DNA from: Kutzneria kofuensis
GTDB lineage: Bacteria; Actinomycetota; Actinomycetes; Mycobacteriales; Pseudonocardiaceae
Assembly: GCF_014203355.1 (NCBI RefSeq)
Contig: NZ_JACHIR010000001.1
Location: forward strand, 1,116,001-1,180,000
Length of the DNA: 64,000 nucleotides
Direction: 5' to 3'
The notes beneath the pieces are model-generated. The model was not told where the DNA came from, searched no databases, and saw only the letters and a program-made list of their open reading frames with translations. The position numbers and the translations under genes are program-made. Positions 1-64,000 of this stretch are shown in pieces. The first letter of the stretch is position 1. The number at the start of each line of letters is the position of its first letter.

Positions 1-1
1 G

Positions 2-223
2 GTGCGGCTGTGGTACTCGACCAACGACGGCGCCAGCTGGCAGCAGGCGGCCGTGAGCGGCGCCGGCGGTCACTACCAGGTTCGCGTCGCCGATCCGGCC
101 CGGGGCGCTCTCGGGACGACCGGGTTCGTGTCGCTCCGGGTGGAGGCGTCGGACCTGGCGGGCAACCGGATGAACCAGACCGTGCTGCGCGCCTACGCGC
201 TCACCGACAAGCCGGTCGAATGA
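2..223 (+). CDS. C-terminal end of a secreted S8-type (subtilisin-like) peptidase, partial
   Basis: Only the last 73 residues are in the window; the gene begins upstream. The reading frame is open from the first base. The pattern WYSTNDGASW, a basic/aromatic strand, then VSLRVEASDLAGN and a closing QTVLRAYAL stretch is what I know from the C-terminal beta-sandwich of large actinobacterial S8 peptidases of about 1,100-1,250 residues. No catalytic residues can be seen, so the family call rests on the tail alone. It runs convergently into a Streptomyces-type subtilisin inhibitor, which fits a protease/inhibitor pair, and two hairpins separate them. Another extracellular protein with a similar tail domain remains possible. 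Confidence 0.55.
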   Translation: MRLWYSTNDGASWQQAAVSGAGGHYQVRVADPARGALGTTGFVSLRVEASDLAGNRMNQTVLRAYALTDKPVE

Positions 224-228
224 CACGG

Positions 229-257
229 CTCGACCGGGACAACATGTCTCGGTCGAG
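229..257 (+). terminator. Hairpin just after the protease stop codon
   Basis: A 13-bp stem (229-241 with 245-257) closes on a 3-nt loop. It has one G-T pair and is otherwise perfect. It starts 6 nt after the stop codon. There is no T-run, as usual for actinobacterial terminators. Confidence 0.6.
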
Positions 258-280
258 ACGGCGGGCCTAGCGACGAGCGT

Positions 281-316
281 GACGGGTGGTGCCACCCCTG
301 CCAGGCACCACCCGTC
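281..316. terminator. Perfect inverted repeat between convergent genes
   Basis: GACGGGTGGTGCC at 281-293 is repeated as its exact reverse complement at 304-316 around a 10-nt loop. It lies between the stop codons of the protease (plus) and the inhibitor (minus), so it probably serves as a two-way terminator. Confidence 0.7.
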
Positions 317-363
317 CGCACCCCGTCACCTGCCGGGGTTCGTCGTCCCCGATCCGCGAGGGC

Positions 364-795
364 TCACAGATCGAAGACGCTGCCGGTGCGCAGGCGCAGC
401 TTGCACTGGTTCGGGAACGTCTTCCGGTAGTCCACGGTCACCCCGTCCCACACCCCGGTGGCGCTGACGGTCACCGGGTCGTACAGGTCGCTTCCGGCCC
501 CGCACACCCCCTTCGCCGCGTCGCCGGGCAACCGGTCGAAGTCGCCCGCCGCGGCGGTGATGTCGCGGCATGCCGCCTCACCGTGCGGATGGTCCCCTCC
601 GACGGGATCGCACCGGAGCGTGCGAGCCTGTTTCCGCTCCTTGTCCCCGGCGCTCGTGACCGCCGTCAACTGCACATACTCCGTAAGGCTCTCCGTAAGG
701 CTCTGTCCGACCGCGAGCGGAACCGCACCAGCCGGCTGCTCCGCCATTACTCCACTCATGAGCACGATTGACGCAAACAAGAGTCGACACACCAT
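364..795 (-). CDS. Streptomyces subtilisin inhibitor (SSI)-like secreted protease inhibitor
   Basis: 143 residues. A short basic start plus a hydrophobic stretch (residues 2-18) reads as a signal peptide. The mature part has four Cys (near LRCDP, ACRDI, GVCGAG and NQCKL), which fits the two disulfides of the I16 SSI family, and the family end ...C...GSVF. The GVWDG and YDPV landmarks are in the expected order. In classical SSI the reactive bond precedes VYDPV. Here the loop reads CGAGSD-LYDPV, two residues longer, with Asp at the inferred P1 position, so the target protease may differ. I chose ATG 795 over the upstream TTG at 810 because GGGGAG sits about 7 nt before it. It is convergent with the protease remnant. 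Confidence 0.85.
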   Translation of the reverse strand: MVCRLLFASIVLMSGVMAEQPAGAVPLAVGQSLTESLTEYVQLTAVTSAGDKERKQARTLRCDPVGGDHPHGEAACRDITAAAGDFDRLPGDAAKGVCGAGSDLYDPVTVSATGVWDGVTVDYRKTFPNQCKLRLRTGSVFDL

Positions 796-1333
796 GCCAA
801 AACTCCCCAAACCTGTTCACCATCACGCCGGTATCCACGCCAGGAGCATCCGGAGCATCACCTCTTCGGCTGAGGTCCGCGCCTCTCGCACATCTTCACC
901 TGAACGGCCGGTCGAGGACCGCGGACGTCCACAGATCTGGTCACCGGGCGACTCGCGCACGCGGCTCACATGGCGCTTCCGCGCCACGTGTCAAATAATG
1001 GCATCCGCCGTCTATCACGGTGTGGCAACTGCCACCGCAAACGATCCGGCACCACCAGCCGCCGAACGGATGAACAATCGAAGCCGACGCGGTGACGGCC
1101 CGACATCGAACCACTACACCATTTCAGTGACAAATGCCCGACGTCATCACGACTTTCCGACATTCAACCACGTAGAATCGATTCAGCATGCGAACGTGAC
1201 ACCCAATCGCGTGGCGGCCCCCTGGTTAGTGGAGCGTGGACAGGGCAGCCTCATTTCCGTGACGACTCCAACGCTCAGCCGACCGCTCGGAGAGGACGCG
1301 CCAGGAGTACCCAGGCCGTCGGCGGATGCGAGC
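796..1333. other. Intergenic stretch, no gene recognised
   Basis: About 540 bases between the inhibitor start and the sigma-factor start. Codon-position bias is weak in all frames, and the part from about 1000 to 1200 is less GC-rich than its surroundings. It should hold the divergent promoters of both genes. I see no convincing operator. Confidence 0.4.
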
Positions 1334-1828
1334 ATGCCCACCCAGAAGCCTCCATCCTCCGCATACTGGATGGAATGCGCCCGAATACGTCAACAACTGG
1401 TCCGAGTGGCGGCACGACGATGCGTCGCACCCACCGAACCCGAGGACATCGTGCAGGAGGCGATCATCCGAGGCGCCGAGTTCGATCGACTGGACATGGA
1501 CCGTGTCCCCCAGTTCCTGACCAGACTGGTGACCCGCCTGTGCGTCGACGAGGCCCGTCACAATGCGGTCGTCAAGAAGATGGCAAGCCATCCCCGGCTC
1601 GTTCCGCAAAGCGCGGACGATCTCGTGGACGTCGTGTGCGACCACGCGGAGGCCCAGTGGCTCGCCTCCCGCCTGGAGGCATTTTCGCCGAAGGACCGGA
1701 AACTGGTTCTGATGTTGACGAGCGGATTCACCCGGAAGGAGATCGCCGAAGAACTCGGCACGACACCGCAGGGCACGCACTCCGCCCTCTACCGCATCCG
1801 CAAGAAGATGGTCGAGCGCTATGGCTGA
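1334..1828 (+). CDS. Sigma-70 family RNA polymerase sigma factor, ECF-like
   Basis: 164 residues from the chosen start. Region 2 is seen as EPEDIVQEAIIRGA followed by a helix ending VDEAR. Region 4 has the helix-turn-helix FTRKEIAEELGTTPQGTHSALYRIRKKM, where the first helix and the recognition helix are clear. The protein should direct core polymerase to a small set of promoters. No anti-sigma factor gene is next to it, unlike many ECF pairs; the following genes belong to a lanthipeptide locus on the other strand. The start is uncertain: ATG 1334 was chosen, but GTG 1259 (with a weak GGACAGGG upstream) and ATG 1370 are also in frame. The long open frame upstream of 1259 does not look coding. 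Confidence 0.75.
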   Translation: MPTQKPPSSAYWMECARIRQQLVRVAARRCVAPTEPEDIVQEAIIRGAEFDRLDMDRVPQFLTRLVTRLCVDEARHNAVVKKMASHPRLVPQSADDLVDVVCDHAEAQWLASRLEAFSPKDRKLVLMLTSGFTRKEIAEELGTTPQGTHSALYRIRKKMVERYG

Positions 1829-1841
1829 GGCGCCGCCGGCA

Positions 1842-2471
1842 CTACCCCTGACCCGGCGGGCCGGCGACCCGCAGCCCACGCAGGCCGTCGAGCAGCCACG
1901 CCGCCAGTTCCCCGGCCACCACGACCGAGTTTCCGTGATCGCCCAGGCCGGACACGCAGGTCGCGGCGGCCACCCCCGACAGCGGCGCGCTCACAGTCAG
2001 GATAAGGGCGAGATGCCAACCGCGGGAGGCCAATCTGACCACGGCGCCCATCGACGCCGCGCCGGCCAGCAGGAGCTCGATCAGCAGCAGCGCGGAGCCC
2101 GTGTGCCCCATCGGCGTCCAGGTCCCCGGGTCGGGCGGCATGAGCCGCCGTTGCTCGGCGACCCCCAGTTCGAGCATCTCCCGAACCGGGCGGTCGCCCC
2201 GCCCCGGCAGGCCGTCGCCGTCGCGGTGGGCCAGCGTGAAGTCCCGGACGGCGTCCGCGGCCAGCGACAGCACGGCCGCGGCCAGCATCGAGACGATCGC
2301 GAACGCGGTGCCACGACCGATGAGCGCGGCGTCGAGACCGCCGACGAGCATCGCGGGCGACACCGCCGCGGCGACGGCCGGGAGCGCGTCACCGACACGG
2401 ACGATCAGCGGCAGGCCAGGGGCCGACAGTGCCAAGGGACCGAGCAGACCGCCAAGCGGTCGGCGGAACAT
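1842..2471 (-). CDS. Small multi-pass membrane protein of unknown function, lanthipeptide locus
   Basis: 209 residues with about four hydrophobic segments (near residues 18-50, 58-75, 125-150 and 155-170) separated by a charged loop rich in Arg/Asp. I do not recognise a family. A good ribosome-binding site (GGAGG, 6 nt before ATG 2471) supports the start. It is the last gene of a minus-strand set of LanKC, precursor peptide and this protein, and lies 38 nt beyond a strong hairpin after the precursor, so its expression may be reduced by partial termination. Its position suggests export of, or immunity to, the peptide. That is inference only, because it has no ATP-binding cassette and no protease motif. 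Its 3' end almost touches the sigma-factor gene on the other strand. Confidence 0.6.
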   Translation of the reverse strand: MFRRPLGGLLGPLALSAPGLPLIVRVGDALPAVAAAVSPAMLVGGLDAALIGRGTAFAIVSMLAAAVLSLAADAVRDFTLAHRDGDGLPGRGDRPVREMLELGVAEQRRLMPPDPGTWTPMGHTGSALLLIELLLAGAASMGAVVRLASRGWHLALILTVSAPLSGVAAATCVSGLGDHGNSVVVAGELAAWLLDGLRGLRVAGPPGQG

Positions 2472-2508
2472 CGTTGTCCTCCAGGGAATGTCCGAGTGAC
2501 CAACGGGG

Positions 2509-2541
2509 TGGGAGCGGCGCGGTCGGTGCGCGCCGCTCCCA
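2509..2541 (-). terminator. Hairpin after the precursor-peptide gene
   Basis: A perfect 12-bp stem (2509-2520 with 2530-2541) has a 9-nt loop. It lies 38 nt after the stop of the 44-residue precursor and before the membrane protein. This is the arrangement seen when a precursor transcript is made in excess of downstream genes. Confidence 0.65.
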
Positions 2542-2578
2542 GCCCCTACTGCGTCAGCTTCCGGGTGAGGTCATCGGC

Positions 2579-2713
2579 CTACAGGCACACCCCGCCACCC
2601 AGGATCACCGAGATCCAGATGTGGTCGCACCCATGGCCGCACCCGTGGTCGCACGGGTCGCCGCAGCACCCCGGCGCCGACTCGAGCCCCTGAAGGGCGA
2701 GCACGTTCTCCAT
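2579..2713 (-). CDS. Candidate class III lanthipeptide precursor, Cys/His-rich core (44 residues)
   Basis: Short gene found by eye downstream of LanKC. The leader reads MENVLALQGLE, matching the hydrophobic-x-x-LQ helix that class III synthetases recognise. The following 33 residues hold six Cys (16, 17, 21, 25, 29, 43), three His (23, 27, 31) in a repeated CDHGCGHGCDH block, and then a hydrophobic end with IWIS and GGGVCL. Only two Ser (12, 35) and no Thr are present, so at most one or two lanthionine-type rings are possible, for example Ser35 to Cys43 or to one of the upstream Cys. That is unlike SapB-type cores, which are Ser-rich. A strong RBS (GAAGGAGA, 7 nt before ATG) supports translation. 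Hairpins lie on both sides. It may be a metal-binding or disulfide-bearing peptide rather than a standard lanthipeptide. Confidence 0.75.
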   Translation of the reverse strand: MENVLALQGLESAPGCCGDPCDHGCGHGCDHIWISVILGGGVCL

Positions 2714-2744
2714 CTGTTGTCTCCTTCGTCGAATCGGAAATCCG

Positions 2745-2791
2745 CCAGCGTCACGCGCTGGAGGTCGGTGGGCCGGCGCGATCCGCGCCGG
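2745..2791 (-). terminator. Two small hairpins between LanKC and the precursor gene
   Basis: An 8-bp perfect stem (2773-2780 with 2784-2791, 3-nt loop) and a 6-bp stem (2745-2750 with 2756-2761) fill the 97-nt gap after the LanKC stop. They may set the ratio of precursor to enzyme message or shield the 5' end of the precursor transcript. Confidence 0.4.
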
Positions 2792-2812
2792 GCCGTCGGG
2801 CGCCGATCGCGC

Positions 2813-5401
2813 CTAGAGGAACGGCAGCAGCGTGCCTTCGCCGCCGCCGGCCAGGGTCATCGCGCGCAGCACGCCCGCTCCGCCCGTCGCGAAGTCCATC
2901 GACAGGCGCAGCGAGTGGCTGCCCGGAAACGCCAGCGCGCCCAGGTAGTGGGTGCCGTGCAGGGAGAGCAGGAGGGTCCGATGGCGGTGCAGGGCCCGCT
3001 CGGTGTCGGCGTCCGCGCCACGGCGCAGCAGAACCGCCAACGCGCCGAGCATGCCGGCCCGTCCCGAGAACAGCCCGGCCTCGGACACGAACTCGGCCCC
3101 GCACGACCGTTCCAGCACCGGCAGGTCCGGCGCGCACGCCGCCTCGGGCAGGTAGCTGACGATCATGTCGCCGACGAGTGCGAAGCCGGCCGAGCCCGCG
3201 GCGAGGCTCGACGACGGGCGCCGGCCCACCGGCACGGGCGCCGATCCGTCGGATCCGTAGCCGCAGATGGCGAGATCACGGCACAGCGCCTGTTCCGCCA
3301 GCCGCAGCCAGGACCGGTCCAGCGTGTACTCGTACAGGCGCAGGAAGAACAACGCCGGTCCGGTCCAGCCGCGCAGCAGCCCGACGGCGGCGTGCGGGCG
3401 CGGCCTCGTCTCGGCGAGCTGCTCCGCCAGCCGCTCGCCGATGGCCATCGCGTCGGCGGCGAGCGCCGCGTCCCGCCAGGTCCGGCCCAGGTGCAGAAGG
3501 TTGAGGCCGATGCCGGCGAGCCCGCCGCCGAGCCCGTGGTCGCGGCCGGCGAGGACCAGCGGCACCGCCGCCTCCACCAGCGCCGCCGCCTCCGTCCGGT
3601 GACCGAGGAAGTCCAGCACGAAGGCGACGCCGTGGGCACCGTCGTAGAAGCCCGCACGCCGAACCGGTTCCCGGCGCACCGCGTCCAGCAGCCACTGCTC
3701 GTACTGGGGATGACGGCCGCCGCCGCTGACCGCGATCGTGTGCAGCACGCCGGCCGCGCCGTAGGCGAAGCACGTGCCGCCGAGCGAGAACTGCTCGATG
3801 TCGCCGGGGAACAACCGGTCCTGCCGCTCCGGCGTCGCACTCGCCCTGATCGCCTCGACCACGGAGTCGCGCAGCGCCGTCCAGCAGAATTCGGGCAGGG
3901 CGGCGCCGCCCTGCACGGCCTCGGCCACCATGCAACCGGGGTCGTTCGGTTCGCACGCGTCCGCGACCGGCGCCGGGGGCAGCGCGGCCTGGTTCGGGTC
4001 GAGTTCGGCGAGTATCTCCTCGACGTAGCCCGCGGGCACCGGAAACCGTCGCCGGACGAAGTCACCGTGGGTTCGCAGCTTCGCGGGAGCCAGCGCGGTC
4101 AGGGTGGTCATCGGCAGGAACATCCACAGCCGCAACGCCGCGAGCGCGTAGTCGTCGATGGCGAAACCCGTGCGGTCGGCCGGGGCGCCGAAGCCGGGCG
4201 CCCCGAACGCCGGCCGGCGTTGCCGGACGCCGATGTCGAAGGCCAGCTCGAAGTCCACCAGCGACACGGAGTCGTCGATGTCGACCAGGATGTTGCCCGG
4301 ATGCAGGTCGGCGAAGACGATGCCCCGGTCGTGGATGTCGGACAGCAGCCGCGCGACTCCCGACAGCACGTGCAGTGCCCGCCGGGTGTACGAGCGCAGC
4401 TCGTGTGAGGATGCCTCACGTTGTTGGCACGGGTACTCGTCGACCAGCCACTGGGCCAGGCTCCGCCCCGGTATGTGCTGCATCACCAGGAAGTCGTGCT
4501 CCCACATGGCCAGGTAGTCCCGCAGCTCCGGCACGCCGTCGATGCCCGCGAGGCGCTCGAGCATCCGGCCCTCGTGGTAGAGCCGGTGCACCGCGTCCGT
4601 GCCGTCCCACTCCATGGCGGCCAGTGGCCGCGCCTCCTTCAGCACGACCAGGTCGCCGCCGTCGGCCGGCCGGGCCAGGTAGACGCCGCCGGCGTTGGAG
4701 AAGTGCAGTGCCTGCTCCACGTGGTACGGGTAGTCGACCGTCGCCGCCCCCCGGCGCACATCGAGCTGGGGTAACAGGATCGCGGGCAGCGGCACCCAGT
4801 CCGGGGGGCGGAACAGGGGTTCACGCCGGTCGGGCACCAGCCTTCCGTCGGGTCTGCGCAGGGCCGGCACCGGCCGGCCCGACTCGTCGGACGTCCACAG
4901 CTCGACGAAGGCTCCGTAGCGCACGTACAGCGGCCCCTCGCCGTAACGCAGGTCGGACAGGATGTACGGGCCGCGTTCCCCGACCAGCGCCAGCGAGAGA
5001 TCGACGAGGATCCGGCCCAGCTCCCGCTCGTCGACCGGGTAGATCGTGATGAACTTCCCGCTCGAGGAGCGCGGCGCGTACTTCGAGTTCCGCGCCACCA
5101 AGGCGTTCTTGCTGGTGATGAACTTGAACGGCACGCCACGCGGCAGGCAGTAGTCCGCCACCGTCGCGAGCACTCGCGCCGCGTTCTTGGGCACGGCCGA
5201 GACGTGCACCTTCCAGCCCTGCTCGGGCCCGCTGTGCTCGGCGGGGCGCAGGACGGACCAGACACCGGATCGAGAACGCTCCCATCCGGGCGGGCAGGAA
5301 CCCGCCGGCACATCGAACGAGTCGCCGTCACCACCCCAGTTCGCCGGGGTTTCGTAGAACTGCGGATCCTCAAGGCAGAAAGCCTCGTAGCGCATATCCA
5401 T
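2813..5401 (-). CDS. lanKC: Class III lanthionine synthetase, LanKC type
   Basis: 862 residues, normal for the family. Order: N-terminal phosphoSer/Thr lyase region (about 1-220), Ser/Thr-kinase-like domain (about 235-470), and LanC-like cyclase region (about 500-862). Kinase residues are visible: Lys255 in VVLKEAR, Asp365 and Asn370 in FADLHPGNILV, and the metal-site Asp383 in VDFELAF (DFG replaced by DFE). The cyclase part lacks the Cys-Cys-His zinc ligands of class I/IV enzymes, which is why I call class III. It phosphorylates and eliminates Ser/Thr of a precursor and forms (methyl)lanthionine or labionin rings in the cytoplasm. Its obvious partner is the 44-residue peptide gene 99 nt downstream. 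No dedicated ABC transporter or leader peptidase lies nearby. Confidence 0.92.
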   Translation of the reverse strand: MDMRYEAFCLEDPQFYETPANWGGDGDSFDVPAGSCPPGWERSRSGVWSVLRPAEHSGPEQGWKVHVSAVPKNAARVLATVADYCLPRGVPFKFITSKNALVARNSKYAPRSSSGKFITIYPVDERELGRILVDLSLALVGERGPYILSDLRYGEGPLYVRYGAFVELWTSDESGRPVPALRRPDGRLVPDRREPLFRPPDWVPLPAILLPQLDVRRGAATVDYPYHVEQALHFSNAGGVYLARPADGGDLVVLKEARPLAAMEWDGTDAVHRLYHEGRMLERLAGIDGVPELRDYLAMWEHDFLVMQHIPGRSLAQWLVDEYPCQQREASSHELRSYTRRALHVLSGVARLLSDIHDRGIVFADLHPGNILVDIDDSVSLVDFELAFDIGVRQRRPAFGAPGFGAPADRTGFAIDDYALAALRLWMFLPMTTLTALAPAKLRTHGDFVRRRFPVPAGYVEEILAELDPNQAALPPAPVADACEPNDPGCMVAEAVQGGAALPEFCWTALRDSVVEAIRASATPERQDRLFPGDIEQFSLGGTCFAYGAAGVLHTIAVSGGGRHPQYEQWLLDAVRREPVRRAGFYDGAHGVAFVLDFLGHRTEAAALVEAAVPLVLAGRDHGLGGGLAGIGLNLLHLGRTWRDAALAADAMAIGERLAEQLAETRPRPHAAVGLLRGWTGPALFFLRLYEYTLDRSWLRLAEQALCRDLAICGYGSDGSAPVPVGRRPSSSLAAGSAGFALVGDMIVSYLPEAACAPDLPVLERSCGAEFVSEAGLFSGRAGMLGALAVLLRRGADADTERALHRHRTLLLSLHGTHYLGALAFPGSHSLRLSMDFATGGAGVLRAMTLAGGGEGTLLPFL

Positions 5402-6206
5402 CCAAAAACCTTCTCTTCAACGGTGAATGCCCCGACAAGGTTCCGGGCGCCACCGCGCGAGCAGTTCCACAAGAACGCGTGCCGCAACCGACCTCGGCAG
5501 GCGAGGACATGCCCCCGCGACCCACCGCGCCCTTCGTTTCCCCACGAAGCACAACGGGTGCAACTCTCGCAGATAAAATTCGTTTCACACGCCTGCCATG
5601 CGGGTGAACCGGCGCTCTCGGCCACACGGGGGACACCCGCTCGCCCTAAACCCGGACGCGACCGTCACTCGGCGGTAACCCAAAGGAAACGCCCGGAGCA
5701 CCGCAAACGCGGCGCGAGTCGCCACAATTCGGCAATTACATGAGAAATATTCGCGTCTAACATGAGCGGATTTCGTGTTATCCGGCCGGACCGGCGCGGA
5801 CATTGACCCGAACAGCAGTTGACCAATCACCCTCGCGGCCGTTGCCCCGCACCCGGAGTACCGCCAACATGAACGAGGCTCGATTTGATCGACCAGACGG
5901 AGCAACCGGCTGACGCCATCTGGCCCCTACCCGTGGCGTGGCGTTCACCGGGAACGGGTGAACCTCCAACCGGAATTCACCGCGCCGAGTACCGCAGGTC
6001 AACGGGCACGGCACCGTCTTTCCATCGGGCGCAGCGGGGATCGGCCGCTCACCTCCGAACAACGAGCGGCGGCGAACCCCGCGCATGCGAAAACATGACA
6101 GGCGAAGTGGATACATGAGCAAAACAACACTCGAAGCCCACACCATTCAATCCGCGACATCACCATCGAGGAGGTGCCAGCAGGAAGGCCGAGGTGGCAT
6201 ACACAC
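5402..6206. other. Long divergent intergenic region, no gene recognised
   Basis: About 800 bases between LanKC (minus) and the SDR (plus). It is less GC-rich than the genes around it, with AT-rich patches near 5570-5600 and 5730-5790. Open frames here have no codon bias and no start-linked ribosome-binding site. It should contain two divergent promoters. I could not identify an operator. Confidence 0.4.
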
Positions 6207-7070
6207 ATGAACAAGAAATGGGCGGCGGCCCTGGTCACGGGCGCCACCGACGGCATCGGCTGCGCCGTGGCGCACCGACTGGCGGGTCTGGTCGACACCC
6301 TCCTGATACACGGCCGGTACCCGACCAGCCTGATGGAGCTGGCGGCGTCGCTGGCGCCCGCCAACCCGGGGACGACGATCATCCCGCTCAAGGCCGACCT
6401 GGCCAGCCTCGCCGAGGTCCGCTACATGATCAATCGGGTGTGCGGCAGCCTGGACCGGCTCGACATCCTCGTCAACAACGCGGCCACCGCCGGCATCTAC
6501 CCGAGAACGCTGTCCGGTGACGGGCACGAGATGACGCTCCAGGTGAACTACCTCGCCCCGGTGATGCTCACCGCCGGCCTGTTCCCACTGCTCACCACCC
6601 CCGCGCCGAGCCGGATCGTCAACGTGGTCTGCAGTCCCCAGCGCAACGTCAAGCTGCGCTGGCACGACATGTCGCTGGAACACCGCTACCACCCGGTGAC
6701 GGCCTACGCCCAGTCCAAGCTGGCGCTCACGCTGCACACCGCCGGCCTGGCCGACATCCTGGCCGACAGTTCGTGCAGCGCCGTGTCCGTCGACCCCGGA
6801 ACGGCGGACACGAAGCTGCACCGCCGGGCGTTCGGCTGGCCGGCCGGGCCCGTCGCGGCCGCCGCGGACTGCGTGCTGTACGCCATCACGGCGTCCACCG
6901 GCGTCAAGGGTTCCTACTTCGAACAAAAGCTGCGGACCGAGCCTCCGGCCGAACACTCGAGTCCGCATGTCCAGCGGCACCTTGACCGGATCACGGCTAA
7001 CATGCTGAACATCCACCTGCCTTGGGTCGACATGGTCTACAGCCCCTTGACGAAGACATCCGCGAGCTGA
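6207..7070 (+). CDS. Short-chain dehydrogenase/reductase (SDR)
   Basis: 287 residues. Rossmann motif TGATDGIG near residues 11-18, NNA motif (LVNNAATAG) near 90, and the catalytic pair in YAQSK near residues 170-174. The usual catalytic Ser position is occupied by the VVCSPQ segment. It should carry out NAD(P)H-dependent carbonyl or enone reduction, or the reverse oxidation, in the cytosol. It resembles retinol-dehydrogenase/protochlorophyllide-reductase-like classical SDRs. It lies between the lanthipeptide synthetase and the regulator of the type II PKS and could serve either system; the sequence does not decide. ATG 6207 was preferred over GTG 6174 because GAGGTGG lies about 10 nt upstream and the TGxxxGIG motif then starts at the usual distance. 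Confidence 0.8.
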   Translation: MNKKWAAALVTGATDGIGCAVAHRLAGLVDTLLIHGRYPTSLMELAASLAPANPGTTIIPLKADLASLAEVRYMINRVCGSLDRLDILVNNAATAGIYPRTLSGDGHEMTLQVNYLAPVMLTAGLFPLLTTPAPSRIVNVVCSPQRNVKLRWHDMSLEHRYHPVTAYAQSKLALTLHTAGLADILADSSCSAVSVDPGTADTKLHRRAFGWPAGPVAAAADCVLYAITASTGVKGSYFEQKLRTEPPAEHSSPHVQRHLDRITANMLNIHLPWVDMVYSPLTKTSAS

Positions 7071-7296
7071 CCGGGCGAGCCCTGCCCGCCGAACACCACA
7101 CCAGCGGGAGTCGACAGGGAGGGTCGACTCCCGCCTGGACGGTGTCCTTGCCACCCGTCCACCGGGGTGCGGCACGCCTACCTTGTCGGATGACCCACCG
7201 GTTGGGAATAGCAGCCCGTGGCGCAAGGACGTCAGATGCGACTTTTCGCCTCCGGTGACCGCCCTGCCGGGCCACACGTACCCCGAGGATCAATGC

Positions 7297-8325
7297 ATGC
7301 TCGAGATTGTTGGCCTCGATGCCACCGCCGAGGCGGTGTACGAAGCACTCGTAGACAACCCACCGCTGACGGTTGAAGAGGTGAGCGGCACTACCACCCT
7401 GGACCGAACACGCGTCCACGACGCGCTGAACACGTTGGAGGACAATGGACTGGTCATGCGCACCGAGGGGAACTCACAGGTGTTCACCGCGACTCCCCCC
7501 GACGTCGCGCTCGAGGTGCTGCTGCTGGAACAGCAGGAGCGGATCAAGCGCACCCGGCTGTTCATGGAGCAGCTGGCCGCCCGGTACCGCCGCGCGGCGG
7601 CCGGCCGCAATCCCGCCGACCTGATCGAGGTGATCTCCGGCCGGCACGCGGTCGCCCAGCGCGTCGAGCAGATCCTGCGCAGCACCAGCACCGAGGTCCG
7701 CTTCATCGACAAGCAGCCCTATGTGATAGCCCCGGAGATGCTGGCTCCCGTCGAGGCGGAGATGCTGCGCCGGGGCGTTCCCTACCGCGGCCTCTACGAT
7801 CCGGTCGGACTGTCCACTCGCGACATCCAGACCGAGATCGAACCCGCGATCGCCCAGGGGGAGCAGGCGCGGGTACTGGCGGAGGCGCCCATCAAGCTGA
7901 TCCTGGCCGACCGGCGGCTCGCGCTGCTGCCGCTGCGATCCGATCCGCACGCGATCGAGTCGGTGCTGGTCGTGCACCCGTCCGCGCTGCTGGAGGCGTT
8001 GGACGCGCTGTTCGAGACCCTCTGGCGCACCGCACTGCCGCTGCCGCCGGTCGGCGGCAAGGTCGCCGACGAGGCCCACGGGCTGCCGCAGGAGGACGCC
8101 CGCCTCGTCGCCCTGCTGACCGCGGGCCTGCCGGACCGGATCATCGCCCGCCAGCTGGGCCTGTCCTACCGGACCTTCCAGCGCCGGATCGGCGGTCTGC
8201 TGGAACGGCTGGGGGTTCGCACCCGTTTCCAGGCCGGCCTGCAGGCGTCCTTCCGCGGGCTGGTCCCGCCGCCGGACGAGCACGCCGACCCGAAGCCGAC
8301 GCCGCAGGAATCGCCCCGGCAGTGA
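7297..8325 (+). CDS. Transcriptional regulator, TrmB-type N-terminal HTH plus LuxR-type C-terminal HTH
   Basis: 342 residues. The N-terminus (LDATAEAVYEALVDNPPLT...) is a winged-helix domain of the TrmB/MarR kind (about residues 5-70). A middle region of about 170 residues resembles the phospholipase-D-like sensor part of actinobacterial TrmB regulators. The C-terminus (LLTAGLPDRIIARQLGLSYR, then FQRRIGGLLERLGVRTR) is a LuxR-type helix-turn-helix at about residues 268-325. Such two-HTH regulators are common next to RiPP and polyketide clusters. It reads into a coupled small ORF and then the minimal PKS, so it probably controls those genes or the lanthipeptide genes. ATG 7297 was chosen because the winged helix begins there; the frame is open back to 7183. 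Confidence 0.8.
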   Translation: MLEIVGLDATAEAVYEALVDNPPLTVEEVSGTTTLDRTRVHDALNTLEDNGLVMRTEGNSQVFTATPPDVALEVLLLEQQERIKRTRLFMEQLAARYRRAAAGRNPADLIEVISGRHAVAQRVEQILRSTSTEVRFIDKQPYVIAPEMLAPVEAEMLRRGVPYRGLYDPVGLSTRDIQTEIEPAIAQGEQARVLAEAPIKLILADRRLALLPLRSDPHAIESVLVVHPSALLEALDALFETLWRTALPLPPVGGKVADEAHGLPQEDARLVALLTAGLPDRIIARQLGLSYRTFQRRIGGLLERLGVRTRFQAGLQASFRGLVPPPDEHADPKPTPQESPRQ

Positions 8326-8564
8326 CGGCGGTGGCGAGCATCGCTCATGATCGGCGGCGGGGCCGGGGGCCACCCAGATGGCCACCTGTGCCGGCCGGCG
8401 CGCCGATGCAGACTTGCTCCATCACGACCGGCATGCGGTCGCTTCTTCAGCAGAACTCGTCCGGCTCCTCCAGGCACTGGAACGCGTGGCCGGACGCCGA
8501 CATGAGTCAGGACGACGAGTTGACCGTGCGCGCAACGGACACCGCGCGAGGTGATGCCGCGTGA
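8322..8564 (+). CDS. Small ORF coupled to both neighbours (80 residues), unknown
   Basis: The GTG start at 8322 overlaps the regulator stop (GTGA), and its stop overlaps the GTG of KS-alpha at 8561 (GTGA again). Such double overlap is typical of translationally coupled operon genes. From an internal ATG (8406) onward the third codon positions are strongly G/C-biased. The first 28 residues are Arg/Pro-rich. The rest starts MQTCSITTGMRSLLQQNSSG and ends in an acidic tail, with no known domain. I do not recognise it. It may be a real 52-residue protein starting at 8406, a coupling ORF, or chance. Confidence 0.4.
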   Translation: MTAVASIAHDRRRGRGPPRWPPVPAGAPMQTCSITTGMRSLLQQNSSGSSRHWNAWPDADMSQDDELTVRATDTARGDAA

Positions 8565-9844
8565 CGAGGCGAGTGGTGATCACCGGCATGGGAGTGACCG
8601 CTCCCGGCGGTGTCGGGGTTCCCGCGTTCTGGGAACTGTTGACCACCGGGCGGCCGATGACCCGGGCGATCACCCTGTTCGATGCCACGCCGTTCCGGTC
8701 CCGCATCGCGGCGGAGTGCGACCTGCACCCGGCCGCGCATGGCGTGAACAGCCGGGACACCCGCTGGCTGGACCGCTACCTCCAGTTCGCCACCACCGCC
8801 ACCACCGAGGCGCTGCGCGGTTCGGGGCTCAACGCGGTCGAGGAGGACGAGTGGCGGGTCGGCGTGGTGATGGGCACCGCGCTGGGCTCGGCGGCCCTGC
8901 TGGAGCAGAACTACGTGGTGATGAGCGACGGTGGCGCCAAATGGGAACTGGACCACCAGTACGGCTCGCCGCATCTGCACCTGGCGTGGACGCCGAGCAT
9001 GCTCGGCGCGGAGATCGCCCGGCTCTGCGGCGCCCGCGGCCCGGTGCACACGGTGTCGAGCGGCTGCACGGCCGGGATCGACGCGGTCGGCTACGCCGCC
9101 CAGCTCATCCTGGACGGCGACGCCGACGTGGTGGTGGCCGGCGGCGCCGAGGCGCCGATATCGCCCGCGACCGTCGGCAGCTTCGACGCGATCGGGGTGA
9201 CGTCGTCGCGCAACGACGATCCCGAGCACTCCTGCCGCCCGTTCGACCGGGACCGCGACGGCTTCGTCCTCGGTGAGGGCGCCGCCGTCCTGGTCCTCGA
9301 GGAGCTCCGGCACGCGATCCGGCGCGGCGCGACCGTGCTGTGCGAGGTCGCCGGCTACGCCACGCTGAGCAGCGCGCACCACATGACCGGGTTGACCACC
9401 GACGGCCGGGTGCTCGCGGTGGCCATCACGCAGGTGCTCAACCAGGCCCGCCTGGGCCCCACGGAGATCGACTACATCAGCGCGAACGGCACCGGGACCC
9501 GGCAGAACGACCGGCACGAGACCAACGCGGTCAAGCTGGCCCTCGGGCAGAGCGCGTACTCGGTGCCCATGAGCTCGATCAAGTCCATGGTCGGGCACTC
9601 GCTCGGCGCCAGCGGGGCGATCGAGCTGGTCGCGTCCGCGCTGGCCATCGAACGCGGCGCGGTGCCGCCGACGGCCAACCTCACGGCGCCCGACCCCGAG
9701 TGCGATCTGGACTACGTCCCCGACACGGCCCGCGAGCACCGCGTCGACGTCGCGCTGTCGCTGGGCAGCGGGTTCGGCGGGTTCCAGTCCGCGATGGCCT
9801 TGCGCCGCCTCGATTCGGGCCTCGTGGAAACGAGCAGGCCGTGA
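8561..9844 (+). CDS. Type II polyketide ketosynthase alpha (KS-alpha)
   Basis: 427 residues, the usual length. The active-site Cys169 sits in VSSGCTAGIDAVGYA. Lys341 and His346 are in SSIKSMVGHSLGA. At 309, where actinorhodin KS has His in NAHGSGT, this protein has Asn (ISANGTGT). It forms the heterodimer with CLF that builds the poly-beta-keto chain from malonyl-ACP. The N-terminus (MTRRVVITGMGVTAPGG) and the gene order KS, CLF, ACP, aromatase most resemble spore-pigment (whiE-like) sets. No malonyl transferase is present, as is normal for type II systems, which borrow FabD. The start is GTG, coupled to the preceding small ORF. The product cannot be inferred beyond an aromatic polyketide. 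Confidence 0.93.
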   Translation: MTRRVVITGMGVTAPGGVGVPAFWELLTTGRPMTRAITLFDATPFRSRIAAECDLHPAAHGVNSRDTRWLDRYLQFATTATTEALRGSGLNAVEEDEWRVGVVMGTALGSAALLEQNYVVMSDGGAKWELDHQYGSPHLHLAWTPSMLGAEIARLCGARGPVHTVSSGCTAGIDAVGYAAQLILDGDADVVVAGGAEAPISPATVGSFDAIGVTSSRNDDPEHSCRPFDRDRDGFVLGEGAAVLVLEELRHAIRRGATVLCEVAGYATLSSAHHMTGLTTDGRVLAVAITQVLNQARLGPTEIDYISANGTGTRQNDRHETNAVKLALGQSAYSVPMSSIKSMVGHSLGASGAIELVASALAIERGAVPPTANLTAPDPECDLDYVPDTAREHRVDVALSLGSGFGGFQSAMALRRLDSGLVETSRP

Positions 9845-9886
9845 CCGAGCTTGCGAGGGAACCATTCAGCACTGCGACCGTGGTCG

Positions 9887-9924
9887 CGGACCTTCGTGCT
9901 CCGAGCGTTAGCGAGGAAGGTCCG
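9887..9924 (+). promoter_or_regulatory. RNA hairpin covering the CLF ribosome-binding site
   Basis: CGGACCTTC (9887-9895) pairs perfectly with GAAGGTCCG (9916-9924). The right arm contains the GGAAGG ribosome-binding site and the first base of the CLF GTG. A smaller stem (9874-9878 with 9883-9887) precedes it. Translation of CLF may therefore need the structure to be opened. Confidence 0.5.
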
Positions 9925-11135
9925 TGACCTCTGCGGCCGTGATCACCGGGGTCGGCCCGGTCGCGCCGGGCGGCGTCGGCACGACGGAGTTCTGGCGGGC
10001 CATCTGCGCGGGCCGCAACCAGTTGGCCCGGATCACCCGGTTCGACCCCGAGAACAACCCGGTCACCGTCGCCGGCGAGGTCGGGTTCGACCCCGGCGAG
10101 CTGATCGAGAACCGGTACCTGGTGCAGACCGACCGGGCCACCCAGCTCGGTCTGGCCGCCGCCGACCTCGCGATGGCCGACGCCCTGTTCTCGCCGCCGG
10201 CGCTCAATCCCTTCGCCGCCGGCGTGATCACCAGCAGCTGCGTCGGCGGCGCCGAGTCCGCGCAGCGCGCGCTGGGCACGCTGTGGAACTGCGGCCCGCA
10301 CCACGTCAGCCCGTACCAGTCGTTCGCGCCGAGCCATGCGGCGACGACCGGACAGGTGTCGGTCCGCGACACCATGAAGGGGCCGTGCGGAGTCCTCGTC
10401 ACCGACGAGGCCGGCGGGCTCGACGCGCTGGCGCACGCCCGGCGGGCCATCCGGCGCGGCGCCCGGATCATGATCGCGGGCGCTGCCGAGGCGCCGCTGT
10501 GTCCGTACGCGTTGGCGCCGCAGTACTCCGCGCGGATGCTCAGCGAGTCGGCCGATCCCGACGCCGCCTATCTCCCGTTCTCCCACGGCGCGAGCGGTTA
10601 CGCGCCGGCCGAGGGAGCCGCCATGTTCGTGGTGGAGTCGGCGGCCGACGCGGCCGAGCGGGGCAGCCGGCCCCGGGCCGTGATCGCCGGGCACGGCTCG
10701 ACCTTCAGCGCGGTCGCCGCCTTCGACCCGTCGGGCGAGGGGCTGGCGATGGCCTGCCGCAAGGCCCTCGCGGCGGCCGGCCGCCGGCCGGAGGACATCG
10801 ACGTCGTCTTCGCCGACGCGACCGCCGTCCCCACGGCCGACCGCGCCGAGGTCACCGTGATCAAGTCGCTGGTCGGCACGAAGGTCCCGGTGACCGCGCC
10901 CAAGGCCGGCTTCGGCCGGGCCTACGCCGGCGCCTCCGCGCTGGACGCCGCGGCCGCCGTGCTCAGCCTCGACCACGGGATCATCCCGCCGATCCCGGTG
11001 CTCGCCGAGCCGATCGACGACCTCGACTTCGTCGTCGGCGCCCCGCGCCGGGCCGAGTTGCGCACCGCGCTCGTGCTCGCCCGCGGGTACGGCGGCATGA
11101 ACTCCGCACTCGTCTTGCACCGCCCGGATCACTGA
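9924..11135 (+). CDS. Type II polyketide chain length factor (CLF, KS-beta)
   Basis: 403 residues. Same thiolase fold as KS-alpha but without the active-site Cys: the site reads LVTDEAGGLDALAHARR. CLFs usually have Gln in the EQAGG motif (Gln161 in the actinorhodin protein); here it is Glu162. The CLF pairs with KS-alpha, primes by decarboxylation and sets chain length. It begins 80 nt after KS-alpha, unlike the usual overlapping KS/CLF junction, and its GGAAGG RBS is inside a hairpin. The ACP follows after 67 nt, so the genes form one operon. Confidence 0.92.
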   Translation: MTSAAVITGVGPVAPGGVGTTEFWRAICAGRNQLARITRFDPENNPVTVAGEVGFDPGELIENRYLVQTDRATQLGLAAADLAMADALFSPPALNPFAAGVITSSCVGGAESAQRALGTLWNCGPHHVSPYQSFAPSHAATTGQVSVRDTMKGPCGVLVTDEAGGLDALAHARRAIRRGARIMIAGAAEAPLCPYALAPQYSARMLSESADPDAAYLPFSHGASGYAPAEGAAMFVVESAADAAERGSRPRAVIAGHGSTFSAVAAFDPSGEGLAMACRKALAAAGRRPEDIDVVFADATAVPTADRAEVTVIKSLVGTKVPVTAPKAGFGRAYAGASALDAAAAVLSLDHGIIPPIPVLAEPIDDLDFVVGAPRRAELRTALVLARGYGGMNSALVLHRPDH

Positions 11136-11202
11136 CGTCGTCGGCGACCTCCGGTCGCGTCCACCCGCGGTGCCCGCAACCCACCTGCGAAGGCGTTGAA
11201 CC

Positions 11203-11466
11203 ATGTCCTCGATCCCCGAGCTGACCTACCAGGAACTCGCGTCGGTCATCCTCAAGCGCGTCGGCATCACGGTGAACGTGCACCGGTTGAGCCACCGCCT
11301 GACGACGTTCGCGGACATCGGGGTGGATTCCCTCGGCCTGCTCGCCGTCGTCCGCGAGCTGGAGCACCGCCGCCGGGTCGACCTGGGCGCGACGGCGGCG
11401 CAGGACTGCCTGACACCCCGCCAGCTCATGACGCGCCTGCGCGAGGCCCAGAACGGCATGGTGTGA
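11203..11466 (+). CDS. Type II polyketide acyl carrier protein
   Basis: 87 residues. The phosphopantetheine site is Ser43 in the GVDSLGLLAVV motif. It carries the growing polyketide as a thioester for the KS-alpha/CLF pair. The RBS (GAAGG) lies before ATG 11203. The aromatase gene starts 3 nt after its stop, so the two are translated together. Confidence 0.92.
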   Translation: MSSIPELTYQELASVILKRVGITVNVHRLSHRLTTFADIGVDSLGLLAVVRELEHRRRVDLGATAAQDCLTPRQLMTRLREAQNGMV

Positions 11467-11469
11467 CCG

Positions 11470-11949
11470 GTGGCGGCGCACGTCGAGACCGAGGTCCTGA
11501 TCGGCGCGCCGGTGGACCTCACCTGGCGGCTGGCCAACGACATCGGGCACTGGCCCGACCTGTTCGGCGAGTACGCGTCGGTGCGACTGCTGCACCGCGA
11601 CGGCGCCGCGTCCCGGTTCCGGCTCACCGCACCGCCCGACGCCCGGGGCCGGGTGCTCACCTGGATCCTCGAGCAGATCAGCGACCCGACGCGCCGGACG
11701 GTGCACGCCCGGCGCGTCGGGCCGGGGCCGCTCGGGCAGCTGTCGGTCCGGTGGTGCTGCATTGGCATCGGCGGTATGGCGACACGCCTGCGTTGGATCC
11801 AGGACTTCGCGACGCGGCCGGACAGCCCGATCGACGACGCGGCGATGATGTCGCACCTGGACTTCGGCTCGAGCACGCGGCTGGATCGGCTGCGCCGCCG
11901 GGTCGAGTCGGTGGCTCGCGCCGAGCGGCTGGCCGGGGGCGCCGGGTGA
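11470..11949 (+). CDS. Polyketide aromatase/cyclase, SRPBCC (START-like) fold
   Basis: 159 residues. The opening HVETEVLIGAPVDLTWRLANDIGHWPDLFGEY is split by me as the family's beta-1 strand followed by a helix and the WPDLFGEY landmark. The family tail RWIQDF...APVDDAAM is present as RWIQDFATRPDSPIDDAAM. It matches the TcmN N-terminal domain/WhiE-ORFVI type that folds and aromatises the first ring of the ACP-bound chain. The downstream HxNxNSR segment is diverged (SHLDFGSSTR). No ketoreductase, second cyclase or oxygenase follows, so a short unreduced aromatic product or a decayed pathway is possible. GTG 11470 is the start, right after the ACP stop. Confidence 0.85.
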   Translation: MAAHVETEVLIGAPVDLTWRLANDIGHWPDLFGEYASVRLLHRDGAASRFRLTAPPDARGRVLTWILEQISDPTRRTVHARRVGPGPLGQLSVRWCCIGIGGMATRLRWIQDFATRPDSPIDDAAMMSHLDFGSSTRLDRLRRRVESVARAERLAGGAG

Positions 11950-11974
11950 GGACACCGGCGGGACCGCGGTGTTC
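11950..11974. terminator. Hairpin between the convergent aromatase and epimerase genes
   Basis: An 8-bp stem (11950-11957 with 11967-11974, one G-T pair) has a 9-nt loop. It is placed directly after the aromatase stop and before the end of the minus-strand epimerase. Confidence 0.5.
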
Positions 11975-11987
11975 TCCCGTCGCGGGG

Positions 11988-12896
11988 TCACATGGTGGAG
12001 CACCATAAATCGGCCAGGGAGGTCGCCAGCGCGATCCGGGGGCGCCAGCCCAGCGACCGCTCCGCGATGGTGACGTCCGCCTGCTGCCACGGGATCTCCG
12101 GAGCCGGCCCGGGCGTGGCGTCGCTTTCCCTTATCTGGCCCGGGAGTCCGACGATGCGCGTCATGGTGTCGGCGAGCGTGCGCAGCGGGACGCCGTGGCC
12201 GCTGCCCACGTTCACCACCGGCCAGTCCAGCGAGACCGCCGTGACCGCCGCCTCGACCGCGCCCGCGACGTCCCGGGCGTCGACGAAGTCCCGGACGACG
12301 TCCAGCGGTCCGAGCACGACATCGCCGTCCGTCCCGGCCGCCCGCCTGATCTCCGCCACGACCGGCCCGACGACGCTGTCCACCGACATCCCCGGCCCGA
12401 TGGCGCTGAACACCCGGAGCACGGTCGCCTCGAGGCCCGCGGTCCGCGCCGTCACGACCAGCCTGGTCGCGGCGAGCTTGGTGACGCCGTAGGGGCCCTC
12501 CGGGCGGACCGGAGCGTCCTCGTTGATCGGCCGTCCCACGTCGGCCACGCCGTACTCGGCCGAACATCCCAGGTGCACAAGGCGAATCGGCAGGTCGCTG
12601 TCCAGCAACGCCTCCACGAGGGACGATGTGGCCGTGACGTTGCCGGCGACCATCGTCGCCGGATCCCCGTTGGTGACGCCGGCGCAGTTGACCACGACGT
12701 CCGGCATCACGGCCTGGAGCATCGAGCCGATCGCGTCCGGCCCGCACACGCCGAGGTCGAGCGAGACGTGCCAGGGGGACGCGGCCAGCGGCGACCGGCC
12801 GGAGGTGATCACGGTGAGGTCCCGGTCGTGCGCGAGTCTCCGAAAGACATGGCGGCCGAGGAATCCGGCGGCGCCAAGGACCAGAACACGTCGCAT
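11988..12896 (-). CDS. NAD-dependent epimerase/dehydratase (extended SDR)
   Basis: 302 residues. The dinucleotide motif GAAGFLG is at about residues 8-14 and the catalytic YGVTK at about 138-142, preceded by the SAEYG segment. It shows the sugar-nucleotide epimerase/dehydratase/reductase pattern, including DFVDARDVA. It could act on an NDP-sugar or as a post-PKS reductase. It is convergent with the PKS operon and no glycosyltransferase is nearby, so the substrate is open. ATG 12896 was chosen: GAGGTG lies about 10 nt upstream and the Rossmann motif starts immediately. The frame is open to 12932. Confidence 0.8.
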   Translation of the reverse strand: MRRVLVLGAAGFLGRHVFRRLAHDRDLTVITSGRSPLAASPWHVSLDLGVCGPDAIGSMLQAVMPDVVVNCAGVTNGDPATMVAGNVTATSSLVEALLDSDLPIRLVHLGCSAEYGVADVGRPINEDAPVRPEGPYGVTKLAATRLVVTARTAGLEATVLRVFSAIGPGMSVDSVVGPVVAEIRRAAGTDGDVVLGPLDVVRDFVDARDVAGAVEAAVTAVSLDWPVVNVGSGHGVPLRTLADTMTRIVGLPGQIRESDATPGPAPEIPWQQADVTIAERSLGWRPRIALATSLADLWCSTM

Positions 12897-13353
12897 GCCG
12901 TTCTGCACCTCTTTCGCTAATCGGATCGGCACCGCCGGACAAGTCTCCGCAGGAGCGATCCACTACCACACAAGCGCGCGAGCACGGCCTCGATCTCATA
13001 CGCGCCCCGGTTCGACATCGAGCCGGAACCGTTGACGGTTGCCGGATCGCGTAACCGAGACGATCAAGCTCGCTACCGCTGGTCGATTATGGCCAAAACT
13101 CGTTATTTGTCCTACAAAGAACGGTATTCTTCACCCGTCCGATAACAACGGCCGGCCGGCCGCGCCGAGCGGCCCGACACCCTTCAACCGGTCGCGCGGC
13201 CACCATCACCCGAGTGCCGCAAGTTGCACATCTCAACGTGACGGCAGGTAGTCGCTCGTCGTCTGACGCCGAACAGCGCCCGAAGAACCTGACATAACAG
13301 ACAGAAGTGGTCGCTTTCGCTACTCTGCGTAGTCAATCGAGCAACACTCGCAT
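12897..13353. other. Intergenic stretch, no gene recognised
   Basis: About 450 bases. It contains an AT-richer segment around 13080-13150, a likely promoter for the epimerase on the minus strand. No ORF has codon bias or a good ribosome-binding site. A lasso precursor for the cyclases at 13.9-18 kb was looked for here and not found. Confidence 0.35.
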
Positions 13354-13935
13354 TCACCCACCTGAACCAGGTTCCGTTTCCCCCAGCTCAGCCGGGGAAT
13401 GAAGCCGAACCATAGTGAGCGCCGCCGGGACGAATTCGTACACACCAGATCCGCGCAGGCGGCTATCGGTGAACTTGTTTCGGTCGTCAAGCACCGCGAC
13501 GTGATCGATGGTCCGGACCGCGGCCATGTGGTGGGCCGCGACAAGAGGCCCACACTCCCGCACGCCCTTCCCCACGGTGTTCGTCAACACCAATTCGGCG
13601 AATTCGTCCAGATCGGCGGTCCGCGCGTCGACGAGCGGCGCGGCTGGACGCGTCGACAGCGGGCATCTGATCACGATCCGCGACCGCGGGCCACCGGCCC
13701 GGAAACGCGCCCGGATCGCTGCGGCCCTCGCACCGAACTGCCCGAACGGGCGGACGGCGCCCGGCCCCCGTTCGAGGTCGGCGGTCGGTGGCCCGGCGAA
13801 CACACCTCGGCCGGTGACCGAGGACGTGGGGCCCGCGTCGTCCGGCTCGCGCTCCGGCTTCGGTTCCTGCTCGTCATCGTCGCCGCGGTCAGCGCGGTGC
13901 CGGTCCGACGGGGCGAGCAGGTTCAGGTGCAACAC
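13354..13935 (-). CDS. Hypothetical protein downstream of the lasso cyclases
   Basis: 193 residues from GTG 13935; ATG 13974, overlapping the end of the preceding cyclase gene, is an alternative start. Codon-position bias supports coding. The first 80 residues are highly charged (Asp/Glu/Arg/Pro-rich) and probably disordered. The middle has ADLDEFAELVLTNTVGKGV and HVAVLDDRNKFT. The end reads YEFVPAALTMV, which recalls the Y-x-x-P-x-L motif of lasso leader peptides, though in the wrong setting (end of a longer protein). I recognise no family. It has neither the Cys-His-Asp pattern of a B2 leader peptidase nor an RRE pattern. It is coupled to the degenerate cyclase gene and may belong to that system. 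Confidence 0.45.
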   Translation of the reverse strand: MLHLNLLAPSDRHRADRGDDDEQEPKPEREPDDAGPTSSVTGRGVFAGPPTADLERGPGAVRPFGQFGARAAAIRARFRAGGPRSRIVIRCPLSTRPAAPLVDARTADLDEFAELVLTNTVGKGVRECGPLVAAHHMAAVRTIDHVAVLDDRNKFTDSRLRGSGVYEFVPAALTMVRLHSPAELGETEPGSGG

Positions 13936-13942
13936 GATGTGG

Positions 13943-15883
13943 TCATTCCTTCGCTTCCGATGGTTCGATGGCATCCGCCACGCCGTCCAGACCCACCTCG
14001 GCCAGATCCACCTCGGACGGATCCGCCTCGGCCAGGTCCGCGTAGCCCGGATCCGCCTCGGCCAGATCGCGCAGCCACCGTTCGCAACCGAACGTTCGGG
14101 ACAGCGCCACGCGCTCCGGCTCGGACTCCGGCATCCGGTCGCAGGCCGACCGCAACCGATCGGCGTCGACGAGCCCCAACCGGGCCAGCGCTGAGTCCTC
14201 GCACAACGCGAGGAGGTCGGAACGGGCCCGGTCGGGTGGGGCGGGCTCCGGGGCCGACAGCGCCGGCTCGATGGGACGACGCACCGTCGCGCCCGGGACG
14301 ACGCCGCGCATCGCCTCGACCAGCAGCGCCCGGTCCCGTCCGGGGCCCGTGCGCTCGTGCGGGCGGACGGCCAGGCACGCCTCCACCACCCGGTCGTCGA
14401 GGAACGGAGCCGCGAGCGCGACGCCGGCCGACGCGACCAGGGCGGCGAGACCGCGCACGCGGTAGGCCACCTGCCGGACGGCCCACAGCGCGTCGTGCCG
14501 GCCGCGGGTCCGGGCCAGTGGACGCACGTCCGCCGCCACTTCCGCGATCAGCTCGCGCACCGCGTCCGCGGCCTCGGCGGTCGCCCAGGCGGGCAGTCGA
14601 AAGGCGGATCCCCAGCCCGTCGGCGCGTTGTCGCCCGCCGGCAGGCCCGCCGTGAGCGCACCCCCCATGTCGACGAGCCAGTCACCGTAGTCGCGGCGGT
14701 CGGTCCAGATCTGCGCCACCGACCTCCGCGACCACCGCTGCGCCCCCCGATGGCCGCGGGCCCGGGACAACGCGAGGAACGGTCGGGTCAGCGCGAGGTC
14801 GCAGAGGTAGGCCGACCCACCTTGCAACACCTCGGACGCACCGCTGTCGGTCAGGTGCGCCCGGCAGCCCGCCACCGCCAGTTTGCGGGCCGTGGCAAGC
14901 ATGTTCGCCCGGTTCTCGATGCCGGTGAGCGGCTCGTCCCAGCCGGGTCCCGGCCCGGCCACGTCCGCGTACGGCGGCCGCACCTCCCAGGGCGACACCG
15001 CCAGCCGCCGAACGTCCGGAAGTCCCCGGGCCGCGCGCTCCACCGCGGGCGAGCCGTTGTCGCCGGCGGCGATCAGGACGGTGAGCTGCCGGCCGCTGCC
15101 GGCGGCCAGGTAGCAGATCGAGGCCGAGTCGATGCCGCCGGCGAGATCGCAACTCAGCGTCGGCTCCGTGTAGGCGCGGCCCCACACCGCGGTCTCCAGG
15201 GCCAGCCGCACCGCGCTCGCCCCCGAACGCAGCCCGAGGTTCGGCTCCGGTGGCTCCCACCATCGCACCACCTCGCCGGCTCCCGTGTCCGACACGCACA
15301 GGTAGCTGTCCCCCGGAACCGCGAAGACTCCTTGCCACAGCGCGGCATCCGCCAACGGGTACGGCGCGTTCGGCACGAGCAGCCGCGCGGCCAGCCACCT
15401 CCGGTCCACCGCGGCGCCGGTCATCCGGGCCAGCACGTCACCCCGGTCCGTCGCCACCGTGACGCCGTCGACCACGGCGTGGAACACCCTCCGCAGGCCG
15501 GAAACGCTGCCCTGGACCCGCGATCGGCCGTTCACCGACGCGATGAGGTGGAAACTGCCGGGAAGCGAGGCCGCGACCGCGTCGACGTCGGCCACGTCGC
15601 GGATCCGCGAGGCCCACTGCGCAAGCGCGGCGCCGCCGACCGGGCAGTGCCCCAGCACGGCCAGCCGCGTCGTGCCGGCCTCCGCGAGCAGGAACTCACC
15701 GTCCGGCCACCGACCCACCAGCCACGGCCGTCCCGAGCAGTGGTCGATCCGCGTGGCCGGTGTCGGGGCCGCGGCCTCGGCCGCGGTGGCTCGTTCGGTG
15801 TCGGGCAGCACGACGAACCACGCCGCGCCGGCCCGCGTCGCGGGCCGGCGCCGGTCCGGTCGCACGTCCCTGGTTGCGCCCAC
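13943..15883 (-). CDS. Lasso-cyclase-like protein (asparagine synthetase fold), degenerate ATP site
   Basis: 646 residues. The N-terminal half has the lasso-cyclase pattern (WFVVLPD, SGRPWLVGRWPD, GSFHLIASVNGR, SGLRRVFHA) without a catalytic glutaminase Cys. The C-terminal synthetase half has the PP-loop as AGGIDS (248-253) instead of SGGLDS. The GHGGDE metal/ATP segment reads DSGASE, with Ser350 where Asp is expected. The C-terminal landmarks (APFLDDRVVEACLAVRPHER, LVEAMRGVVP, DLLALCEDSALARLGLVDADRLR) are kept. The last 40 residues are an added acidic tail with a DLAEADP repeat. Cyclases of this family close the macrolactam of lasso peptides; here activity is doubtful. It lies 254 nt downstream of an intact paralogue, probably in one transcript. 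Confidence 0.8.
   Translation of the reverse strand: MGATRDVRPDRRRPATRAGAAWFVVLPDTERATAAEAAAPTPATRIDHCSGRPWLVGRWPDGEFLLAEAGTTRLAVLGHCPVGGAALAQWASRIRDVADVDAVAASLPGSFHLIASVNGRSRVQGSVSGLRRVFHAVVDGVTVATDRGDVLARMTGAAVDRRWLAARLLVPNAPYPLADAALWQGVFAVPGDSYLCVSDTGAGEVVRWWEPPEPNLGLRSGASAVRLALETAVWGRAYTEPTLSCDLAGGIDSASICYLAAGSGRQLTVLIAAGDNGSPAVERAARGLPDVRRLAVSPWEVRPPYADVAGPGPGWDEPLTGIENRANMLATARKLAVAGCRAHLTDSGASEVLQGGSAYLCDLALTRPFLALSRARGHRGAQRWSRRSVAQIWTDRRDYGDWLVDMGGALTAGLPAGDNAPTGWGSAFRLPAWATAEAADAVRELIAEVAADVRPLARTRGRHDALWAVRQVAYRVRGLAALVASAGVALAAPFLDDRVVEACLAVRPHERTGPGRDRALLVEAMRGVVPGATVRRPIEPALSAPEPAPPDRARSDLLALCEDSALARLGLVDADRLRSACDRMPESEPERVALSRTFGCERWLRDLAEADPGYADLAEADPSEVDLAEVGLDGVADAIEPSEAKE
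13991..14068 (-). repeat. 30-nt tandem repeat encoding an acidic DLAEADP tail
   Basis: About 2.6 in-frame copies of a 30-nt unit at the 3' end of the degenerate cyclase gene give DLAEADPGYA, DLAEADPSEV and DLAEVG. The copies differ by a few bases. No such tail is in the paralogue at 16138-17955. Confidence 0.7.
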
Positions 15884-16137
15884 CGCGTCCCCTAGTTCGA
15901 TCGAAAGACGTCAACGACTTCCACGCCCATCCGCGCCTCGCTCCCGCCGGCGGTCCCGGGCATCCCCGACCGATGCCCGGAACCACCGATGCCCGCAACC
16001 GCCCGCCTCAGGCCATCTCAGGACGTGAGCGCACCGATCGCCCAGACGACCTCCGGCCAGCGACGCGAATCGGCCACGCCACGCGAACGGGCCGATCGCC
16101 CGCCACCCACCGCGGTCCGGGTGAACGGCGGGCGCGG

Positions 16138-17955
16138 TCAGCCCGCCACGGACGTCCGCAGCCACAGTTCGCAGGCGACGGTCTGCTGCAGCGGCTCGTG
16201 CAACCGGTCCGGTGAGATCGAATACCGGCACGCGGCCCGCAGCTGGCCGGTGTCGACGAATCCGAGGTCGGCCAGGCGCGAGCCCTCACACAGCACGAGC
16301 AGGTGGCCGCGGTTGGCCCGGATGCCGGCCTCCTCCTCGGCCGAGCGGTCCACCTTGCCGTTCCTGCCCTGCAACCGCGTCGGGACGATGCCCCGCATCG
16401 CCTCCGAGAGCAGCGGCTTGTGCCGCCAGGGGTTGGCCCGCTCGTGCGGCCGCACCGACTGGCACGCCTCGATCACCCGGTCGTCGAGGAACGGAGCGGC
16501 CATGGCGGTCCCGGTGGGAGCGACCAGCTGGGCCAGGGAGCGGACGAGCCGGGCGCGGCCGCGGATCGCCGCGAGGTCCGCATGCCGCCCGCGGGTGCCG
16601 GCCAGCGGAGCGGCCGAGCCCGCGACTGCGGCGAAGCTCTCCCTGATCAGCGCGTGGGCGTCCGGCGTCACCCACGGCGGCAGCGTCGGCGGGATGCCCC
16701 ACTCCAGGTCGACCAGGCGCAGCCGGGAGCCGCCGCCGGCCAGTTGGACGCCCGAGGAACTCAGCCAGGACGAGTACGGCTGCGTGCGCAGCGCGGTCAG
16801 CACGGTCGGCAGCACAGGCCAGTGCGTCCGGGCGCGGAATCCACGGAACATGTCCACCGCGCGCAGCGGGTGGGTGCGCAGCATCGAGTGCAGGTGACTG
16901 GGCGCCCCCTCGAGAACCTCGTCGCCACCGTGCCCGGTCAGGTGCAGCTGCGATCCGTTCGCGGCCATCCGCCGGTAGCCGGTGAGCAGCTTCGCCCGGT
17001 CGATCACGCCGACGGAGGGTTCGTCCAACGTGTCGTCGGCGCCGGCGATGCCGTCGTAGACGAGGGGAATCTGGTCACGCGGCAGGACATCGTGCACCAC
17101 GCCCGGCAGTTCGACCACCGCCCGGTCGGCCCAGGCCAGGTCGTCGTCCGCCGAGTCGAGGGCGCACGCGGTGTAGGCGACGAGCTTGCCCTGCCCTCGT
17201 GCGGCCAGAAACGTCACCGCCATGGAGTCCAGCCCGCCGGACAGGTCGCAGCTGACCGTCTCCGCTCCCCGGAGCCGACACCGCACGGCGTCCGACAGCG
17301 CCGTCGCCAGGCGCCGGGCGCCCTCACGCAACGGCAGCACCGGTGCGGGCGGCTGCCACCACCGGATCGTGCTGGCGCGTCCGCTGGCCTCGACGAGCAG
17401 GAAACGGTCGGCCGGCAGCGCCGTCACGCCGTGCCACATCGGCACGTCGTCCAGCGGGTGCGGGCGCATCGGATCGAGCAGCGACAACGCGACCGCGTGC
17501 TGGTTCAGCTCGGCACCGATGAGCCAGCCGAGCACGTCGGCGCGGTCGGCCGCGACCGCGTTGCCGTCCAGCTCGGCGTGGAAGACCCGCCGAACGCCCG
17601 ACACCGTGCCCTGCACCCGCTGCCGGCCGCCCAGGTCCGCGATCACGTGACAGCTGCCCGCCATGTCCGCCAGCGGGGTGTCCAGCGCGGACACGTCCCC
17701 GGTCCGCTCCACCAGCCGGGCCAGGTGGTCCGTCGAGACCGAGGTGTGCCCGATCAGCGCGACCCGCGAGCGGCCCGCCACGTGGAGCATGATCTGGTCG
17801 TCCGGCCAGCTGCCCACCAGCCACGGTCTCCCCGACGGATAGGCCACCGAGCGGGTCGCGTGGTGAAGCAGCGCGAGAACGGCCTCGGCTCGTGTGGGCA
17901 CGTCCGGCAGAACGACGAACCACGGTGTCCCGGGCGTCAGGTTGGGAAATCGCAT
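16138..17955 (-). CDS. Lasso peptide macrolactam cyclase (asparagine synthetase-like, C protein)
   Basis: 605 residues. N-terminal landmarks WFVVLPDVP, SGRPWLVGSWPDD and VALIGH, then GTVSGVRRVFHA. Intact PP-loop SGGLDS at 239-244 and LTGHGGDEVLEG with Asp345. Further family signs are APFLDDRVIEA, RPHERANPWRHKPLLSEAMRG and LLVLCEGSRLADLGFVDTGQLR. It should adenylate the Asp/Glu side chain of a precursor core and join it to the N-terminus, making the lasso ring. The ATG 17955 start has GAGGGA about 5 nt upstream; the open frame to 18363 is not coding. No precursor, RRE (B1), leader peptidase (B2) or transporter was found on either side, so partners must be elsewhere, diverged or lost. Confidence 0.85.
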   Translation of the reverse strand: MRFPNLTPGTPWFVVLPDVPTRAEAVLALLHHATRSVAYPSGRPWLVGSWPDDQIMLHVAGRSRVALIGHTSVSTDHLARLVERTGDVSALDTPLADMAGSCHVIADLGGRQRVQGTVSGVRRVFHAELDGNAVAADRADVLGWLIGAELNQHAVALSLLDPMRPHPLDDVPMWHGVTALPADRFLLVEASGRASTIRWWQPPAPVLPLREGARRLATALSDAVRCRLRGAETVSCDLSGGLDSMAVTFLAARGQGKLVAYTACALDSADDDLAWADRAVVELPGVVHDVLPRDQIPLVYDGIAGADDTLDEPSVGVIDRAKLLTGYRRMAANGSQLHLTGHGGDEVLEGAPSHLHSMLRTHPLRAVDMFRGFRARTHWPVLPTVLTALRTQPYSSWLSSSGVQLAGGGSRLRLVDLEWGIPPTLPPWVTPDAHALIRESFAAVAGSAAPLAGTRGRHADLAAIRGRARLVRSLAQLVAPTGTAMAAPFLDDRVIEACQSVRPHERANPWRHKPLLSEAMRGIVPTRLQGRNGKVDRSAEEEAGIRANRGHLLVLCEGSRLADLGFVDTGQLRAACRYSISPDRLHEPLQQTVACELWLRTSVAG

Positions 17956-18526
17956 TATCCCTCGGCAGCATCGGATTCTTGCGTTTGTTGCGGGGCAGCG
18001 GCGGCGGCCGCGCGAATCGAGGAGAGCGCCGCCGCGGAAATCGAGCCTCACCGGCCGGGCGGCGGCGCCGATGACGTGTGCGGCAACCACCGCCGTGGTC
18101 CTCGGGCGCGCGTGGACGACCGCGCCGGGCCGCGGCGGTTCACCGCGTCCGGCGGGTCGTCCGCGCGTCCGACCCCAGGCCGGCGCGGCCTCCTGCCACG
18201 CTCGCCGACCCGCCGGAACGGCGGGATGGCGACGACGAGTGGAGCGCGCGGCAGTACGAGCATGAACGGAATCAACTCCCTGGTGAATCTCCGCGACCGC
18301 GGGCACGAAAAAGACACCGACACAATCCGCGCGCCATGGCGCCGCCATGCCTGTATCTGTCAAGAGATCACGGTCAACACCGTAACAACGACCCGACCAT
18401 CACGGGAGGGGCCATTCGACTGGCCCCGGAAACGAGGAACGCGAAAAGAGACGACCAATCCGGCCGACATCCTTCGGGCACGGAAATGTTCACCCGACCC
18501 ACCGCCCGGCGACCGGGCCGGTCCGG
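17956..18526. other. Region upstream of the lasso cyclases, no gene called
   Basis: About 570 bases. This is where a precursor gene would be expected. A minus-strand frame (18048-18263 from an ATG, 71 residues, very Arg/Pro-rich) has some third-position GC bias but no leader motif and no known domain. I found no peptide with a Y-x-x-P leader, so nothing is called. Confidence 0.35.
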
Positions 18527-19303
18527 TCACCGGCGAGGCGGCTCCCACCGGTCCCGACGCCCGGCGCGGGCGATCTCGTGCCGGCCGGAGTCGGGTCGCT
18601 CGGCCGGCACCAGACCCCGCAGCGGCCGGCCGGCCGCTGCGGGGGACAACCCGCGACCGCCACGCTCCGGCGGACCGTAGGGCCCGCCCCCGACCTTGTC
18701 GATCACGAGCGCGACGACGAGCACCGACGCCACGGCGACGCAGATGCCGCCCAGCGTGTCCGTGGCGTAGTGCCAGTTCCGACCCACGAGCGCGACGGAC
18801 ACCGCCACGGACACGCCGAACCCGAGCAGGGCCAGCAGTGCCTTCACCATGGGCGAGGTCAGCCACGCGCTGCCGAGAAACAGCACGAGGACCACCATGG
18901 CCACGGCGGCCGTGCCCGTGGTGTGGCCGCTGGGAAACGCCAGCTGTCCGTAACGGGTCCGACCGACCATCGGCTTGAGCAGAAGTTCGGTGACGAGCAC
19001 CGCCGCGGTCGGGCCGACGACGGCGAACAGCGCCGTCCGCCACCGGCCCAGCGCGACGCTCCCCAGGGCCAGGCCGACGACGAGCGCGGCGACGGGCAGC
19101 GGATCGCCGATCCTGATCACGTGTTCCATCAGGGCGGCGTGCTGTCCGGCGAGCCGGTGCACCCAGTCGGCGACCAACCGGTCCACGCCGGCGGGCGAAT
19201 TTCTCTGGTGGAACCACGCACCGAGCCCGGCCACGATGACGACGCACGACAGCGCGATCATCGTGGCGGGGTAACGCAGCCGTATGGGAACCAATAACTC
19301 CAT
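18527..19303 (-). CDS. PAP2-family membrane phosphatase
   Basis: 258 residues with about six membrane segments. The three phosphatase signatures are present: KPMVGRTR (K-x6-R-P type, here ending in TR), PSGHT and RNWHYATD (SR-x5-H-x3-D type with Arg, His and Asp kept). It should remove phosphate from a lipid such as phosphatidate or undecaprenyl pyrophosphate at the outer membrane face. The C-terminal 50 residues are basic and probably cytoplasmic. ATG 19303 was chosen; GTG 19330 is the alternative and neither has a clear RBS. No functional link to the lasso cyclases is visible. Confidence 0.85.
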   Translation of the reverse strand: MELLVPIRLRYPATMIALSCVVIVAGLGAWFHQRNSPAGVDRLVADWVHRLAGQHAALMEHVIRIGDPLPVAALVVGLALGSVALGRWRTALFAVVGPTAAVLVTELLLKPMVGRTRYGQLAFPSGHTTGTAAVAMVVLVLFLGSAWLTSPMVKALLALLGFGVSVAVSVALVGRNWHYATDTLGGICVAVASVLVVALVIDKVGGGPYGPPERGGRGLSPAAAGRPLRGLVPAERPDSGRHEIARAGRRDRWEPPRR

Positions 19304-19429
19304 GTCGCGACGGAAATTTTCAGCGAGCACAATTCACACTAGGTCGACGAGGACGTGACCGGGGCCACGTCACTCGGATGGGCGTCGACCATTCGGCTAG
19401 CGGCGAACCACCGACGTGGCCGCATACCG

Positions 19430-19636
19430 TCACTCGTGTTCGGGGCAGACTTGCTTCAGCGCACGAAGAAACGTCGCCACCGATCCCTGGGGGAACGCCA
19501 GGACCGGCCCGGTCGGATTCTTGGAGTCGCGCACCAGGGTGCGGTCCACACGTACTGCCATCTCAACACACGCGCCCTGCCCGACACTCCGGCTGCTCTT
19601 GCGCCAGGTCAGGTTCGCCAGATCAAGATTGTGCAA
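19430..19636 (-). CDS. DUF397 small protein
   Basis: 68 residues. It shows the DUF397 pattern: LTWRKSSRS near the start, a Cys/Val strand (ACVEMAV), VRDSKNPTGPVLAFP, and a closing helix. The TTG start at 19636 directly follows the TAG of the XRE gene and uses a GAGGAG site within it. Such small proteins nearly always accompany an XRE/DUF5753 regulator in actinobacteria, where the pair behaves like a regulator with an antagonist (as with BldB/AbaA-type and WhiJ-type sets). The exact role here is not shown by the sequence. Confidence 0.88.
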   Translation of the reverse strand: MHNLDLANLTWRKSSRSVGQGACVEMAVRVDRTLVRDSKNPTGPVLAFPQGSVATFLRALKQVCPEHE

Positions 19637-20491
19637 CTACAGCTCCTCAGCGATTCGGTGGATCAGTTGGATCGTTCCCCGCGGATCGACCGCCTTGCGG
19701 CACAGATGGTCGAACACCCGCGAGTAGTCGGCGATCTCCTCGGACTTCTCCAGGTACAGACCGCCGACCTGGGTTTCAAGATAGACGACGTCCCGGTCGC
19801 TCGCCTCCGGAAACCGGAGCATCACGAACGGACCGAGCATGGCCGGATGTGCTCCGGCGGAAATCGGTAGCACCCGCAAGGTGACGTTCGGGAGCTCGGC
19901 GAGCTGGGCGAGGTGGCGCAACTGCGCGCCCATCACCGCCCGCCCGCCCACGGGACGCCGCAGAGCGGCCTCGCTGTGCACGACGTGCAGCTCGAGCGGC
20001 TGTTCGTCGTGCAGCCGGCGTTGCCGCTTCAGCCGCAGCTCCACTCGCCGGTCGACCTCCTCGACGGACGGAGCGTCCACTGTGGCCAGTGTGACGGCAG
20101 TAGCGTACTCCTGTGTTTGCAGCAGTCCGTTGACCACCTCGCCTTCGTATGTGCGGCATTCCGCCGCCTCGGCCTCCAACCCGACGTAGGTGGCCAACCA
20201 GTCGGGGAGCACGTCACTATAACTGTGCCACCAGCTCTTCTTTCCGGAATCCCTGGCCAGCTGGATGAGGCGGTCGGCCTCGACCCCGGTGACACCGTAG
20301 AAATCCAGCATGAGGCGCACATCACCGACGCTGACCGCGCCCCGGCCCTTCTCAATGCGAGAAATCTTCGGATGCCGGCAGTCGAGGTACGCGGCGACGT
20401 CCTCGAGCTTCAGACCTGAAATCTCTCGTAGTCGCCGCAACTCGGCCGCCAGGCGCCTGCGGCGGACTGTCGGACTGTAGTCAAGGGCCAT
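19637..20491 (-). CDS. XRE-family regulator with DUF5753 (WhiJ-like)
   Basis: 284 residues. The N-terminal Cro/CI-type HTH is at about residues 14-65 (LRRLREISGLKLEDVAAYL, RHPKISRIEKG). It is followed by the DUF5753 ligand/partner-binding domain with WWHSYSDVLPDWLATYVGLE and the TYEGEVVNGLLQTQEYA signature. It should bind DNA and work with the DUF397 protein encoded next. ATG 20491 was chosen over GTG 20497 because GAGGAG ends about 6 nt before it. Paralogues are typically numerous in one genome, so the target is not inferred. Confidence 0.9.
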   Translation of the reverse strand: MALDYSPTVRRRRLAAELRRLREISGLKLEDVAAYLDCRHPKISRIEKGRGAVSVGDVRLMLDFYGVTGVEADRLIQLARDSGKKSWWHSYSDVLPDWLATYVGLEAEAAECRTYEGEVVNGLLQTQEYATAVTLATVDAPSVEEVDRRVELRLKRQRRLHDEQPLELHVVHSEAALRRPVGGRAVMGAQLRHLAQLAELPNVTLRVLPISAGAHPAMLGPFVMLRFPEASDRDVVYLETQVGGLYLEKSEEIADYSRVFDHLCRKAVDPRGTIQLIHRIAEEL

Positions 20492-21203
20492 CGACACTCC
20501 TCAGATTGCCGACACGACCCCCACAGACTCCCGCTTATCAGGAGTATGGGGCTGGAGCGGGGCCAGTACACAAGCTGGATCGAACTCTCGGGTTCCGCCG
20601 AAGGTGTTCTCTTGTGGAGAGGCCGTTCGGCGCAACCACCGGAAAACCTCGATGGCCGATGTACAACCCTGTACGTACACGGCAGGCTCTAGCCACACAA
20701 GACGTACAGCCCAGGAGATGACCGAACGTGAACCGTGTTCATTCACTGGGCATCATTTCAGGAGCCGGCGGACGGCGGGACGGGATGCTCGAGGAAGCAA
20801 CCGGTCGACGCCGCGGATCACCGGTCACGCCCGCCGTGCGGCCGGCTCCTGTCACCGGCACCGGGAACACGTTGTCGTGCCCCCGCCCGGTGCCACCCCC
20901 GCCGGGTGGCGGTGTGGCAGCTCACCGCCGCGGCGCCCGCCGCCATCCGGCCTTCTGCTGCGGTGGGGGCGGGTTGTCCCCGTACCCGTCCTCACCGCAC
21001 CCCACCGGCGCCGGCCCGACCCGGCCGGCGCCCGCGAGACGTCGTGCGACGCAGGGCCCGCCCCGTGGCTGGCAGGCCGCCTAACTCGTCGCACGGCACA
21101 CCGCGGTGGGGCCGGAACCCGTACGCCCCTCCCCACACGGCCCCACCGCGCCTCCATCCATCCACCGCGATGCCGGTGGCAGAACGAATTCAGGTGACCC
21201 ATC
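20492..21203. other. Divergent intergenic region, no confident gene
   Basis: About 710 bases. An ATG at 20718 has a good AGGAG site but opens a frame rich in Arg/Pro/His with no codon bias. Overlapping frames are no better. The segment near 20870-21000 is a run of G/C-rich simple sequence. It probably holds promoters for the XRE gene and the gene at 21204. Confidence 0.35.
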
Positions 21204-21695
21204 GTGCTGAACGTCGTGGTGCCCGCGGACCGTCCGCCCGAACAGATGGCGGCCAGGGCGCAGGCATACCAGCAGCTCTACGAGTGGCCGGTGTGCGTGT
21301 CCCCGGACACGGGTGATCTCGTGCTCGCCGTGCGCGCCGGTGTCGACGCCATCGCCGTCCGCGGCGAGCTCGGCATCCAGGCCCAGCGCCTGCTGTGCAC
21401 CCGCCTGCTTGCGGGACCGGTGCTGCTGCTGCCGAAGGACGATCCGGAGCAGCTCCCGGACTGGGTGTTCGTCACCGGTCCGGCGCAGAGCCTGTCCCGG
21501 CAGACGGTGGCCGACATCGGGCGCGCCGGCGTCCGGCTCTGGCCGCACGACGAATTCGTCCCGCTGCCGCCGACGCGGCTGCCCGGCGGCGAGGTCCGCT
21601 GGTCCACCAGTCCCGTCCTGGGGCGTCCACTGCCCCCGTGGATCAGCGTGATCGGCGCGATGCGCTGGGTCGCCGCCAACGGCGGCGCACCGTGA
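21204..21695 (+). CDS. Hypothetical protein of an actinobacterial family (primase/polymerase-like annotation)
   Basis: 163 residues, soluble. It alternates short beta strands (VLAVRAGVDAIAVRG, GPVLLLPKDDP, WVFVTGP) and ends with GGEVRW...LPPWISVIGAMRWV. This order resembles small Pseudonocardiales proteins sometimes annotated as bifunctional DNA primase/polymerase-like, but I see no complete catalytic set of acidic residues. The function is therefore open. The GTG 21204 start has CAGGTG upstream. Its stop overlaps the GTG of the next small gene, so the two are coupled. Confidence 0.55.
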   Translation: MLNVVVPADRPPEQMAARAQAYQQLYEWPVCVSPDTGDLVLAVRAGVDAIAVRGELGIQAQRLLCTRLLAGPVLLLPKDDPEQLPDWVFVTGPAQSLSRQTVADIGRAGVRLWPHDEFVPLPPTRLPGGEVRWSTSPVLGRPLPPWISVIGAMRWVAANGGAP

Positions 21696-21934
21696 CCTGC
21701 GCCTGCTGCGCGCATTGCATGTGCGCGGTCGAGCTCGTGCTCGCCGTGCTGGGTGTGTTCCCCGACATCGTGATGGCGGTGCGGGACTGGCCCGGGCGGT
21801 CCACCCGGTCGGCGGGTGCGCACACCGGGCGGCGCCCGGCGGGCGCACCCGCCGGGCGGCTGGACCTCGCCCACCCCGAAGGCGTCGGTTCGGTGCACCG
21901 ACGCCGCATGAAGCACGTTCGCCATCACCCGTAG
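21692..21934 (+). CDS. Small Cys-rich protein, unknown
   Basis: 80 residues. The GTG start overlaps the previous stop (GTGA). The N-terminus is MTCACCAHCMC, six Cys within 11 residues, followed by a hydrophobic helix (VELVLAVLGVFPDIVMAV) and then a basic, Gly/Arg/His-rich tail. This could be a small metal- or thiol-bearing membrane-associated protein. Coupling and codon bias support it being real. No family is recognised. Confidence 0.5.
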   Translation: MTCACCAHCMCAVELVLAVLGVFPDIVMAVRDWPGRSTRSAGAHTGRRPAGAPAGRLDLAHPEGVGSVHRRRMKHVRHHP

Positions 21935-21994
21935 TCGTCCACCGGCAAGCCGATTCGGCTCAGACCAATGTTGATCACCCAGTGGGGGCAGTAC

Positions 21995-23266
21995 ATGGAT
22001 CAGTCCAGCCGGAGCCACGGATCCACCAACGGCTGGGCGCCAAGCACGGCGCTGTTGCCCCGTGGTCTCTATCTTCCCGAGGTGCACCTCGTCGGTGGCA
22101 CCCGGGCGGAGGCCGTCAAGCTCGCGCCGGTCGCCGAGGCGATCCGCGGCCGGGGCCGAATGGGCTGCCTGATGGTGGCCACCGGCGAGCAGGAGCTCGT
22201 GTTCGACCAGGCGCTGGAGGTGTTCGGGATGCGGCCGGACATCCGGCTGCCGGTCGAACCGCGCGGCGGCCGGCCCGAACTGCTCGGCTCGCTCACCCGG
22301 CTGCTGGACGAGCACTTCGCCCGGCGGCGGCCGGCGGCGGTCGTGGTCCAGGGCGACACCACGACCGCCCTCGCCGGCGCGCTCGCGGCGTTCTGGCGCG
22401 GGATTCCCGTCGTCCATCTGGAAGCCGGCCTGCGCACCCACGACCTGCGCGCGCCGTTCCCGGAGGAGGCCAACCGGCGCCTGGTCGCGCGCGTCAGCTC
22501 GCTGCACCTGGCTCCGACGGCCGGCGCCGCGGCCAACCTGCACGCGGAGGGCATCAGCGGTCCCGGCGTGCTGGTGGTGGGCAACACCGTCGTGGACGCG
22601 CTGACGCGGGTCGCCGGCCGGCCGGTCAACTACCACGATCCGCGCCTGGCGGCGGTGGAATGGCGGGCGCGCAGCGGGCAGACCCGGCTGGTGCTGGTGA
22701 CCGTGCACCGCACCGAGTCCCTGGGCGCCCCGCTGACGCGGATCATGAGCGCGCTGCGCACGCTGCTCGAGCGCCACCGGGACGTGGAGATCGTGCTGCC
22801 GATCCACCCCAACGACGCCGCGCGCAAGCAGCTCATGACCGGGTTGTTCGGGGTCGAACGAGTGCACTTCACCGCGCCGCTGCCCTACGACGAGTTCTGC
22901 CGGTTGCTCGCGACCGCACGGCTGGTGCTGTCGGATTCCGGTGGCGTGCAGGAGGAAGCGCCCACGTTCGGGGTGCCCGTGCTGGTGCTGCGCGACCTGA
23001 CCGAGCGGCTGGAGGCGCTGGAGAGCGGCGACTCCCGGCTGGTGGGCTCCGATCCGCAGGTGATCGTGGACCTGGCCGCGCGCGTCCTCGACGAGCCGGC
23101 CGAGCGCGGCGCCGCCGGCAACCCGTTCGGGGACGGCTACGCCGCGCCGCGGGTCGAGCACGGCATCGCCTGGCTGCTCGGGCTGGAGCAGCTGCCGCCG
23201 TCCGCTCCCTCGACGGTGCGGTACACGCACTCGGAGCGCGTCCGGGCGCAGCCGGCCAGGACCTGA
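21995..23266 (+). CDS. wecB: UDP-N-acetylglucosamine 2-epimerase (non-hydrolysing type)
   Basis: 423 residues. Family motifs in order: GTRAEAVKLAP near the N-terminus, VVVQGDTTTALA, HLEAGLRTHDLRAPFPEEANR, VTVHRTES, IHPN and LSDSGGVQEEAP. It inverts C2 of UDP-GlcNAc to give UDP-ManNAc for cell-surface polysaccharide. Two usual residues differ: the RPE of the first motif is RAE, and the TERPE loop near the end is TERLE. These may alter substrate choice (other actinobacterial members act on related UDP-sugars). ATG 21995 has GGGGG upstream; ATG 21968 is the alternative. No UDP-ManNAc dehydrogenase or transferase is adjacent. Confidence 0.85.
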   Translation: MDQSSRSHGSTNGWAPSTALLPRGLYLPEVHLVGGTRAEAVKLAPVAEAIRGRGRMGCLMVATGEQELVFDQALEVFGMRPDIRLPVEPRGGRPELLGSLTRLLDEHFARRRPAAVVVQGDTTTALAGALAAFWRGIPVVHLEAGLRTHDLRAPFPEEANRRLVARVSSLHLAPTAGAAANLHAEGISGPGVLVVGNTVVDALTRVAGRPVNYHDPRLAAVEWRARSGQTRLVLVTVHRTESLGAPLTRIMSALRTLLERHRDVEIVLPIHPNDAARKQLMTGLFGVERVHFTAPLPYDEFCRLLATARLVLSDSGGVQEEAPTFGVPVLVLRDLTERLEALESGDSRLVGSDPQVIVDLAARVLDEPAERGAAGNPFGDGYAAPRVEHGIAWLLGLEQLPPSAPSTVRYTHSERVRAQPART

Positions 23267-23659
23267 CGCCCGCGGCGATTTCCGCAGTGGGCTCTCCCGA
23301 TGTCCCGGGCCGGCGGGTTCTTGGCGATCGTTCGCACAGCGCCTAGTCTGGCGTGCACACGCCGGCCGCGGACACCATTCCCATGATCGCTCGATCAGTC
23401 TAGGGATCATGAGCAACCGGGCTAGCTACTCCCGTCACACTGCCGGCAGGCGAAAATCGGCATCCCGCACGCTACCTTGGCACAGCGTTCGCCGAGGCCG
23501 TTTGTCGCGAATGACGAATGCTCCGGACGGCGCATCCTCGTGCGGAATACCACAGTTCGCACATGCCGCGTGTCGACGGCACATGGAAGAAGTCACGAGC
23601 ACGATCCCCGGCCTCGCACCGCGAGCACATCATCGGATCATCGCGACAGGAGACCGGAA
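23267..23659. other. Intergenic stretch, no gene recognised
   Basis: About 390 bases between the epimerase and the small XRE gene. It is less GC-rich than its surroundings from about 23320 on, so it probably carries the promoter of the XRE gene. No coding signal. Confidence 0.35.
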
Positions 23660-24061
23660 GTGGAGGATCGGCCAATACCTGAGTTGATTTCCGACCTGAT
23701 CAAGCGCGCCAGGATGGAGCGCGGCCTGAGTCAGACCGGCCTCGCCATGACCCTGGCCGACGTGTCGGGTCAGGACACCGTGACCCGCTCCGAGGTGTCC
23801 CGGTGGGAGCGCGGCAAGCGCATCCCCACCCGGCACTGGCTGCGCTGGCTCGCCGTGGTCCTCGGGGTTCCGCTGGAGCGTCTCGAATGCGCGGCGACGT
23901 TCTCGAGGAGGTTTCGGACCGTGAAATCGGTTGCGGACGTGCTTCCCATGGTCGGCCATGGAAGCGCCGAACCGGGCGCAATACCGCGCCAGACCGCGAA
24001 CGACGACGCGATAAACCTCGAACACGACCGCGGCACATTCCCCACACCGGGGGCCAAATAG
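23660..24061 (+). CDS. Small XRE-family DNA-binding protein
   Basis: 133 residues. HTH at about residues 12-72: LIKRARMERGLSQTGLAM and then TRSEVSRWERGKRIPTRHW. After the HTH the protein has an Arg-rich linker and an apparently unstructured tail with no DUF5753. The GTG start at 23660 has AGGAGA 6 nt upstream; an upstream extension to 23477 is open but unsupported. It precedes a secreted protein gene, with a 220-base gap that leaves room for a separate promoter. Confidence 0.8.
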   Translation: MEDRPIPELISDLIKRARMERGLSQTGLAMTLADVSGQDTVTRSEVSRWERGKRIPTRHWLRWLAVVLGVPLERLECAATFSRRFRTVKSVADVLPMVGHGSAEPGAIPRQTANDDAINLEHDRGTFPTPGAK

Positions 24062-24284
24062 TTGGCCTCTTACCGGGGCGCAGTCCCGCCGGCAAGCTTT
24101 GCGACAGGGTCGACCGGCTTCCAGACGCATCACGTCACAGTGCGCAGAAAACAGCCTTCAGACCCTGTTGCAGCAGATCGTTCGGGAGGGCAATTCGCGA
24201 CGTTCACCGCGGCCCATCGGATCGGGCAGCCCTCCTGACAAAAACCAAGCGCTTCACACTATTCGCCAGAAGGAGACATCACAC

Positions 24285-24884
24285 ATGAGGCGTTCTCTCG
24301 CGGCCATCGTCGCAGCGGGTATCGCTGCGCTCTCGCTGATCACCGGCGCCGCCACCGCGTCCGCGGCGCCGCAGACGGCGGCGAGCGTGCAGAAGTCCTT
24401 CACCTTCGTGATCGACCAGTTCGCCACCCGCGGCCCCAACGGCCCGGCCGACCAGTACATCCAGATCAAGAACCTCAGCCAGATCCCGCAGGACCTGAGC
24501 AACTTCCGGGTCGAGGTCGCGCCGAGCCTGTCCCAGCGGTTCGCCGTGGCCACGATCCCCCAGGGCACGATCATCCAGCCCGGTCAGGTCTACGTGATCG
24601 CCAACCCGCAGGGCTACAGCGGCCCGGTGGTCGACCAGTTCTTCACCGGCAACTTCCCGCTGACCGACCGGCTCGGCGTCGCCCTGTTGTCCCCGTCCGG
24701 CATCACCGTCGACTCGGTGGCCACCCTCGGGACCTCGCCGTTCGTGATGGGCGCCCCGGCGTCCCCGCTGACCACCAACCAGCCGCTCGCCCTCGTGCGC
24801 TTCACCAACACCGAGAACAACGCCATCGACTTCCACATCGCGCCGCGGACCCCGGGTCTGCCCAGCCCGGTGTCGATCTTCTGA
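24285..24884 (+). CDS. Secreted lamin-tail-domain (LTD) protein
   Basis: 199 residues. A Sec signal peptide (residues 1-28) ends in ASA-AP, followed by an LTD-type immunoglobulin fold: FVIDQFATRGPNGPADQYIQIKN is the first strand pair in two pieces, then IPQGTIIQPGQVYVIANP, FFTGNFPLTDRLGVALL and the closing SPSGITVDSV. In bacteria such domains occur on cell-surface and nuclease proteins; here it stands alone. The AGAAGGAG site before ATG 24285 is strong. A perfect two-way terminator follows. It is probably an abundant extracellular or wall-associated protein of unknown partner. Confidence 0.82.
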   Translation: MRRSLAAIVAAGIAALSLITGAATASAAPQTAASVQKSFTFVIDQFATRGPNGPADQYIQIKNLSQIPQDLSNFRVEVAPSLSQRFAVATIPQGTIIQPGQVYVIANPQGYSGPVVDQFFTGNFPLTDRLGVALLSPSGITVDSVATLGTSPFVMGAPASPLTTNQPLALVRFTNTENNAIDFHIAPRTPGLPSPVSIF

Positions 24885-24967
24885 ACCGGAAGCTGACAGC
24901 CTTCTCCACCGCGGCGCGGTGACCCGGCCGGGATGACCCGGCCGAGCCGACCGTCGTCACGAAACAA

Positions 24968-25001
24968 GGGGCCTACCGAGACTGATGTCTCGGTAGGCCC
25001 C
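24968..25001. terminator. Perfect bidirectional terminator
   Basis: A 15-bp perfect stem (24968-24982 with 24987-25001) has a 4-nt loop. It lies between the lamin-tail gene (plus) and the MMPL exporter (minus). It is the strongest simple hairpin in this part of the window. Confidence 0.85.
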
Positions 25002-25020
25002 CGTCGTTCGCCGGCCGGGC

Positions 25021-27339
25021 CTACCGGCCGCTCTCGCTCAGGCCGTACCGCTGGTGCAGCGCGCGCAGCGGCGCCGGCGCCCACCAGGTCCACCGGCCCG
25101 TCAGCCCGATGAAGGCCGGCACCAGGATCGGCCGCACGAGGTAGGCGTCCAGAAGGACGGCCAGGCCGGCACCCAGTCCCATGTACTGGATGAACGACAC
25201 CCGCGAGGTCAGCAGGCCGAGGAACGACACGCACAGCACCGCCGCGGCCGCGCTGATCACCCGCGCGCTGTGGGACATGCCCTGGATCACCGCGGGCCCC
25301 ACGGCCATCCCGGCGTTGTGCTGCTCGGTGATCCGGGCCAGCACGAACACCTCGTAGTCCATCGAGAGCCCGAAGGTGATGCAGAAGACCAGGATCGGGA
25401 ACACCACGGACTGCGTGGACGGGGTGAACCCGAGCAGCGTCTGCAGGTGGCCGTCCTGGAAGACCCACACCATCGCGCCGAACACCGAGACGAGCGTCAG
25501 CAGGTTCAACACCAGCGCCTGCAGGGGCAGCACGACACTGCCGGTGAGCAGGAACAGCAGGAACAGCGACGACAGCGCGATCAGCGCGAACGCGAGCGGT
25601 GCTCGGTCGGTGACCGACGCCGTGACGTCGACGAGCTGTGCGGACTGCCCGGTCACCAGCACCGTGCGCCCGGCGGGCACCGGCAGTGCCCGAACCGCGC
25701 GGGCGAGGTCGGCCCCACGGGCCGAGTACGGTTCGGCGTCGGTGAGCACCGACAACCACGTCGCGTCCGCGTACTGGAACCGCGTGCCGCCCGCGCCCAG
25801 TCGCTCGACCGGCGCGCCGTGGACGAAGGACCCGGCGGCGCTGTCCACCCGACGGACGCCCGCCACCCCGGACAGCCGTTGCGCGTAGTCGGCCAGCTCG
25901 TAGGTCGCCTCCCGGCTCGACCCCCACTGCTTCGCCACGACGGACAGGGAACCGTCGGCGGTCGCCGGGAACTGCTCGCGCAACTGGTCGGCGACCTGCC
26001 TGCTCTCCGCCTGCGCGGGCAGCACCCGCTCGTCGGCGAGACCGAACCGGACGTGCAGCAGCGGCGCGCCGAGCACCAGCAGGACCATGACCACCGGCAT
26101 GGCGGTCGCGACGGGATAGCGCAGCACGACCGCGGCCAGGCGGCCCCACCGGCCCACCGCGTGACCGCTGCGAGCCCGACGTCCCGGCAACGGCCACTTC
26201 TCGATGCGGTCGCCGAGAAGCACCAGCAGCGCCGGTACCACGACCGTGGCGCCGAGCACCGTCACGCCGACCACGGCGACACCGGCGTAGGCGAACGAGC
26301 GCAACAGGTACTGGTCGAACACCAGCAGGCAGGACAGCGCGACGGCCACCGTCGCGGCGCTGAACAGGATCGTCCGGCCGGCGGTGCGCATGGTCACGGT
26401 GAGCGCGGCCGCGATGTCGGGCCGACGGCGGCGCTCGTCGCGGTAGCGCGAGACGAACAGCAGGCTGTAGTCGACAGCGAGGCCGAGCCCGAGAGCGGTG
26501 GCCAGGTTGACCGAGAACACCGAGACGTCGGTGAGCACGCTCAACACGCGCAACACGCCCAGCGCGCCGATGATGGCGGAGACGCCGATCAGCAGCGGGA
26601 CACCGGCCGCGACGACGGTGCCGAACACGAACAGCAGCAATCCCAGCGTCAGCGGGATCACCACCGTCTCCGACGTGGTGAGATCGGCCTTGACCTGAGC
26701 GTCCATGTCGTTGTTCGCCTGCAACAGGCCGCCGAATCGCACCCGGACGCCGCCGCCGTCAGCGGCCAGCGTGTCGTGCAGTTCGCGGATCCGCTTGGCC
26801 TTCTGGTCGTCGTTCCCGGTCACCCGCACCAGGATCATCCCGGATCCGCCGTCCTTGGCGCGCAGCTCGGCCACCGGTGTGTCCCAATAGGACCCGACGA
26901 GGATCACGCCGGCGGCCAGCGCGAACCGCCGGGTCAGCGATCGGCCGGCCGCCGTCACGTCGGGATCGTCGACGCGGCCGCCCGGCCGGTCCACGAGCAC
27001 GACCAGATTCGGGTTGCTGTTGGGGAACTTCTCGGCCAGCACCTCCCGGCCGCGGATCGACTCGGACTGCTCGACGTCGTACCCGCCCACCTTGAGGTGC
27101 GCGACGGCGCCGACGCCGAGCACACCGGCGATCACGGTGAGCAGGACCGCCGCGGCGATGACCGCCCTGGGCTGGTGGAGAATCAGGCGCAGCAGCCTGT
27201 TCCCGCCCACGGACGTCGTCGCGGACCGGGGGACCGTCTTGTTCGTGCGGTTGACCAAGTCATTCACCTGTCGTGTCGAAGAACGGGACCGGGACGGGGC
27301 TCGCTCCGCCGGCGGCGGCGCGCCGAACGAGCCCGACAT
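25021..27339 (-). CDS. MMPL/RND-family membrane transporter
   Basis: 772 residues, with the two-fold RND layout: one membrane helix near residue 60, a large outer loop, five helices, then a repeat of the same plan. Typical segments are ALGLGLAVDYSLLFVSRYR in the first half and ITFGLSMDYEVFVLARI in the second, both with the Asp-Tyr pair expected in the proton path. It should export a lipid-like or polyketide product across the cytoplasmic membrane. It is directly downstream of the PKS gene on the same strand, so it is the likely exporter for that locus. The start is uncertain: ATG 27339 lies 3 nt from a 15-bp hairpin and has no RBS, and GTG codons further in (for example near 27267) are possible. 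Confidence 0.88.
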   Translation of the reverse strand: MSGSFGAPPPAERAPSRSRSSTRQVNDLVNRTNKTVPRSATTSVGGNRLLRLILHQPRAVIAAAVLLTVIAGVLGVGAVAHLKVGGYDVEQSESIRGREVLAEKFPNSNPNLVVLVDRPGGRVDDPDVTAAGRSLTRRFALAAGVILVGSYWDTPVAELRAKDGGSGMILVRVTGNDDQKAKRIRELHDTLAADGGGVRVRFGGLLQANNDMDAQVKADLTTSETVVIPLTLGLLLFVFGTVVAAGVPLLIGVSAIIGALGVLRVLSVLTDVSVFSVNLATALGLGLAVDYSLLFVSRYRDERRRRPDIAAALTVTMRTAGRTILFSAATVAVALSCLLVFDQYLLRSFAYAGVAVVGVTVLGATVVVPALLVLLGDRIEKWPLPGRRARSGHAVGRWGRLAAVVLRYPVATAMPVVMVLLVLGAPLLHVRFGLADERVLPAQAESRQVADQLREQFPATADGSLSVVAKQWGSSREATYELADYAQRLSGVAGVRRVDSAAGSFVHGAPVERLGAGGTRFQYADATWLSVLTDAEPYSARGADLARAVRALPVPAGRTVLVTGQSAQLVDVTASVTDRAPLAFALIALSSLFLLFLLTGSVVLPLQALVLNLLTLVSVFGAMVWVFQDGHLQTLLGFTPSTQSVVFPILVFCITFGLSMDYEVFVLARITEQHNAGMAVGPAVIQGMSHSARVISAAAAVLCVSFLGLLTSRVSFIQYMGLGAGLAVLLDAYLVRPILVPAFIGLTGRWTWWAPAPLRALHQRYGLSESGR

Positions 27340-27341
27340 GG

Positions 27342-27378
27342 GACAACGTTCGTGCGTCGGCGGCGCACGAACGTTGTC
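27342..27378. promoter_or_regulatory. 15-bp perfect inverted repeat between PKS and exporter genes
   Basis: GACAACGTTCGTGCG (27342-27356) and its exact reverse complement (27364-27378) flank a 7-nt loop, between the PKS stop (27402) and the exporter start. It may be a terminator/attenuator or an operator for a dimeric regulator. Its inner AACGTT is itself palindromic. Confidence 0.6.
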
Positions 27379-27401
27379 GGGACGAGGCGATGGCCGCTCG
27401 C

Positions 27402-30400
27402 TCAGCCGAGCCGGGCGAGCTCGTCGGCCAGCACGCCGACGGTGTAGGCGATTTCCTCGGAGGTGTGCTCGGCCGTCACGAAGAACCGCAGTCGGGCCTG
27501 CTGCTCCTCGACGGCCGGGTGGACGATCGGGCACACGCTGACACCGCGGTCGTACAAGGCGTTGGCCAGCACGAGGCTGCGCATGGAGGAGCCGACGATG
27601 CACGGGATCACCGGGGTGTCCCGGCTGGCGCCGATGTTGACGCCGGCGTCCGAGGCGAGCATGGCGAACAACTTCGAGCGCTGCCGCAGCACGGCCAGCC
27701 GGTCGGGCTCGGCCCGCAGCTGCCGCATCGCGGCGAGCGCGGCGACCGCGTTGGCCGGCGTCATACCCACGCTGTACACGAAACCCGGTAGCGTGTAACG
27801 GAAGTAGTCGATGAGCGCGCGGCTGCCGGCCACGTATCCGCCGCAGCTGGCGAACGCCTTGGACAGCGTGCCCATCCAGATGTCGACGCCGGCGCGGTCC
27901 ACCCCGAAGTGCTCGCCGATGCCCCCGCCGCCGGCGCCCAGCACGCCGATGCTGTGCGCCTCGTCGACCATCAACATCGCGCCGTGCCGCTTCTTGATCT
28001 GGATGAGCTCCGGCAGGTCGGCGATGTCGCCGTCCATGCTGTAGATGCCCTCGACGACGACGAGCACCCGGCGGAACTTCCGGCGCACGTGGCCGAGCAG
28101 CTCATCCAGTGCGGCCAGGTCGCCGTGGGGGAAGGGCCGGCGGGTGGCGCCGGACAGCCGGCAGCCCTGGAGCACGCTGTCGTGGGCCAGCGCGTCGTGC
28201 ACGACGAGATCGTCCGGCCCGAGCAGGTGCCCGATCACCGTGACGTTGGTGGCGTGGCCGCTCACCAGCGTGAGCGCGGCCTCGGTGCCCAGCAGGTCGG
28301 CGAGGGCGGCGTCCAGCTCCGCGTGCGGCGGGCGGTCACCGGACAGCATCCGGGCCGCCGAGACCGAGGTCCCGTACCGGTCGACCGCGTCCTTCGCCGC
28401 GGCGCTGACGGTCGGATGCCCGGACAGCCCGAGGTAGTTGTAGCTGGAGAAGCAGATCAGGTCGGTGCCGGCGACGCGGGTGCGGCTGGCGTTGATCCCC
28501 TCATGCGTCACGAAGTACGGGTTGCGCAGCCCCAGGCGGTCCACGAGCTGGACCCGCCGCGCGGACTCGACGATCTCCGGGAACGCGGCCGGGTCGATGT
28601 GCTCCAGCGGCGGCTCCGGCGCCTCGTCGACCGGCTCGGCCGGCATGTCGATGACGCGCGGCAGGTCCGGCTCGTGATGTTCGCGCTGCTCGTCGACCAG
28701 CCGCACGAGATCGTCGACGGTGACGTCGGCCGACAGCCGCTTGCCGTCCAGCGGCAGGTCGGGCCACAGCTTGCGGATGACGGCGCCGAGGTCGGCGATC
28801 ATGATCGAGTCGAACCCGAGATCACGGCCGAGCGACTGCTCGCCCCGCAGGTGCTCCGGCGGGTACACGCTGATCTCGGCGATCGCCGCGAGCACCTGGT
28901 CCCGGACGGGTGGCGAGTCCCGCGCGGGCGATAAGGCGTTCGCGTGCTCGGTCTTGGTGAGGGTGCGGAGCACGGCGAGCACCTCGTTGAGGAGATCGAC
29001 CAGGTCGTTCACGGGGTGGTCCTCCGGTGGGTCGACGATGGTGGGACGGGCGTCGCCCGGCGAGGCGACCGGCCGGACACGCCGGCGCGGCGACCGGTGG
29101 CGCGACGCGATCCGGACCGAGTACGGCTGGGCGGCCAGCGGTGAGGGCGGCAGCGTGGCCAGGTCGCGTTCGCCGTCGCCGAACAGCGGCAGCAGATCCA
29201 CCGGCAGCCCGAGCACGGCCAGCCGGACCAGCCCGGACAGGAAGGCGCGGCCGTCGTCCGGTTCCGCCTCCAGGGCGACGAAGTGGCAGCCGGTGGTGTC
29301 GGCGATCGACCGCCGGGCCATGGCCAGCAGCCCGTTCCCGCCGAAGACCTGGACGAAGACGCGGGCGCCGGCGTCGGCCGCGGCCTGGCTGGCCGCCGCG
29401 AACCGCACCGGCGACGACGCGGACCGCTGCCACCAGCCGCGCAACTCGTCCGGGTCCGTGCAGACCCGGCCGCTGACCGTGGAAACGAGCACTCGGCCGG
29501 AGCGCAGCGGCAGCTCGGCGACCCGGTCGGCGACCAACTCGTCGGCTTCGGCCACCAGCGGCGAGTGGAACGCGTGCGAGACGCGCAGCGGCACCGCCGG
29601 CACCCCCGCCTGCGCGCAGCGCTCGGTGAGCATCGCGACCGCGCCGACCGAGCCGCTGCCGACGACCTGCTCGGGATGGTTGAAGCAGCCGGGCCACATG
29701 CCCTCGATCCCGGCCGTGAGCTCGTCGAAACGTTCCTCGCTGCTCTGCACGGCGACCATGCCGCCCGCCGCCCGGCTGCCGCCGTTGGCGATCGCCTCAC
29801 CCCGGTGCACCAGGAAGTCGATGGCGTCGACCGGGTCGAGCAGCCCGGCGCCGACCGCGGCCGGGAACTCGCCGACGCTGTGGCCCACCGTGATGTCGGG
29901 GCGGACGCCGAACTCGGCGAGCAGCGCGGTCGTCGCGATGCCCAACGCGCCCAGGGCCGGCTGGCAGCGCCGGGTGTCGGTGAGTGCGGTCTCCGCGATC
30001 TCGGGGGCGGATTCCCAGCCCCACACCAGCGACGCGAACGACGTCCCGGTCGAGGCCCGGACGCGGTCGTCCAACCGTTCGATCTCGCCGCGGAAGCTGC
30101 GGAACCCGTGGTAGAGCTCGCTGAGCATGCCGACCCGCTGTGCGCCCTGCCCCGGGTAGAGGAAAGCCACCTGCCGGTCCGACTCGGCCAGCGGCGCGGC
30201 CGCGGCGTGAATGCCCCGGCCGAGATCGCCGACCTCGCCCGCGCGCAGCGCCGCCGCGGCGGCGCCGAGCAGGTCGATCAACTCGCTCCGGCTGGTCGCG
30301 ACGAAGGCCACGCGGGCGGACAACGGCGTGCGGGTCGCCAGGGTGTACGCGACGGAGGCCGGTGTCAGTCCGGGGTCGGCCACGACCTGTTCGCGCACCG

Positions 30401-31865
30401 CCGTCACGTGTTCGGCGAGCAGCTCCAGCGAGTCGGCGGTGAGCAGCACCGGCACCGGCCGGGCGGCGCGCACGGTGCGCCGCCGCGGCGCTTCCTCCAG
30501 CACGGCATGGACGTTGGTGCCGCCGAAGCCGAACGAGCTGACCGCGGCCCGTCGCGGGTGTTGCGGCCGGCTGCGCCACGGCAGCGCCCGCTCGGCGATC
30601 GCAAGCCTCGCGTCGGTCAGCATCCCGGCGTCGTCGGGAGTCGTCTCCGGCTGCGGCGGGATCGTGGCGTTGTGCAGCGCCAGCACGGCCTTGACCAGTC
30701 CGGCGGCGCCGGCCGCCGCCATCGTGTGCCCGATCAACGCCTTGACCGAGGACACCTGGCACTCCGCGGCGACGTGGTCGGGGTCCTCCATCCGCAGCGC
30801 GCGCAGCGCCTCGAGCTCCACGCGGTCGCCCACGACGGTGCCCGTGCCGTGGGCCTCGACGAACTCGACCGTGTTCGCACTGACGCCGGCGTCGCGGTAG
30901 GCGGCCCGGAACGCCGCCAGCTGTCCCTCGACCCGAGGCGTCACGGGGCCGTCGCTCGCGCCGTCGTTCGACGTGCCGACGCCTTTGATCACCGCGTAGA
31001 TGCGGTCGCCGTCGCGCACCGCGTCCGCCAACGGGCGAAGCACCGCGACGGCTCCGCCCTCGCCGAGCACAAATCCGTCCGCGCGCTCGTCGAAGGGACG
31101 GCACACGCCGTTCGCCGACACCGCGCCGACGCGGCACAAGGTGACCAGACCGTCGGGTGTGAGGTTGAGGAAGACTCCACCGACCAACGCGACCGTGCAG
31201 GTGCCGGCCCGGAGATGGTGCATGGCCTCATGCAGCGCGACCATGGACGACGAGCAGGCCGAGTCGACCGCGAACGCGGGACCGCCGAGGTCGAAGACGG
31301 AGCTGACCGCGCACGCCGCCATGTTCGGCAACGTGCCGGGCAGCGAGAATGCCTGGAGCGGAGCGAGCGCCTGCTGCGCCGCGTCCTGGATCGCGGCGAG
31401 CAGCGCTTCGTCCTCCTGCCCGCAGTGCAGTGACCCGTCGGCGAGCAGCATCGCGCGCAGTCGCGTCGCCGCCAGATCCTGGTACGTGGACTGGTTCAGG
31501 CCGACGAACACGCCGGTGCGCGCCCGGTCGAACGGGCGGCGCTCCCATCCGGCGTCCTGCAACGACTCCCGCGCGAGATCGATCAACAGCCGGTGCTGCG
31601 GGTCCATCGCGATGGCCCGCCGGGGCGGGATGTTGTAGTGCGCTGTCGCGAACCGCTCGACGTCATCGATGAAGGCGCCCTGGTCGGTGTAGGCCGTGTG
31701 CGGGGAGCGACGATCGCGTGGATCGTGGAATGTCTCGTGTCGCCAGCGATCAGGCGGAATCGCGTCGAACTGCCGCTCGGCCCGCAGAATCATTCGCCAG
31801 TACTGCCCCACGTCGGCCGCGCCCGGAAATCTGCACGCCAGACCGACAACAGCGATGTCGCTCAC
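27402..31865 (-). CDS. Single-module polyketide synthase KS-AT-ACP fused to an alpha-oxoamine synthase
   Basis: 1,487 residues. KS: Cys204 in VDSACSSS, His339 in EAHGTGT, His380 in ALIGHT. AT: Ser663 in GHSVGE with SHAFHS at 763-768, which predicts malonyl-CoA. No reductive domains. ACP: Ser1020 in LGFDSIM. The C-terminal AONS/ALAS-type PLP domain (about 1,095-1,487) has VDEAHSIGVLG and the Schiff-base Lys1336 in TLSKAF. AONS domains release a thioester by decarboxylative condensation with an amino acid, giving an alpha-amino ketone. With one module the enzyme would extend an acyl or aminoacyl starter once and then release it. GTG 31865 was chosen: AGGGTGG lies upstream and the KS begins at once; the frame stays open to 32309. 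The nearest genes are an exporter and amino-acid tailoring enzymes. Confidence 0.93.
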   Translation of the reverse strand: MSDIAVVGLACRFPGAADVGQYWRMILRAERQFDAIPPDRWRHETFHDPRDRRSPHTAYTDQGAFIDDVERFATAHYNIPPRRAIAMDPQHRLLIDLARESLQDAGWERRPFDRARTGVFVGLNQSTYQDLAATRLRAMLLADGSLHCGQEDEALLAAIQDAAQQALAPLQAFSLPGTLPNMAACAVSSVFDLGGPAFAVDSACSSSMVALHEAMHHLRAGTCTVALVGGVFLNLTPDGLVTLCRVGAVSANGVCRPFDERADGFVLGEGGAVAVLRPLADAVRDGDRIYAVIKGVGTSNDGASDGPVTPRVEGQLAAFRAAYRDAGVSANTVEFVEAHGTGTVVGDRVELEALRALRMEDPDHVAAECQVSSVKALIGHTMAAAGAAGLVKAVLALHNATIPPQPETTPDDAGMLTDARLAIAERALPWRSRPQHPRRAAVSSFGFGGTNVHAVLEEAPRRRTVRAARPVPVLLTADSLELLAEHVTAVREQVVADPGLTPASVAYTLATRTPLSARVAFVATSRSELIDLLGAAAAALRAGEVGDLGRGIHAAAAPLAESDRQVAFLYPGQGAQRVGMLSELYHGFRSFRGEIERLDDRVRASTGTSFASLVWGWESAPEIAETALTDTRRCQPALGALGIATTALLAEFGVRPDITVGHSVGEFPAAVGAGLLDPVDAIDFLVHRGEAIANGGSRAAGGMVAVQSSEERFDELTAGIEGMWPGCFNHPEQVVGSGSVGAVAMLTERCAQAGVPAVPLRVSHAFHSPLVAEADELVADRVAELPLRSGRVLVSTVSGRVCTDPDELRGWWQRSASSPVRFAAASQAAADAGARVFVQVFGGNGLLAMARRSIADTTGCHFVALEAEPDDGRAFLSGLVRLAVLGLPVDLLPLFGDGERDLATLPPSPLAAQPYSVRIASRHRSPRRRVRPVASPGDARPTIVDPPEDHPVNDLVDLLNEVLAVLRTLTKTEHANALSPARDSPPVRDQVLAAIAEISVYPPEHLRGEQSLGRDLGFDSIMIADLGAVIRKLWPDLPLDGKRLSADVTVDDLVRLVDEQREHHEPDLPRVIDMPAEPVDEAPEPPLEHIDPAAFPEIVESARRVQLVDRLGLRNPYFVTHEGINASRTRVAGTDLICFSSYNYLGLSGHPTVSAAAKDAVDRYGTSVSAARMLSGDRPPHAELDAALADLLGTEAALTLVSGHATNVTVIGHLLGPDDLVVHDALAHDSVLQGCRLSGATRRPFPHGDLAALDELLGHVRRKFRRVLVVVEGIYSMDGDIADLPELIQIKKRHGAMLMVDEAHSIGVLGAGGGGIGEHFGVDRAGVDIWMGTLSKAFASCGGYVAGSRALIDYFRYTLPGFVYSVGMTPANAVAALAAMRQLRAEPDRLAVLRQRSKLFAMLASDAGVNIGASRDTPVIPCIVGSSMRSLVLANALYDRGVSVCPIVHPAVEEQQARLRFFVTAEHTSEEIAYTVGVLADELARLG

Positions 31866-32466
31866 GCGGCCACCCTGCCCAGACGTCGAACCCGGTGTTC
31901 TGCCCGACAAACCGAGGCCGTGCGCCGACGCGCGACCTCGCCACGATGAAGATCCACGAGCACAGTCTGTTGCCGGTGGCGGGTCCGCAGAAGGGGGCCA
32001 TGCACCTGGCCCCGCACCGATTCGGACCGGCCCGCCCCGATTCAGAGCAGTGCTCGGATTCGCGGTCGTGTCCGCGAGACGCCCCGTGTCGCCGTCAGCC
32101 GAACACCTCCTTTCGTGCGAGACATCGGGTGCGCACTCCCGACGGCTCGCACTTGGCGACGATTCCCAGATTCCACTGGTTGCCGGTGGGCTCCAAGAGG
32201 CCATGTCGGTGGCCACCTCGTGGGCCGCTCGGGGCCGCACCCCGGCGTTGTCGGCGCGGCCGCGCCACTGACGTGAATCGGCCGCCGAAGACGCAAATCG
32301 GCCAGGCACCCCCGTTGACGGCCAGGATTCGACGTCCTAGCGTTCGGCCCGTGGTTCACCCGGGGTTAACCAGGCAGCGCGCGGCGGACGGCACCCGGTG
32401 AACCAGCAATGGCGGAAGCCGCCCCGGCGACGCTGCCGGTCATGAGCAGATCCCTTGGTAGGCAGC
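31866..32466. other. Divergent promoter region of the PKS and LAL regulator genes
   Basis: About 600 bases. No protein family is seen. A perfect anti-16S sequence is found at 32104-32113 on the minus strand (separate entry). Elsewhere the frames have no useful codon bias. Confidence 0.4.
32104..32113 (-). promoter_or_regulatory. Very strong Shine-Dalgarno sequence without an ordinary start codon
   Basis: Minus strand reads AAAGGAGGTG, then TTCGG and CTGACG. If CTG (32098) starts translation it encodes an 18-residue Arg/Thr-rich peptide ending at 32042, upstream of the PKS gene. It may be a leader peptide, or the relic of a start site whose ATG was lost. Confidence 0.35.
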
Positions 32467-34815
32467 GTGACGGAACCAGCAGGCGCGTCGACGCGGCGGC
32501 GGGCGGGCAACATGCCGGCCGAGGTCACCAGCTTCGTCGGCCGCCAGCGGGAGATCGCCGACGCCAAGCGGTTGCTGTCGCAGTGCCCGCTGGTCACGCT
32601 CACCGGGATGGGCGGCGTCGGCAAGACCAGGGTCGCCCTGCGCGTCGCCCGTGAGCTGCGGCGGTCCTTCACCGACGGGGTGTGGCTCGTCCAGCTCGCC
32701 GGGCTCGACGATCGGGACCTGGTGGCGCACACGGTGGCGGAGACGCTGAAGGCACATGACAACACCGGGCGGGAGGTGTCCGCGGTACTCGCCGACCACC
32801 TGCGCGATCGGCGGCTGTTGCTGGTGTTGGACGGCTGCGAGCACCTGGTGGACGCGTGCGCCCGTCTCGTCGAGACGGTGCTGGAGGCCGCGTCGGGACT
32901 GCGCGTGCTGGTGACCAGCCGGCAGCCGCTGCGGACCCCCGGGGAGCACGTCCTGCCCATCCCCCCGCTGGCGACACCGAGCCTCGAACGCCCGTTGCGA
33001 CCGGACGCGGCCAACCGCTATCCGGCCATGACGCTGTTCGCGACCCGGGCGACGGCCGCGGCGCCGGACTTCGAGCTCACCTCGGCCAACTGGGCTCAGG
33101 TCGCGACGCTGTGCCACCGGCTCGACGGGATCCCGTTGGCGATCGAACTGGCGGCCGTGCGGGTTCGTGTGCTGGGCCTTCGCCAGATCCTGGAACGCCT
33201 GCAGGACCGCTACCAGTTGCTGATCACGCGGCGCTGGGGCGGGTCGCCCCGGCACCGGGCCCTGCTCGCGACCGTCGAGTGGAGCTACGACCTGTGCACC
33301 CGTCAGGAACGGCTGTTGTGGGCCAGGGCATCCGTCTTCGCCGGGAGCTTCGACCTGCGGGCGGCGGAAGTAGTCTGTTCCGACGACGGCATCGTCCCCG
33401 ACGAGGTTTTCGACGTGGCCTCGGGACTGGTCGAGAAGTCGGTGCTGACCAACCAGCGCGGCCCCGACGGCGTGCGCTACCGGATGCTGGACACGTTGCG
33501 GCAGTTCGGCGCGGACCGGCTGGCCGAGGACGAGGAGCGAATGACGCTGCGCCGCCGGCACCGCGACTGGTTCCTCCGCGTCGCCCGGTCGTGCGAGCGG
33601 GACTGGTTCGGTCAGGACCAGGAGCGGACGTTTCGCCGCACCCAAGCGGACAAGGCCAATCTCCGTGCCGCGCTGGAGTTCTGCCTCACCGCACCGGGCG
33701 AGTCCCAGGCCGGCCTGGAGCTGGCCGGCACGCTGTGGTTCTACTGGGTCGGCTGCGGCTTTCTGGCCGAGGGCCGCCGCTGGCTGGACCGGGCCCTGGC
33801 CCAGGACACCGCGCCGAGCCACGCGCGGGCCAAGGCGCTGTGGGTCAACGGTTACGTGTGCATCCTGCAGGGCGACTTCGCCGCCGCGAGGCCGATGCTG
33901 CACGAGTGCCTGGCGATGGCTGAGGTCCTCGGCAGCGACCTGCCGGCGGCGTACGCGGTGCACCGGCTCGGCTGCGCCGAACTGTTGGCCGGCAACCACG
34001 CTCGCGCCCAGGAGCTGTTCGAGGATGCGCTCGGCCGCTACGCCGCGCTCGGCGAGCTGAACAGCAACGTGATCATGGCTCGGATCGAGCTGGCCATGGT
34101 CTCCGCCTTCCGCGGCGACCTCGACGAGGCGGTCGAGCTCTGCCTGCGGACACAGCGCGTCTGCCTGGCCCACGGCGAGCGGTGGGCCTACTCCTACGCG
34201 CTGTACGTGCTGGCCTTCGCGGCGTGCACCAGGGGCGACCTGAGCCAGGCGGTCCGTCACGCACGGGAGTGCATCCGCATCAACCACACCTTCCGCGACC
34301 TCGTGGGCATCGTGCTGCCCATCGAACTGCTCGCGCTGCTGGAGGCGTTGTCGGGCGCGGCGCCCCGAGCCGCCGTGTTGCAGGGCGCCGCCCGCACCAT
34401 CTGGTCATCGGTCGGTCTCTCCCTCTTCGGCTCCAAGTACTTCAACGCTCCCCACGACACCTGCACGGAACTCGCCCGCGGCGCCCTCGGGGACGCGGAG
34501 TACGAGGCCGGCTTCCGCCGGGGCGCCGAACTCACCCTGGACGAGGCGGTCGCCTACGCGCTGGGCGACACGCTGCCGAGCATCGAAGGCGCCGCCGAGC
34601 CACCGGTCGCGCCGCCGGCGACACCGCTGACCAAACGCGAGTTCCAGGTGGCCGAGCTCATCGCCGACGGACTGTCCAACAAGGACATCGCCGGCCGCCT
34701 GTTCATCGCCCTGCGCACCGCCGAAGGGCACGTCGAACACATCCTCACCAAGCTCGGCTTCACCTCCCGCGCGCAGGTCGCCGCCTGGGTCAACGAACGC
34801 CGGCCGGCTCGCTGA
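32467..34815 (+). CDS. LAL-type LuxR-family regulator with NB-ARC-like ATPase and TPR region
   Basis: 782 residues. Walker A LTGMGGVGKTRVA near residue 50, Walker B-like LLLVLDGCEHL, and the GLPLAIELAA-type motif (here GIPLAIELAAVR). A TPR-rich middle part covers about residues 400-680. A C-terminal LuxR HTH covers about 715-775 (LTKREFQVAELIADGLSNKDIAGRL, in which the HTH helices are evident). These ATP-dependent activators commonly switch on antibiotic clusters. It lies inside the hybrid locus, divergent from the PKS and convergent with the SbnB-like gene, so it is a likely pathway activator. GTG 32467 (GGTAGG upstream) was preferred to TTG 32455. Confidence 0.9.
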   Translation: MTEPAGASTRRRAGNMPAEVTSFVGRQREIADAKRLLSQCPLVTLTGMGGVGKTRVALRVARELRRSFTDGVWLVQLAGLDDRDLVAHTVAETLKAHDNTGREVSAVLADHLRDRRLLLVLDGCEHLVDACARLVETVLEAASGLRVLVTSRQPLRTPGEHVLPIPPLATPSLERPLRPDAANRYPAMTLFATRATAAAPDFELTSANWAQVATLCHRLDGIPLAIELAAVRVRVLGLRQILERLQDRYQLLITRRWGGSPRHRALLATVEWSYDLCTRQERLLWARASVFAGSFDLRAAEVVCSDDGIVPDEVFDVASGLVEKSVLTNQRGPDGVRYRMLDTLRQFGADRLAEDEERMTLRRRHRDWFLRVARSCERDWFGQDQERTFRRTQADKANLRAALEFCLTAPGESQAGLELAGTLWFYWVGCGFLAEGRRWLDRALAQDTAPSHARAKALWVNGYVCILQGDFAAARPMLHECLAMAEVLGSDLPAAYAVHRLGCAELLAGNHARAQELFEDALGRYAALGELNSNVIMARIELAMVSAFRGDLDEAVELCLRTQRVCLAHGERWAYSYALYVLAFAACTRGDLSQAVRHARECIRINHTFRDLVGIVLPIELLALLEALSGAAPRAAVLQGAARTIWSSVGLSLFGSKYFNAPHDTCTELARGALGDAEYEAGFRRGAELTLDEAVAYALGDTLPSIEGAAEPPVAPPATPLTKREFQVAELIADGLSNKDIAGRLFIALRTAEGHVEHILTKLGFTSRAQVAAWVNERRPAR

Positions 34816-34832
34816 ACGTCGGCTCGTCGGCC

Positions 34833-35906
34833 TCATCCGTACCGGCGCAGCTCGTGGAAGAAGTCGTCGACGACGCGCAACTCGCCGCCGCGCGACACCT
34901 CGTCGTAGACGTACTTGCCCAGCGCCACGTCGAGCACGCCGAGGCCGAACGGCGAGAACACCAGCGGCCGGTCCACCGGCAGCATCACCCGTCCGTCCAT
35001 CACGTCGTCCAGCGTGCCGCACAGGAAGTCCCGGTTGCCGGCCAGGCGCTCGGCCAGCGCCATCGAGGTGTTGCCCGTCAGGGAGTGCTCGACGTCGTCG
35101 ACGATGTTGACCGAGGCGAGCACGACCTCCGGCGCGAGATCGCGCAGGGACATGTGCAGCACCAACGGGTTGTGCCCGAACCAGGACAGGTCGCCGACGT
35201 GCGGCCGGGTGGCCACGGTGGCGAAGACCACCACGTCGCTGGCGCGGATCAACCGCTCGGCGCTGTCGTACCCGGCGATCCGGCCGGCCGCGCCCGACCG
35301 CTCGAGGTAGCCGCGGAAGCCGGCCACGCTGTCCGCGGCCAGGTCGTACACGCCGGTCTCGTCGAACGACCAGCCGGTGCCGACCAGATAGGTGTGGACG
35401 TAGCGGGCCATCAACCCCGCCCCGAAGAACCCGATGCGCGTCGGGCGCGGCCGGGCGCAGCCGAGCCACTCGGCCGCCAGGGCCGCCAGGGCCGCCGTCC
35501 TGGTGGCGCTGATGATCGAGCCTTCCATGCAGGCGAACGGGTAGCCGGTGTCGTGGTCGTTGAGGATCAGCACGGCCGACGCGCGCGGCCGGCCAGCCGC
35601 CACGTTGCCGGGGAAGCTGGAGATCCACTGCACCCCGTCCACCCCGACATGGCCGCCGATCGACGCGGGCAGCGCCATGATCCGGCTGGCCGGCCGGTCG
35701 GGCAGGCGCAGCGAACACGAGCGCGGATTCTCCGTGCCGCCGCCGAAGCAGTGCAGCCGATAGGCGTCGTCGATCACCTCGACCACCTGGTCCTCGCGCC
35801 CCGTCAGCACGCGCTGCACCTGCGCGCCGGAGATCACGGCGAACGCCGGCGCGCCGGCCGGTTCGGACATCGGGGAGGTCGTCGCGGAGGGATGGATCCT
35901 GGTCAT
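34833..35906 (-). CDS. sbnB: SbnB-like dehydrogenase, ornithine cyclodeaminase family
   Basis: 357 residues. Rossmann motif GFFGAGLMARYV near the middle, with the family features SIISATRTAALAALAAEWL and the SLRDLAPE loop. SbnB of staphyloferrin B synthesis oxidatively splits N-(carboxy-aminoethyl)glutamate, made by SbnA, into 2-oxoglutarate and L-2,3-diaminopropionate. No SbnA (PLP synthase) gene is in the window, so the enzyme may draw on one elsewhere or have a different amino-acid substrate. ATG 35906 overlaps the hydroxylase stop (ATGA), so it is translated together with that gene; the open extension to 36026 is antisense to nothing useful and was not used. Confidence 0.85.
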   Translation of the reverse strand: MTRIHPSATTSPMSEPAGAPAFAVISGAQVQRVLTGREDQVVEVIDDAYRLHCFGGGTENPRSCSLRLPDRPASRIMALPASIGGHVGVDGVQWISSFPGNVAAGRPRASAVLILNDHDTGYPFACMEGSIISATRTAALAALAAEWLGCARPRPTRIGFFGAGLMARYVHTYLVGTGWSFDETGVYDLAADSVAGFRGYLERSGAAGRIAGYDSAERLIRASDVVVFATVATRPHVGDLSWFGHNPLVLHMSLRDLAPEVVLASVNIVDDVEHSLTGNTSMALAERLAGNRDFLCGTLDDVMDGRVMLPVDRPLVFSPFGLGVLDVALGKYVYDEVSRGGELRVVDDFFHELRRYG

Positions 35907-36880
35907 CCGTTGGTCACCCGCACCGGGTCGGCCATCGCCACCACCACGTCGCGCGGTCCCGCGAAGGGCTGCCGGCCGTGGGCGGTGCGGACGTTGTCCA
36001 CGAGCAGGAGGTCGCCGGCCCGCCATGGCTCACGCACCGTGTGGGCCTCGTAGGTGTCGCCCAGCAGCCGCACGATCCCGGCGTCGACCGGGTCGCCGTC
36101 GCCGAAGCACGTGGTGAAGGGCAAGGCGTCGGCGCCGTACACGTCCACCAGGTACTCGCGCACCTCGGGGACCATCGTCCACTCGTTGAGGAAGGCGATC
36201 TGGTTGAACCAGCAACGCCGGCCAGTGACCGGATGGCGCATCACGGCTTTGCGGCGCTGCCGGGTGCGCAACCCGCCGTCGGGCCGCCACTCGTAGTCGA
36301 TGGCGTTGGCGCGACAGTAGTTCTCGACGGCCATCCGGTCCTCGGTGCCGAACGCCTCCGCGATCGACGCCCCGATCTCGTTGTTGTAGTTGCGGACGAG
36401 CAGCCAGCCCTCCCGCTCGAACCGCCCCACCAACTCGGCGGGGAGCGCGTCGAGCACGGCAGCCGAGTCGGCGACGGTCGTGGCCCCGCCCGCGGTCGGG
36501 GCGCGCAGGCACGCGAACAGCATCAGTCCGGGGAACTCCAGCGCGTAGCTCAGCTCGTGATGCATGCACATCGGCTCGCCGGCCGGCCACGGTGACGAGG
36601 AGTACACGCCGTCGGCGTGGACACGCCTGGGGGCGAACGTCTCCCGCTCCGTCATCAGGCTCGTCGCCAGCCGCCGGAAGACGGCGGTGGCGTCGTCCAC
36701 GTCCTGCAGCCCGAGACCACGCACCAGAAGCGAGCCGTGCTCGACGACGGCGGCGCGCAGCCCGTCCCGGTGCCCGGCCGTCCACCGCACCACGTCGCGG
36801 GCGTCGTCGACCCACAGCATCGGCGTCGTTCCCGGCCGCAGGTCCACGTCGAGCGTTGCCGCCAGGGATGAGGTCGACAT
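35903..36880 (-). CDS. SyrP-like TauD/TfdA-family Fe(II)/2-oxoglutarate hydroxylase
   Basis: 325 residues. Iron ligands are visible as His-x-Glu in MHHELSY and the distal His in RTAHGRQPF, with an Arg in PFAGPRD for 2-oxoglutarate. The GGATTVAD and WFNQIAF segments match SyrP-type enzymes, which beta-hydroxylate Asp or Glu while it is held on an NRPS carrier protein. The neighbour upstream is an A-PCP protein, so a carrier-bound amino acid is the expected substrate. ATG 36880 has a textbook AGGAGG 6 nt upstream and starts 19 nt after the NRPS stop. Confidence 0.87.
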   Translation of the reverse strand: MSTSSLAATLDVDLRPGTTPMLWVDDARDVVRWTAGHRDGLRAAVVEHGSLLVRGLGLQDVDDATAVFRRLATSLMTERETFAPRRVHADGVYSSSPWPAGEPMCMHHELSYALEFPGLMLFACLRAPTAGGATTVADSAAVLDALPAELVGRFEREGWLLVRNYNNEIGASIAEAFGTEDRMAVENYCRANAIDYEWRPDGGLRTRQRRKAVMRHPVTGRRCWFNQIAFLNEWTMVPEVREYLVDVYGADALPFTTCFGDGDPVDAGIVRLLGDTYEAHTVREPWRAGDLLLVDNVRTAHGRQPFAGPRDVVVAMADPVRVTNG

Positions 36881-36899
36881 CAAGTCCTCCTTCTGTTCG

Positions 36900-39134
36900 T
36901 CACTCATGGCAGGCCAACAACCGGGCCAGGTCGGCGAGCACCGGGTGGCGGGTGACGTCACGCAGGGACACCGCGCGGTCGAGGCCGATCACCAGCCGCA
37001 CCGCCGACAGCGACGTGCCGCCCCGGTCGAAGAAGTGGTCGTGCCGGCCGATCCGGTCCGCCCGCAGGCCCAGCGCCTTCGCCCACGCGACCGCCAGCCG
37101 GTGCTCGGTCGGCGTGCTCGGCGGGTCGCGATCCGGCCCGGCGGCGGGCGCCCGCGACAGGGCCGTGTCGACCTCGCCGATCTCGCCCCGGCAGCCAGGG
37201 ATCTCGGCCTGGCAATCGCGCGGACCGAGAAGCTCCAGCTTGCCGTCGAGCCGCCAACGGCCGTGGTCGCCGCCCCGGTAGAGGCGTTCGCCCTCCCGGT
37301 GCGGATCGGTCATGAAGGCCGACCGGGTGCGTTCCGCGTCGTCGACGTAGCCCCGGCCGACGCAGACCCCGGAGAACACGATCGCGCCGGGGGCGCCGAG
37401 CGGCACCGGCACCAGGTGCTCGTCGACCACGTAGGCACGAACGTTGTTGACGCACCGGCCGAGCGGGACCCGGTCCCCCGCCGGCGGCGCGGTCATCACC
37501 TCGTGGTGGGTGGCGCCCGAGGTCTCGGCCGTCCCGTACGCGTTGACCAGCCCGATCCCGGGTTGGGCGGCGAACCAGCGCCGCGCGAGGTCCGGGCGCA
37601 ACTCCTCGCCGGTGACCGACACGAACCGCAGGTCCGGCAGCCGGCGAGGGGTGTGTTCCAGCCAGGCCAGCACGGCGTCGAGGTAGGACGGAGCGACCTG
37701 GAACACGGTGACCCGACCGCGCACGATCGTGTCCACGAAGCGCTCGACGTCGGCGATCGCCGCCGGCTCGACCAGCAGGGTCCGCCCGCCGACCAGCAGC
37801 GCGGACAGCAGCTGCCACAGCGAGAGGTCGAAGCCCTGGGGCGCGGTCTGGGCGACCACGTGCCCCGCGGCGAGCCCCAGGTCGTCGATCTTGGCGTAGA
37901 GGTGGTTGAGCATGCCCGCGTGCTCGCCCATCGCGCCCGTGGGCTCGCCGGTGGAGTCGGCGGTGAAGTAGATGTGGGCCAGCTGCTCCGGGCCGACGTG
38001 CACGCCGAGGTCACCGTCGGCGTACGGCTGTCCGCAGGCCGCGTCGATGAAGATCAACTCGACCCGGGACAGCGTGTCGAGGTCTTGGTCGAGCGCGCGG
38101 GTGCTGCCGAGTTCGGTCAGCACGAGCCGACAACCGGCGCGGCGCAGCATGGCCGTGACGCGGTCGGCCGGCAATTGCGGCTCGATCGGCACGTACACGC
38201 CGCCGGCCTTGAAGACCGCGACGACGGCGGCCGCCCAGTCCAGGTTGCGCTCGGTCACCACCGCGACGGCGTCCTCGCGTCGCAGCTCGCGCGCCTGCAG
38301 GGCCCGCGCCAGCCGGTTGGCCCTGGCGTTGAGCTCCCGATAGGTCAACCGCCGGTCGCCGTGCACGACGGCGACGGCGTCCGGGTGCATCCGCACCCGC
38401 CGCTCGAACAGCTCGTGGAACCGGCGGTCCGGCAGTGTCCGGTGGGGGCCGGCGAGTTCGTCGAGTTGGAAGCGGAATTCCTCGGCGGACAGCAGGCTCT
38501 GCGGCCCGTGCTCGGCATCCGGATCGGCGGCGAGCAGCATGAGCGCGGTGCGGTGGTAGCCGGCGATCCTGGCGGCGCAGTCGGCGTCGAGCACATCGGT
38601 CCGGTACCGCAGCCGCAGCACGACTCGCTCGTCCGTACGGACGACGCCGACCCGCAGCACCGTCCGGCCGGTGAGGTCGCCGTCGCCGGTCGGATCGAAC
38701 ACGACCTCGAACGGCTGCTCGGTCACGCCCAACTCGCGTGCGCACTCCTCGACCGGAAAGTCCTTGTACGCCAGCAGGTCCGACTCGACGCGCCGAACGT
38801 CGCGCAGCAACGCCCGCCAGGTTTCCCGTCCGATCGCCAGCCGACAGGGCAACGGTGGACCGCCCGGCGTCGCGACGTAGCCGGTCACGACCGCCCGCTC
38901 GCCGCACAGCGCGGCGAGCACCTTGGCATGGGCCGCCAGCTGCACCGAACTCACCGGCACCGCCAGCTGGTCCGCCAGCCGGCCCAGCGCGGCCGTGACG
39001 TCCTCGGGGATCGCCGAGTCGAGCTCGGCGGCACCCGGCACCGGCGTGCGGGTCCACCGTGGGATCGTGGTGGAGCCGCCGGCGAGCAGCACGCCGCGCC
39101 AGTGTTCCCGGCCGGACTCCGTTGGCGTTGCCAT
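36900..39134 (-). CDS. NRPS-like protein: partial condensation region, shortened adenylation domain, PCP
   Basis: 744 residues. Residues 1 to about 215 look like the C-terminal half of a condensation domain, with no HHxxxDG. The A domain (about 225-665) has a weak A3 loop, YFTADSTGEPTGAM (Thr where Lys is expected), VNAYGTAETSG (A5), YRGGDHGRW (A7) and LLGPRDCQAEIPGCRGEIGEVD (A8, in part). The stretch from A8 to the carrier is only some 35 residues, so the C-terminal subdomain with the A10 Lys is missing or reduced. The PCP site is Ser708 in RGGTSLS. It should load an amino acid for the hydroxylase and PKS; whether it can adenylate alone is in doubt. ATG 39134 has AAAGGA upstream. Confidence 0.85.
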   Translation of the reverse strand: MATPTESGREHWRGVLLAGGSTTIPRWTRTPVPGAAELDSAIPEDVTAALGRLADQLAVPVSSVQLAAHAKVLAALCGERAVVTGYVATPGGPPLPCRLAIGRETWRALLRDVRRVESDLLAYKDFPVEECARELGVTEQPFEVVFDPTGDGDLTGRTVLRVGVVRTDERVVLRLRYRTDVLDADCAARIAGYHRTALMLLAADPDAEHGPQSLLSAEEFRFQLDELAGPHRTLPDRRFHELFERRVRMHPDAVAVVHGDRRLTYRELNARANRLARALQARELRREDAVAVVTERNLDWAAAVVAVFKAGGVYVPIEPQLPADRVTAMLRRAGCRLVLTELGSTRALDQDLDTLSRVELIFIDAACGQPYADGDLGVHVGPEQLAHIYFTADSTGEPTGAMGEHAGMLNHLYAKIDDLGLAAGHVVAQTAPQGFDLSLWQLLSALLVGGRTLLVEPAAIADVERFVDTIVRGRVTVFQVAPSYLDAVLAWLEHTPRRLPDLRFVSVTGEELRPDLARRWFAAQPGIGLVNAYGTAETSGATHHEVMTAPPAGDRVPLGRCVNNVRAYVVDEHLVPVPLGAPGAIVFSGVCVGRGYVDDAERTRSAFMTDPHREGERLYRGGDHGRWRLDGKLELLGPRDCQAEIPGCRGEIGEVDTALSRAPAAGPDRDPPSTPTEHRLAVAWAKALGLRADRIGRHDHFFDRGGTSLSAVRLVIGLDRAVSLRDVTRHPVLADLARLLACHE

Positions 39135-39453
39135 CGACTCATCCTTTCCGTCACCGTGGGCACCCGGTCGCCGCGCAGGACGTCGGCCGGCGTCCCGGCC
39201 GGCGCCGCCTCGATACGATTCGCCGACGTGTCAACGGATTGGCGTCACGACATCCACCACAACGCCCGCCACTTGTGAGCGGGTTGCACAGCGGTTGTGG
39301 CCCGTGCAACCCGAGCGCGAGGCCGCGGCGCCGCTGGCCGAAGTGCGTCATCGGCGCGGTCGCGTCGTGCCGGCAGCCTGTCCTTACCCGGGGCGGGTCC
39401 CGGTAAGTTGCTCGGTCCGAGCCAGTACGTTGGGCGGCCGAGGCGGGGTGGAA
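39135..39453. other. Divergent promoter region of the NRPS-like gene and the SARP
   Basis: About 320 bases. No coding signal. It should contain the promoter of the NRPS-hydroxylase-SbnB operon and that of the regulator. I looked for SARP-type heptamer repeats and did not find a convincing set. Confidence 0.35.
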
Positions 39454-42360
39454 ATGCCCGAGGGGCTGGACATACGCATCCTGGGACCGGTGGAGGTGGC
39501 CGGGCCCGGCGGGCAGGTCGACCTGCGCGGCCGGGGGCAGCGCACCCTGATCGCCCGGCTCGCGCTGCAGCCCGGGACCACGATGTCCCAGGACACGCTG
39601 ATCAAGGCCCTGTGGCCGCAGACCCCGCCGCCGACCGCGGTGAAGACCTTGCACAGCCACATGGCCCGGCTGCGCATCCAGCTGCGGCTGGCCGGTGTCA
39701 CCGACGTCATCGCGACCCGGGATCCGGGCTACGTGCTGCTGGCCGAACCGGAGGAGGTGGACGCCACCCGGTTCGAGAACCTGGTGGCGGCGGGGCACAG
39801 CGCGGTTGCCACGGGGCAGCACGAGCTGTCCTCGGGTCTGTTCCGAGCAGCGCTCACACTGTGGCGCGGCGAGCCGCTGACCGATTGCCGGCCGGGCGAA
39901 TGGGCCAGCGCCGCCGCCGTCCGGCTCGGCGAGATCCGGCTCGCCGCCGCCGAGGACCTGATCGGCGCCCGGCTCGCGCTCGGCGAACACATCACCGCCA
40001 TCGGCGAACTGGAGTCGCTGGTCACCCAGCACCCGTTTCGGGAACGCCTGTGGGAGCTGCTGATCCTCGCCCTCTACCGATCCGGGCGGCAGGCCGACGC
40101 GCTTGCCGCCTTCCACCGGGCCCGCGCCACCCTGGTCGACGAGCTCGGCATCGAGCCGGGCCGGCAGCTGCGCCGGTTGGAGGCCGCCGTCCTGACCGCG
40201 GACCCCATGCTCGACCTGTCGGCGGCTGCGACCGTGCCGGTCGCCGATCCGACACCCGCCGACCGCTCCCGGCGGCGCGTGCCGGTGCCCCTGACCCGGC
40301 TGGTCGACCGGGCGGCCGACACGGCCCGGACACGGTGGTTGTTGGACGAGCGGCGCCTGGTCACATTGACCGGTCCGGGTGGGTGCGGCAAGACGCGGCT
40401 GGCCATCGCCGTGGCCTCCGGGTACGAAACGGGCGAGCTCGGCTTCGTGGATCTGGTGTCACTGACCGATTCCGCCCTCGTGCCGCAGTCCGTCGCCGAC
40501 GCCTTCGGCCTGCCCGAGCAGGCGGGTCGCAGCGTGCTCGACACCGTGGCCGACCACGTCCGCGATCGGCCGACGCTGTTGGTCCTGGACAACTGCGAAC
40601 ACCTCGTCCGGGCCTGCGCGCACCTGGTCCGCGCGCTGCTGTCCGCCTGCCCGGCGCTGCACGTGCTGGCCACCAGCCGCGAGCCGCTGCACGTGCCCGG
40701 CGAATTGGTCTACACCGTGCGCCCCCTGCCCACGCCCGACCCCGAGGCCACGGATTCCTTCGACGACCTGGCCTGCTACGACGCCGTCCAGCTGTTCGTC
40801 GACCGCGCCCAGGAGGCCGGCGCCCACATCAGGAAGGACGGGGCCACGGCCCGGGCGCTGGCCACCATCTGCGCGAGTCTGGACGGCCTGCCGCTGGCCA
40901 TCGAGCTGGCGGCGGCACGTGCGGCGGCGCTCCCGCTGTCCCAGATCGCCGAGCACCTGCGCGACCGGTTCCTCGGACTGTGCTCCGGCGGCCACGGCGC
41001 CCGGCCGCAGCATCGGACTCTGCACGCGACCGTCAAGTGGAGCTACGACCTGCTCACGCCGGACGAGCGGGCCCTGTTCCGGAGCCTGGCGGTGTTCGCC
41101 GGAGGTTTCGAGCTCCCCGCCGTGGCGGCGCTGTGGCCGCACGACAACGCGGTCGACCTGCTGGGCCGGCTGGTCGAGAAGTCGTTGGTCACCAAGGAAC
41201 CCGACACCGCGCGGTACCGGCTGCTGGACACGATCCGGCACTTCGCGGCCGCGCAGCTCACCGACGCCGAACTCGCGCGGGCCCGGCGCCTGCACGCCGA
41301 GTACCACCTGGGGCTGGCCGAGCAGGCGGAGCGGCACCTGTGCGGCGCGGGCGCGGTGCAGTGGCTGGAGCGGCTCGCCGCCGACCACGAGAACCTGCGT
41401 ACGGCCGTGGCCTGGGCTCTCGCCCGTCCCGACCCGACCCCGGCACTGCGGTTGACCACCGCGCTGATCCGCTACTGCCGGCTGCGGGGCCACTACGGGG
41501 ACTGCCGTGACTGGCTGACGGCCGCGCTGGAGCTCCCCGGACAAGCGCCCGCGGCCTTGCGCGCCAAGGCATTCGCCGGCGCGGCCGTCGTCACGTTCCT
41601 CCAGTGCGACTACGACCCGGCAGTGTTGCTGGCCGAGCAGAGCCTGCTCCTCTACGAGGCCGGCGACGACCAGCGGGGCCTGGCGTTCGTCCGCTCGCTG
41701 CTCGGTTCGATCTGCCGGGAACAGGGCGACTACGCGCGTGCGCTCGACTACCACCAGTCGGCCCTGCGGAACTTCCAGGGCCTCGACGACGAGCACGGCA
41801 TCGCCCACGCGCTGCACCTGAGCGCCTTCACGGCGTGGCTGCGGGGTGATCTCGCCCCGGCCGAGCGATGGGCGTACGAGAGCCTGCGCCGTTCCCGGAA
41901 GCTGGGCGACGCCGAGTCGGTTTCCAGCGCGCTCAAGCACCTCGGCGCCGTCGCGCACTACCGCGGCGACAACAAGCTGGCGTGCCGGCTGTTGCTCGAA
42001 GCCCGTGCGCTCTCCGAGCGGACCGGGTGCCGGGAGGGCATCGCCTGGGCGCTCAACCTGCTCGGTCTCGTCCACCACGCCACCGGATCGGCCGAGGCCG
42101 AAGCGTTGCTCGAACGGAGCCTCGCCGCGCACCGGGAGCTGGGCGACCGGTCGCGCACGGCCAGCGTGCTGGAGACGCTGGCCGCGATCGCCTGCGACCG
42201 GTCGGCGTGGACCCGCGCGGCCGACCTGTTGAGCGAGGCCACCGCGATCCGCGCGGCGCTGGGCATCCCCGTCCCGCCCTGCGAGTTCCCGCTCCTGCGG
42301 CGCACCCGGGCCGCGCTCGGCGCGGCCGAGATGTCGCGGTCACGGGAGTGCGGCGGCTGA
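39454..42360 (+). CDS. AfsR-type SARP transcriptional activator
   Basis: 968 residues. The OmpR-like winged helix is at about 8-100 (IRILGPVEVAGPGG... then LARLRIQLR) and the BTAD TPR domain at about 100-245 (HSAVATGQHELSSGLF, LALYRSGRQADAL, DELGIEPG). The NB-ARC ATPase runs from about 290, with Walker A LTGPGGCGKTRLA, LLVLDNCEHL and GLPLAIELAAAR. A TPR region fills the C-terminal 350 residues. Long SARPs of this build activate pathway genes in response to ATP/ADP and phosphorylation. It is divergent from the NRPS-like operon and 34 bases from the end of the multicopper oxidase gene. ATG 39454 (or GTG 39448) fits the domain start; the frame open from 38923 overlaps the NRPS gene and is not coding. 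Confidence 0.93.
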   Translation: MPEGLDIRILGPVEVAGPGGQVDLRGRGQRTLIARLALQPGTTMSQDTLIKALWPQTPPPTAVKTLHSHMARLRIQLRLAGVTDVIATRDPGYVLLAEPEEVDATRFENLVAAGHSAVATGQHELSSGLFRAALTLWRGEPLTDCRPGEWASAAAVRLGEIRLAAAEDLIGARLALGEHITAIGELESLVTQHPFRERLWELLILALYRSGRQADALAAFHRARATLVDELGIEPGRQLRRLEAAVLTADPMLDLSAAATVPVADPTPADRSRRRVPVPLTRLVDRAADTARTRWLLDERRLVTLTGPGGCGKTRLAIAVASGYETGELGFVDLVSLTDSALVPQSVADAFGLPEQAGRSVLDTVADHVRDRPTLLVLDNCEHLVRACAHLVRALLSACPALHVLATSREPLHVPGELVYTVRPLPTPDPEATDSFDDLACYDAVQLFVDRAQEAGAHIRKDGATARALATICASLDGLPLAIELAAARAAALPLSQIAEHLRDRFLGLCSGGHGARPQHRTLHATVKWSYDLLTPDERALFRSLAVFAGGFELPAVAALWPHDNAVDLLGRLVEKSLVTKEPDTARYRLLDTIRHFAAAQLTDAELARARRLHAEYHLGLAEQAERHLCGAGAVQWLERLAADHENLRTAVAWALARPDPTPALRLTTALIRYCRLRGHYGDCRDWLTAALELPGQAPAALRAKAFAGAAVVTFLQCDYDPAVLLAEQSLLLYEAGDDQRGLAFVRSLLGSICREQGDYARALDYHQSALRNFQGLDDEHGIAHALHLSAFTAWLRGDLAPAERWAYESLRRSRKLGDAESVSSALKHLGAVAHYRGDNKLACRLLLEARALSERTGCREGIAWALNLLGLVHHATGSAEAEALLERSLAAHRELGDRSRTASVLETLAAIACDRSAWTRAADLLSEATAIRAALGIPVPPCEFPLLRRTRAALGAAEMSRSRECGG

Positions 42361-42393
42361 CCCCGGTGGCCTCCACCGGCGGCTCCCGCCCGG

Positions 42394-44361
42394 TCAGCCT
42401 CCCGGTTGGATGGGGCGCATCATCTCGTTGTCCTCGTGATCCAGGATGTGGCAGTGCATGACGTAGCGGCCCGGGATGTCGAACCGCGCGTCGACTCTGG
42501 TGATCTCGTTCGGGTACACGATCACCGTGTCCTTCTCCCCGGTCTCCCCGCTCTCCGGGCCACGGCCGGGAGCCGCGCCCCCGAGCGGTTGGCGGCCGGT
42601 GACGCGGAACTGCACCTGATGCAGGTGGATCGGGTGCGCCTCCCCGGTGAAGTTGGTCAGCTCCCAGGTCTCGGTGGTCCGCAGCGCGGGGCGTTCCGTG
42701 ACGTCGTCGGCCCAGGTCAGCGGTTTCGGCGTCCCGTCGGCGGCCACGGTGCCGAGCAGGAACGACACCGCGGCCGCCGGCTGCGCGGTGGAACGGCGTT
42801 CGGTCAGCGAGATCCGCCACGTGCGCCGGGACGGGCCGAGCGGTGGCAGCCGCGGCAGGGACAGCTGGGCCGGCGGCACGCTGGTGTCCCGTGTGGACTG
42901 TTGCGTGACGACGAACTTCATCACCTGCCCGGTCGTCGCCGGATCGGCCGGGGTCAGACCCTTGCCGGGCGAGCCGCCCATGAACATCCCGTCGGGCCCC
43001 TCGTTGATGAGGAAGAGTTCGGTTCCGGCCGCCAGGGAGGTGAAGTCGATGATGACGTCGACGCGTTCCGCCGGCGCGCACAGCAGCTGGTCGGTTTCCA
43101 CCGGACGGGGCAGGAAGCCGCCGTCCGCGCCGATCTGCCAGCACGGCAACGCCGCCGGCACCGGCCGCGGGGCCAGCGGGTTGGCGACGATCTTGAGCAG
43201 CAGGGTCCGCGCGTTGCACGCGTTGAGCAGCCGGAACCGGTAGCGCCGCGGTTCGACCGGCAGGACCGGCCAGGTGCGGCCGTTGACGACCATCGTGGTG
43301 CCGAAGAAGTCCGGGTTCCAGATCGGCGGGACGTCGCCGGCCGGGACGAACGGGCCGTCCGGCGGCACGTCCCCGGTGAACGCCCGGCTGTCGGGGAAGA
43401 AGATCGAGCCGTCACGGTTGAAGGAACGGTCCTGCACCACAAGGGAAAGCTCGTGGTACCGAATTCCGGGACGGTCGTCGACCCCCGGCGCGGGGCCGGG
43501 CAGCACGCCCGGCGGCAGGTCGCGCGCGCCGCCCCTGAGCAGGTAGAAGCCCGCCAGGCCGGCGTGGGTGTTCAGCCGCGACAGGCCGAGCGTGTGGTCG
43601 TGGAACCACAGGGTCGCGGCGGACTGGTCGTTGGCGTACTGGTACACGGCCGTGCCCGGCGGCCACTCGACGCCGAACCGGTCGGCGGCCATCGCGCGGT
43701 AGCGGTCGTGGTAGGACCCCACCCTCGCGTATCCGCCGGGAAGGTCCCAGGCGGGCGGGAGGTACCAGGCCTCGGGATAGCCGTCGCTCTCCTCCGTGAC
43801 GTGCGCACCGTGCAGGTGGGTCACGATGGGCACCGGCCCGGGGTAGGGGCCCGGGGTCGAGGCGAACGTCGGGTGGGTGTCCCGTCCCCGCAGGCCACCG
43901 GGCGGATTCGCCCAGTGCAGAGTCGGGTCGACCGGTAAGAGGTGCGGCAGAAATCGGCCGCTGGCGTCGACGAGCTGGTTCGCCCACGTCACTCGGACGG
44001 GACGACCCACCCGTGCCTCGATGGTGAGCGCGGGGCTGTGGAACGTGGCGGGATTCCGCGGCGATCCGTAGCCCCAGACGACGGTTTTGGGCAGGCTGGG
44101 CGGCAGAACCTGTTGGGAGAACTGCCGGACACCAATCACGTAGTAGTCGATTCCGCCGTACGACGACCACATCGGCATCGCGGGCAACGCCGGTAGCCGT
44201 GTCACGTACTTCGGGATCGTCCGGGGATCCAGGGTGCTGCCGACAACGGCGGTGGAACTGCCGTGAGCGGCGAGAACGCGCGAGGTCAGCGGCATTGACA
44301 CCGCGGTCCGCAGTAATGAGCGCCGACTTAATCCGTTGGCGACTATTCGATTTTCGGGCAT
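42394..44361 (-). CDS. Multicopper oxidase, phenoxazinone synthase/CotA-like, Tat-exported
   Basis: 655 residues. Copper sites: HLHGAH, WFHDHTLG, HPIHLHQVQF and HCHILDHEDNEM, the last giving the T1 Cys-His pair and axial Met. All four sites are intact. The N-terminus has a twin-arginine signal (NGLSRRSLLRT) but a weak hydrophobic core. Relatives oxidise aminophenols to phenoxazinones, or bilirubin and other phenols. The gene is divergent from the bis-indole operon, so it could oxidise that product or a phenolic intermediate; this is inference. ATG 44361 has AGGAAGG about 5 nt upstream. Confidence 0.9.
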   Translation of the reverse strand: MPENRIVANGLSRRSLLRTAVSMPLTSRVLAAHGSSTAVVGSTLDPRTIPKYVTRLPALPAMPMWSSYGGIDYYVIGVRQFSQQVLPPSLPKTVVWGYGSPRNPATFHSPALTIEARVGRPVRVTWANQLVDASGRFLPHLLPVDPTLHWANPPGGLRGRDTHPTFASTPGPYPGPVPIVTHLHGAHVTEESDGYPEAWYLPPAWDLPGGYARVGSYHDRYRAMAADRFGVEWPPGTAVYQYANDQSAATLWFHDHTLGLSRLNTHAGLAGFYLLRGGARDLPPGVLPGPAPGVDDRPGIRYHELSLVVQDRSFNRDGSIFFPDSRAFTGDVPPDGPFVPAGDVPPIWNPDFFGTTMVVNGRTWPVLPVEPRRYRFRLLNACNARTLLLKIVANPLAPRPVPAALPCWQIGADGGFLPRPVETDQLLCAPAERVDVIIDFTSLAAGTELFLINEGPDGMFMGGSPGKGLTPADPATTGQVMKFVVTQQSTRDTSVPPAQLSLPRLPPLGPSRRTWRISLTERRSTAQPAAAVSFLLGTVAADGTPKPLTWADDVTERPALRTTETWELTNFTGEAHPIHLHQVQFRVTGRQPLGGAAPGRGPESGETGEKDTVIVYPNEITRVDARFDIPGRYVMHCHILDHEDNEMMRPIQPGG

Positions 44362-45005
44362 TGGCCTTCCTGGTGCGCACCGTTCGACGATCGAGCCGGG
44401 GTGGAGCGAGATCGAGCACAGTGGAACAACGAGCCTTGTGCCGGACTGGAGCAATGATCGACCTCCATGGAGGTTAGCGACACCGCCCGGCGCGCTGAAG
44501 GCAATTCACCCTTCCAAGTGACCCGATATTCTCGTTTTTCCTGCTGACGGTTTTGCCGCCGGCACGCCGGCAAGAGCGGGCCCGACCGCACCCGGTCCGC
44601 GGCCGCGACGCCGCCGGGGATCGCCCGTCACCCGAACGGCGGGACGGCCCCGACGTGGCCATTGTTGCGGCACGAACGACCGGTCGCCGGCCCCCGGACC
44701 CCGAATTCATTCTCACGGCCAATTCGCGACAGTGGCGAATCGTGGCCAAAAACCAACAATTCGTACCCGAAGATTGTGGCGAAGCTGGTGGGGTTTTACA
44801 CTGAGAGAGTTCAGCGACGTGACGCTTGAACGGGGGTGACCACAGCCACCCGCGCACATGCGCGGCGGCGTTTGCCACGAGCGATGTCAATCGCCGAAGG
44901 CTACCAGTCGCAACACTCCCACGGTCGACGCGCCCCCATTTCACGTGCTGGCGGGCGGGTATTCATCTGGTCGATTGTCGGCCTGGTTTCCTCTAGGGGG
45001 TCGCG
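44362..45005. other. Divergent promoter region of the multicopper oxidase and bis-indole operon
   Basis: About 640 bases. A plus-strand frame at 44553-44804 is open, but its codon use is not biased and no RBS supports it. The stretch from about 44690 to 44800 is AT-richer and is the likely promoter area. No operator recognised. Confidence 0.4.
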
Positions 45006-46499
45006 GTGTCCACCATGCAGCACGGCATGACAGGTGTCATCGACGGGACCGCAAAGAGAGTGACCATCATCGGGGCCGGGGTCGCCGGCCTGGTGGCCGC
45101 GTACGAGCTGGAGAAACGCGGGCATCTTGTCGAGATCCTGGAGGGAAGCAACCGGATCGGCGGCAGGATCTACACCCACCGGTTTCATTCGGGTCCCGAC
45201 GCGCCACTCATCGAACTCGGGGCCATGCGCATTCCCGTCAAGCACCGGCGCACCATGCAGTACGTCACCAGGCTCGGCCTGGCCGACAAGGTGCGCACTT
45301 TCAGCACACTGTTCTCGGACGCCGATTCCTACTGCGCGACCAGCGCCGGCCACACGCGTGTCCGCGATGCCGCGAAAACACTGATGGCGGACTTCTCCCG
45401 AAGCCTGCCCGTGGGGAGGTTCAACGGCGACACCATCCGTTTCGGCGCATGGCTGACGGCGATCGGCGACGCCATCGCCCCGTCCGACTTCCGCGACAGC
45501 CTGCGCGGCGACCTCCGGCTCGAACTGCTGGAGCTGATCGACCAGTTCGACCTGAGCCCGTTCCTGCGCGGCGGCGACCAGGTCGACCTGCACGCCTTCT
45601 TCGCGGTCCACCCGGAGGTCCGGATGAGCCACAACGGGCGTCTCAACCGGTTCCTGGACGACATCCTCAGCGAGACCGGCCCCGACCTCGTCCGCCTCGC
45701 CGGCGGGATGGACCAGCTCGTCCGGCGGCTGGCGGCGCGGATCCGCGGCCCCATCAACCGCGGCCAGGAGGTGGTCGGCATCGACTCGTGCGACGACCAC
45801 GTCACGGTCGCCGTGCGCGACGGCAACCACATCGTCGGCCGGCGCTGCGACTACGTCCTGTGCACCGTCCCGTTCTCCGTGCTGGCGAGGCTGCGGTTGA
45901 CCGGGCTGAGCGAGGACAAGACGGCCGTGATCCACGACGCGAAGTACTGGTCGGCCACGAAGATCGCTTTCCACTGCCGGGAGCCGTTCTGGGAGAACGA
46001 CGGGATCTCCGGCGGCGCGTCGTTCAGCGGCGGCAGCCTCAGACAGACCTACTACTGCCCGGTGGAGGGGGATCCGGCGGGCGGCGCGGCGCTGCTGGCC
46101 AGCTACACGATCGGCGCCGACGCCGACGCGCTCGGCCGCCTGCCCGCCGGCGTCCGGCACGCGGTCGTCCTGCAGGAACTGGGCAAGATGCACCCCGAGC
46201 TGCTGCGCCCGGGCATGGTTCTGGACGCCGTGAGCCTGGCCTGGGGGCGGTACTGGTGGAGCGAGGGAGCCGCCTGCGTCCGCTGGGGCAAGGACACCCA
46301 CGCCTGTGAGCGGGAACGGCGGCGGGCCACCCGGCCCGAGCACCGCCTGTTCTTCGCCGGGGAGCACTGCTCGTCGACCACGGCGTGGATCGAGGGGGCG
46401 ATCGAATCCGCGGTCCGGGCGGTGCACGAGATCCATCTCCACCGGCCCCGAAGCCGCGTGCCCGTCGCCGTTCCGCGTATGGAGGTGATGACCGAATGA
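45006..46499 (+). CDS. FAD-dependent L-amino-acid (tryptophan) oxidase, RebO/StaO/VioA-like
   Basis: 497 residues. FAD-binding GxGxxG in IIGAGVAGLVAAYELEKRG, the GGRIYTHRF segment with the conserved Arg, substrate-side ELGAMRIP, and the C-terminal FAD motif FAGEHCSSTTAWIEGAIESA. This build is shared by RebO, StaO and VioA, which turn L-Trp into the indole-3-pyruvate imine. The neighbour encoding a VioB/RebD-type enzyme makes this role likely; another aromatic amino acid is possible. GTG 45006 has AGGGGG about 6 nt upstream; ATG 45015 is the next choice. Its stop overlaps the ATG of the next gene. Confidence 0.87.
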   Translation: MSTMQHGMTGVIDGTAKRVTIIGAGVAGLVAAYELEKRGHLVEILEGSNRIGGRIYTHRFHSGPDAPLIELGAMRIPVKHRRTMQYVTRLGLADKVRTFSTLFSDADSYCATSAGHTRVRDAAKTLMADFSRSLPVGRFNGDTIRFGAWLTAIGDAIAPSDFRDSLRGDLRLELLELIDQFDLSPFLRGGDQVDLHAFFAVHPEVRMSHNGRLNRFLDDILSETGPDLVRLAGGMDQLVRRLAARIRGPINRGQEVVGIDSCDDHVTVAVRDGNHIVGRRCDYVLCTVPFSVLARLRLTGLSEDKTAVIHDAKYWSATKIAFHCREPFWENDGISGGASFSGGSLRQTYYCPVEGDPAGGAALLASYTIGADADALGRLPAGVRHAVVLQELGKMHPELLRPGMVLDAVSLAWGRYWWSEGAACVRWGKDTHACERERRRATRPEHRLFFAGEHCSSTTAWIEGAIESAVRAVHEIHLHRPRSRVPVAVPRMEVMTE

Positions 46500-49400
46500 G
46501 CGTGTTCGACACACCGCGCCTGCACTTCTCGGGCACGGCGACGACGGGGCTGCCCACCGGGATCCGCAACGGCCTGGTCGACCTGGCCACCGACGAGGCG
46601 CTCACGGAGCACGGACCGTTTCCCGTGCACCGCCCGGCCCGCGAGTACCACGACTACCTGCACCGCCTCGGACCGCGCTTCGACGCGGCCGGCCACCTCG
46701 ACGACGACGGCGTGTTCAGCGCGGCGAAGGGGTGGAACTTCGGTGGCAACGGCCATTTCTCGATCGACGCCCGGATCGTCGGCTGCGAGGTCACGCCGGC
46801 CGACGTCGATGTGACGGACCCGGTGGTGGGCCGCAGCGTCGACATGTGGGGCCACTACAACCCGTATCTGGCCACCACCGTGAACCGGGCCCGGATCTTC
46901 GACGTCGACCCGTCCTCGAACTGGACCACCAGCCTGATGGTCGGCCAGTTCTGCTTCGGCCGCGCGGGGCGCTCCCACGACGTCGGCTACATGCTCACCG
47001 GCGAGGTGCGCGGGATCCACCCGCCGCGATGGCACAACTTCGACCACATCCTCGACGTCGGCGACCATTACCTGGCGCCGCAACTGAAACTGTCCACTCT
47101 CTACCAGTTCGTGGTCGAGTCCGGCGACGGGCTGAGGTGGCTGGACGAGGCGTCGGTCTCGCCTGCGGTCACCGGATTGCGTGCCACCGTGGCGTCCGGC
47201 AAGGCCGACGGCCTGGTGGTGCAGTTCGCGCTCAGCGACATGTCCGCGCCGCAGGCGCCGGACTCGCCCGGCCGCTGGGTGCTGCGCGGAACGATCGCGC
47301 CGTGGCGGAAGTCGGAGCCGCGCACGTATCCGGCGGGACGCCTGCTCGTCCCGCGACGGGCGGGACTGGGCAACATGACCGTCGACGTGACGCCGGACCA
47401 CGTCACGCTGAACATGATCAATGCGGTGCCGGCGACCGGCCGGGCCCACAACGGCGGCCCCGGTCCACTGCTGGATCTGGGCGACTGGGAGTTGCGCACC
47501 GTCGACGGCCATCAGCTCGTCGCCCGCGTCCCGGCCGCGGCCTACCTCGCCGGCGACGCGCTCACCAGCGGCGTGTTGACGGTTCCCGCTCAGGAGCTGT
47601 CCCGGGCCGACGAGCAGGCGCTGTGCGTGGTGGGCACGGACCCGTCAGGCGCCCGCGCGGTGCTGTTGCTGGAACGGGAAACCAACGTGCAGGCCGACGA
47701 CGCCGCTCTCATCCTCGACCACCCCGAGAACGGCGGAGACGACATCCAGGTGCCGATCCGGTCGCTCGTCCGCGGCCGCCCGCACGCCGTCGAGGCGATC
47801 CACGTGCGGCAGTTCTTCAATCCCCGGGCACTCCCCCGGGATCCCTTCGCCACGTCGCCGGACGCGCTGCCCGGCGACATCGAGATCGTGCGCCTGCGTC
47901 CCGGCCGCGCGGACGAGCCGGGAGACTTCGCCGGCAGCTGCGTCGTCAGCACCGACAACGAGGGCCGCGGCTGGCTGACGATCCGAGGTGCTCGGCCCGG
48001 GGCGGCCCGGCTGCTGCTCTCGGCCCACGCCGAGGAGTCCCCGTGCGACACGACCCGGCCGGGATCCGCCAACGCCTGCTACGACAACGACGATCTGCTC
48101 GGCTACTGGGCCGGTGCGGGGTCGCTGGCCGTTCGGGTGCTTCCCGACGACCGGCGGCTCGACGACATTGCCCAGGAAGACGTGACGTACGACCTGGTGT
48201 ACCGCGAGGTGCTCGCGTTCTACGAGCTGACGGGTTCCTTCATGAGCAAGGAGGTGTTCAGCCTCGCCGACCGGTTCGCGGTGCGCACGTATGCCGACCT
48301 GATCTGGCAGATGTGCGATCCGAGCACCAGGATGAAGACCTACCACATGCCGCCGACACGGGACATGTCCGCGCCCAAGGCGCGGCTGCTGCTGCGATTC
48401 CTCCGTGCCTGCCGCGCGGTCGAGAGCGTGCCCACGTTCGTCCCGGCGAGCGGTCCGGCGAGGAAGGCGATCACCACCCGCGGAGAGCTCGTCCACGCCC
48501 TGCGGGACGCCGTGACGCTCGAACTCGCCGTGATGGCGCAGTACCTCTACGCGGCGTTCTCGGTGCCGACGCACGCGGCCGGCACGGAACACGTGCGGCA
48601 GGGCCGGTGGTCGTCCCGGCAGCTGGCGCTCGCCTGCGGTGACGGCGGTCGGACCCGCGACGGCGGGATGCGGGGCAGCCTGCTCACCGTGGCCCGCGAG
48701 GAGATGATCCACTTCCTCGCCCTCAACAACATCCTCACGGCCATCGGCGAACCGTTCCACGTGCCGCTGATCGACTTCGGCGCGATCAACCACCAGCTGC
48801 CGATCCCGCTGGACCTGTCGCTGGAGCCGCTGGGCGTCGGCAGCGTCGCGAGGTTCATCGCCATCGAGCAGCCGGCCCGGCTCGTCGAGGAGGTCCGCCG
48901 GCCCGGATCCGCGGCGGCGGAGTCCGATGTGGACGAACGCTACGGCTCGGCCAGCGAGCTCTACGCCGACATCCGGGAGGGCCTGCGTCGGGTCCCGGAC
49001 CTGTTCCTGGCGGGCCCAGGCCGGGGCGGCGGCGAACACCACCTCTTCCTGCGCAGGTCGGTCAACGACGTCCATCCCGACTACCAGCTGGAGGTCGACG
49101 ACCTCGCCAGCGCCCTGTTCGCGCTCGACGTCGTCACCGAGCAGGGCGAGGGGAACGTGCTCCCCGCGAGCGGTCCCGAGGAGAAGTCGCACTACGACAC
49201 CTTCCTGCGGATGTACGAGTGCCTCACGGCCGAGCAGCTGGCGGGCCCGCCCGAGCGGTCGGCGCCGTGGACCCCGGCCTACCCCGCACTGCGCAACCCG
49301 ACACTGCTCGCGGGGGACGCGGCCAGGGAGCTGGTCACCGACCCCGCCGCCGCGGAGGTCATGCGGCTGTTCAACCGGGCCTACTTCATGGCGCTGCAGT

Positions 49401-49741
49401 TGATGGTCCAGCACTTCGGCGAGTCCCCGGACGCCAGCCTGCGCCGTTCCGCCTTGATGAACCGGGCGATCGACGTGATGACCTGCGTCATGCGGCCGCT
49501 GGGCGAACTGCTGACCGCCATGCCGTCCGGGCGCCGGGGACGGACCGCGGGGCCGTCGTTCGAACTGGAGTCCGTGCCCGGGTACGTGTCCCGGCCGGAT
49601 GTGGCGCGACGCGGCTTCTCGCTGCGCTTCCGCCACCTCGCGGCGCGCGCCCGCACGTGTGCCGCCGTCCCCGTCGACGTGACCGAGGCACTGGACTTCC
49701 TGGCCGACTTCTTCGGTCCATACCCCACGAATGACGAGTGA
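46496..49741 (+). CDS. Chromopyrrolate synthase-like heme enzyme, VioB/RebD/StaD family
   Basis: 1,081 residues, close to StaD and RebD in length. The N-terminus MSVFDTPRLHFSG and the WNFGGNGHFSID/GRSVDMWGHYNPY region are typical of the family. A ferritin-like iminophenylpyruvate-dimer-synthase domain lies at about 660-800: ELAVMAQYLYAAFS near 675 and AREEMIHFLALNNIL near 735. The enzyme couples two imines; in indolocarbazole pathways this gives chromopyrrolic acid. It starts in an ATGA overlap with the oxidase gene. The large size and neighbours make the family firm; the substrate is inferred. Confidence 0.9.
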   Translation: MSVFDTPRLHFSGTATTGLPTGIRNGLVDLATDEALTEHGPFPVHRPAREYHDYLHRLGPRFDAAGHLDDDGVFSAAKGWNFGGNGHFSIDARIVGCEVTPADVDVTDPVVGRSVDMWGHYNPYLATTVNRARIFDVDPSSNWTTSLMVGQFCFGRAGRSHDVGYMLTGEVRGIHPPRWHNFDHILDVGDHYLAPQLKLSTLYQFVVESGDGLRWLDEASVSPAVTGLRATVASGKADGLVVQFALSDMSAPQAPDSPGRWVLRGTIAPWRKSEPRTYPAGRLLVPRRAGLGNMTVDVTPDHVTLNMINAVPATGRAHNGGPGPLLDLGDWELRTVDGHQLVARVPAAAYLAGDALTSGVLTVPAQELSRADEQALCVVGTDPSGARAVLLLERETNVQADDAALILDHPENGGDDIQVPIRSLVRGRPHAVEAIHVRQFFNPRALPRDPFATSPDALPGDIEIVRLRPGRADEPGDFAGSCVVSTDNEGRGWLTIRGARPGAARLLLSAHAEESPCDTTRPGSANACYDNDDLLGYWAGAGSLAVRVLPDDRRLDDIAQEDVTYDLVYREVLAFYELTGSFMSKEVFSLADRFAVRTYADLIWQMCDPSTRMKTYHMPPTRDMSAPKARLLLRFLRACRAVESVPTFVPASGPARKAITTRGELVHALRDAVTLELAVMAQYLYAAFSVPTHAAGTEHVRQGRWSSRQLALACGDGGRTRDGGMRGSLLTVAREEMIHFLALNNILTAIGEPFHVPLIDFGAINHQLPIPLDLSLEPLGVGSVARFIAIEQPARLVEEVRRPGSAAAESDVDERYGSASELYADIREGLRRVPDLFLAGPGRGGGEHHLFLRRSVNDVHPDYQLEVDDLASALFALDVVTEQGEGNVLPASGPEEKSHYDTFLRMYECLTAEQLAGPPERSAPWTPAYPALRNPTLLAGDAARELVTDPAAAEVMRLFNRAYFMALQLMVQHFGESPDASLRRSALMNRAIDVMTCVMRPLGELLTAMPSGRRGRTAGPSFELESVPGYVSRPDVARRGFSLRFRHLAARARTCAAVPVDVTEALDFLADFFGPYPTNDE

Positions 49742-49746
49742 GTGCC

Positions 49747-50976
49747 ATGACACAGCGAGTTCCGCGCCCCTTCGATCCCCTGGACTGGCCGGCCGAGGAC
49801 ATCGCCGACCCGTACCCGATCTACCGCCACTACCGGGAGAACGATCCGGTCCACCGGGGTCGGTCGAGCCTCGACGGGCGGGCGAGGTGGTACGTCTTCC
49901 GCTACGACGACGTCACCCGCGTGCTGACGCACCCGCACTACGGGCACCACGCCGTCCCGCTGCTGGCCGGCATCCCGCCGGAGTGCGAAACCCTGTGGCG
50001 GCTGGTCGGCAACTGGCTGGTCTTCATGGATCCGCCGCGACACGGCCAACTGCGGTCCCTGCTCGTCGGGAGCTTCTCGACGCGTGTCGTGGCCGGGCTG
50101 CGGCCCCGCGTGGCGGAGATCGCGCGCGACCTGATCGCGGACGTCGGCCGCCGGCCCACGCTCGACCTGATCGAGGAGTTCGCCGCCCCGCTCCCGATCC
50201 TGGTGATATCGGAACTGCTGGGCGTGCACGAGGGCAGCCGGGAGTGGCTTCGGGAGCGGGCCGTGTCGCTGCAGGAGGCCAGTTCCGGGCGGGCCCGCGA
50301 CTACGCGCGGGCGGAGGCCGCGGCGACCGAGCTCATCGACTTCTTCCGCTGGGAGGCACGGCGCAGGCGGCACGATCCCGCCGCCGACCTGATCACCGCG
50401 CTGGTCAAGGCCGGCGAGTGCGGGTCGGTGACGGAGGACGAGGTCACCGCGACGTGCGTGCACCTGCTCACCGCCGGACACGAGACGACGACGAACCTCA
50501 TTGGCAAGGCAGTGCTGGCATTGCTCAGAAACCCCGCTGTGCTCGCGGAGTTGCGTGCCGACCCGGAACTCCTGCCGTCCACTGTGGACGAACTCGTCCG
50601 CTACGACTGCCCGGTGCAGATGGTGACGCGCTGGGCGTACCGGGACGACGTGCTGGGCGGGCAGGACATCCGGGAGGGCGACAGCGTCGTGCTGGTGCTG
50701 GGCTCGGCCAACCGTGATCCGCTGGTCTTCCCCGAGCCCGACGAGCTGCGGCCGCGCGGGCGGTCGAGTCGCCACTGCGGATTCGGCGGCGGTGTGCACC
50801 GCTGCCTGGGGTCGGCGCTGGCGCGGGCGGAGGCCGAGATCGCGATCGCCGTGCTCTTCGAGTGCCTGCCCGGGCTTCACCTGACCGACAAACCGGTTCA
50901 CTTCGCCGAGGACATGGTCTTCCACGGCCCACGGCACCTCGTCCTCGGCACCTCTGGAGGGAGTACCGATGCATGA
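49747..50976 (+). CDS. Cytochrome P450, StaP/RebP-type position
   Basis: 409 residues, soluble bacterial class. I-helix LTAGHETTTNL, ExxR in VDELVRYD, and the heme-binding loop FGGGVHRCLGSALAR with its Cys. StaP and RebP oxidatively join the two indole rings of chromopyrrolic acid to make the indolocarbazole core. The position after the VioB-type gene suggests the same step, though from the sequence alone it could hydroxylate a different position. ATG 49747 is used; GTG 49738, which overlaps the previous stop, is also possible. The next gene overlaps its last 8 bases. Confidence 0.88.
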   Translation: MTQRVPRPFDPLDWPAEDIADPYPIYRHYRENDPVHRGRSSLDGRARWYVFRYDDVTRVLTHPHYGHHAVPLLAGIPPECETLWRLVGNWLVFMDPPRHGQLRSLLVGSFSTRVVAGLRPRVAEIARDLIADVGRRPTLDLIEEFAAPLPILVISELLGVHEGSREWLRERAVSLQEASSGRARDYARAEAAATELIDFFRWEARRRRHDPAADLITALVKAGECGSVTEDEVTATCVHLLTAGHETTTNLIGKAVLALLRNPAVLAELRADPELLPSTVDELVRYDCPVQMVTRWAYRDDVLGGQDIREGDSVVLVLGSANRDPLVFPEPDELRPRGRSSRHCGFGGGVHRCLGSALARAEAEIAIAVLFECLPGLHLTDKPVHFAEDMVFHGPRHLVLGTSGGSTDA

Positions 50977-51985
50977 CACCGACCAGCGCGAGGACCACGC
51001 CTACCGACTCATCCAGCTGGCCGAGGGGTTCGGTGCGGCTCGGGCCGTGCAGCTCGCGGCCGAGCTCGGGGTGGCGGACCTGCTCGCCGGCGAGCCCCGG
51101 GGGGCGGCGGATCTCGCCGCCGCGGTCCCGGCCCATCCCGACGCCCTGTACCGGCTGCTGCGCGCGCTCGCCAGCATCGGAGTGTTCGTCGAGGTCGAGC
51201 CGGGCTGGTTCGGGCTGACCCCGGTGGGTGAGCGGCTGCGCACCGACCATCCGCAGTCGCTGCGTTCCTGGGTGATCTTCCAGGGGTTGCTCAACACCGT
51301 CTACGCGAACGCCGCGGACAGCATCCGGACGGGCGAGGCCACCACCGCGCACGTCTTCGGCGAGCCGCTGTTCGAGCACCTGCGCAACCATCCCGAGCAC
51401 CGCGCGCTGTTCAACGCCGCGATGGCCGAGCAGAGCCGCGTGACGGGTGAGGCGCTCGCCCACTACTACGACTTCTCCCGGGCGCGCCAGATCGTCGACG
51501 TCGGTGGTGGGAACGGCGCCTTCCTCACCGCGGTCCTGCGCGCCAATCCCGAGCTGACCGGCGTGGTCTACGACCAGCCGTACCTGGCCGACGACGTCGA
51601 GCGGCAGCTGGCCGCAGCCGGGCTCGCCGACCGCTGCGGCTTCCTGCCCGGCGACTTCCTCGAGTCGGTCCCGGCCGGCGCGGATCTGTACCTGATGAAG
51701 GGAATCCTGCACAACTGGTCCGACGACGACGCCCGCGCCATCCTCGCCAACTGCCGCCGGGCGATGGACGCGCACAGCCGGCTGCTGCTCGCCGACTGGG
51801 TGGTGCCGACCGGAAACGGGCCGCATCCCAGCAAGTTCCTCGACCTGACGATGCTGTTCGTCTACGGCGGGCGTGAACGCACCGAGGCCGAACACGCCTG
51901 GCTGCTGGCCGAGGCCGGCCTGCGGCTGGCCCGTGTCGTCGGCCCGCCCTCGATGTTGAACGTCCTCGAAGTCGTGCCGGCCTGA
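50969..51985 (+). CDS. SAM-dependent O-methyltransferase (plant/fungal-type small-molecule family)
   Basis: 338 residues. An N-terminal dimerisation/HTH-like domain (about 1-110: LAAELGVADLLAGEPRGAADLA, in two helices). SAM motif I is DVGGGNGAFL near 170, and the family catalytic-His segment is LMKGILHNWSDDDA. It should methylate a hydroxyl of the aromatic product. It lies inside the bis-indole operon between the P450 and flavoprotein genes, so a methoxy group is predicted on an oxygenated ring or on the imide side. GGAGGGAG lies about 6 nt before ATG 50969, within the end of the P450 gene. Confidence 0.9.
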   Translation: MHDTDQREDHAYRLIQLAEGFGAARAVQLAAELGVADLLAGEPRGAADLAAAVPAHPDALYRLLRALASIGVFVEVEPGWFGLTPVGERLRTDHPQSLRSWVIFQGLLNTVYANAADSIRTGEATTAHVFGEPLFEHLRNHPEHRALFNAAMAEQSRVTGEALAHYYDFSRARQIVDVGGGNGAFLTAVLRANPELTGVVYDQPYLADDVERQLAAAGLADRCGFLPGDFLESVPAGADLYLMKGILHNWSDDDARAILANCRRAMDAHSRLLLADWVVPTGNGPHPSKFLDLTMLFVYGGRERTEAEHAWLLAEAGLRLARVVGPPSMLNVLEVVPA

Positions 51986-51998
51986 CGGAGGCGATCGC

Positions 51999-53699
51999 GT
52001 GCCAGCACCCCGTTCTGCCCCCAACCCTGGAGAGCGCGGGGCGCCGCCGTTGCCTGGAGCGGTTGCCGAAGGCACCGGTTCAGAGGGGCCGAGCCGCGCC
52101 GCCGAAGACACCGACGTGCTGGTGATCGGCGCGGGACCGGTGGGCCTGACCCTGGCGACGGCCCTGCGCCGCCAGCTGCTGCGCGTGCGGGTCGTGGACC
52201 GGGCGACCGGCCCCAATCGCGAGGCGCGGGCCGACGTGATCTTCCCCCGGGCCGGTGAGGCGCTCGGCGCCCTCGGCGTGGGCGAGACGATCCGGCGACA
52301 CGCCTACGAGATGCGGAGCCTGAACTTCTACGGCGACGGGCGACATCTGGGCTGCTTCACGGCCGGGCGGTTCGACTCGGACTACCCGTACGCGATGACG
52401 ATCGAGCAGCACGACATCGAGCTGCTGCTGGCCGAGGAGTTGAGCGGGCTCGGCGTCGACGTCGAATGGCGGACCGAGGCGACCGATGTGCGCCAACGGG
52501 ACGACCACGCCCTGACGACGCTGCGGCTGCCCACCGGCGTCACCGAGATGGCACGGGCGTCGTGGGTGGTCGCCTGCGACGGCCGCCGCAGCACCGTCCG
52601 AACCCGGCTGGGCATCCCCTTCGACGGGAAGCGCCGGGTGAACATGCAGGTGGTCCAGGGCAACGTGGTGCCGGCCTGGCCGCTGCGCGACCGACCGGGC
52701 CAGGGCTACATCTTCCTCGGCCCCCGGTGCACGGTCCTCGCGTTTCCCACCCCCGGCCAGGGATATCGGGTGTTCTGCATCCGGGACGATCCCGAGCCGG
52801 ACCGCACGGAACCGCCGACGCTGGGTGAATTGCGCGACCTGGTCGCCGACACCGCCGGCATCCCGCTGCTGCGACTCGGGCCGACGGAGTCCGGCTGGCT
52901 GAGCCGGGCGCGTTTCTCCGACCGCATCGCCGCCGAGTTCCGACGCGGCCGTGTGCTGCTCGCCGGCGACGCGGCGCACGCGTGGGCGCCGGTCGGCGGG
53001 CACGGGATGAACATCGGCATGCTCGGCGCGCACAATCTGGCCTGGAAACTCGCCGCCGTGCACCACCGGCAGGCGGGCGACGCCCTGCTCGACTCCTACG
53101 ACATCGAGCAGCGAGCCCTCGCCCGTGCGGTGATCCGTGACATGAGGTTCAACATCACGGAGATCCTGCTGCCGGAGCCCCTGCACCGGGTGCGAACCGC
53201 CGTCCTGCGCGCCGCCCTGCCGTGGTCCGGTTTCCAGCGGCGGGTGGAGTGGCTGATGAGCGACTTCGGCCGGAACCATCGGGACAGCCCGCTGTCGCGA
53301 CAGGAAGTCCGGCGCATCGGGCGCCAGTGCCGTGCGGGCGATCGAATCCCCGATGTCTACGTCACGCGCGAGGCCGGTGCCGAGCCCGTACGGCTGCATC
53401 GGCTGCTCGGCTACGACCGCTGGACGTTGCTGCTGGCGGTGGCCCGGGCGGAGCCGGCCGTCGTCCGGCGGCTCGAGCGCGTGTGCGCCGACTACCTCGC
53501 GGCGATCGACATCGTGCCGATCGCCGCCGTGGACCGGTCTTCCGCCCGCCAACTGGCCGGCGTCCACCACGTCACGCTCGTCCGACCGGACGGGTACGTC
53601 GGACTGGTCGCGCCGCTGGACGACGTCGACGCGCTGCGCGACTACCTGGCCGCGTTCCTCGTACCGCGCGATCCCGGACCGGATCACGCCGCCCGGTGA
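51999..53699 (+). CDS. FAD monooxygenase, RebC/StaC-like (PHBH fold)
   Basis: 566 residues. FAD motif VIGAGPVGLTLA near residue 41, the DG segment (CDGRRSTVR), and GDAAHAWAPVGGHGMNIG near residue 325. A C-terminal thioredoxin-like domain of about 100 residues is usual for the group. RebC and StaC act with the P450 and decide the oxidation level of the central ring (arcyriaflavin versus K252c type). The first 35 residues are a Pro/Gly-rich extension. The GTG start has GGAGG about 8 nt upstream. It is the last gene of the operon and is followed by a strong hairpin. Confidence 0.86.
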   Translation: MPAPRSAPNPGERGAPPLPGAVAEGTGSEGPSRAAEDTDVLVIGAGPVGLTLATALRRQLLRVRVVDRATGPNREARADVIFPRAGEALGALGVGETIRRHAYEMRSLNFYGDGRHLGCFTAGRFDSDYPYAMTIEQHDIELLLAEELSGLGVDVEWRTEATDVRQRDDHALTTLRLPTGVTEMARASWVVACDGRRSTVRTRLGIPFDGKRRVNMQVVQGNVVPAWPLRDRPGQGYIFLGPRCTVLAFPTPGQGYRVFCIRDDPEPDRTEPPTLGELRDLVADTAGIPLLRLGPTESGWLSRARFSDRIAAEFRRGRVLLAGDAAHAWAPVGGHGMNIGMLGAHNLAWKLAAVHHRQAGDALLDSYDIEQRALARAVIRDMRFNITEILLPEPLHRVRTAVLRAALPWSGFQRRVEWLMSDFGRNHRDSPLSRQEVRRIGRQCRAGDRIPDVYVTREAGAEPVRLHRLLGYDRWTLLLAVARAEPAVVRRLERVCADYLAAIDIVPIAAVDRSSARQLAGVHHVTLVRPDGYVGLVAPLDDVDALRDYLAAFLVPRDPGPDHAAR

Positions 53700-54150
53700 C
53701 ATCGTCGTGCCGGCACGGGAGGCGACCCGCTGGTCGCCGCTGTGGCTCTCCTCGGCGCCGTGCGGCGCGGAGGAGGGAAGGAAGCCGGGGCGTGTTCCGT
53801 GGATCACCGCCATCATCCCCGGGACACGCCCCGGCGCGGCGCCGGCCGCCGAGGCGGACACATCCGTCCCGGCGCGTCGGGCCACCGGACAGTGCTGTCC
53901 GACCGGCCGGGACCAACCCGAGCGATCCTCGGGCACAACCGTGTCCATCCGCGTCGAACCACAACCTCCAGTGCCAAAACGGTGTCTTTGTCCAACTCCC
54001 GCAACGGATCCGACGTAGGAGTACGATCTCGTCGGAGTGGTTCCGCGTCATCGTCGCCGGAGGTAGTCTCCCGTCCCATCGCGAATCCGCATGACGAACC
54101 GCATCCGACACCGGCTCGACGTGGGCGCCGTGCGGCGCATGGGAGGTGTG
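53700..54150. other. Intergenic region between the bis-indole operon and the MEDS regulator
   Basis: About 450 bases. It contains the terminator above and a smaller palindrome (CGTGCCGGCACG) near 53706-53717 directly after the stop. Downstream of 53930 the sequence is AT-richer and is the probable promoter of the next gene. No coding signal. Confidence 0.4.
53784..53835 (+). terminator. Operon-end hairpin
   Basis: A 15-bp stem (53784-53798 with 53821-53835, one G-T pair) has a 22-nt loop, 85 bases after the RebC-like stop. It is the best candidate for the terminator of the bis-indole operon. Confidence 0.65.
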
Positions 54151-55107
54151 ATGAAGTCAGGCTTTCTGCACCAGGGCTGCATCTACGGCAGCGATGCGGA
54201 ATTGCTGTCGATGGCGGTCCCGTTCGTGCGGGACGGCCTGCACCGGGGCGAACCGGTGCTGGTCACGACGACTTCGGCGAACCTGGACCTGTTACAGGAC
54301 GCGCTGGGCACGCAGGCGAGCGAGGTCGACTACGCCGAGTCCGCGTACTTCGGCCGCCGGCCGCCCCAGCGGGCCACCGCGTTCCAGCGCTACTGGACGC
54401 GCCACCGGCCGACCTCGCCGAGCGGCGCCGTGCGCATTCTCGCCGAGCCGGTCTGGGTCGGCCGGTCCCGGCGCGAGGTGGCCGCGTGGAAGCGCATGGA
54501 GGCGGGCCTGAACGTGGTGCTCGCCGACACCGCGATCCGGATGATCTGTCCGTACGACACCAGGATCGTCGATGCCGCGATCATCGAGGACGCCCGCCGC
54601 ACCCATCCCGAGTGCGTCGCCGGGAGCCGGGTCGAGCCCTGCGCGCAGTTCGTCGCGCCCGAGGAGTTCGCGCGGCTGCAGGCGCCGCCGCCGAGGCGCC
54701 CGTGCGACGACGTCGCCCGGTTCGACGGCGACCTCGCCGCGGCGCGCCGGCACGTGCTCGGCGAGGCCGCGCGGCTGCTGCCGTCGGAGGACAGCGTGGC
54801 GATGTTCTCCATCGCGGTCGGTGAGGCGATGGCGTACCTGCGCCGGCGGAACATCGAGCGGGTGACGGCGTGGGTGCGGCTGGCGGCCGGCCGGGTGGTG
54901 TGCACGGTGCACAGCGCACAGCCGCTCGGCGACCTCCACCCGTTCGTCGGCTTCCGCACGCCGGCGCTGTGCGAGCAGACCGGCGACGGTCTGTGGCTGA
55001 CCAACCAGATCTGCGAGTGGCTCGACATCAGCTCCGACGACTCCGGGTGCACCATCGAGCTGGCCGTGCCGGGCCCGCACGCCGAGGAGGAGCACCACGT
55101 CGGCTGA
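54151..55107 (+). CDS. Anti-sigma-type regulator with MEDS sensor domain and HATPase-like C-terminus
   Basis: 318 residues. The N-terminal MEDS/DcmR-like domain (about 1-165) has HQGCIYGSDAELL and PFVRDGLHRGEPVLVTT. The C-terminal part (about 190-315) resembles an RsbW-like ATPase: FSIAVGEAMAYL in place of the N box, and GDGLWLTNQICEWLDI as the G2-box helix. Such proteins bind or phosphorylate partners that control sigma factors. GGGAGG about 6 nt before ATG 54151 decides the start. It is convergent with another HATPase-like regulator, 125 bases away. Confidence 0.82.
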   Translation: MKSGFLHQGCIYGSDAELLSMAVPFVRDGLHRGEPVLVTTTSANLDLLQDALGTQASEVDYAESAYFGRRPPQRATAFQRYWTRHRPTSPSGAVRILAEPVWVGRSRREVAAWKRMEAGLNVVLADTAIRMICPYDTRIVDAAIIEDARRTHPECVAGSRVEPCAQFVAPEEFARLQAPPPRRPCDDVARFDGDLAAARRHVLGEAARLLPSEDSVAMFSIAVGEAMAYLRRRNIERVTAWVRLAAGRVVCTVHSAQPLGDLHPFVGFRTPALCEQTGDGLWLTNQICEWLDISSDDSGCTIELAVPGPHAEEEHHVG

Positions 55108-55232
55108 CGGCGGCCGAACTCGTCACCCGACATTTCATTGATCACTTTTTCTCCGTGTTGACCCGAATGCGCCGGGACCATTCGATGACAATGACGCACA
55201 ATGGACACGGACGGACGCGGGACCGACATCGT

Positions 55233-55790
55233 TCAGCTGAACGGAACCTCACCGAACCGCTCCTGAATACGGCGCAGCTCACGCAGCCGAGGCTCGGTTT
55301 CTCCACCGATCCAGCGACTCACCGTCTTCACCGAAACGTCCAACTGGCTCGCGGCGACATCCCGGGAAATCCCCTCCCTGCGCAGCGCGTCGGCCAGCCA
55401 GGCGCCGAAATCGGCGGCGGTGTGCGCCCGCGGTCGCAGCGTCACGAGCTGTTCGATGACGGGCTCGCACATACTGCCGGGGACCACGTCGCACACGTCG
55501 ATCTCGATGTGGCTGGGGTAGGTCCGGCAGCAGACCTGGACCGCGCCGGTCGTGCCGGCCGCCGTGAGCAGGGCCTGGAACACCGTCTTGGCCACCGTGC
55601 TGCTGTCGGCCTCGGCCAGCGCCGCGCCCGCGAGACACCGACGGAGAAAGTCCCGGACCTCCGGGACGGAGGAGGGCCGCGCGTGGAAGACCTTCGTGGT
55701 CACCTCCACCGGGAGCAGCGAGATCGACTCTTCGGGGGACTGACCCGTCGGATCACTCAATCGGACCACCTTCCCATGGCCTTGCGTCAT
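55233..55790 (-). CDS. Regulator: degenerate RsbW-like domain fused to an XRE-type HTH
   Basis: 185 residues. Residues about 20-110 recall a histidine-kinase-like anti-sigma fold (FHARPSSVPEVRDFLRRCL, then a helix pair and VCCRTYPSHIEIDVCDV), but the ATP-binding N and G boxes are not clear. The C-terminus is a Cro/CI-type HTH (ALRREGISRDVAASQLDVS, KTVSRWIGGETEPR). This fusion is unusual. It may respond to a partner protein rather than ATP. ATG 55790 was chosen; ATG 55814 is possible. It converges with the MEDS gene. Confidence 0.65.
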   Translation of the reverse strand: MTQGHGKVVRLSDPTGQSPEESISLLPVEVTTKVFHARPSSVPEVRDFLRRCLAGAALAEADSSTVAKTVFQALLTAAGTTGAVQVCCRTYPSHIEIDVCDVVPGSMCEPVIEQLVTLRPRAHTAADFGAWLADALRREGISRDVAASQLDVSVKTVSRWIGGETEPRLRELRRIQERFGEVPFS

Positions 55791-56001
55791 TTCTGTCCCG
55801 TCGACCGTCACCATTGGCGGATCTATTGGACAGTACCGTCCACCCGTCACGATTCTGGCACGCACTTGCAGAGGCTGCCGGCCGGGACTAACGTGACCTC
55901 GGTCCGCGATCGACGGAGATGATTTTCGGTCGAGCTGCCTCCTGCCAAGGGCATCGGGTTGTCAATAGCGGCCGGCGTCGGCCGCGAGGAGGTGCGTATT
56001 G

Positions 56002-57072
56002 ATGATCACGGCCGGGCGAACCGGCAACGGCTCAGCCGAATCTGGTGCCACGATACACATCCTATGGATGAATGGTGGTCTGAGCTGTGACGGCGACTCG
56101 GTCGCGCTGACCGCGGCGACCCAGCCCAGCATCGAGGAGATCCTCCTCGGCGGTCTTCCCGGGCTGCCGGAGGTCGCCATGCACTGGCCGCTGCTCGACT
56201 TCCAGTCCGGCCCCGAGCGGGGGCCGGACGACTTCGTCGAGTGGTGGCGCCGGGCCGACCGCGGCGAGCTGGATCCCTTCATCCTCGTGGTCGAGGGTTC
56301 CGTGCCGGACGAGTCGACCAAGTCCGAGGGCTACTGGACCGGGTTCGGCACCGACCCCGACACCGGCCAGCCGGTGACCGCCAACGAGTGGCTGGACCGG
56401 TTGGCCCCCAAGGCAATGGCGGTGCTGGCCGTCGGGACGTGCGCCGCCTACGGCGGGATCCACGCCATGGCCGGCAACCCGACCGGCGCCATGGGCGTGC
56501 CCGACTATCTCGGCTGGGACTGGAAGTCCAAGGCCGGCATCCCGATCGTGTGTGTGCCCGGCTGCCCCGTTCAGCCCGACAACCTCTCCGAGACCATCCT
56601 GTACCTGCTCTACCACGCCGCCGGCACCGCGCCCGCGATCGCGCTCGACGAGTCCCTCCGCCCCAGGTGGCTGTTCTCGGCGACCGTGCACGAGGGCTGT
56701 GACCGCGCCGGCTACTACGAGCAGGACGACTACGCCCGCGAGCACGGATCGGCCAAGTGCCTGGTGAAACTGGGCTGCTGGGGCCAGGTGGTCAGGTGCA
56801 ACGTGGCCAAGCGCGGCTGGATCAACGGCGTCGGCGGCTGCCCGAACGTCGGCGGCATCTGCATCGGCTGCACCATGCCGGGCTTCCCCGACCAGTTCAT
56901 GCCGTTCATGGACGACGCCGCCGCCGGCGACGTGCCGTCCGCGACGACAACCGTGCGCGGCACCACGATCCGCATTCTGCGGGAGATCGCGGCGAAGCCC
57001 CCGGACGAGAAGCACCCGGGGCGCCGCCGGGGCGCGCCGCCCGACACCGTCCCCCCGACCGAGCAGCCATGA
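56002..57072 (+). CDS. [NiFe]-hydrogenase small subunit, orphan
   Basis: 356 residues, cytoplasmic (no Tat signal). The proximal-cluster motif reads GLSCDGDS, where standard small subunits have CxxC: the second ligand is Asp. The other cluster residues are present: VGTCAAYGG, VPGCPVQP, and a distal/medial set in HEGCDRAGYY, KLGCWGQVVRCN, GGCPN and CIGCTMPGFPD. A 3-Cys/1-Asp proximal cluster is known from actinobacterial-type oxygen-tolerant hydrogenases. It normally passes electrons from the Ni-Fe large subunit, but no large-subunit or maturation gene is adjacent. ATG 56002 has GAGGAGGTG about 7 nt upstream. The Pro/Arg-rich C-terminal tail is not part of the fold. Confidence 0.87.
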   Translation: MITAGRTGNGSAESGATIHILWMNGGLSCDGDSVALTAATQPSIEEILLGGLPGLPEVAMHWPLLDFQSGPERGPDDFVEWWRRADRGELDPFILVVEGSVPDESTKSEGYWTGFGTDPDTGQPVTANEWLDRLAPKAMAVLAVGTCAAYGGIHAMAGNPTGAMGVPDYLGWDWKSKAGIPIVCVPGCPVQPDNLSETILYLLYHAAGTAPAIALDESLRPRWLFSATVHEGCDRAGYYEQDDYAREHGSAKCLVKLGCWGQVVRCNVAKRGWINGVGGCPNVGGICIGCTMPGFPDQFMPFMDDAAAGDVPSATTTVRGTTIRILREIAAKPPDEKHPGRRRGAPPDTVPPTEQP

Positions 57073-57131
57073 CCCGCCGCGGCGGCCACCGAGTTCCGGC
57101 GTGAACGGAGGATGACCATTGCCGATTCCGC

Positions 57132-57575
57132 TCAGCGGCCACGAATGCGACGCCGCCGGCGGGAATCGTCCGGATCGCGCTGCACGCGAAGGCGGCCGAT
57201 GAGCCGGTCGAGCACCGCCGGGTTGCCCGACCAGGCCGCGAAGAGAACGTCGCGCGTGACCCGGCGGCTGGCATAGCGCAGTGCGACGACAAGCACGATG
57301 ACATTGTCCAGCAACCCGATCACCGGGATGAAGTCCGGGATCACGTTGATCCCCGAGAGCGTGTACAGGCCGGCGAACGCCAGCACGTATTTGGCCCGGC
57401 GGGGTACCCGCGGATCCCGCCGCAGTACGAACGCGGCCCGCACGCAACACGGCACGAAACGCGCGATCTCCTTGGCCAGCCCCGGTGGCAGCAACCACGC
57501 CACCAGGGCCAGCACCAGGCACGACGCGCCGAGCACGACCACGGTGACACCTATCCCGAGAACCCATCCCACCAT
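57132..57575 (-). CDS. DUF1232 (YkvA-like) membrane protein
   Basis: 147 residues. An N-terminal membrane helix, then the DUF1232 core: a helix pair with RDPRVPRRAKYVLAFAGLY and SGINVIPDFIPVIGLLDNVIVL, with the conserved Asp in IPD and LLD. A basic tail (DDSRRRRRIRGR) closes the protein. Function unknown; members are small membrane-linked proteins. It lies on the same strand as the P-type ATPase set, after two hairpins. Confidence 0.85.
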   Translation of the reverse strand: MVGWVLGIGVTVVVLGASCLVLALVAWLLPPGLAKEIARFVPCCVRAAFVLRRDPRVPRRAKYVLAFAGLYTLSGINVIPDFIPVIGLLDNVIVLVVALRYASRRVTRDVLFAAWSGNPAVLDRLIGRLRVQRDPDDSRRRRRIRGR

Positions 57576-57660
57576 GGCGCAATGTCACCGAGCTTCCACT
57601 TTCCACGGGATCTTCCACCGTAGCCAACGAAATGCTCGGCACGAGCGGTCGGGCACATTG

Positions 57661-57706
57661 TGGCCATTGGCGTGTAATGGCCGGCCGGCACGGAGCTAGC
57701 CGGCCG
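57661..57706 (-). terminator. Two adjacent hairpins at the end of the 41-residue gene
   Basis: Stem 1 is 57683-57689 with 57699-57705 (7 bp, 9-nt loop), overlapping the stop codon. Stem 2 is 57662-57668 with 57676-57682 (7 bp, 7-nt loop). They lie between the small membrane protein and the DUF1232 gene. Confidence 0.5.
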
Positions 57707-57821
57707 TCGCGACCTTCGACGAGAAAGCCCTCGCGAAGATCACCTGCGCCACGCGGACGGCGATGATCTCAAGGAGAATCATCGCCGCCTTCGCGACGAC
57801 GACAGCAAGGAAGTCAGCCAT
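57696..57821 (-). CDS. Small single-pass membrane protein, 41 residues
   Basis: An almost entirely hydrophobic helix (MADFLAVVVAKAAMILLEII and beyond) ends in a short basic tail (ARAFSSKVATAG). GAGAGG lies about 8 nt before ATG 57821, and codon bias supports it. It follows the P-type ATPase gene on the same strand by about 100 bases. Its size and place suggest a small regulatory subunit of that pump, as seen for other P-type ATPases; this is inference. Confidence 0.6.
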   Translation of the reverse strand: MADFLAVVVAKAAMILLEIIAVRVAQVIFARAFSSKVATAG

Positions 57822-57927
57822 CGGATTTTCCTCTCCCGCACCCGATTCGTCGGATCGAACGGCCGAAGAATAGGGTGCCCCGCTGTACCGGCGTGGAGGC
57901 GCGGCTTGCCAGCAGGTTAAGAGACGG

Positions 57928-60900
57928 TTATCCGGCGGCCTCGATCGCTCGTCTGCCCGCGGTGCGCGGCGACCGCAGCGCCAGGCTGACCAGAGCGGCC
58001 GCCACCGACGTCCCGACGGCGATGGCCCAGCCGTGCGGCCACAGGGGACGCGAGCCGAAGAAGTGGCTGACCCCCGGCGTCTGCACGATCGCCGCCAGCG
58101 TGGCGAACGACAGGACGGTGGCCGCCAGCACCAGCCGGTCCCGGCGGCCGGCCGCGAGCGTCTGGCCGAGCTGCGCCCCCACCAGCGCGACCAACGCCGC
58201 CGTGTTGGCCTGGTGGCGGGTGCCGGTGAACCGCCCCAGCAGCCACGCGGCACTGGTGGCCGCCGTGGTGATGGTGGCGCGGCGGTAGATGTCGCGGGTG
58301 AGCGACGGTCCCAGCGAGGCGTCCGGTCCCTCCGCGAGCAGCACCTCGGCGGTGGCGCCGGGCGGCGGCCGGACGGCGATCGCCATGGCGGGCAACACGT
58401 CGGTCAGCACGTTGATCAACAGCAGTTGGCGCGCGTTGAGCGTCTCCGCCGCGCTGATCAGGCCGGTGCCCACGGTGAAGGCGATCTCGCTGAGGTTGCC
58501 CCCGAGCGGGATGGCCACCGCGTCGCGGACCGACGCCCACATGGCGCGGCCCTCGACGATGGCCGCCGTGATCGTCTCGATCCGGTCGTCGGTGATCACG
58601 ACGTCCGCGGCGTGCCGCGCCGCCGGCGTGGCGTGCCGGCCCAGGGCCATGCCGACGTCGGCCAGCCGGATGGCCGGCGCGTCGTTCGCCCCGTCACCGG
58701 TGACGGCGACGACCCGGCCCGCGGTGCGCAGCACCCGGACGATGCGGGCCTTCTGCGCCGGGCTCACCCGGGCGAACACGGCGATGTCCGGCAGCTGGCG
58801 GGCGAGTTCGGCGTCGTCGACGGCGTCCAGCTCCGAGCCGGTCATGATCCGATCGCCGTTGACCACGTCGAGTTCCGCCCCGATGGCCGCCGCGGTGTCG
58901 GGGTGGTCGCCGGTGATCATGACCACCCGCACGCCGGCCTGGCGCAGCTGCCCGACCGCGTGCAGGGCGGTCGGCCGGACCGGATCGGCCAGGGCGAGCA
59001 GACCGGTCAGGCACAGGCCGCGCACCCGGTCGTCGTCGAGACCGTCGCCGCCCGAGGGGGTGTGTTCGGCGACGGCGAGCACCCGGTATCCGCGGCTGGC
59101 CAGCCGCGTCACCTCCTGGCTGAACCGCCGATGGGCCTCGTCGTCGAACGGCCGCATCCCGTCGCCGTCCTCGGGATGGCGCCAGTGGCCGCAGCGGGCG
59201 AACACGATCTCCGGCGCGCCCTTGACGCTGACCAGCAGTCCCTGCTCGCCGCGCCCCAGCACGGCGTGGAATCCCCGCGCCGGCTCGAACGGCATCGAGT
59301 CGACCAGTTCCCAGCCGGCGGCTCCTTCGGCCGTGCTCACCCCGACGCCGAGCGCGCCGTCGACGACCGCGCGATCGGTGGGGTGCGCGAGCGGCCGGTT
59401 CTCGTCGGGCGCCGGACTGGCACGCAGCGCGGCGCCGACCACCCGGCGCAGCGCCGGCGTGAGGTCGTCCGCCGGACGGTCGGCGAACCCGTCGCTGACG
59501 CGGTGCAGTCGGATCCGTCCCTCGGTGAGCGTCCCGGTCTTGTCGAAGCACAACACGTCGACCCGGCCGAGAGCCTCCATTGTGGACGGATTGCGGACGA
59601 GCGCGCCGTGCCGCGAGAGCCGACGGGCGGCGGCGAGCTGCGCGACGGTGGCCACGAAGGGAAGTCCCTCCGGCACCGCCGCCACCGCCAGGCTCACCGC
59701 CCGTCCCAGCGCCTGGGCGACGGGACGGCCCCGCAGCACGTCGATGCCCAGCAGCGTCACGCCGGCGCCGATGGAGATCGGCAATGCCAGTCGCACCAAC
59801 GAGTTCAGCCTGGTGTGCACGCCGCCGGACCGTGGCCCGCCGCCCATCAGGGTGGTGCGGCCGATCTCGGTGTCCGTGCCGACGGCGGTGACGACCGCGA
59901 CCGCCGAGCCGGCCGCCACAACCGTTCCCTGGTACAGCATGCAGTGCCGGTCCGCGATCACCCGGGCCGGTGCGACGTCGGCGGTCTTGCCGACCACCTG
60001 GGACTCGCCGGTCAGGCTCGACTCGTCGACCTCCAGGTCCCGCGCGACCAGCAGCCGGCAGTCTGCGGGCACGGCGTCGCCCGCGTCGAGCTCGACCACG
60101 TCGCCCACCACGAGCTCCTCCGCCGACTGCTCCACCCGCTGCTCGCCCCGCCGCAGCCGGGTCCGCATCGCCACGGCCTCGGTGAGCCGGTTCAGCGCGC
60201 GGTCGGCGCCCAGTCGCTGCGTGCCGCCCACCAATGCGTTCAGCCCCAGCACTCCCACGATCAGGACCGTGTCGATCACCGACCCGACGGTCCAGGACAA
60301 CCCCGCGCTGCCGGCGAGCACCGGCGTCACCGGGTTGTCCAGCTCCTCCAGGAAGGTCTCGGCGACACTTCCGGGCCGCTGCACCGCCTCCTGGTCCGGC
60401 CGGCCCTGTCGACGCCGCGCCGCCTCGTCGGCGTCGAGCCCGTCGGGCGACGTCCCGAGCCGGTCGAGCACGATGTGCGGCGGCATGGCGTGCCACGGGG
60501 TGTGGGTGACCGGCACGGGTGCGGGCATGCGCATCGGCCGGGTGCCCCACCATGTGCCGGCGGCCAGCGCCAACAGCGCGGCGACCTGGACCGGAACCTG
60601 GGCCCGGACGGCGGCGCTTCGCGGCGGCCCCAGCATCGACAGCAGGCTGCCGGCAGTCGCGCCCGCGATGGCCATCTGGGCACTGCGCCGGCTGGCCTTC
60701 CGCGCGAACGGCACGGACTGCAGCAGCAGGCACGCCTCGCCGAGACCGGACCCGCAGAGCAGCGACGATCCCCAGGGCGGCGGCGAGTCCGCCCGGGTGA
60801 TCCCGATGCCGACGTCGGCGGCGGCCAGACCGTCCGGACAGTGGGCCGAGACGACCGCCACGACGTGGCCGTCGGTCTGCAGGGCCCGCACGGAGGACGC

Positions 60901-62316
60901 CACCTCCACGTCACCGGGCAGCCACTCGTCGGCATCGATCCGCTTCTCCAGCACGCCGTCGGCCCCGGCGATGACGACGGCGCCGGCCCCCTGCGCCGCC
61001 GACACCAGCGCCTCGGCCAACGGGTCGAGCTCGGTGACCACGCTGATCAACCCGACGACCTCGCCACCGCGCAGGAGCGCCAGCGCGAGAGCGCCCCGGT
61101 CCGTCCATTCGCGCACCTGGGCGTCCGCACCGAGCGGACCGTCGGCCGCGGGCACGACCGACCATCCGTCACGTTCCCGGCGGGCCTCCGGGGCCGTCGG
61201 GTCGACCAGTTCGTGCGCACGCGCGTGCAACTCGTCCAGTGCGATGCTCGTGTCGACCGGCACGACCTCGTCGATGATCTGCTCGCCGGTCCGCAGGATC
61301 GCCGCGTCGAGCACCACCGTGTCGACACGGTCCAGCCGTCGCAGCGCATCCGGGTCGACGGCGAGGACACGACGCCGGGCGATGCCGCGACCGAGCTGAC
61401 CGGCGAACGCCTCCCGGCCCATCCGCGCCGCACGCGGTGCGCTGGCAACCAGCACACCCAGTGCGCGCTGCCGGTTGCCGACGAGCGTCACACCCGCACC
61501 GGCCGTGCCGAGCGACGTCACGACGTCGGCGACCCGGTCGGTCGCGCCGGCCGGCAGCGGGACCGGACGTGGTGCGCGGTCGATCGGCGGGGCGTCGTAT
61601 GCGCCCTCACGGTCGGCCAGCGTTCGGTGCCACTGGTCCCAACTGCGTTGCCGGGCCAGCCCTTCCATGAGCAGGGAGCCCCGATGACAGGCGTCGTTGA
61701 TCAGTTGCAGGGGGACCTGGGCCATGGCGTTGGCCACCGCCCCGGTGAGCGCGAACACGGCGTCGGCCGCCGGACGGCCCACCGCGCCTTCCACGTAGCC
61801 GTGGACACGGGGCGAGTAGTCGGCGACGGCGACGAGCGCGGACAAGGTCGTGGGCGCCTTGGGGAGCGGAAGCAGCCGGCCCGCGAGCGCGTAGGGCAGG
61901 CCGACGAGATCGACGCCGAGCGCGATCGCCTCCGTCACCATCCGCCCGCCGGCGCCGGGAAACTGCCCGCGATCCGCCCGCGGGACGGCACGCAGCGCGT
62001 GGGTCTCCTCGACCTCGCGGATCGTCCGCACGAGGTCGTCCACCCTGGTCTTGTCGTGGTCGAACGCGATCATCGCCCACCCCAGCGCGGCGTTGACCTC
62101 GACGGCGCGCACACCGTACGACTCGGTCAGGCGCTTCACCAGTTCGCGGGCCGCGTCTTCCGTGCCGGCTCGGTGAATGCCGTGGACCTCGACATAGGCG
62201 CGGTCGCGGACGACACGCACCCGGCGGTCGACACCGGTCGGCAGGAATGCCCGAGCGGTGGTGACCGCGCCGCCGGCAACCTTCGACGCCAACCGGAACA
62301 GCTGATTCAATGGCAT
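57928..62316 (-). CDS. Very long cation-translocating P-type ATPase, CtpI-like
   Basis: 1,462 residues, about twice a standard pump. The C-terminal 800 residues hold the catalytic unit: TGES (actuator), PEGLP in a membrane helix, DKTGTLT (phosphorylated Asp), KGAPE and TGDGANDAP. The N-terminal 600 residues carry an HMA-like domain (about 20-100: YVEVHGIHRAGTEDAAREL) and a second, diverged ATPase-like half without the DKTGT motif. This layout matches mycobacterial CtpI-type pumps. The ion is not clear: no CPC motif, and PEGLP is as in Ca2+/Mg2+ pumps. ATG 62316 begins 2 nt after the stop of the preceding gene, so the two are coupled. The open extension to 62685 is in the frame of no known domain. 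Confidence 0.9.
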   Translation of the reverse strand: MPLNQLFRLASKVAGGAVTTARAFLPTGVDRRVRVVRDRAYVEVHGIHRAGTEDAARELVKRLTESYGVRAVEVNAALGWAMIAFDHDKTRVDDLVRTIREVEETHALRAVPRADRGQFPGAGGRMVTEAIALGVDLVGLPYALAGRLLPLPKAPTTLSALVAVADYSPRVHGYVEGAVGRPAADAVFALTGAVANAMAQVPLQLINDACHRGSLLMEGLARQRSWDQWHRTLADREGAYDAPPIDRAPRPVPLPAGATDRVADVVTSLGTAGAGVTLVGNRQRALGVLVASAPRAARMGREAFAGQLGRGIARRRVLAVDPDALRRLDRVDTVVLDAAILRTGEQIIDEVVPVDTSIALDELHARAHELVDPTAPEARRERDGWSVVPAADGPLGADAQVREWTDRGALALALLRGGEVVGLISVVTELDPLAEALVSAAQGAGAVVIAGADGVLEKRIDADEWLPGDVEVASSVRALQTDGHVVAVVSAHCPDGLAAADVGIGITRADSPPPWGSSLLCGSGLGEACLLLQSVPFARKASRRSAQMAIAGATAGSLLSMLGPPRSAAVRAQVPVQVAALLALAAGTWWGTRPMRMPAPVPVTHTPWHAMPPHIVLDRLGTSPDGLDADEAARRRQGRPDQEAVQRPGSVAETFLEELDNPVTPVLAGSAGLSWTVGSVIDTVLIVGVLGLNALVGGTQRLGADRALNRLTEAVAMRTRLRRGEQRVEQSAEELVVGDVVELDAGDAVPADCRLLVARDLEVDESSLTGESQVVGKTADVAPARVIADRHCMLYQGTVVAAGSAVAVVTAVGTDTEIGRTTLMGGGPRSGGVHTRLNSLVRLALPISIGAGVTLLGIDVLRGRPVAQALGRAVSLAVAAVPEGLPFVATVAQLAAARRLSRHGALVRNPSTMEALGRVDVLCFDKTGTLTEGRIRLHRVSDGFADRPADDLTPALRRVVGAALRASPAPDENRPLAHPTDRAVVDGALGVGVSTAEGAAGWELVDSMPFEPARGFHAVLGRGEQGLLVSVKGAPEIVFARCGHWRHPEDGDGMRPFDDEAHRRFSQEVTRLASRGYRVLAVAEHTPSGGDGLDDDRVRGLCLTGLLALADPVRPTALHAVGQLRQAGVRVVMITGDHPDTAAAIGAELDVVNGDRIMTGSELDAVDDAELARQLPDIAVFARVSPAQKARIVRVLRTAGRVVAVTGDGANDAPAIRLADVGMALGRHATPAARHAADVVITDDRIETITAAIVEGRAMWASVRDAVAIPLGGNLSEIAFTVGTGLISAAETLNARQLLLINVLTDVLPAMAIAVRPPPGATAEVLLAEGPDASLGPSLTRDIYRRATITTAATSAAWLLGRFTGTRHQANTAALVALVGAQLGQTLAAGRRDRLVLAATVLSFATLAAIVQTPGVSHFFGSRPLWPHGWAIAVGTSVAAALVSLALRSPRTAGRRAIEAAG

Positions 62317-62318
62317 GG

Positions 62319-62828
62319 CTATTCCGATGGCTTTCCTGGCTTCGCCGGCTTTTCCGACACTGTGGCGTCCGGCTCTTTCCCGTGCTCGACCACCGTGCCC
62401 GGCTTTTTCCCGTGCTCGGCCGCCATGGCGTCGGGTTCCTTCCCGACCATGGCGTCCGACTCCTTCGCCTGCTCGACCTGGCGCCGGATGGTCCGTTGCA
62501 GCACGATCATCCCGGCCGCCGACACCACGACCACCGGCCATTCGACGATCTCGAACACCGCGAGCACCCCGAGCCCGGCGTAGTACGCCAACTGGGTGGG
62601 CGGCGGCAGGGCCTCGCGCACCTTGTGCACCGCGGCCTCCATCTCCTGGCGGCCGATCGGCATGGAGAACTCGGGCAGCCGCCACTGCACGGTGGCGAAC
62701 GGAAGGGTCAGCGTCCCCGCGTACCCGCTACCGCTCTCCTGGGCGTGAATTTCCACTTCGTGACCGGCGGCTCCGGTTTCCCGTCCCTTGCCCGAGGAGC
62801 GCGCCCCCTTTGCTTCCACTGTCGTCAT
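62319..62828 (-). CDS. Hypothetical membrane-associated protein coupled to the P-type ATPase
   Basis: 169 residues. A small N-terminal region, a beta-rich segment (GTLTLPFATVQWRLPEFS), one hydrophobic stretch (about 85-115), and a Lys/Glu-rich tail with imperfect repeats of GKEPDA and EHGK. GGGAGAGG lies 4-6 nt before ATG 62828. Its stop is 2 nt from the ATPase start, so it is made with it. No family recognised; it may be a chaperone, a tether or a regulator of the pump. Confidence 0.65.
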   Translation of the reverse strand: MTTVEAKGARSSGKGRETGAAGHEVEIHAQESGSGYAGTLTLPFATVQWRLPEFSMPIGRQEMEAAVHKVREALPPPTQLAYYAGLGVLAVFEIVEWPVVVVSAAGMIVLQRTIRRQVEQAKESDAMVGKEPDAMAAEHGKKPGTVVEHGKEPDATVSEKPAKPGKPSE

Positions 62829-63287
62829 CGCCTCTCCCATAAGAATGCGCAAATTTCAAGAAAATACGAAACTAACAGGCGTTGACAGAACGACGACGGG
62901 GCCAATTGTGGCGCATTCGCGCCATTGGCGCGCTCATGCCCGGAGGCGGCACATCCACCGGACCCGTCTCTTTACCACCGCCGAGGGCCGCGGTGCCAGG
63001 GGCCGCGACAGTGGCCTCTTACTCGACCGCACTCTCTCCAGAGGAGACGGCGGCGGACCCACGCGAGGCCGTTGACCGTCAGAGGCTCGCCAGGACGGGC
63101 GATATGAAAGTTTCACAGTCCCGACGACCGGCCGCCATCGCAATGGATCCGTTTCGGGTGGCCCGCCGTGCACGTTCACATGGACTCGCACACAACGCTT
63201 GAAACGATCTTGGGCCTGCGATTCCATCACCGAAGATCATGCGGTGGCCGACACCTCATGTTCCCACAACCACGGGAGGGGATACCT
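62829..63287. other. Divergent promoter region, P-type ATPase operon and cellulase
   Basis: About 460 bases. The half near 62840-62890 is AT-rich and probably holds the minus-strand promoter. A GCGCCA-T-TGGCGC palindrome is near 62918-62930. The half upstream of the cellulase has the palindrome listed separately. No coding signal. Confidence 0.45.
63105..63115. promoter_or_regulatory. Palindrome TGAAAGTTTCA upstream of the cellulase gene
   Basis: An 11-base perfect palindrome, about 170 bases before the GH5 start. GAAA-N-TTTC type sites are known as operators of sugar-responsive repressors upstream of actinobacterial glycosyl hydrolases. A related half-site (TTGAAACG) follows near 63200. The regulator itself is not in the window. 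Confidence 0.4.
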
Positions 63288-64000
63288 ATGGCTTCAAGAG
63301 CAGGGAAGACCAGGGTCGTTTTCCTTGCCGCCATGGTGGCGGCCGCCGCATCCGTGTGCGGCTTGGCGAGTCAGACACCGGCCACGGCCACGGCGCAGTC
63401 GAGCGCCTCGCAGATCGTTGCCGACATGGGTGCGGGCTGGAATCTCGGGAACCAGCTGGAAGCCAACGCCAACGGGTATCCCAGCGAAACGGCATGGGGC
63501 CAACCGACCGTGACACAAGCCCTCATCGACAAGGTGAAGGCGGCCGGATTCAGGACGATCCGGATCCCGGTCTCCTACTTGAGGGACATAGGGCCAGGCC
63601 CGGACTACACGATCAGTTCCTCGTGGCTGAACAGAATTCAGCAGGTCGTCAACTACGCCTACAACCGCGGCCTGTACGTGCTGATCAACATGCATGGCGA
63701 CGGCTACAAGACCGTCAACGGGTCCTGGCTGATCTGCGACTCGTCCTCGCAGGCGACGATCAAGGCCAGGTACCAGAAAGCCTGGCAGCAGATCGCGTCG
63801 AAGTTCCAGAACTACGACCAGCACCTGATCCTGGAGTCCATGAACGAGGAGTTCGACGGACAGTACGGCCGCCCGACCCAGCCGTGCTACTCGAACATCA
63901 ACAGTTACAACCAGATCTTCGTGGACACCGTAAGGAAGGCCGGCGGAAACAACGCTTCACGGTGGTTGCTCATTGCCGGCTGGAACACGAACATCGATTA
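63288..64000 (+). CDS. Secreted GH5-family cellulase, 3' end beyond the window
   Basis: The first 237 residues are present and the frame is open to the last base. A signal peptide (about 1-35: basic start, AAMVAAAASVCGLAS, then an Ala/Thr-rich stretch). The catalytic-domain start is GAGWNLGNQLEAN, followed by GFRTIRIPVS, LYVLINMHGDGY and LESMNEE, in which the Asn-Glu pair is the GH5 acid/base. The nucleophile Glu lies beyond the edge. It should cut beta-1,4-glucan outside the cell. ATG 63288 has GGGAGGGG about 7 nt upstream. Confidence 0.9.
   Translation, partial: MASRAGKTRVVFLAAMVAAAASVCGLASQTPATATAQSSASQIVADMGAGWNLGNQLEANANGYPSETAWGQPTVTQALIDKVKAAGFRTIRIPVSYLRDIGPGPDYTISSSWLNRIQQVVNYAYNRGLYVLINMHGDGYKTVNGSWLICDSSSQATIKARYQKAWQQIASKFQNYDQHLILESMNEEFDGQYGRPTQPCYSNINSYNQIFVDTVRKAGGNNASRWLLIAGWNTNID

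What the first reader, a model, noticed from the sequence alone, without database searches (positions are those of the whole stretch)
2579..2713. Cys/His-rich class III lanthipeptide candidate with almost no Ser/Thr
A 44-codon gene with a strong RBS has the LQ-type leader of class III precursors, but its core has six Cys and three His in a CDHGCGHGCDH block and only one or two Ser. At most one or two thioether rings can form, leaving four or more Cys free for disulfides or metal. This differs from SapB/labyrinthopeptin-type cores.
Basis: partly seen in the sequence, partly recalled or inferred. Interest (0 to 1): 0.8.

Follow-up and report, generated by a model that had tools for sequence, protein, structure and literature searches.

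The report
Cysteine-histidine-repeat peptide beside LanKC enzyme
A soil bacterium (Kutzneria) makes a small peptide rich in cysteine and histidine that is almost certainly the substrate of a neighbouring lanthipeptide-making enzyme, but it has almost none of the serines that enzyme normally uses, and its gene cluster has a protease and protease inhibitor in place of the usual exporter, so the product is probably unlike known lanthipeptides.

Summary
The ORF is real and as described, except that it lies on the minus strand (ATG at 2713, stop at 2579): MENVLALQGLESAPGCCGDPCDHGCGHGCDHIWISVILGGGVCL. It is conserved in four Kutzneria genomes. The block from residue 13 is almost invariant (all six Cys and Ser35 fixed; dN 0-0.03). 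It sits 100 bp downstream of a full-length class III synthetase, LanKC (2813-5401, -), whose tested catalytic motifs are intact.

The broader finding concerns the LanKC. It belongs to a clade (five Kutzneria genomes plus four of a second Pseudonocardiaceae genus; SH-aLRT 96) whose precursors all lack the SxxSxxxC class III core. These loci also lack the ABC exporter found in 14 of 15 other LanKC loci; Kutzneria keeps only a 209-aa transmembrane remnant. They share a cassette absent from those 15: secreted subtilase, SSI-type subtilisin inhibitor, ECF sigma factor, short-chain dehydrogenase and TrmB/LuxR-type regulator.

Ser12 is not conserved, so at most one thioether is expected, most simply Ser35-Cys43. 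The other five Cys include four tandem tetrapeptides (CGDP-CDHG-CGHG-CDHI), a candidate metal or disulfide region. Chemistry and activity are inferred, not shown.

The parts
2579..2713 (-). LanA-like precursor gene, 44 aa, MENVLALQGLESAPGCCGDPCDHGCGHGCDHIWISVILGGGVCL
   Evidence: translation; conserved in four Kutzneria genomes next to LanKC, low dN
2720..2727 (-). ribosome-binding site GAAGGAGA of the precursor gene
   Evidence: read from the sequence; GAAGGAGA or its core kept in all four Kutzneria sequences
2618..2665 (-). four tandem 12-bp units encoding CGDP-CDHG-CGHG-CDHI (residues 17-32), the Cys/His repeat
   Evidence: read from the sequence
2609..2611 (-). Ser35 codon, the only invariant Ser; predicted dehydration site
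   Evidence: alignment A2; function inferred
2585..2587 (-). Cys43 codon, the only Cys after Ser35; predicted thioether partner
   Evidence: alignment A2; function inferred
2813..5401 (-). class III lanthionine synthetase LanKC (lyase-kinase-cyclase), 862 aa
   Evidence: NF038151 955.8 bits, cut-off 575; RamC_N, Pkinase, LANC_like; tested catalytic motifs intact
1842..2471 (-). 209-aa membrane protein, truncated relative of the transmembrane domain of the ABC exporter that follows LanKC in typical clusters
   Evidence: phmmer E 3e-9 to an ABC transporter downstream of a typical LanKC, which matches ABC_membrane and ABC_tran; dN/dS about 0.25-0.56 in Kutzneria
1334..1828 (+). ECF sigma factor
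   Evidence: TIGR02937 above cut-off, Sigma70_r2 and r4_2; relatives in all 8 clade loci
364..810 (-). SSI-type subtilisin inhibitor, secreted
   Evidence: PF00720 SSI 84 bits; relatives in all 8 clade loci
2..223 (+). 3' end of a 1345-aa secreted subtilase (whole gene G000:C1:1112186-1116223, outside the window)
   Evidence: PF00082 Peptidase_S8 204 bits; relatives in all 8 clade loci
6207..7070 (+). short-chain dehydrogenase/reductase, divergently transcribed from LanKC
   Evidence: PF00106 80 bits; relatives in all 8 clade loci
7297..8325 (+). TrmB-type regulator with a C-terminal region weakly like LuxR HTH
   Evidence: PF01978 TrmB 50 bits; relatives in all 8 clade loci

Best explanation
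The ORF is the precursor peptide of a divergent class III (LanKC) system. Shown: a conserved 44-aa gene with an LxLQ-type leader lies just downstream of an intact LanKC in four Kutzneria genomes; that LanKC falls in a clade whose precursors lack the SxxSxxxC core and whose loci lack the class III ABC exporter but share a subtilase/SSI/ECF sigma/SDR/TrmB-regulator cassette. Inferred: LanKC binds the MENVLALQGL leader, phosphorylates and eliminates Ser35 to Dha, and at most one thioether follows, most simply Dha35-Cys43 (S-x7-C), closing the hydrophobic C-terminal tail. The five other Cys with His27, His31 and usually His23 stay as a side-chain cluster (CGDP-CDHG-CGHG-CDHI) that binds a soft metal or forms disulfides. 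The secreted subtilase, held in check by the SSI inhibitor, removes the leader outside the cell; export uses an unlinked route. The ECF sigma factor and TrmB-type protein control expression.
For: Gene and conservation. LanKC identity and intact lyase (K63/H65 in WKVH, K93, K107, K116, D150, R161), kinase (VVLKEA, DLHPGN, DFE) motifs: judged against ThurKC residues in PMC10604976. LxLQ leader as LanKC recognition element: PMC10206099, PMC10604976. Leader half scores on NF038154 over residues 1-14, below cut-off. Clade. Cassette 8/8 clade loci against 0/15 others. Exporter 0/8 against 14/15. Precedent for S8 proteases removing class III leaders (AmyP): PMC10885120. Precedent for a copper-binding class III peptide (noursin): PMC10206099.
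Against: No mass, structure or expression data. The Ser35-Cys43 ring is not possible in the syntenic relative (G004, C only before T) nor in the second genus (no Cys after the C-terminal Ser), so the ring may not be the conserved feature. A near-invariant Tyr in the cyclase domain (41 of 42 others) is replaced by Ser, Gly or His in the whole clade, so cyclization may be altered. The class III cyclase region of this clade was not modelled. His23 is Asn in K. buriramensis. No metal-transport gene was seen in the parts of the neighbourhood I annotated. Subtilase and SSI could serve another purpose.
Confidence: 0.5

Rival explanations
1. The conserved reaction is not the ordinary ring: LanKC makes a reversed crosslink, in which a Cys (or His) lying N-terminal to the dehydrated Ser/Thr attacks it, for example Cys29 or His31 onto Dha35.
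For: In G004 (CGDDHGDIWVWLTIKV) and the second genus (CC or CxxC ... SDDYxYSSE) every Cys precedes the C-terminal Ser/Thr, so this is the only thioether geometry open to that Ser/Thr. Clade-wide loss of the cyclase Tyr. His as nucleophile has a precedent in noursin.
Against: Kutzneria does have Cys43 after Ser35. In noursin His lies after the Thr, not before, and its LanKC is a separate subgroup. G004 also has TTS before its Cys, which would allow an ordinary S-x3-C ring.
Confidence: 0.2
2. LanKC only dehydrates Ser35 (or only phosphorylates it), and the product is a linear Dha- or phospho-peptide with a Cys/His metal site.
For: One invariant Ser only; cyclase-domain divergence in the clade; cyclase Ala variants of ThurKC can dehydrate without cyclizing (PMC10604976).
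Against: Lyase and kinase motifs are intact. Free Dha beside six thiols in one peptide would be expected to react.
Confidence: 0.15
3. The peptide is a metal-chelating or redox peptide (metallothionein- or metallophore-like) and the thioether is incidental.
For: CxxxC spacing four times, with His and Asp in the repeats; the Cys/His block is better conserved than the leader; noursin shows that a class III peptide can bind copper.
Against: No metal transporter, chaperone or metal-responsive regulator was recognised among the cassette genes; relatives in the clade have only one to three Cys; His/Gly-rich spacers are common in Pseudonocardiaceae class III precursors that have ordinary cores.
Confidence: 0.3
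4. It is a decayed SapB-type system: the exporter is lost, the core has lost its Ser, and the peptide is a vestige.
For: Exporter reduced to a 209-aa remnant; LanKC broken by indels in the strain 744 assembly.
Against: Core dN is near zero over four species, LanKC is under purifying selection, the six-gene cassette is kept in two genera, and the strain 744 indels cluster in a stretch that looks like assembly error.
Confidence: 0.05

Closest known systems
SapB/AmfS-type class III lanthipeptides (NF033212, NF038154, NF038159)
   Same: LanKC synthetase, short precursor with LxLQ leader directly downstream of LanKC
   Different: no SxxSxxxC core, no curated precursor model reached, no ABC exporter pair, extra subtilase/SSI/sigma/SDR/TrmB cassette
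Noursin and LanKC_Hbt (PMC10206099)
   Same: class III precursor with a role for His; copper binding is the precedent for a metal-binding class III peptide
   Different: noursin core has three Ser/Thr, one Cys and one His with labionin and histidinobutyrine; here six Cys, three His, one conserved Ser and no Thr; the nor cluster has an S9 peptidase and a transporter
Class III systems matured by S8 proteases (AmyP, cited in PMC10885120)
   Same: an S8 protease goes with a class III precursor
   Different: AmyP is from Bacillus and recognises (T/S/A)EVE; here a 1345-aa secreted actinobacterial subtilase with an adjacent SSI inhibitor, cleavage site unknown
ThurKC (andalusicin synthetase, PDB 8sao/8sap/8sam)
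   Same: domain order and catalytic lyase and kinase residues
   Different: actinobacterial; substrate with one conserved Ser rather than many Ser/Thr

Membership tests
Class III lanthipeptide system | LanKC with lyase, kinase and LanC-like domains | tested here: met
   NF038151 955.8 bits against cut-off 575; RamC_N, Pkinase, LANC_like
Class III lanthipeptide system | catalytic lyase and kinase residues present | tested here: met
   all ten motifs checked are intact, residues as in ThurKC
Class III lanthipeptide system | precursor with LxLQ-type leader next to LanKC | tested here: met
   MENVLALQGL, 100 bp downstream in four species
SapB/AmfS family precursor (NF033212; NF038154/38159) | match to a curated precursor model | tested here: not met
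   NF038154 15.6 bits, cut-off 22, leader only; relatives of the clade match none, two ordinary precursors match NF033212
SapB/AmfS family precursor (NF033212; NF038154/38159) | SxxSx(2-5)C core motif | tested here: not met
   absent here and in all clade precursors, present in 68 of 71 other loci with a called precursor
SapB/AmfS family precursor (NF033212; NF038154/38159) | clustered ABC exporter | tested here: not met
   none in the window's first 20 kb, in 16.6 kb upstream, or in the 8 clade loci; 14 of 15 others have it
Lanthipeptide (chemical definition) | lanthionine, methyllanthionine or labionin in the product | not testable with these tools
   needs mass spectrometry or NMR
Noursin / LanKC_Hbt | Thr plus downstream His in the core for histidinobutyrine | tested here: not met
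   no Thr and no His after Ser35; the enzyme subgroup itself was not compared by sequence

The most novel reading that the evidence does not exclude
A separate branch of LanKC enzymes has left the Ser-rich lanthipeptide plan and acts on Cys/His-repeat peptides, giving a metal- or redox-active peptide with at most one, possibly reversed, crosslink, matured outside the cell by a subtilase with its own inhibitor instead of through the usual exporter.
Probability: 0.25. Interest if true: 0.75.

Novelty: new variant of a known kind. Interest (0 to 1): 0.58.

Why it matters
LanKC enzymes are studied as makers of lanthionine and labionin rings in Ser-rich peptides. Here a LanKC clade is tied, in two genera, to precursors without that core and to a different set of partner genes. 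Testing one 44-aa peptide with one enzyme would show whether LanKC chemistry extends to Cys/His-rich, metal-binding or reversed-ring peptides, and whether an SSI-subtilase pair can serve as a maturation switch for a RiPP.

Tried and rejected
Plus-strand reading of 2579-2713: an open but meaningless frame. A different precursor nearby: none with an LxLQ leader downstream of LanKC other than this ORF. Loss of LanKC activity: rejected, motifs intact. A wider family of this peptide: none credible in 390 family genomes beyond the four Kutzneria, nor in 395 class-wide genomes; other hits were weak matches inside larger frames. LanKC clade outside Pseudonocardiaceae: the best class-wide hits (about 654 bits) are no closer than ordinary LanKCs. 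An unlinked close copy of the exporter in the genome: best 36% identity, no clear orthologue. A copper link by homology to noursin: precursor features not met. Literature with LanKC plus Kutzneria, or lanthipeptide plus subtilisin inhibitor, gave nothing on this system. Structure prediction and fold search were not run, since LanKC has solved relatives and a 44-aa peptide would not give a reliable model.

Full report
Observation. The ORF at 2579-2713 is on the minus strand and encodes MENVLALQGLESAPGCCGDPCDHGCGHGCDHIWISVILGGGVCL. A GAAGGAGA ribosome-binding site lies 6 nt before the ATG. The residue counts in the finding are right: six Cys, three His, two Ser, no Thr.

Not chance. The same ORF lies about 100 bp downstream of LanKC in Kutzneria buriramensis, Kutzneria sp. 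CA-103260 and Kutzneria sp. 744 and is 91-95% identical. The reading frame has no indel although the flanking intergenic DNA does. Over residues 13-44, pairwise dN is 0-0.03 and dS 0.05-0.26. The Cys/His part and tail are better conserved than the leader half. Invariant: all six Cys, Ser35, His27, His31. Variable: Ser12 (Ala in strain 744) and His23 (Asn in K. buriramensis). The numbers of changes are small, so these rates are rough.

Enzyme. 2813-5401 (-) is a class III synthetase: NF038151 955.8 bits against a cut-off of 575, class IV model well below its own cut-off; RamC_N, Pkinase and LANC_like domains. The residues that the ThurKC study found important in the lyase and kinase (PMC10604976) are present here by motif. 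The LanKC cyclase lacks zinc ligands as a rule, so that is no anomaly. One near-invariant cyclase residue, the Tyr of the LPYL motif (41 of 42 other LanKCs), is Ser, Gly or His in all members of the clade below; by alignment it is close to the site of a zinc ligand in other cyclases, but I did not check this on a structure.

The clade. A tree of 50 LanKCs puts the window's LanKC with those of Kutzneria G001, G006 and G004 and four genomes of a second, unnamed Pseudonocardiaceae genus, on one side of a branch with SH-aLRT 96 (quick search, no bootstrap; strain 744 was left out because its LanKC is broken in the assembly). Their precursors are all atypical: G004 has MDHVLSLQGLTTSAPACGDDHGDIWVWLTIKV; the second genus has 64-68-aa peptides such as MNLILSLQGLEVETSDDMPDLGAGARTCCGGDTDGTGQHGPSAYRSLGPDHTPPQTESDDYSYSSETV. 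None has SxxSx(2-5)C. Of 71 other loci where I could call a precursor, 68 have that motif; in 12 more I called none. The highest Cys to Ser/Thr ratio among those is 0.6; in Kutzneria it is 3 to 6. Across the nine clade peptides the leader aligns well and Cys17 is invariant; the rest aligns only loosely, so I treat similarities such as CDHIWIS, GDIWVWLT and SDDYIYSS as suggestive only.

Repeat. Residues 17-32 are four tandem tetrapeptides, CGDP-CDHG-CGHG-CDHI, encoded by 12-bp units. G004 has the shorter CGDDHGDIW, which fits growth of the repeat in the other Kutzneria, or its loss in G004. His/Gly-rich spacers before the core are common in this family, so the His and Gly have a plausible ordinary origin; the Cys do not.

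Neighbourhood. All eight clade loci examined (four Kutzneria relatives including strain 744 and G004, four of the second genus) carry relatives of six genes found around the window's LanKC: secreted S8 subtilase, SSI-type inhibitor, ECF sigma factor, LanKC, short-chain dehydrogenase and TrmB-type regulator. Fifteen other LanKC loci (12 with roughly 5-8 kb flanks, 3 with 5 kb) carry none of these except LanKC, apart from one weak subtilase match (30% over 354 aa). Fourteen of those fifteen have an ABC exporter beside LanKC; the eight clade loci and the window have none. The 209-aa membrane protein at 1842-2471 resembles part of the transmembrane half of that exporter (phmmer E 3e-9; the exporter matches ABC_membrane and ABC_tran) and has no Pfam match itself. 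The window genome has no clear orthologue of the exporter elsewhere (best 36%).

Mechanism. Shown: conserved gene, LanKC linkage, intact dehydratase motifs, cassette. Inferred: Ser35 is dehydrated; at most one thioether forms, most simply to Cys43; the remaining Cys/His make a metal or disulfide site; the subtilase, restrained by the SSI protein, removes the leader. S8 proteases do remove some class III leaders (AmyP; PMC10885120), and AmyP's (T/S/A)EVE motif recalls LEVE in the second genus, but Kutzneria has LES, so this is only a hint. Export is unexplained. The main difficulty is that the relatives' Cys precede their C-terminal Ser/Thr, which leaves open a reversed crosslink, or no ring.

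Known kinds. It is a class III system by enzyme and leader, and fails the SapB/AmfS precursor tests (model, core motif, exporter). It is not noursin-like by precursor. Searches of the held literature found no description of it. Supplementary files of the large mining study (PMC7268733) could not be read, so the precursor may be listed there. Novelty: new variant of a known kind.

Noticed in passing
window 8561-11949: A type II polyketide synthase set (ketosynthase, chain-length factor, ACP, cyclase) next to the lanthipeptide cassette; conserved in three other Kutzneria but absent from the syntenic G004 locus and the second genus, so probably a separate cluster.
   Followed up: partly
L009 5001-7597: LanKC of Kutzneria sp. 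744 has several frame-breaking indels and an odd AAAAAA replacement; probably assembly error rather than a real pseudogene.
   Followed up: partly
L107 (G032, second genus): Another LanKC precursor with a CCSCC block, MNHILDLQLMTADTQNQLDISCCSCCSTPSLFLCTKPSSASLILCH, but with an ordinary Ser-rich core.
   Followed up: no
L113 and L115: Two precursors beside more distant LanKCs also have their Cys before the Ser/Thr...AETCPSSKSVVIIVTQR and ...DGNCISWYSIAITRN.
   Followed up: no
G000:C3:20509-22371 (L002): A second kinase-cyclase gene (33% identical to LanKC) with a nearby short ORF MEFSLDLDALQQLPAAEAGTITPECTWTCSWTGVTTY, perhaps class IV.
   Followed up: no
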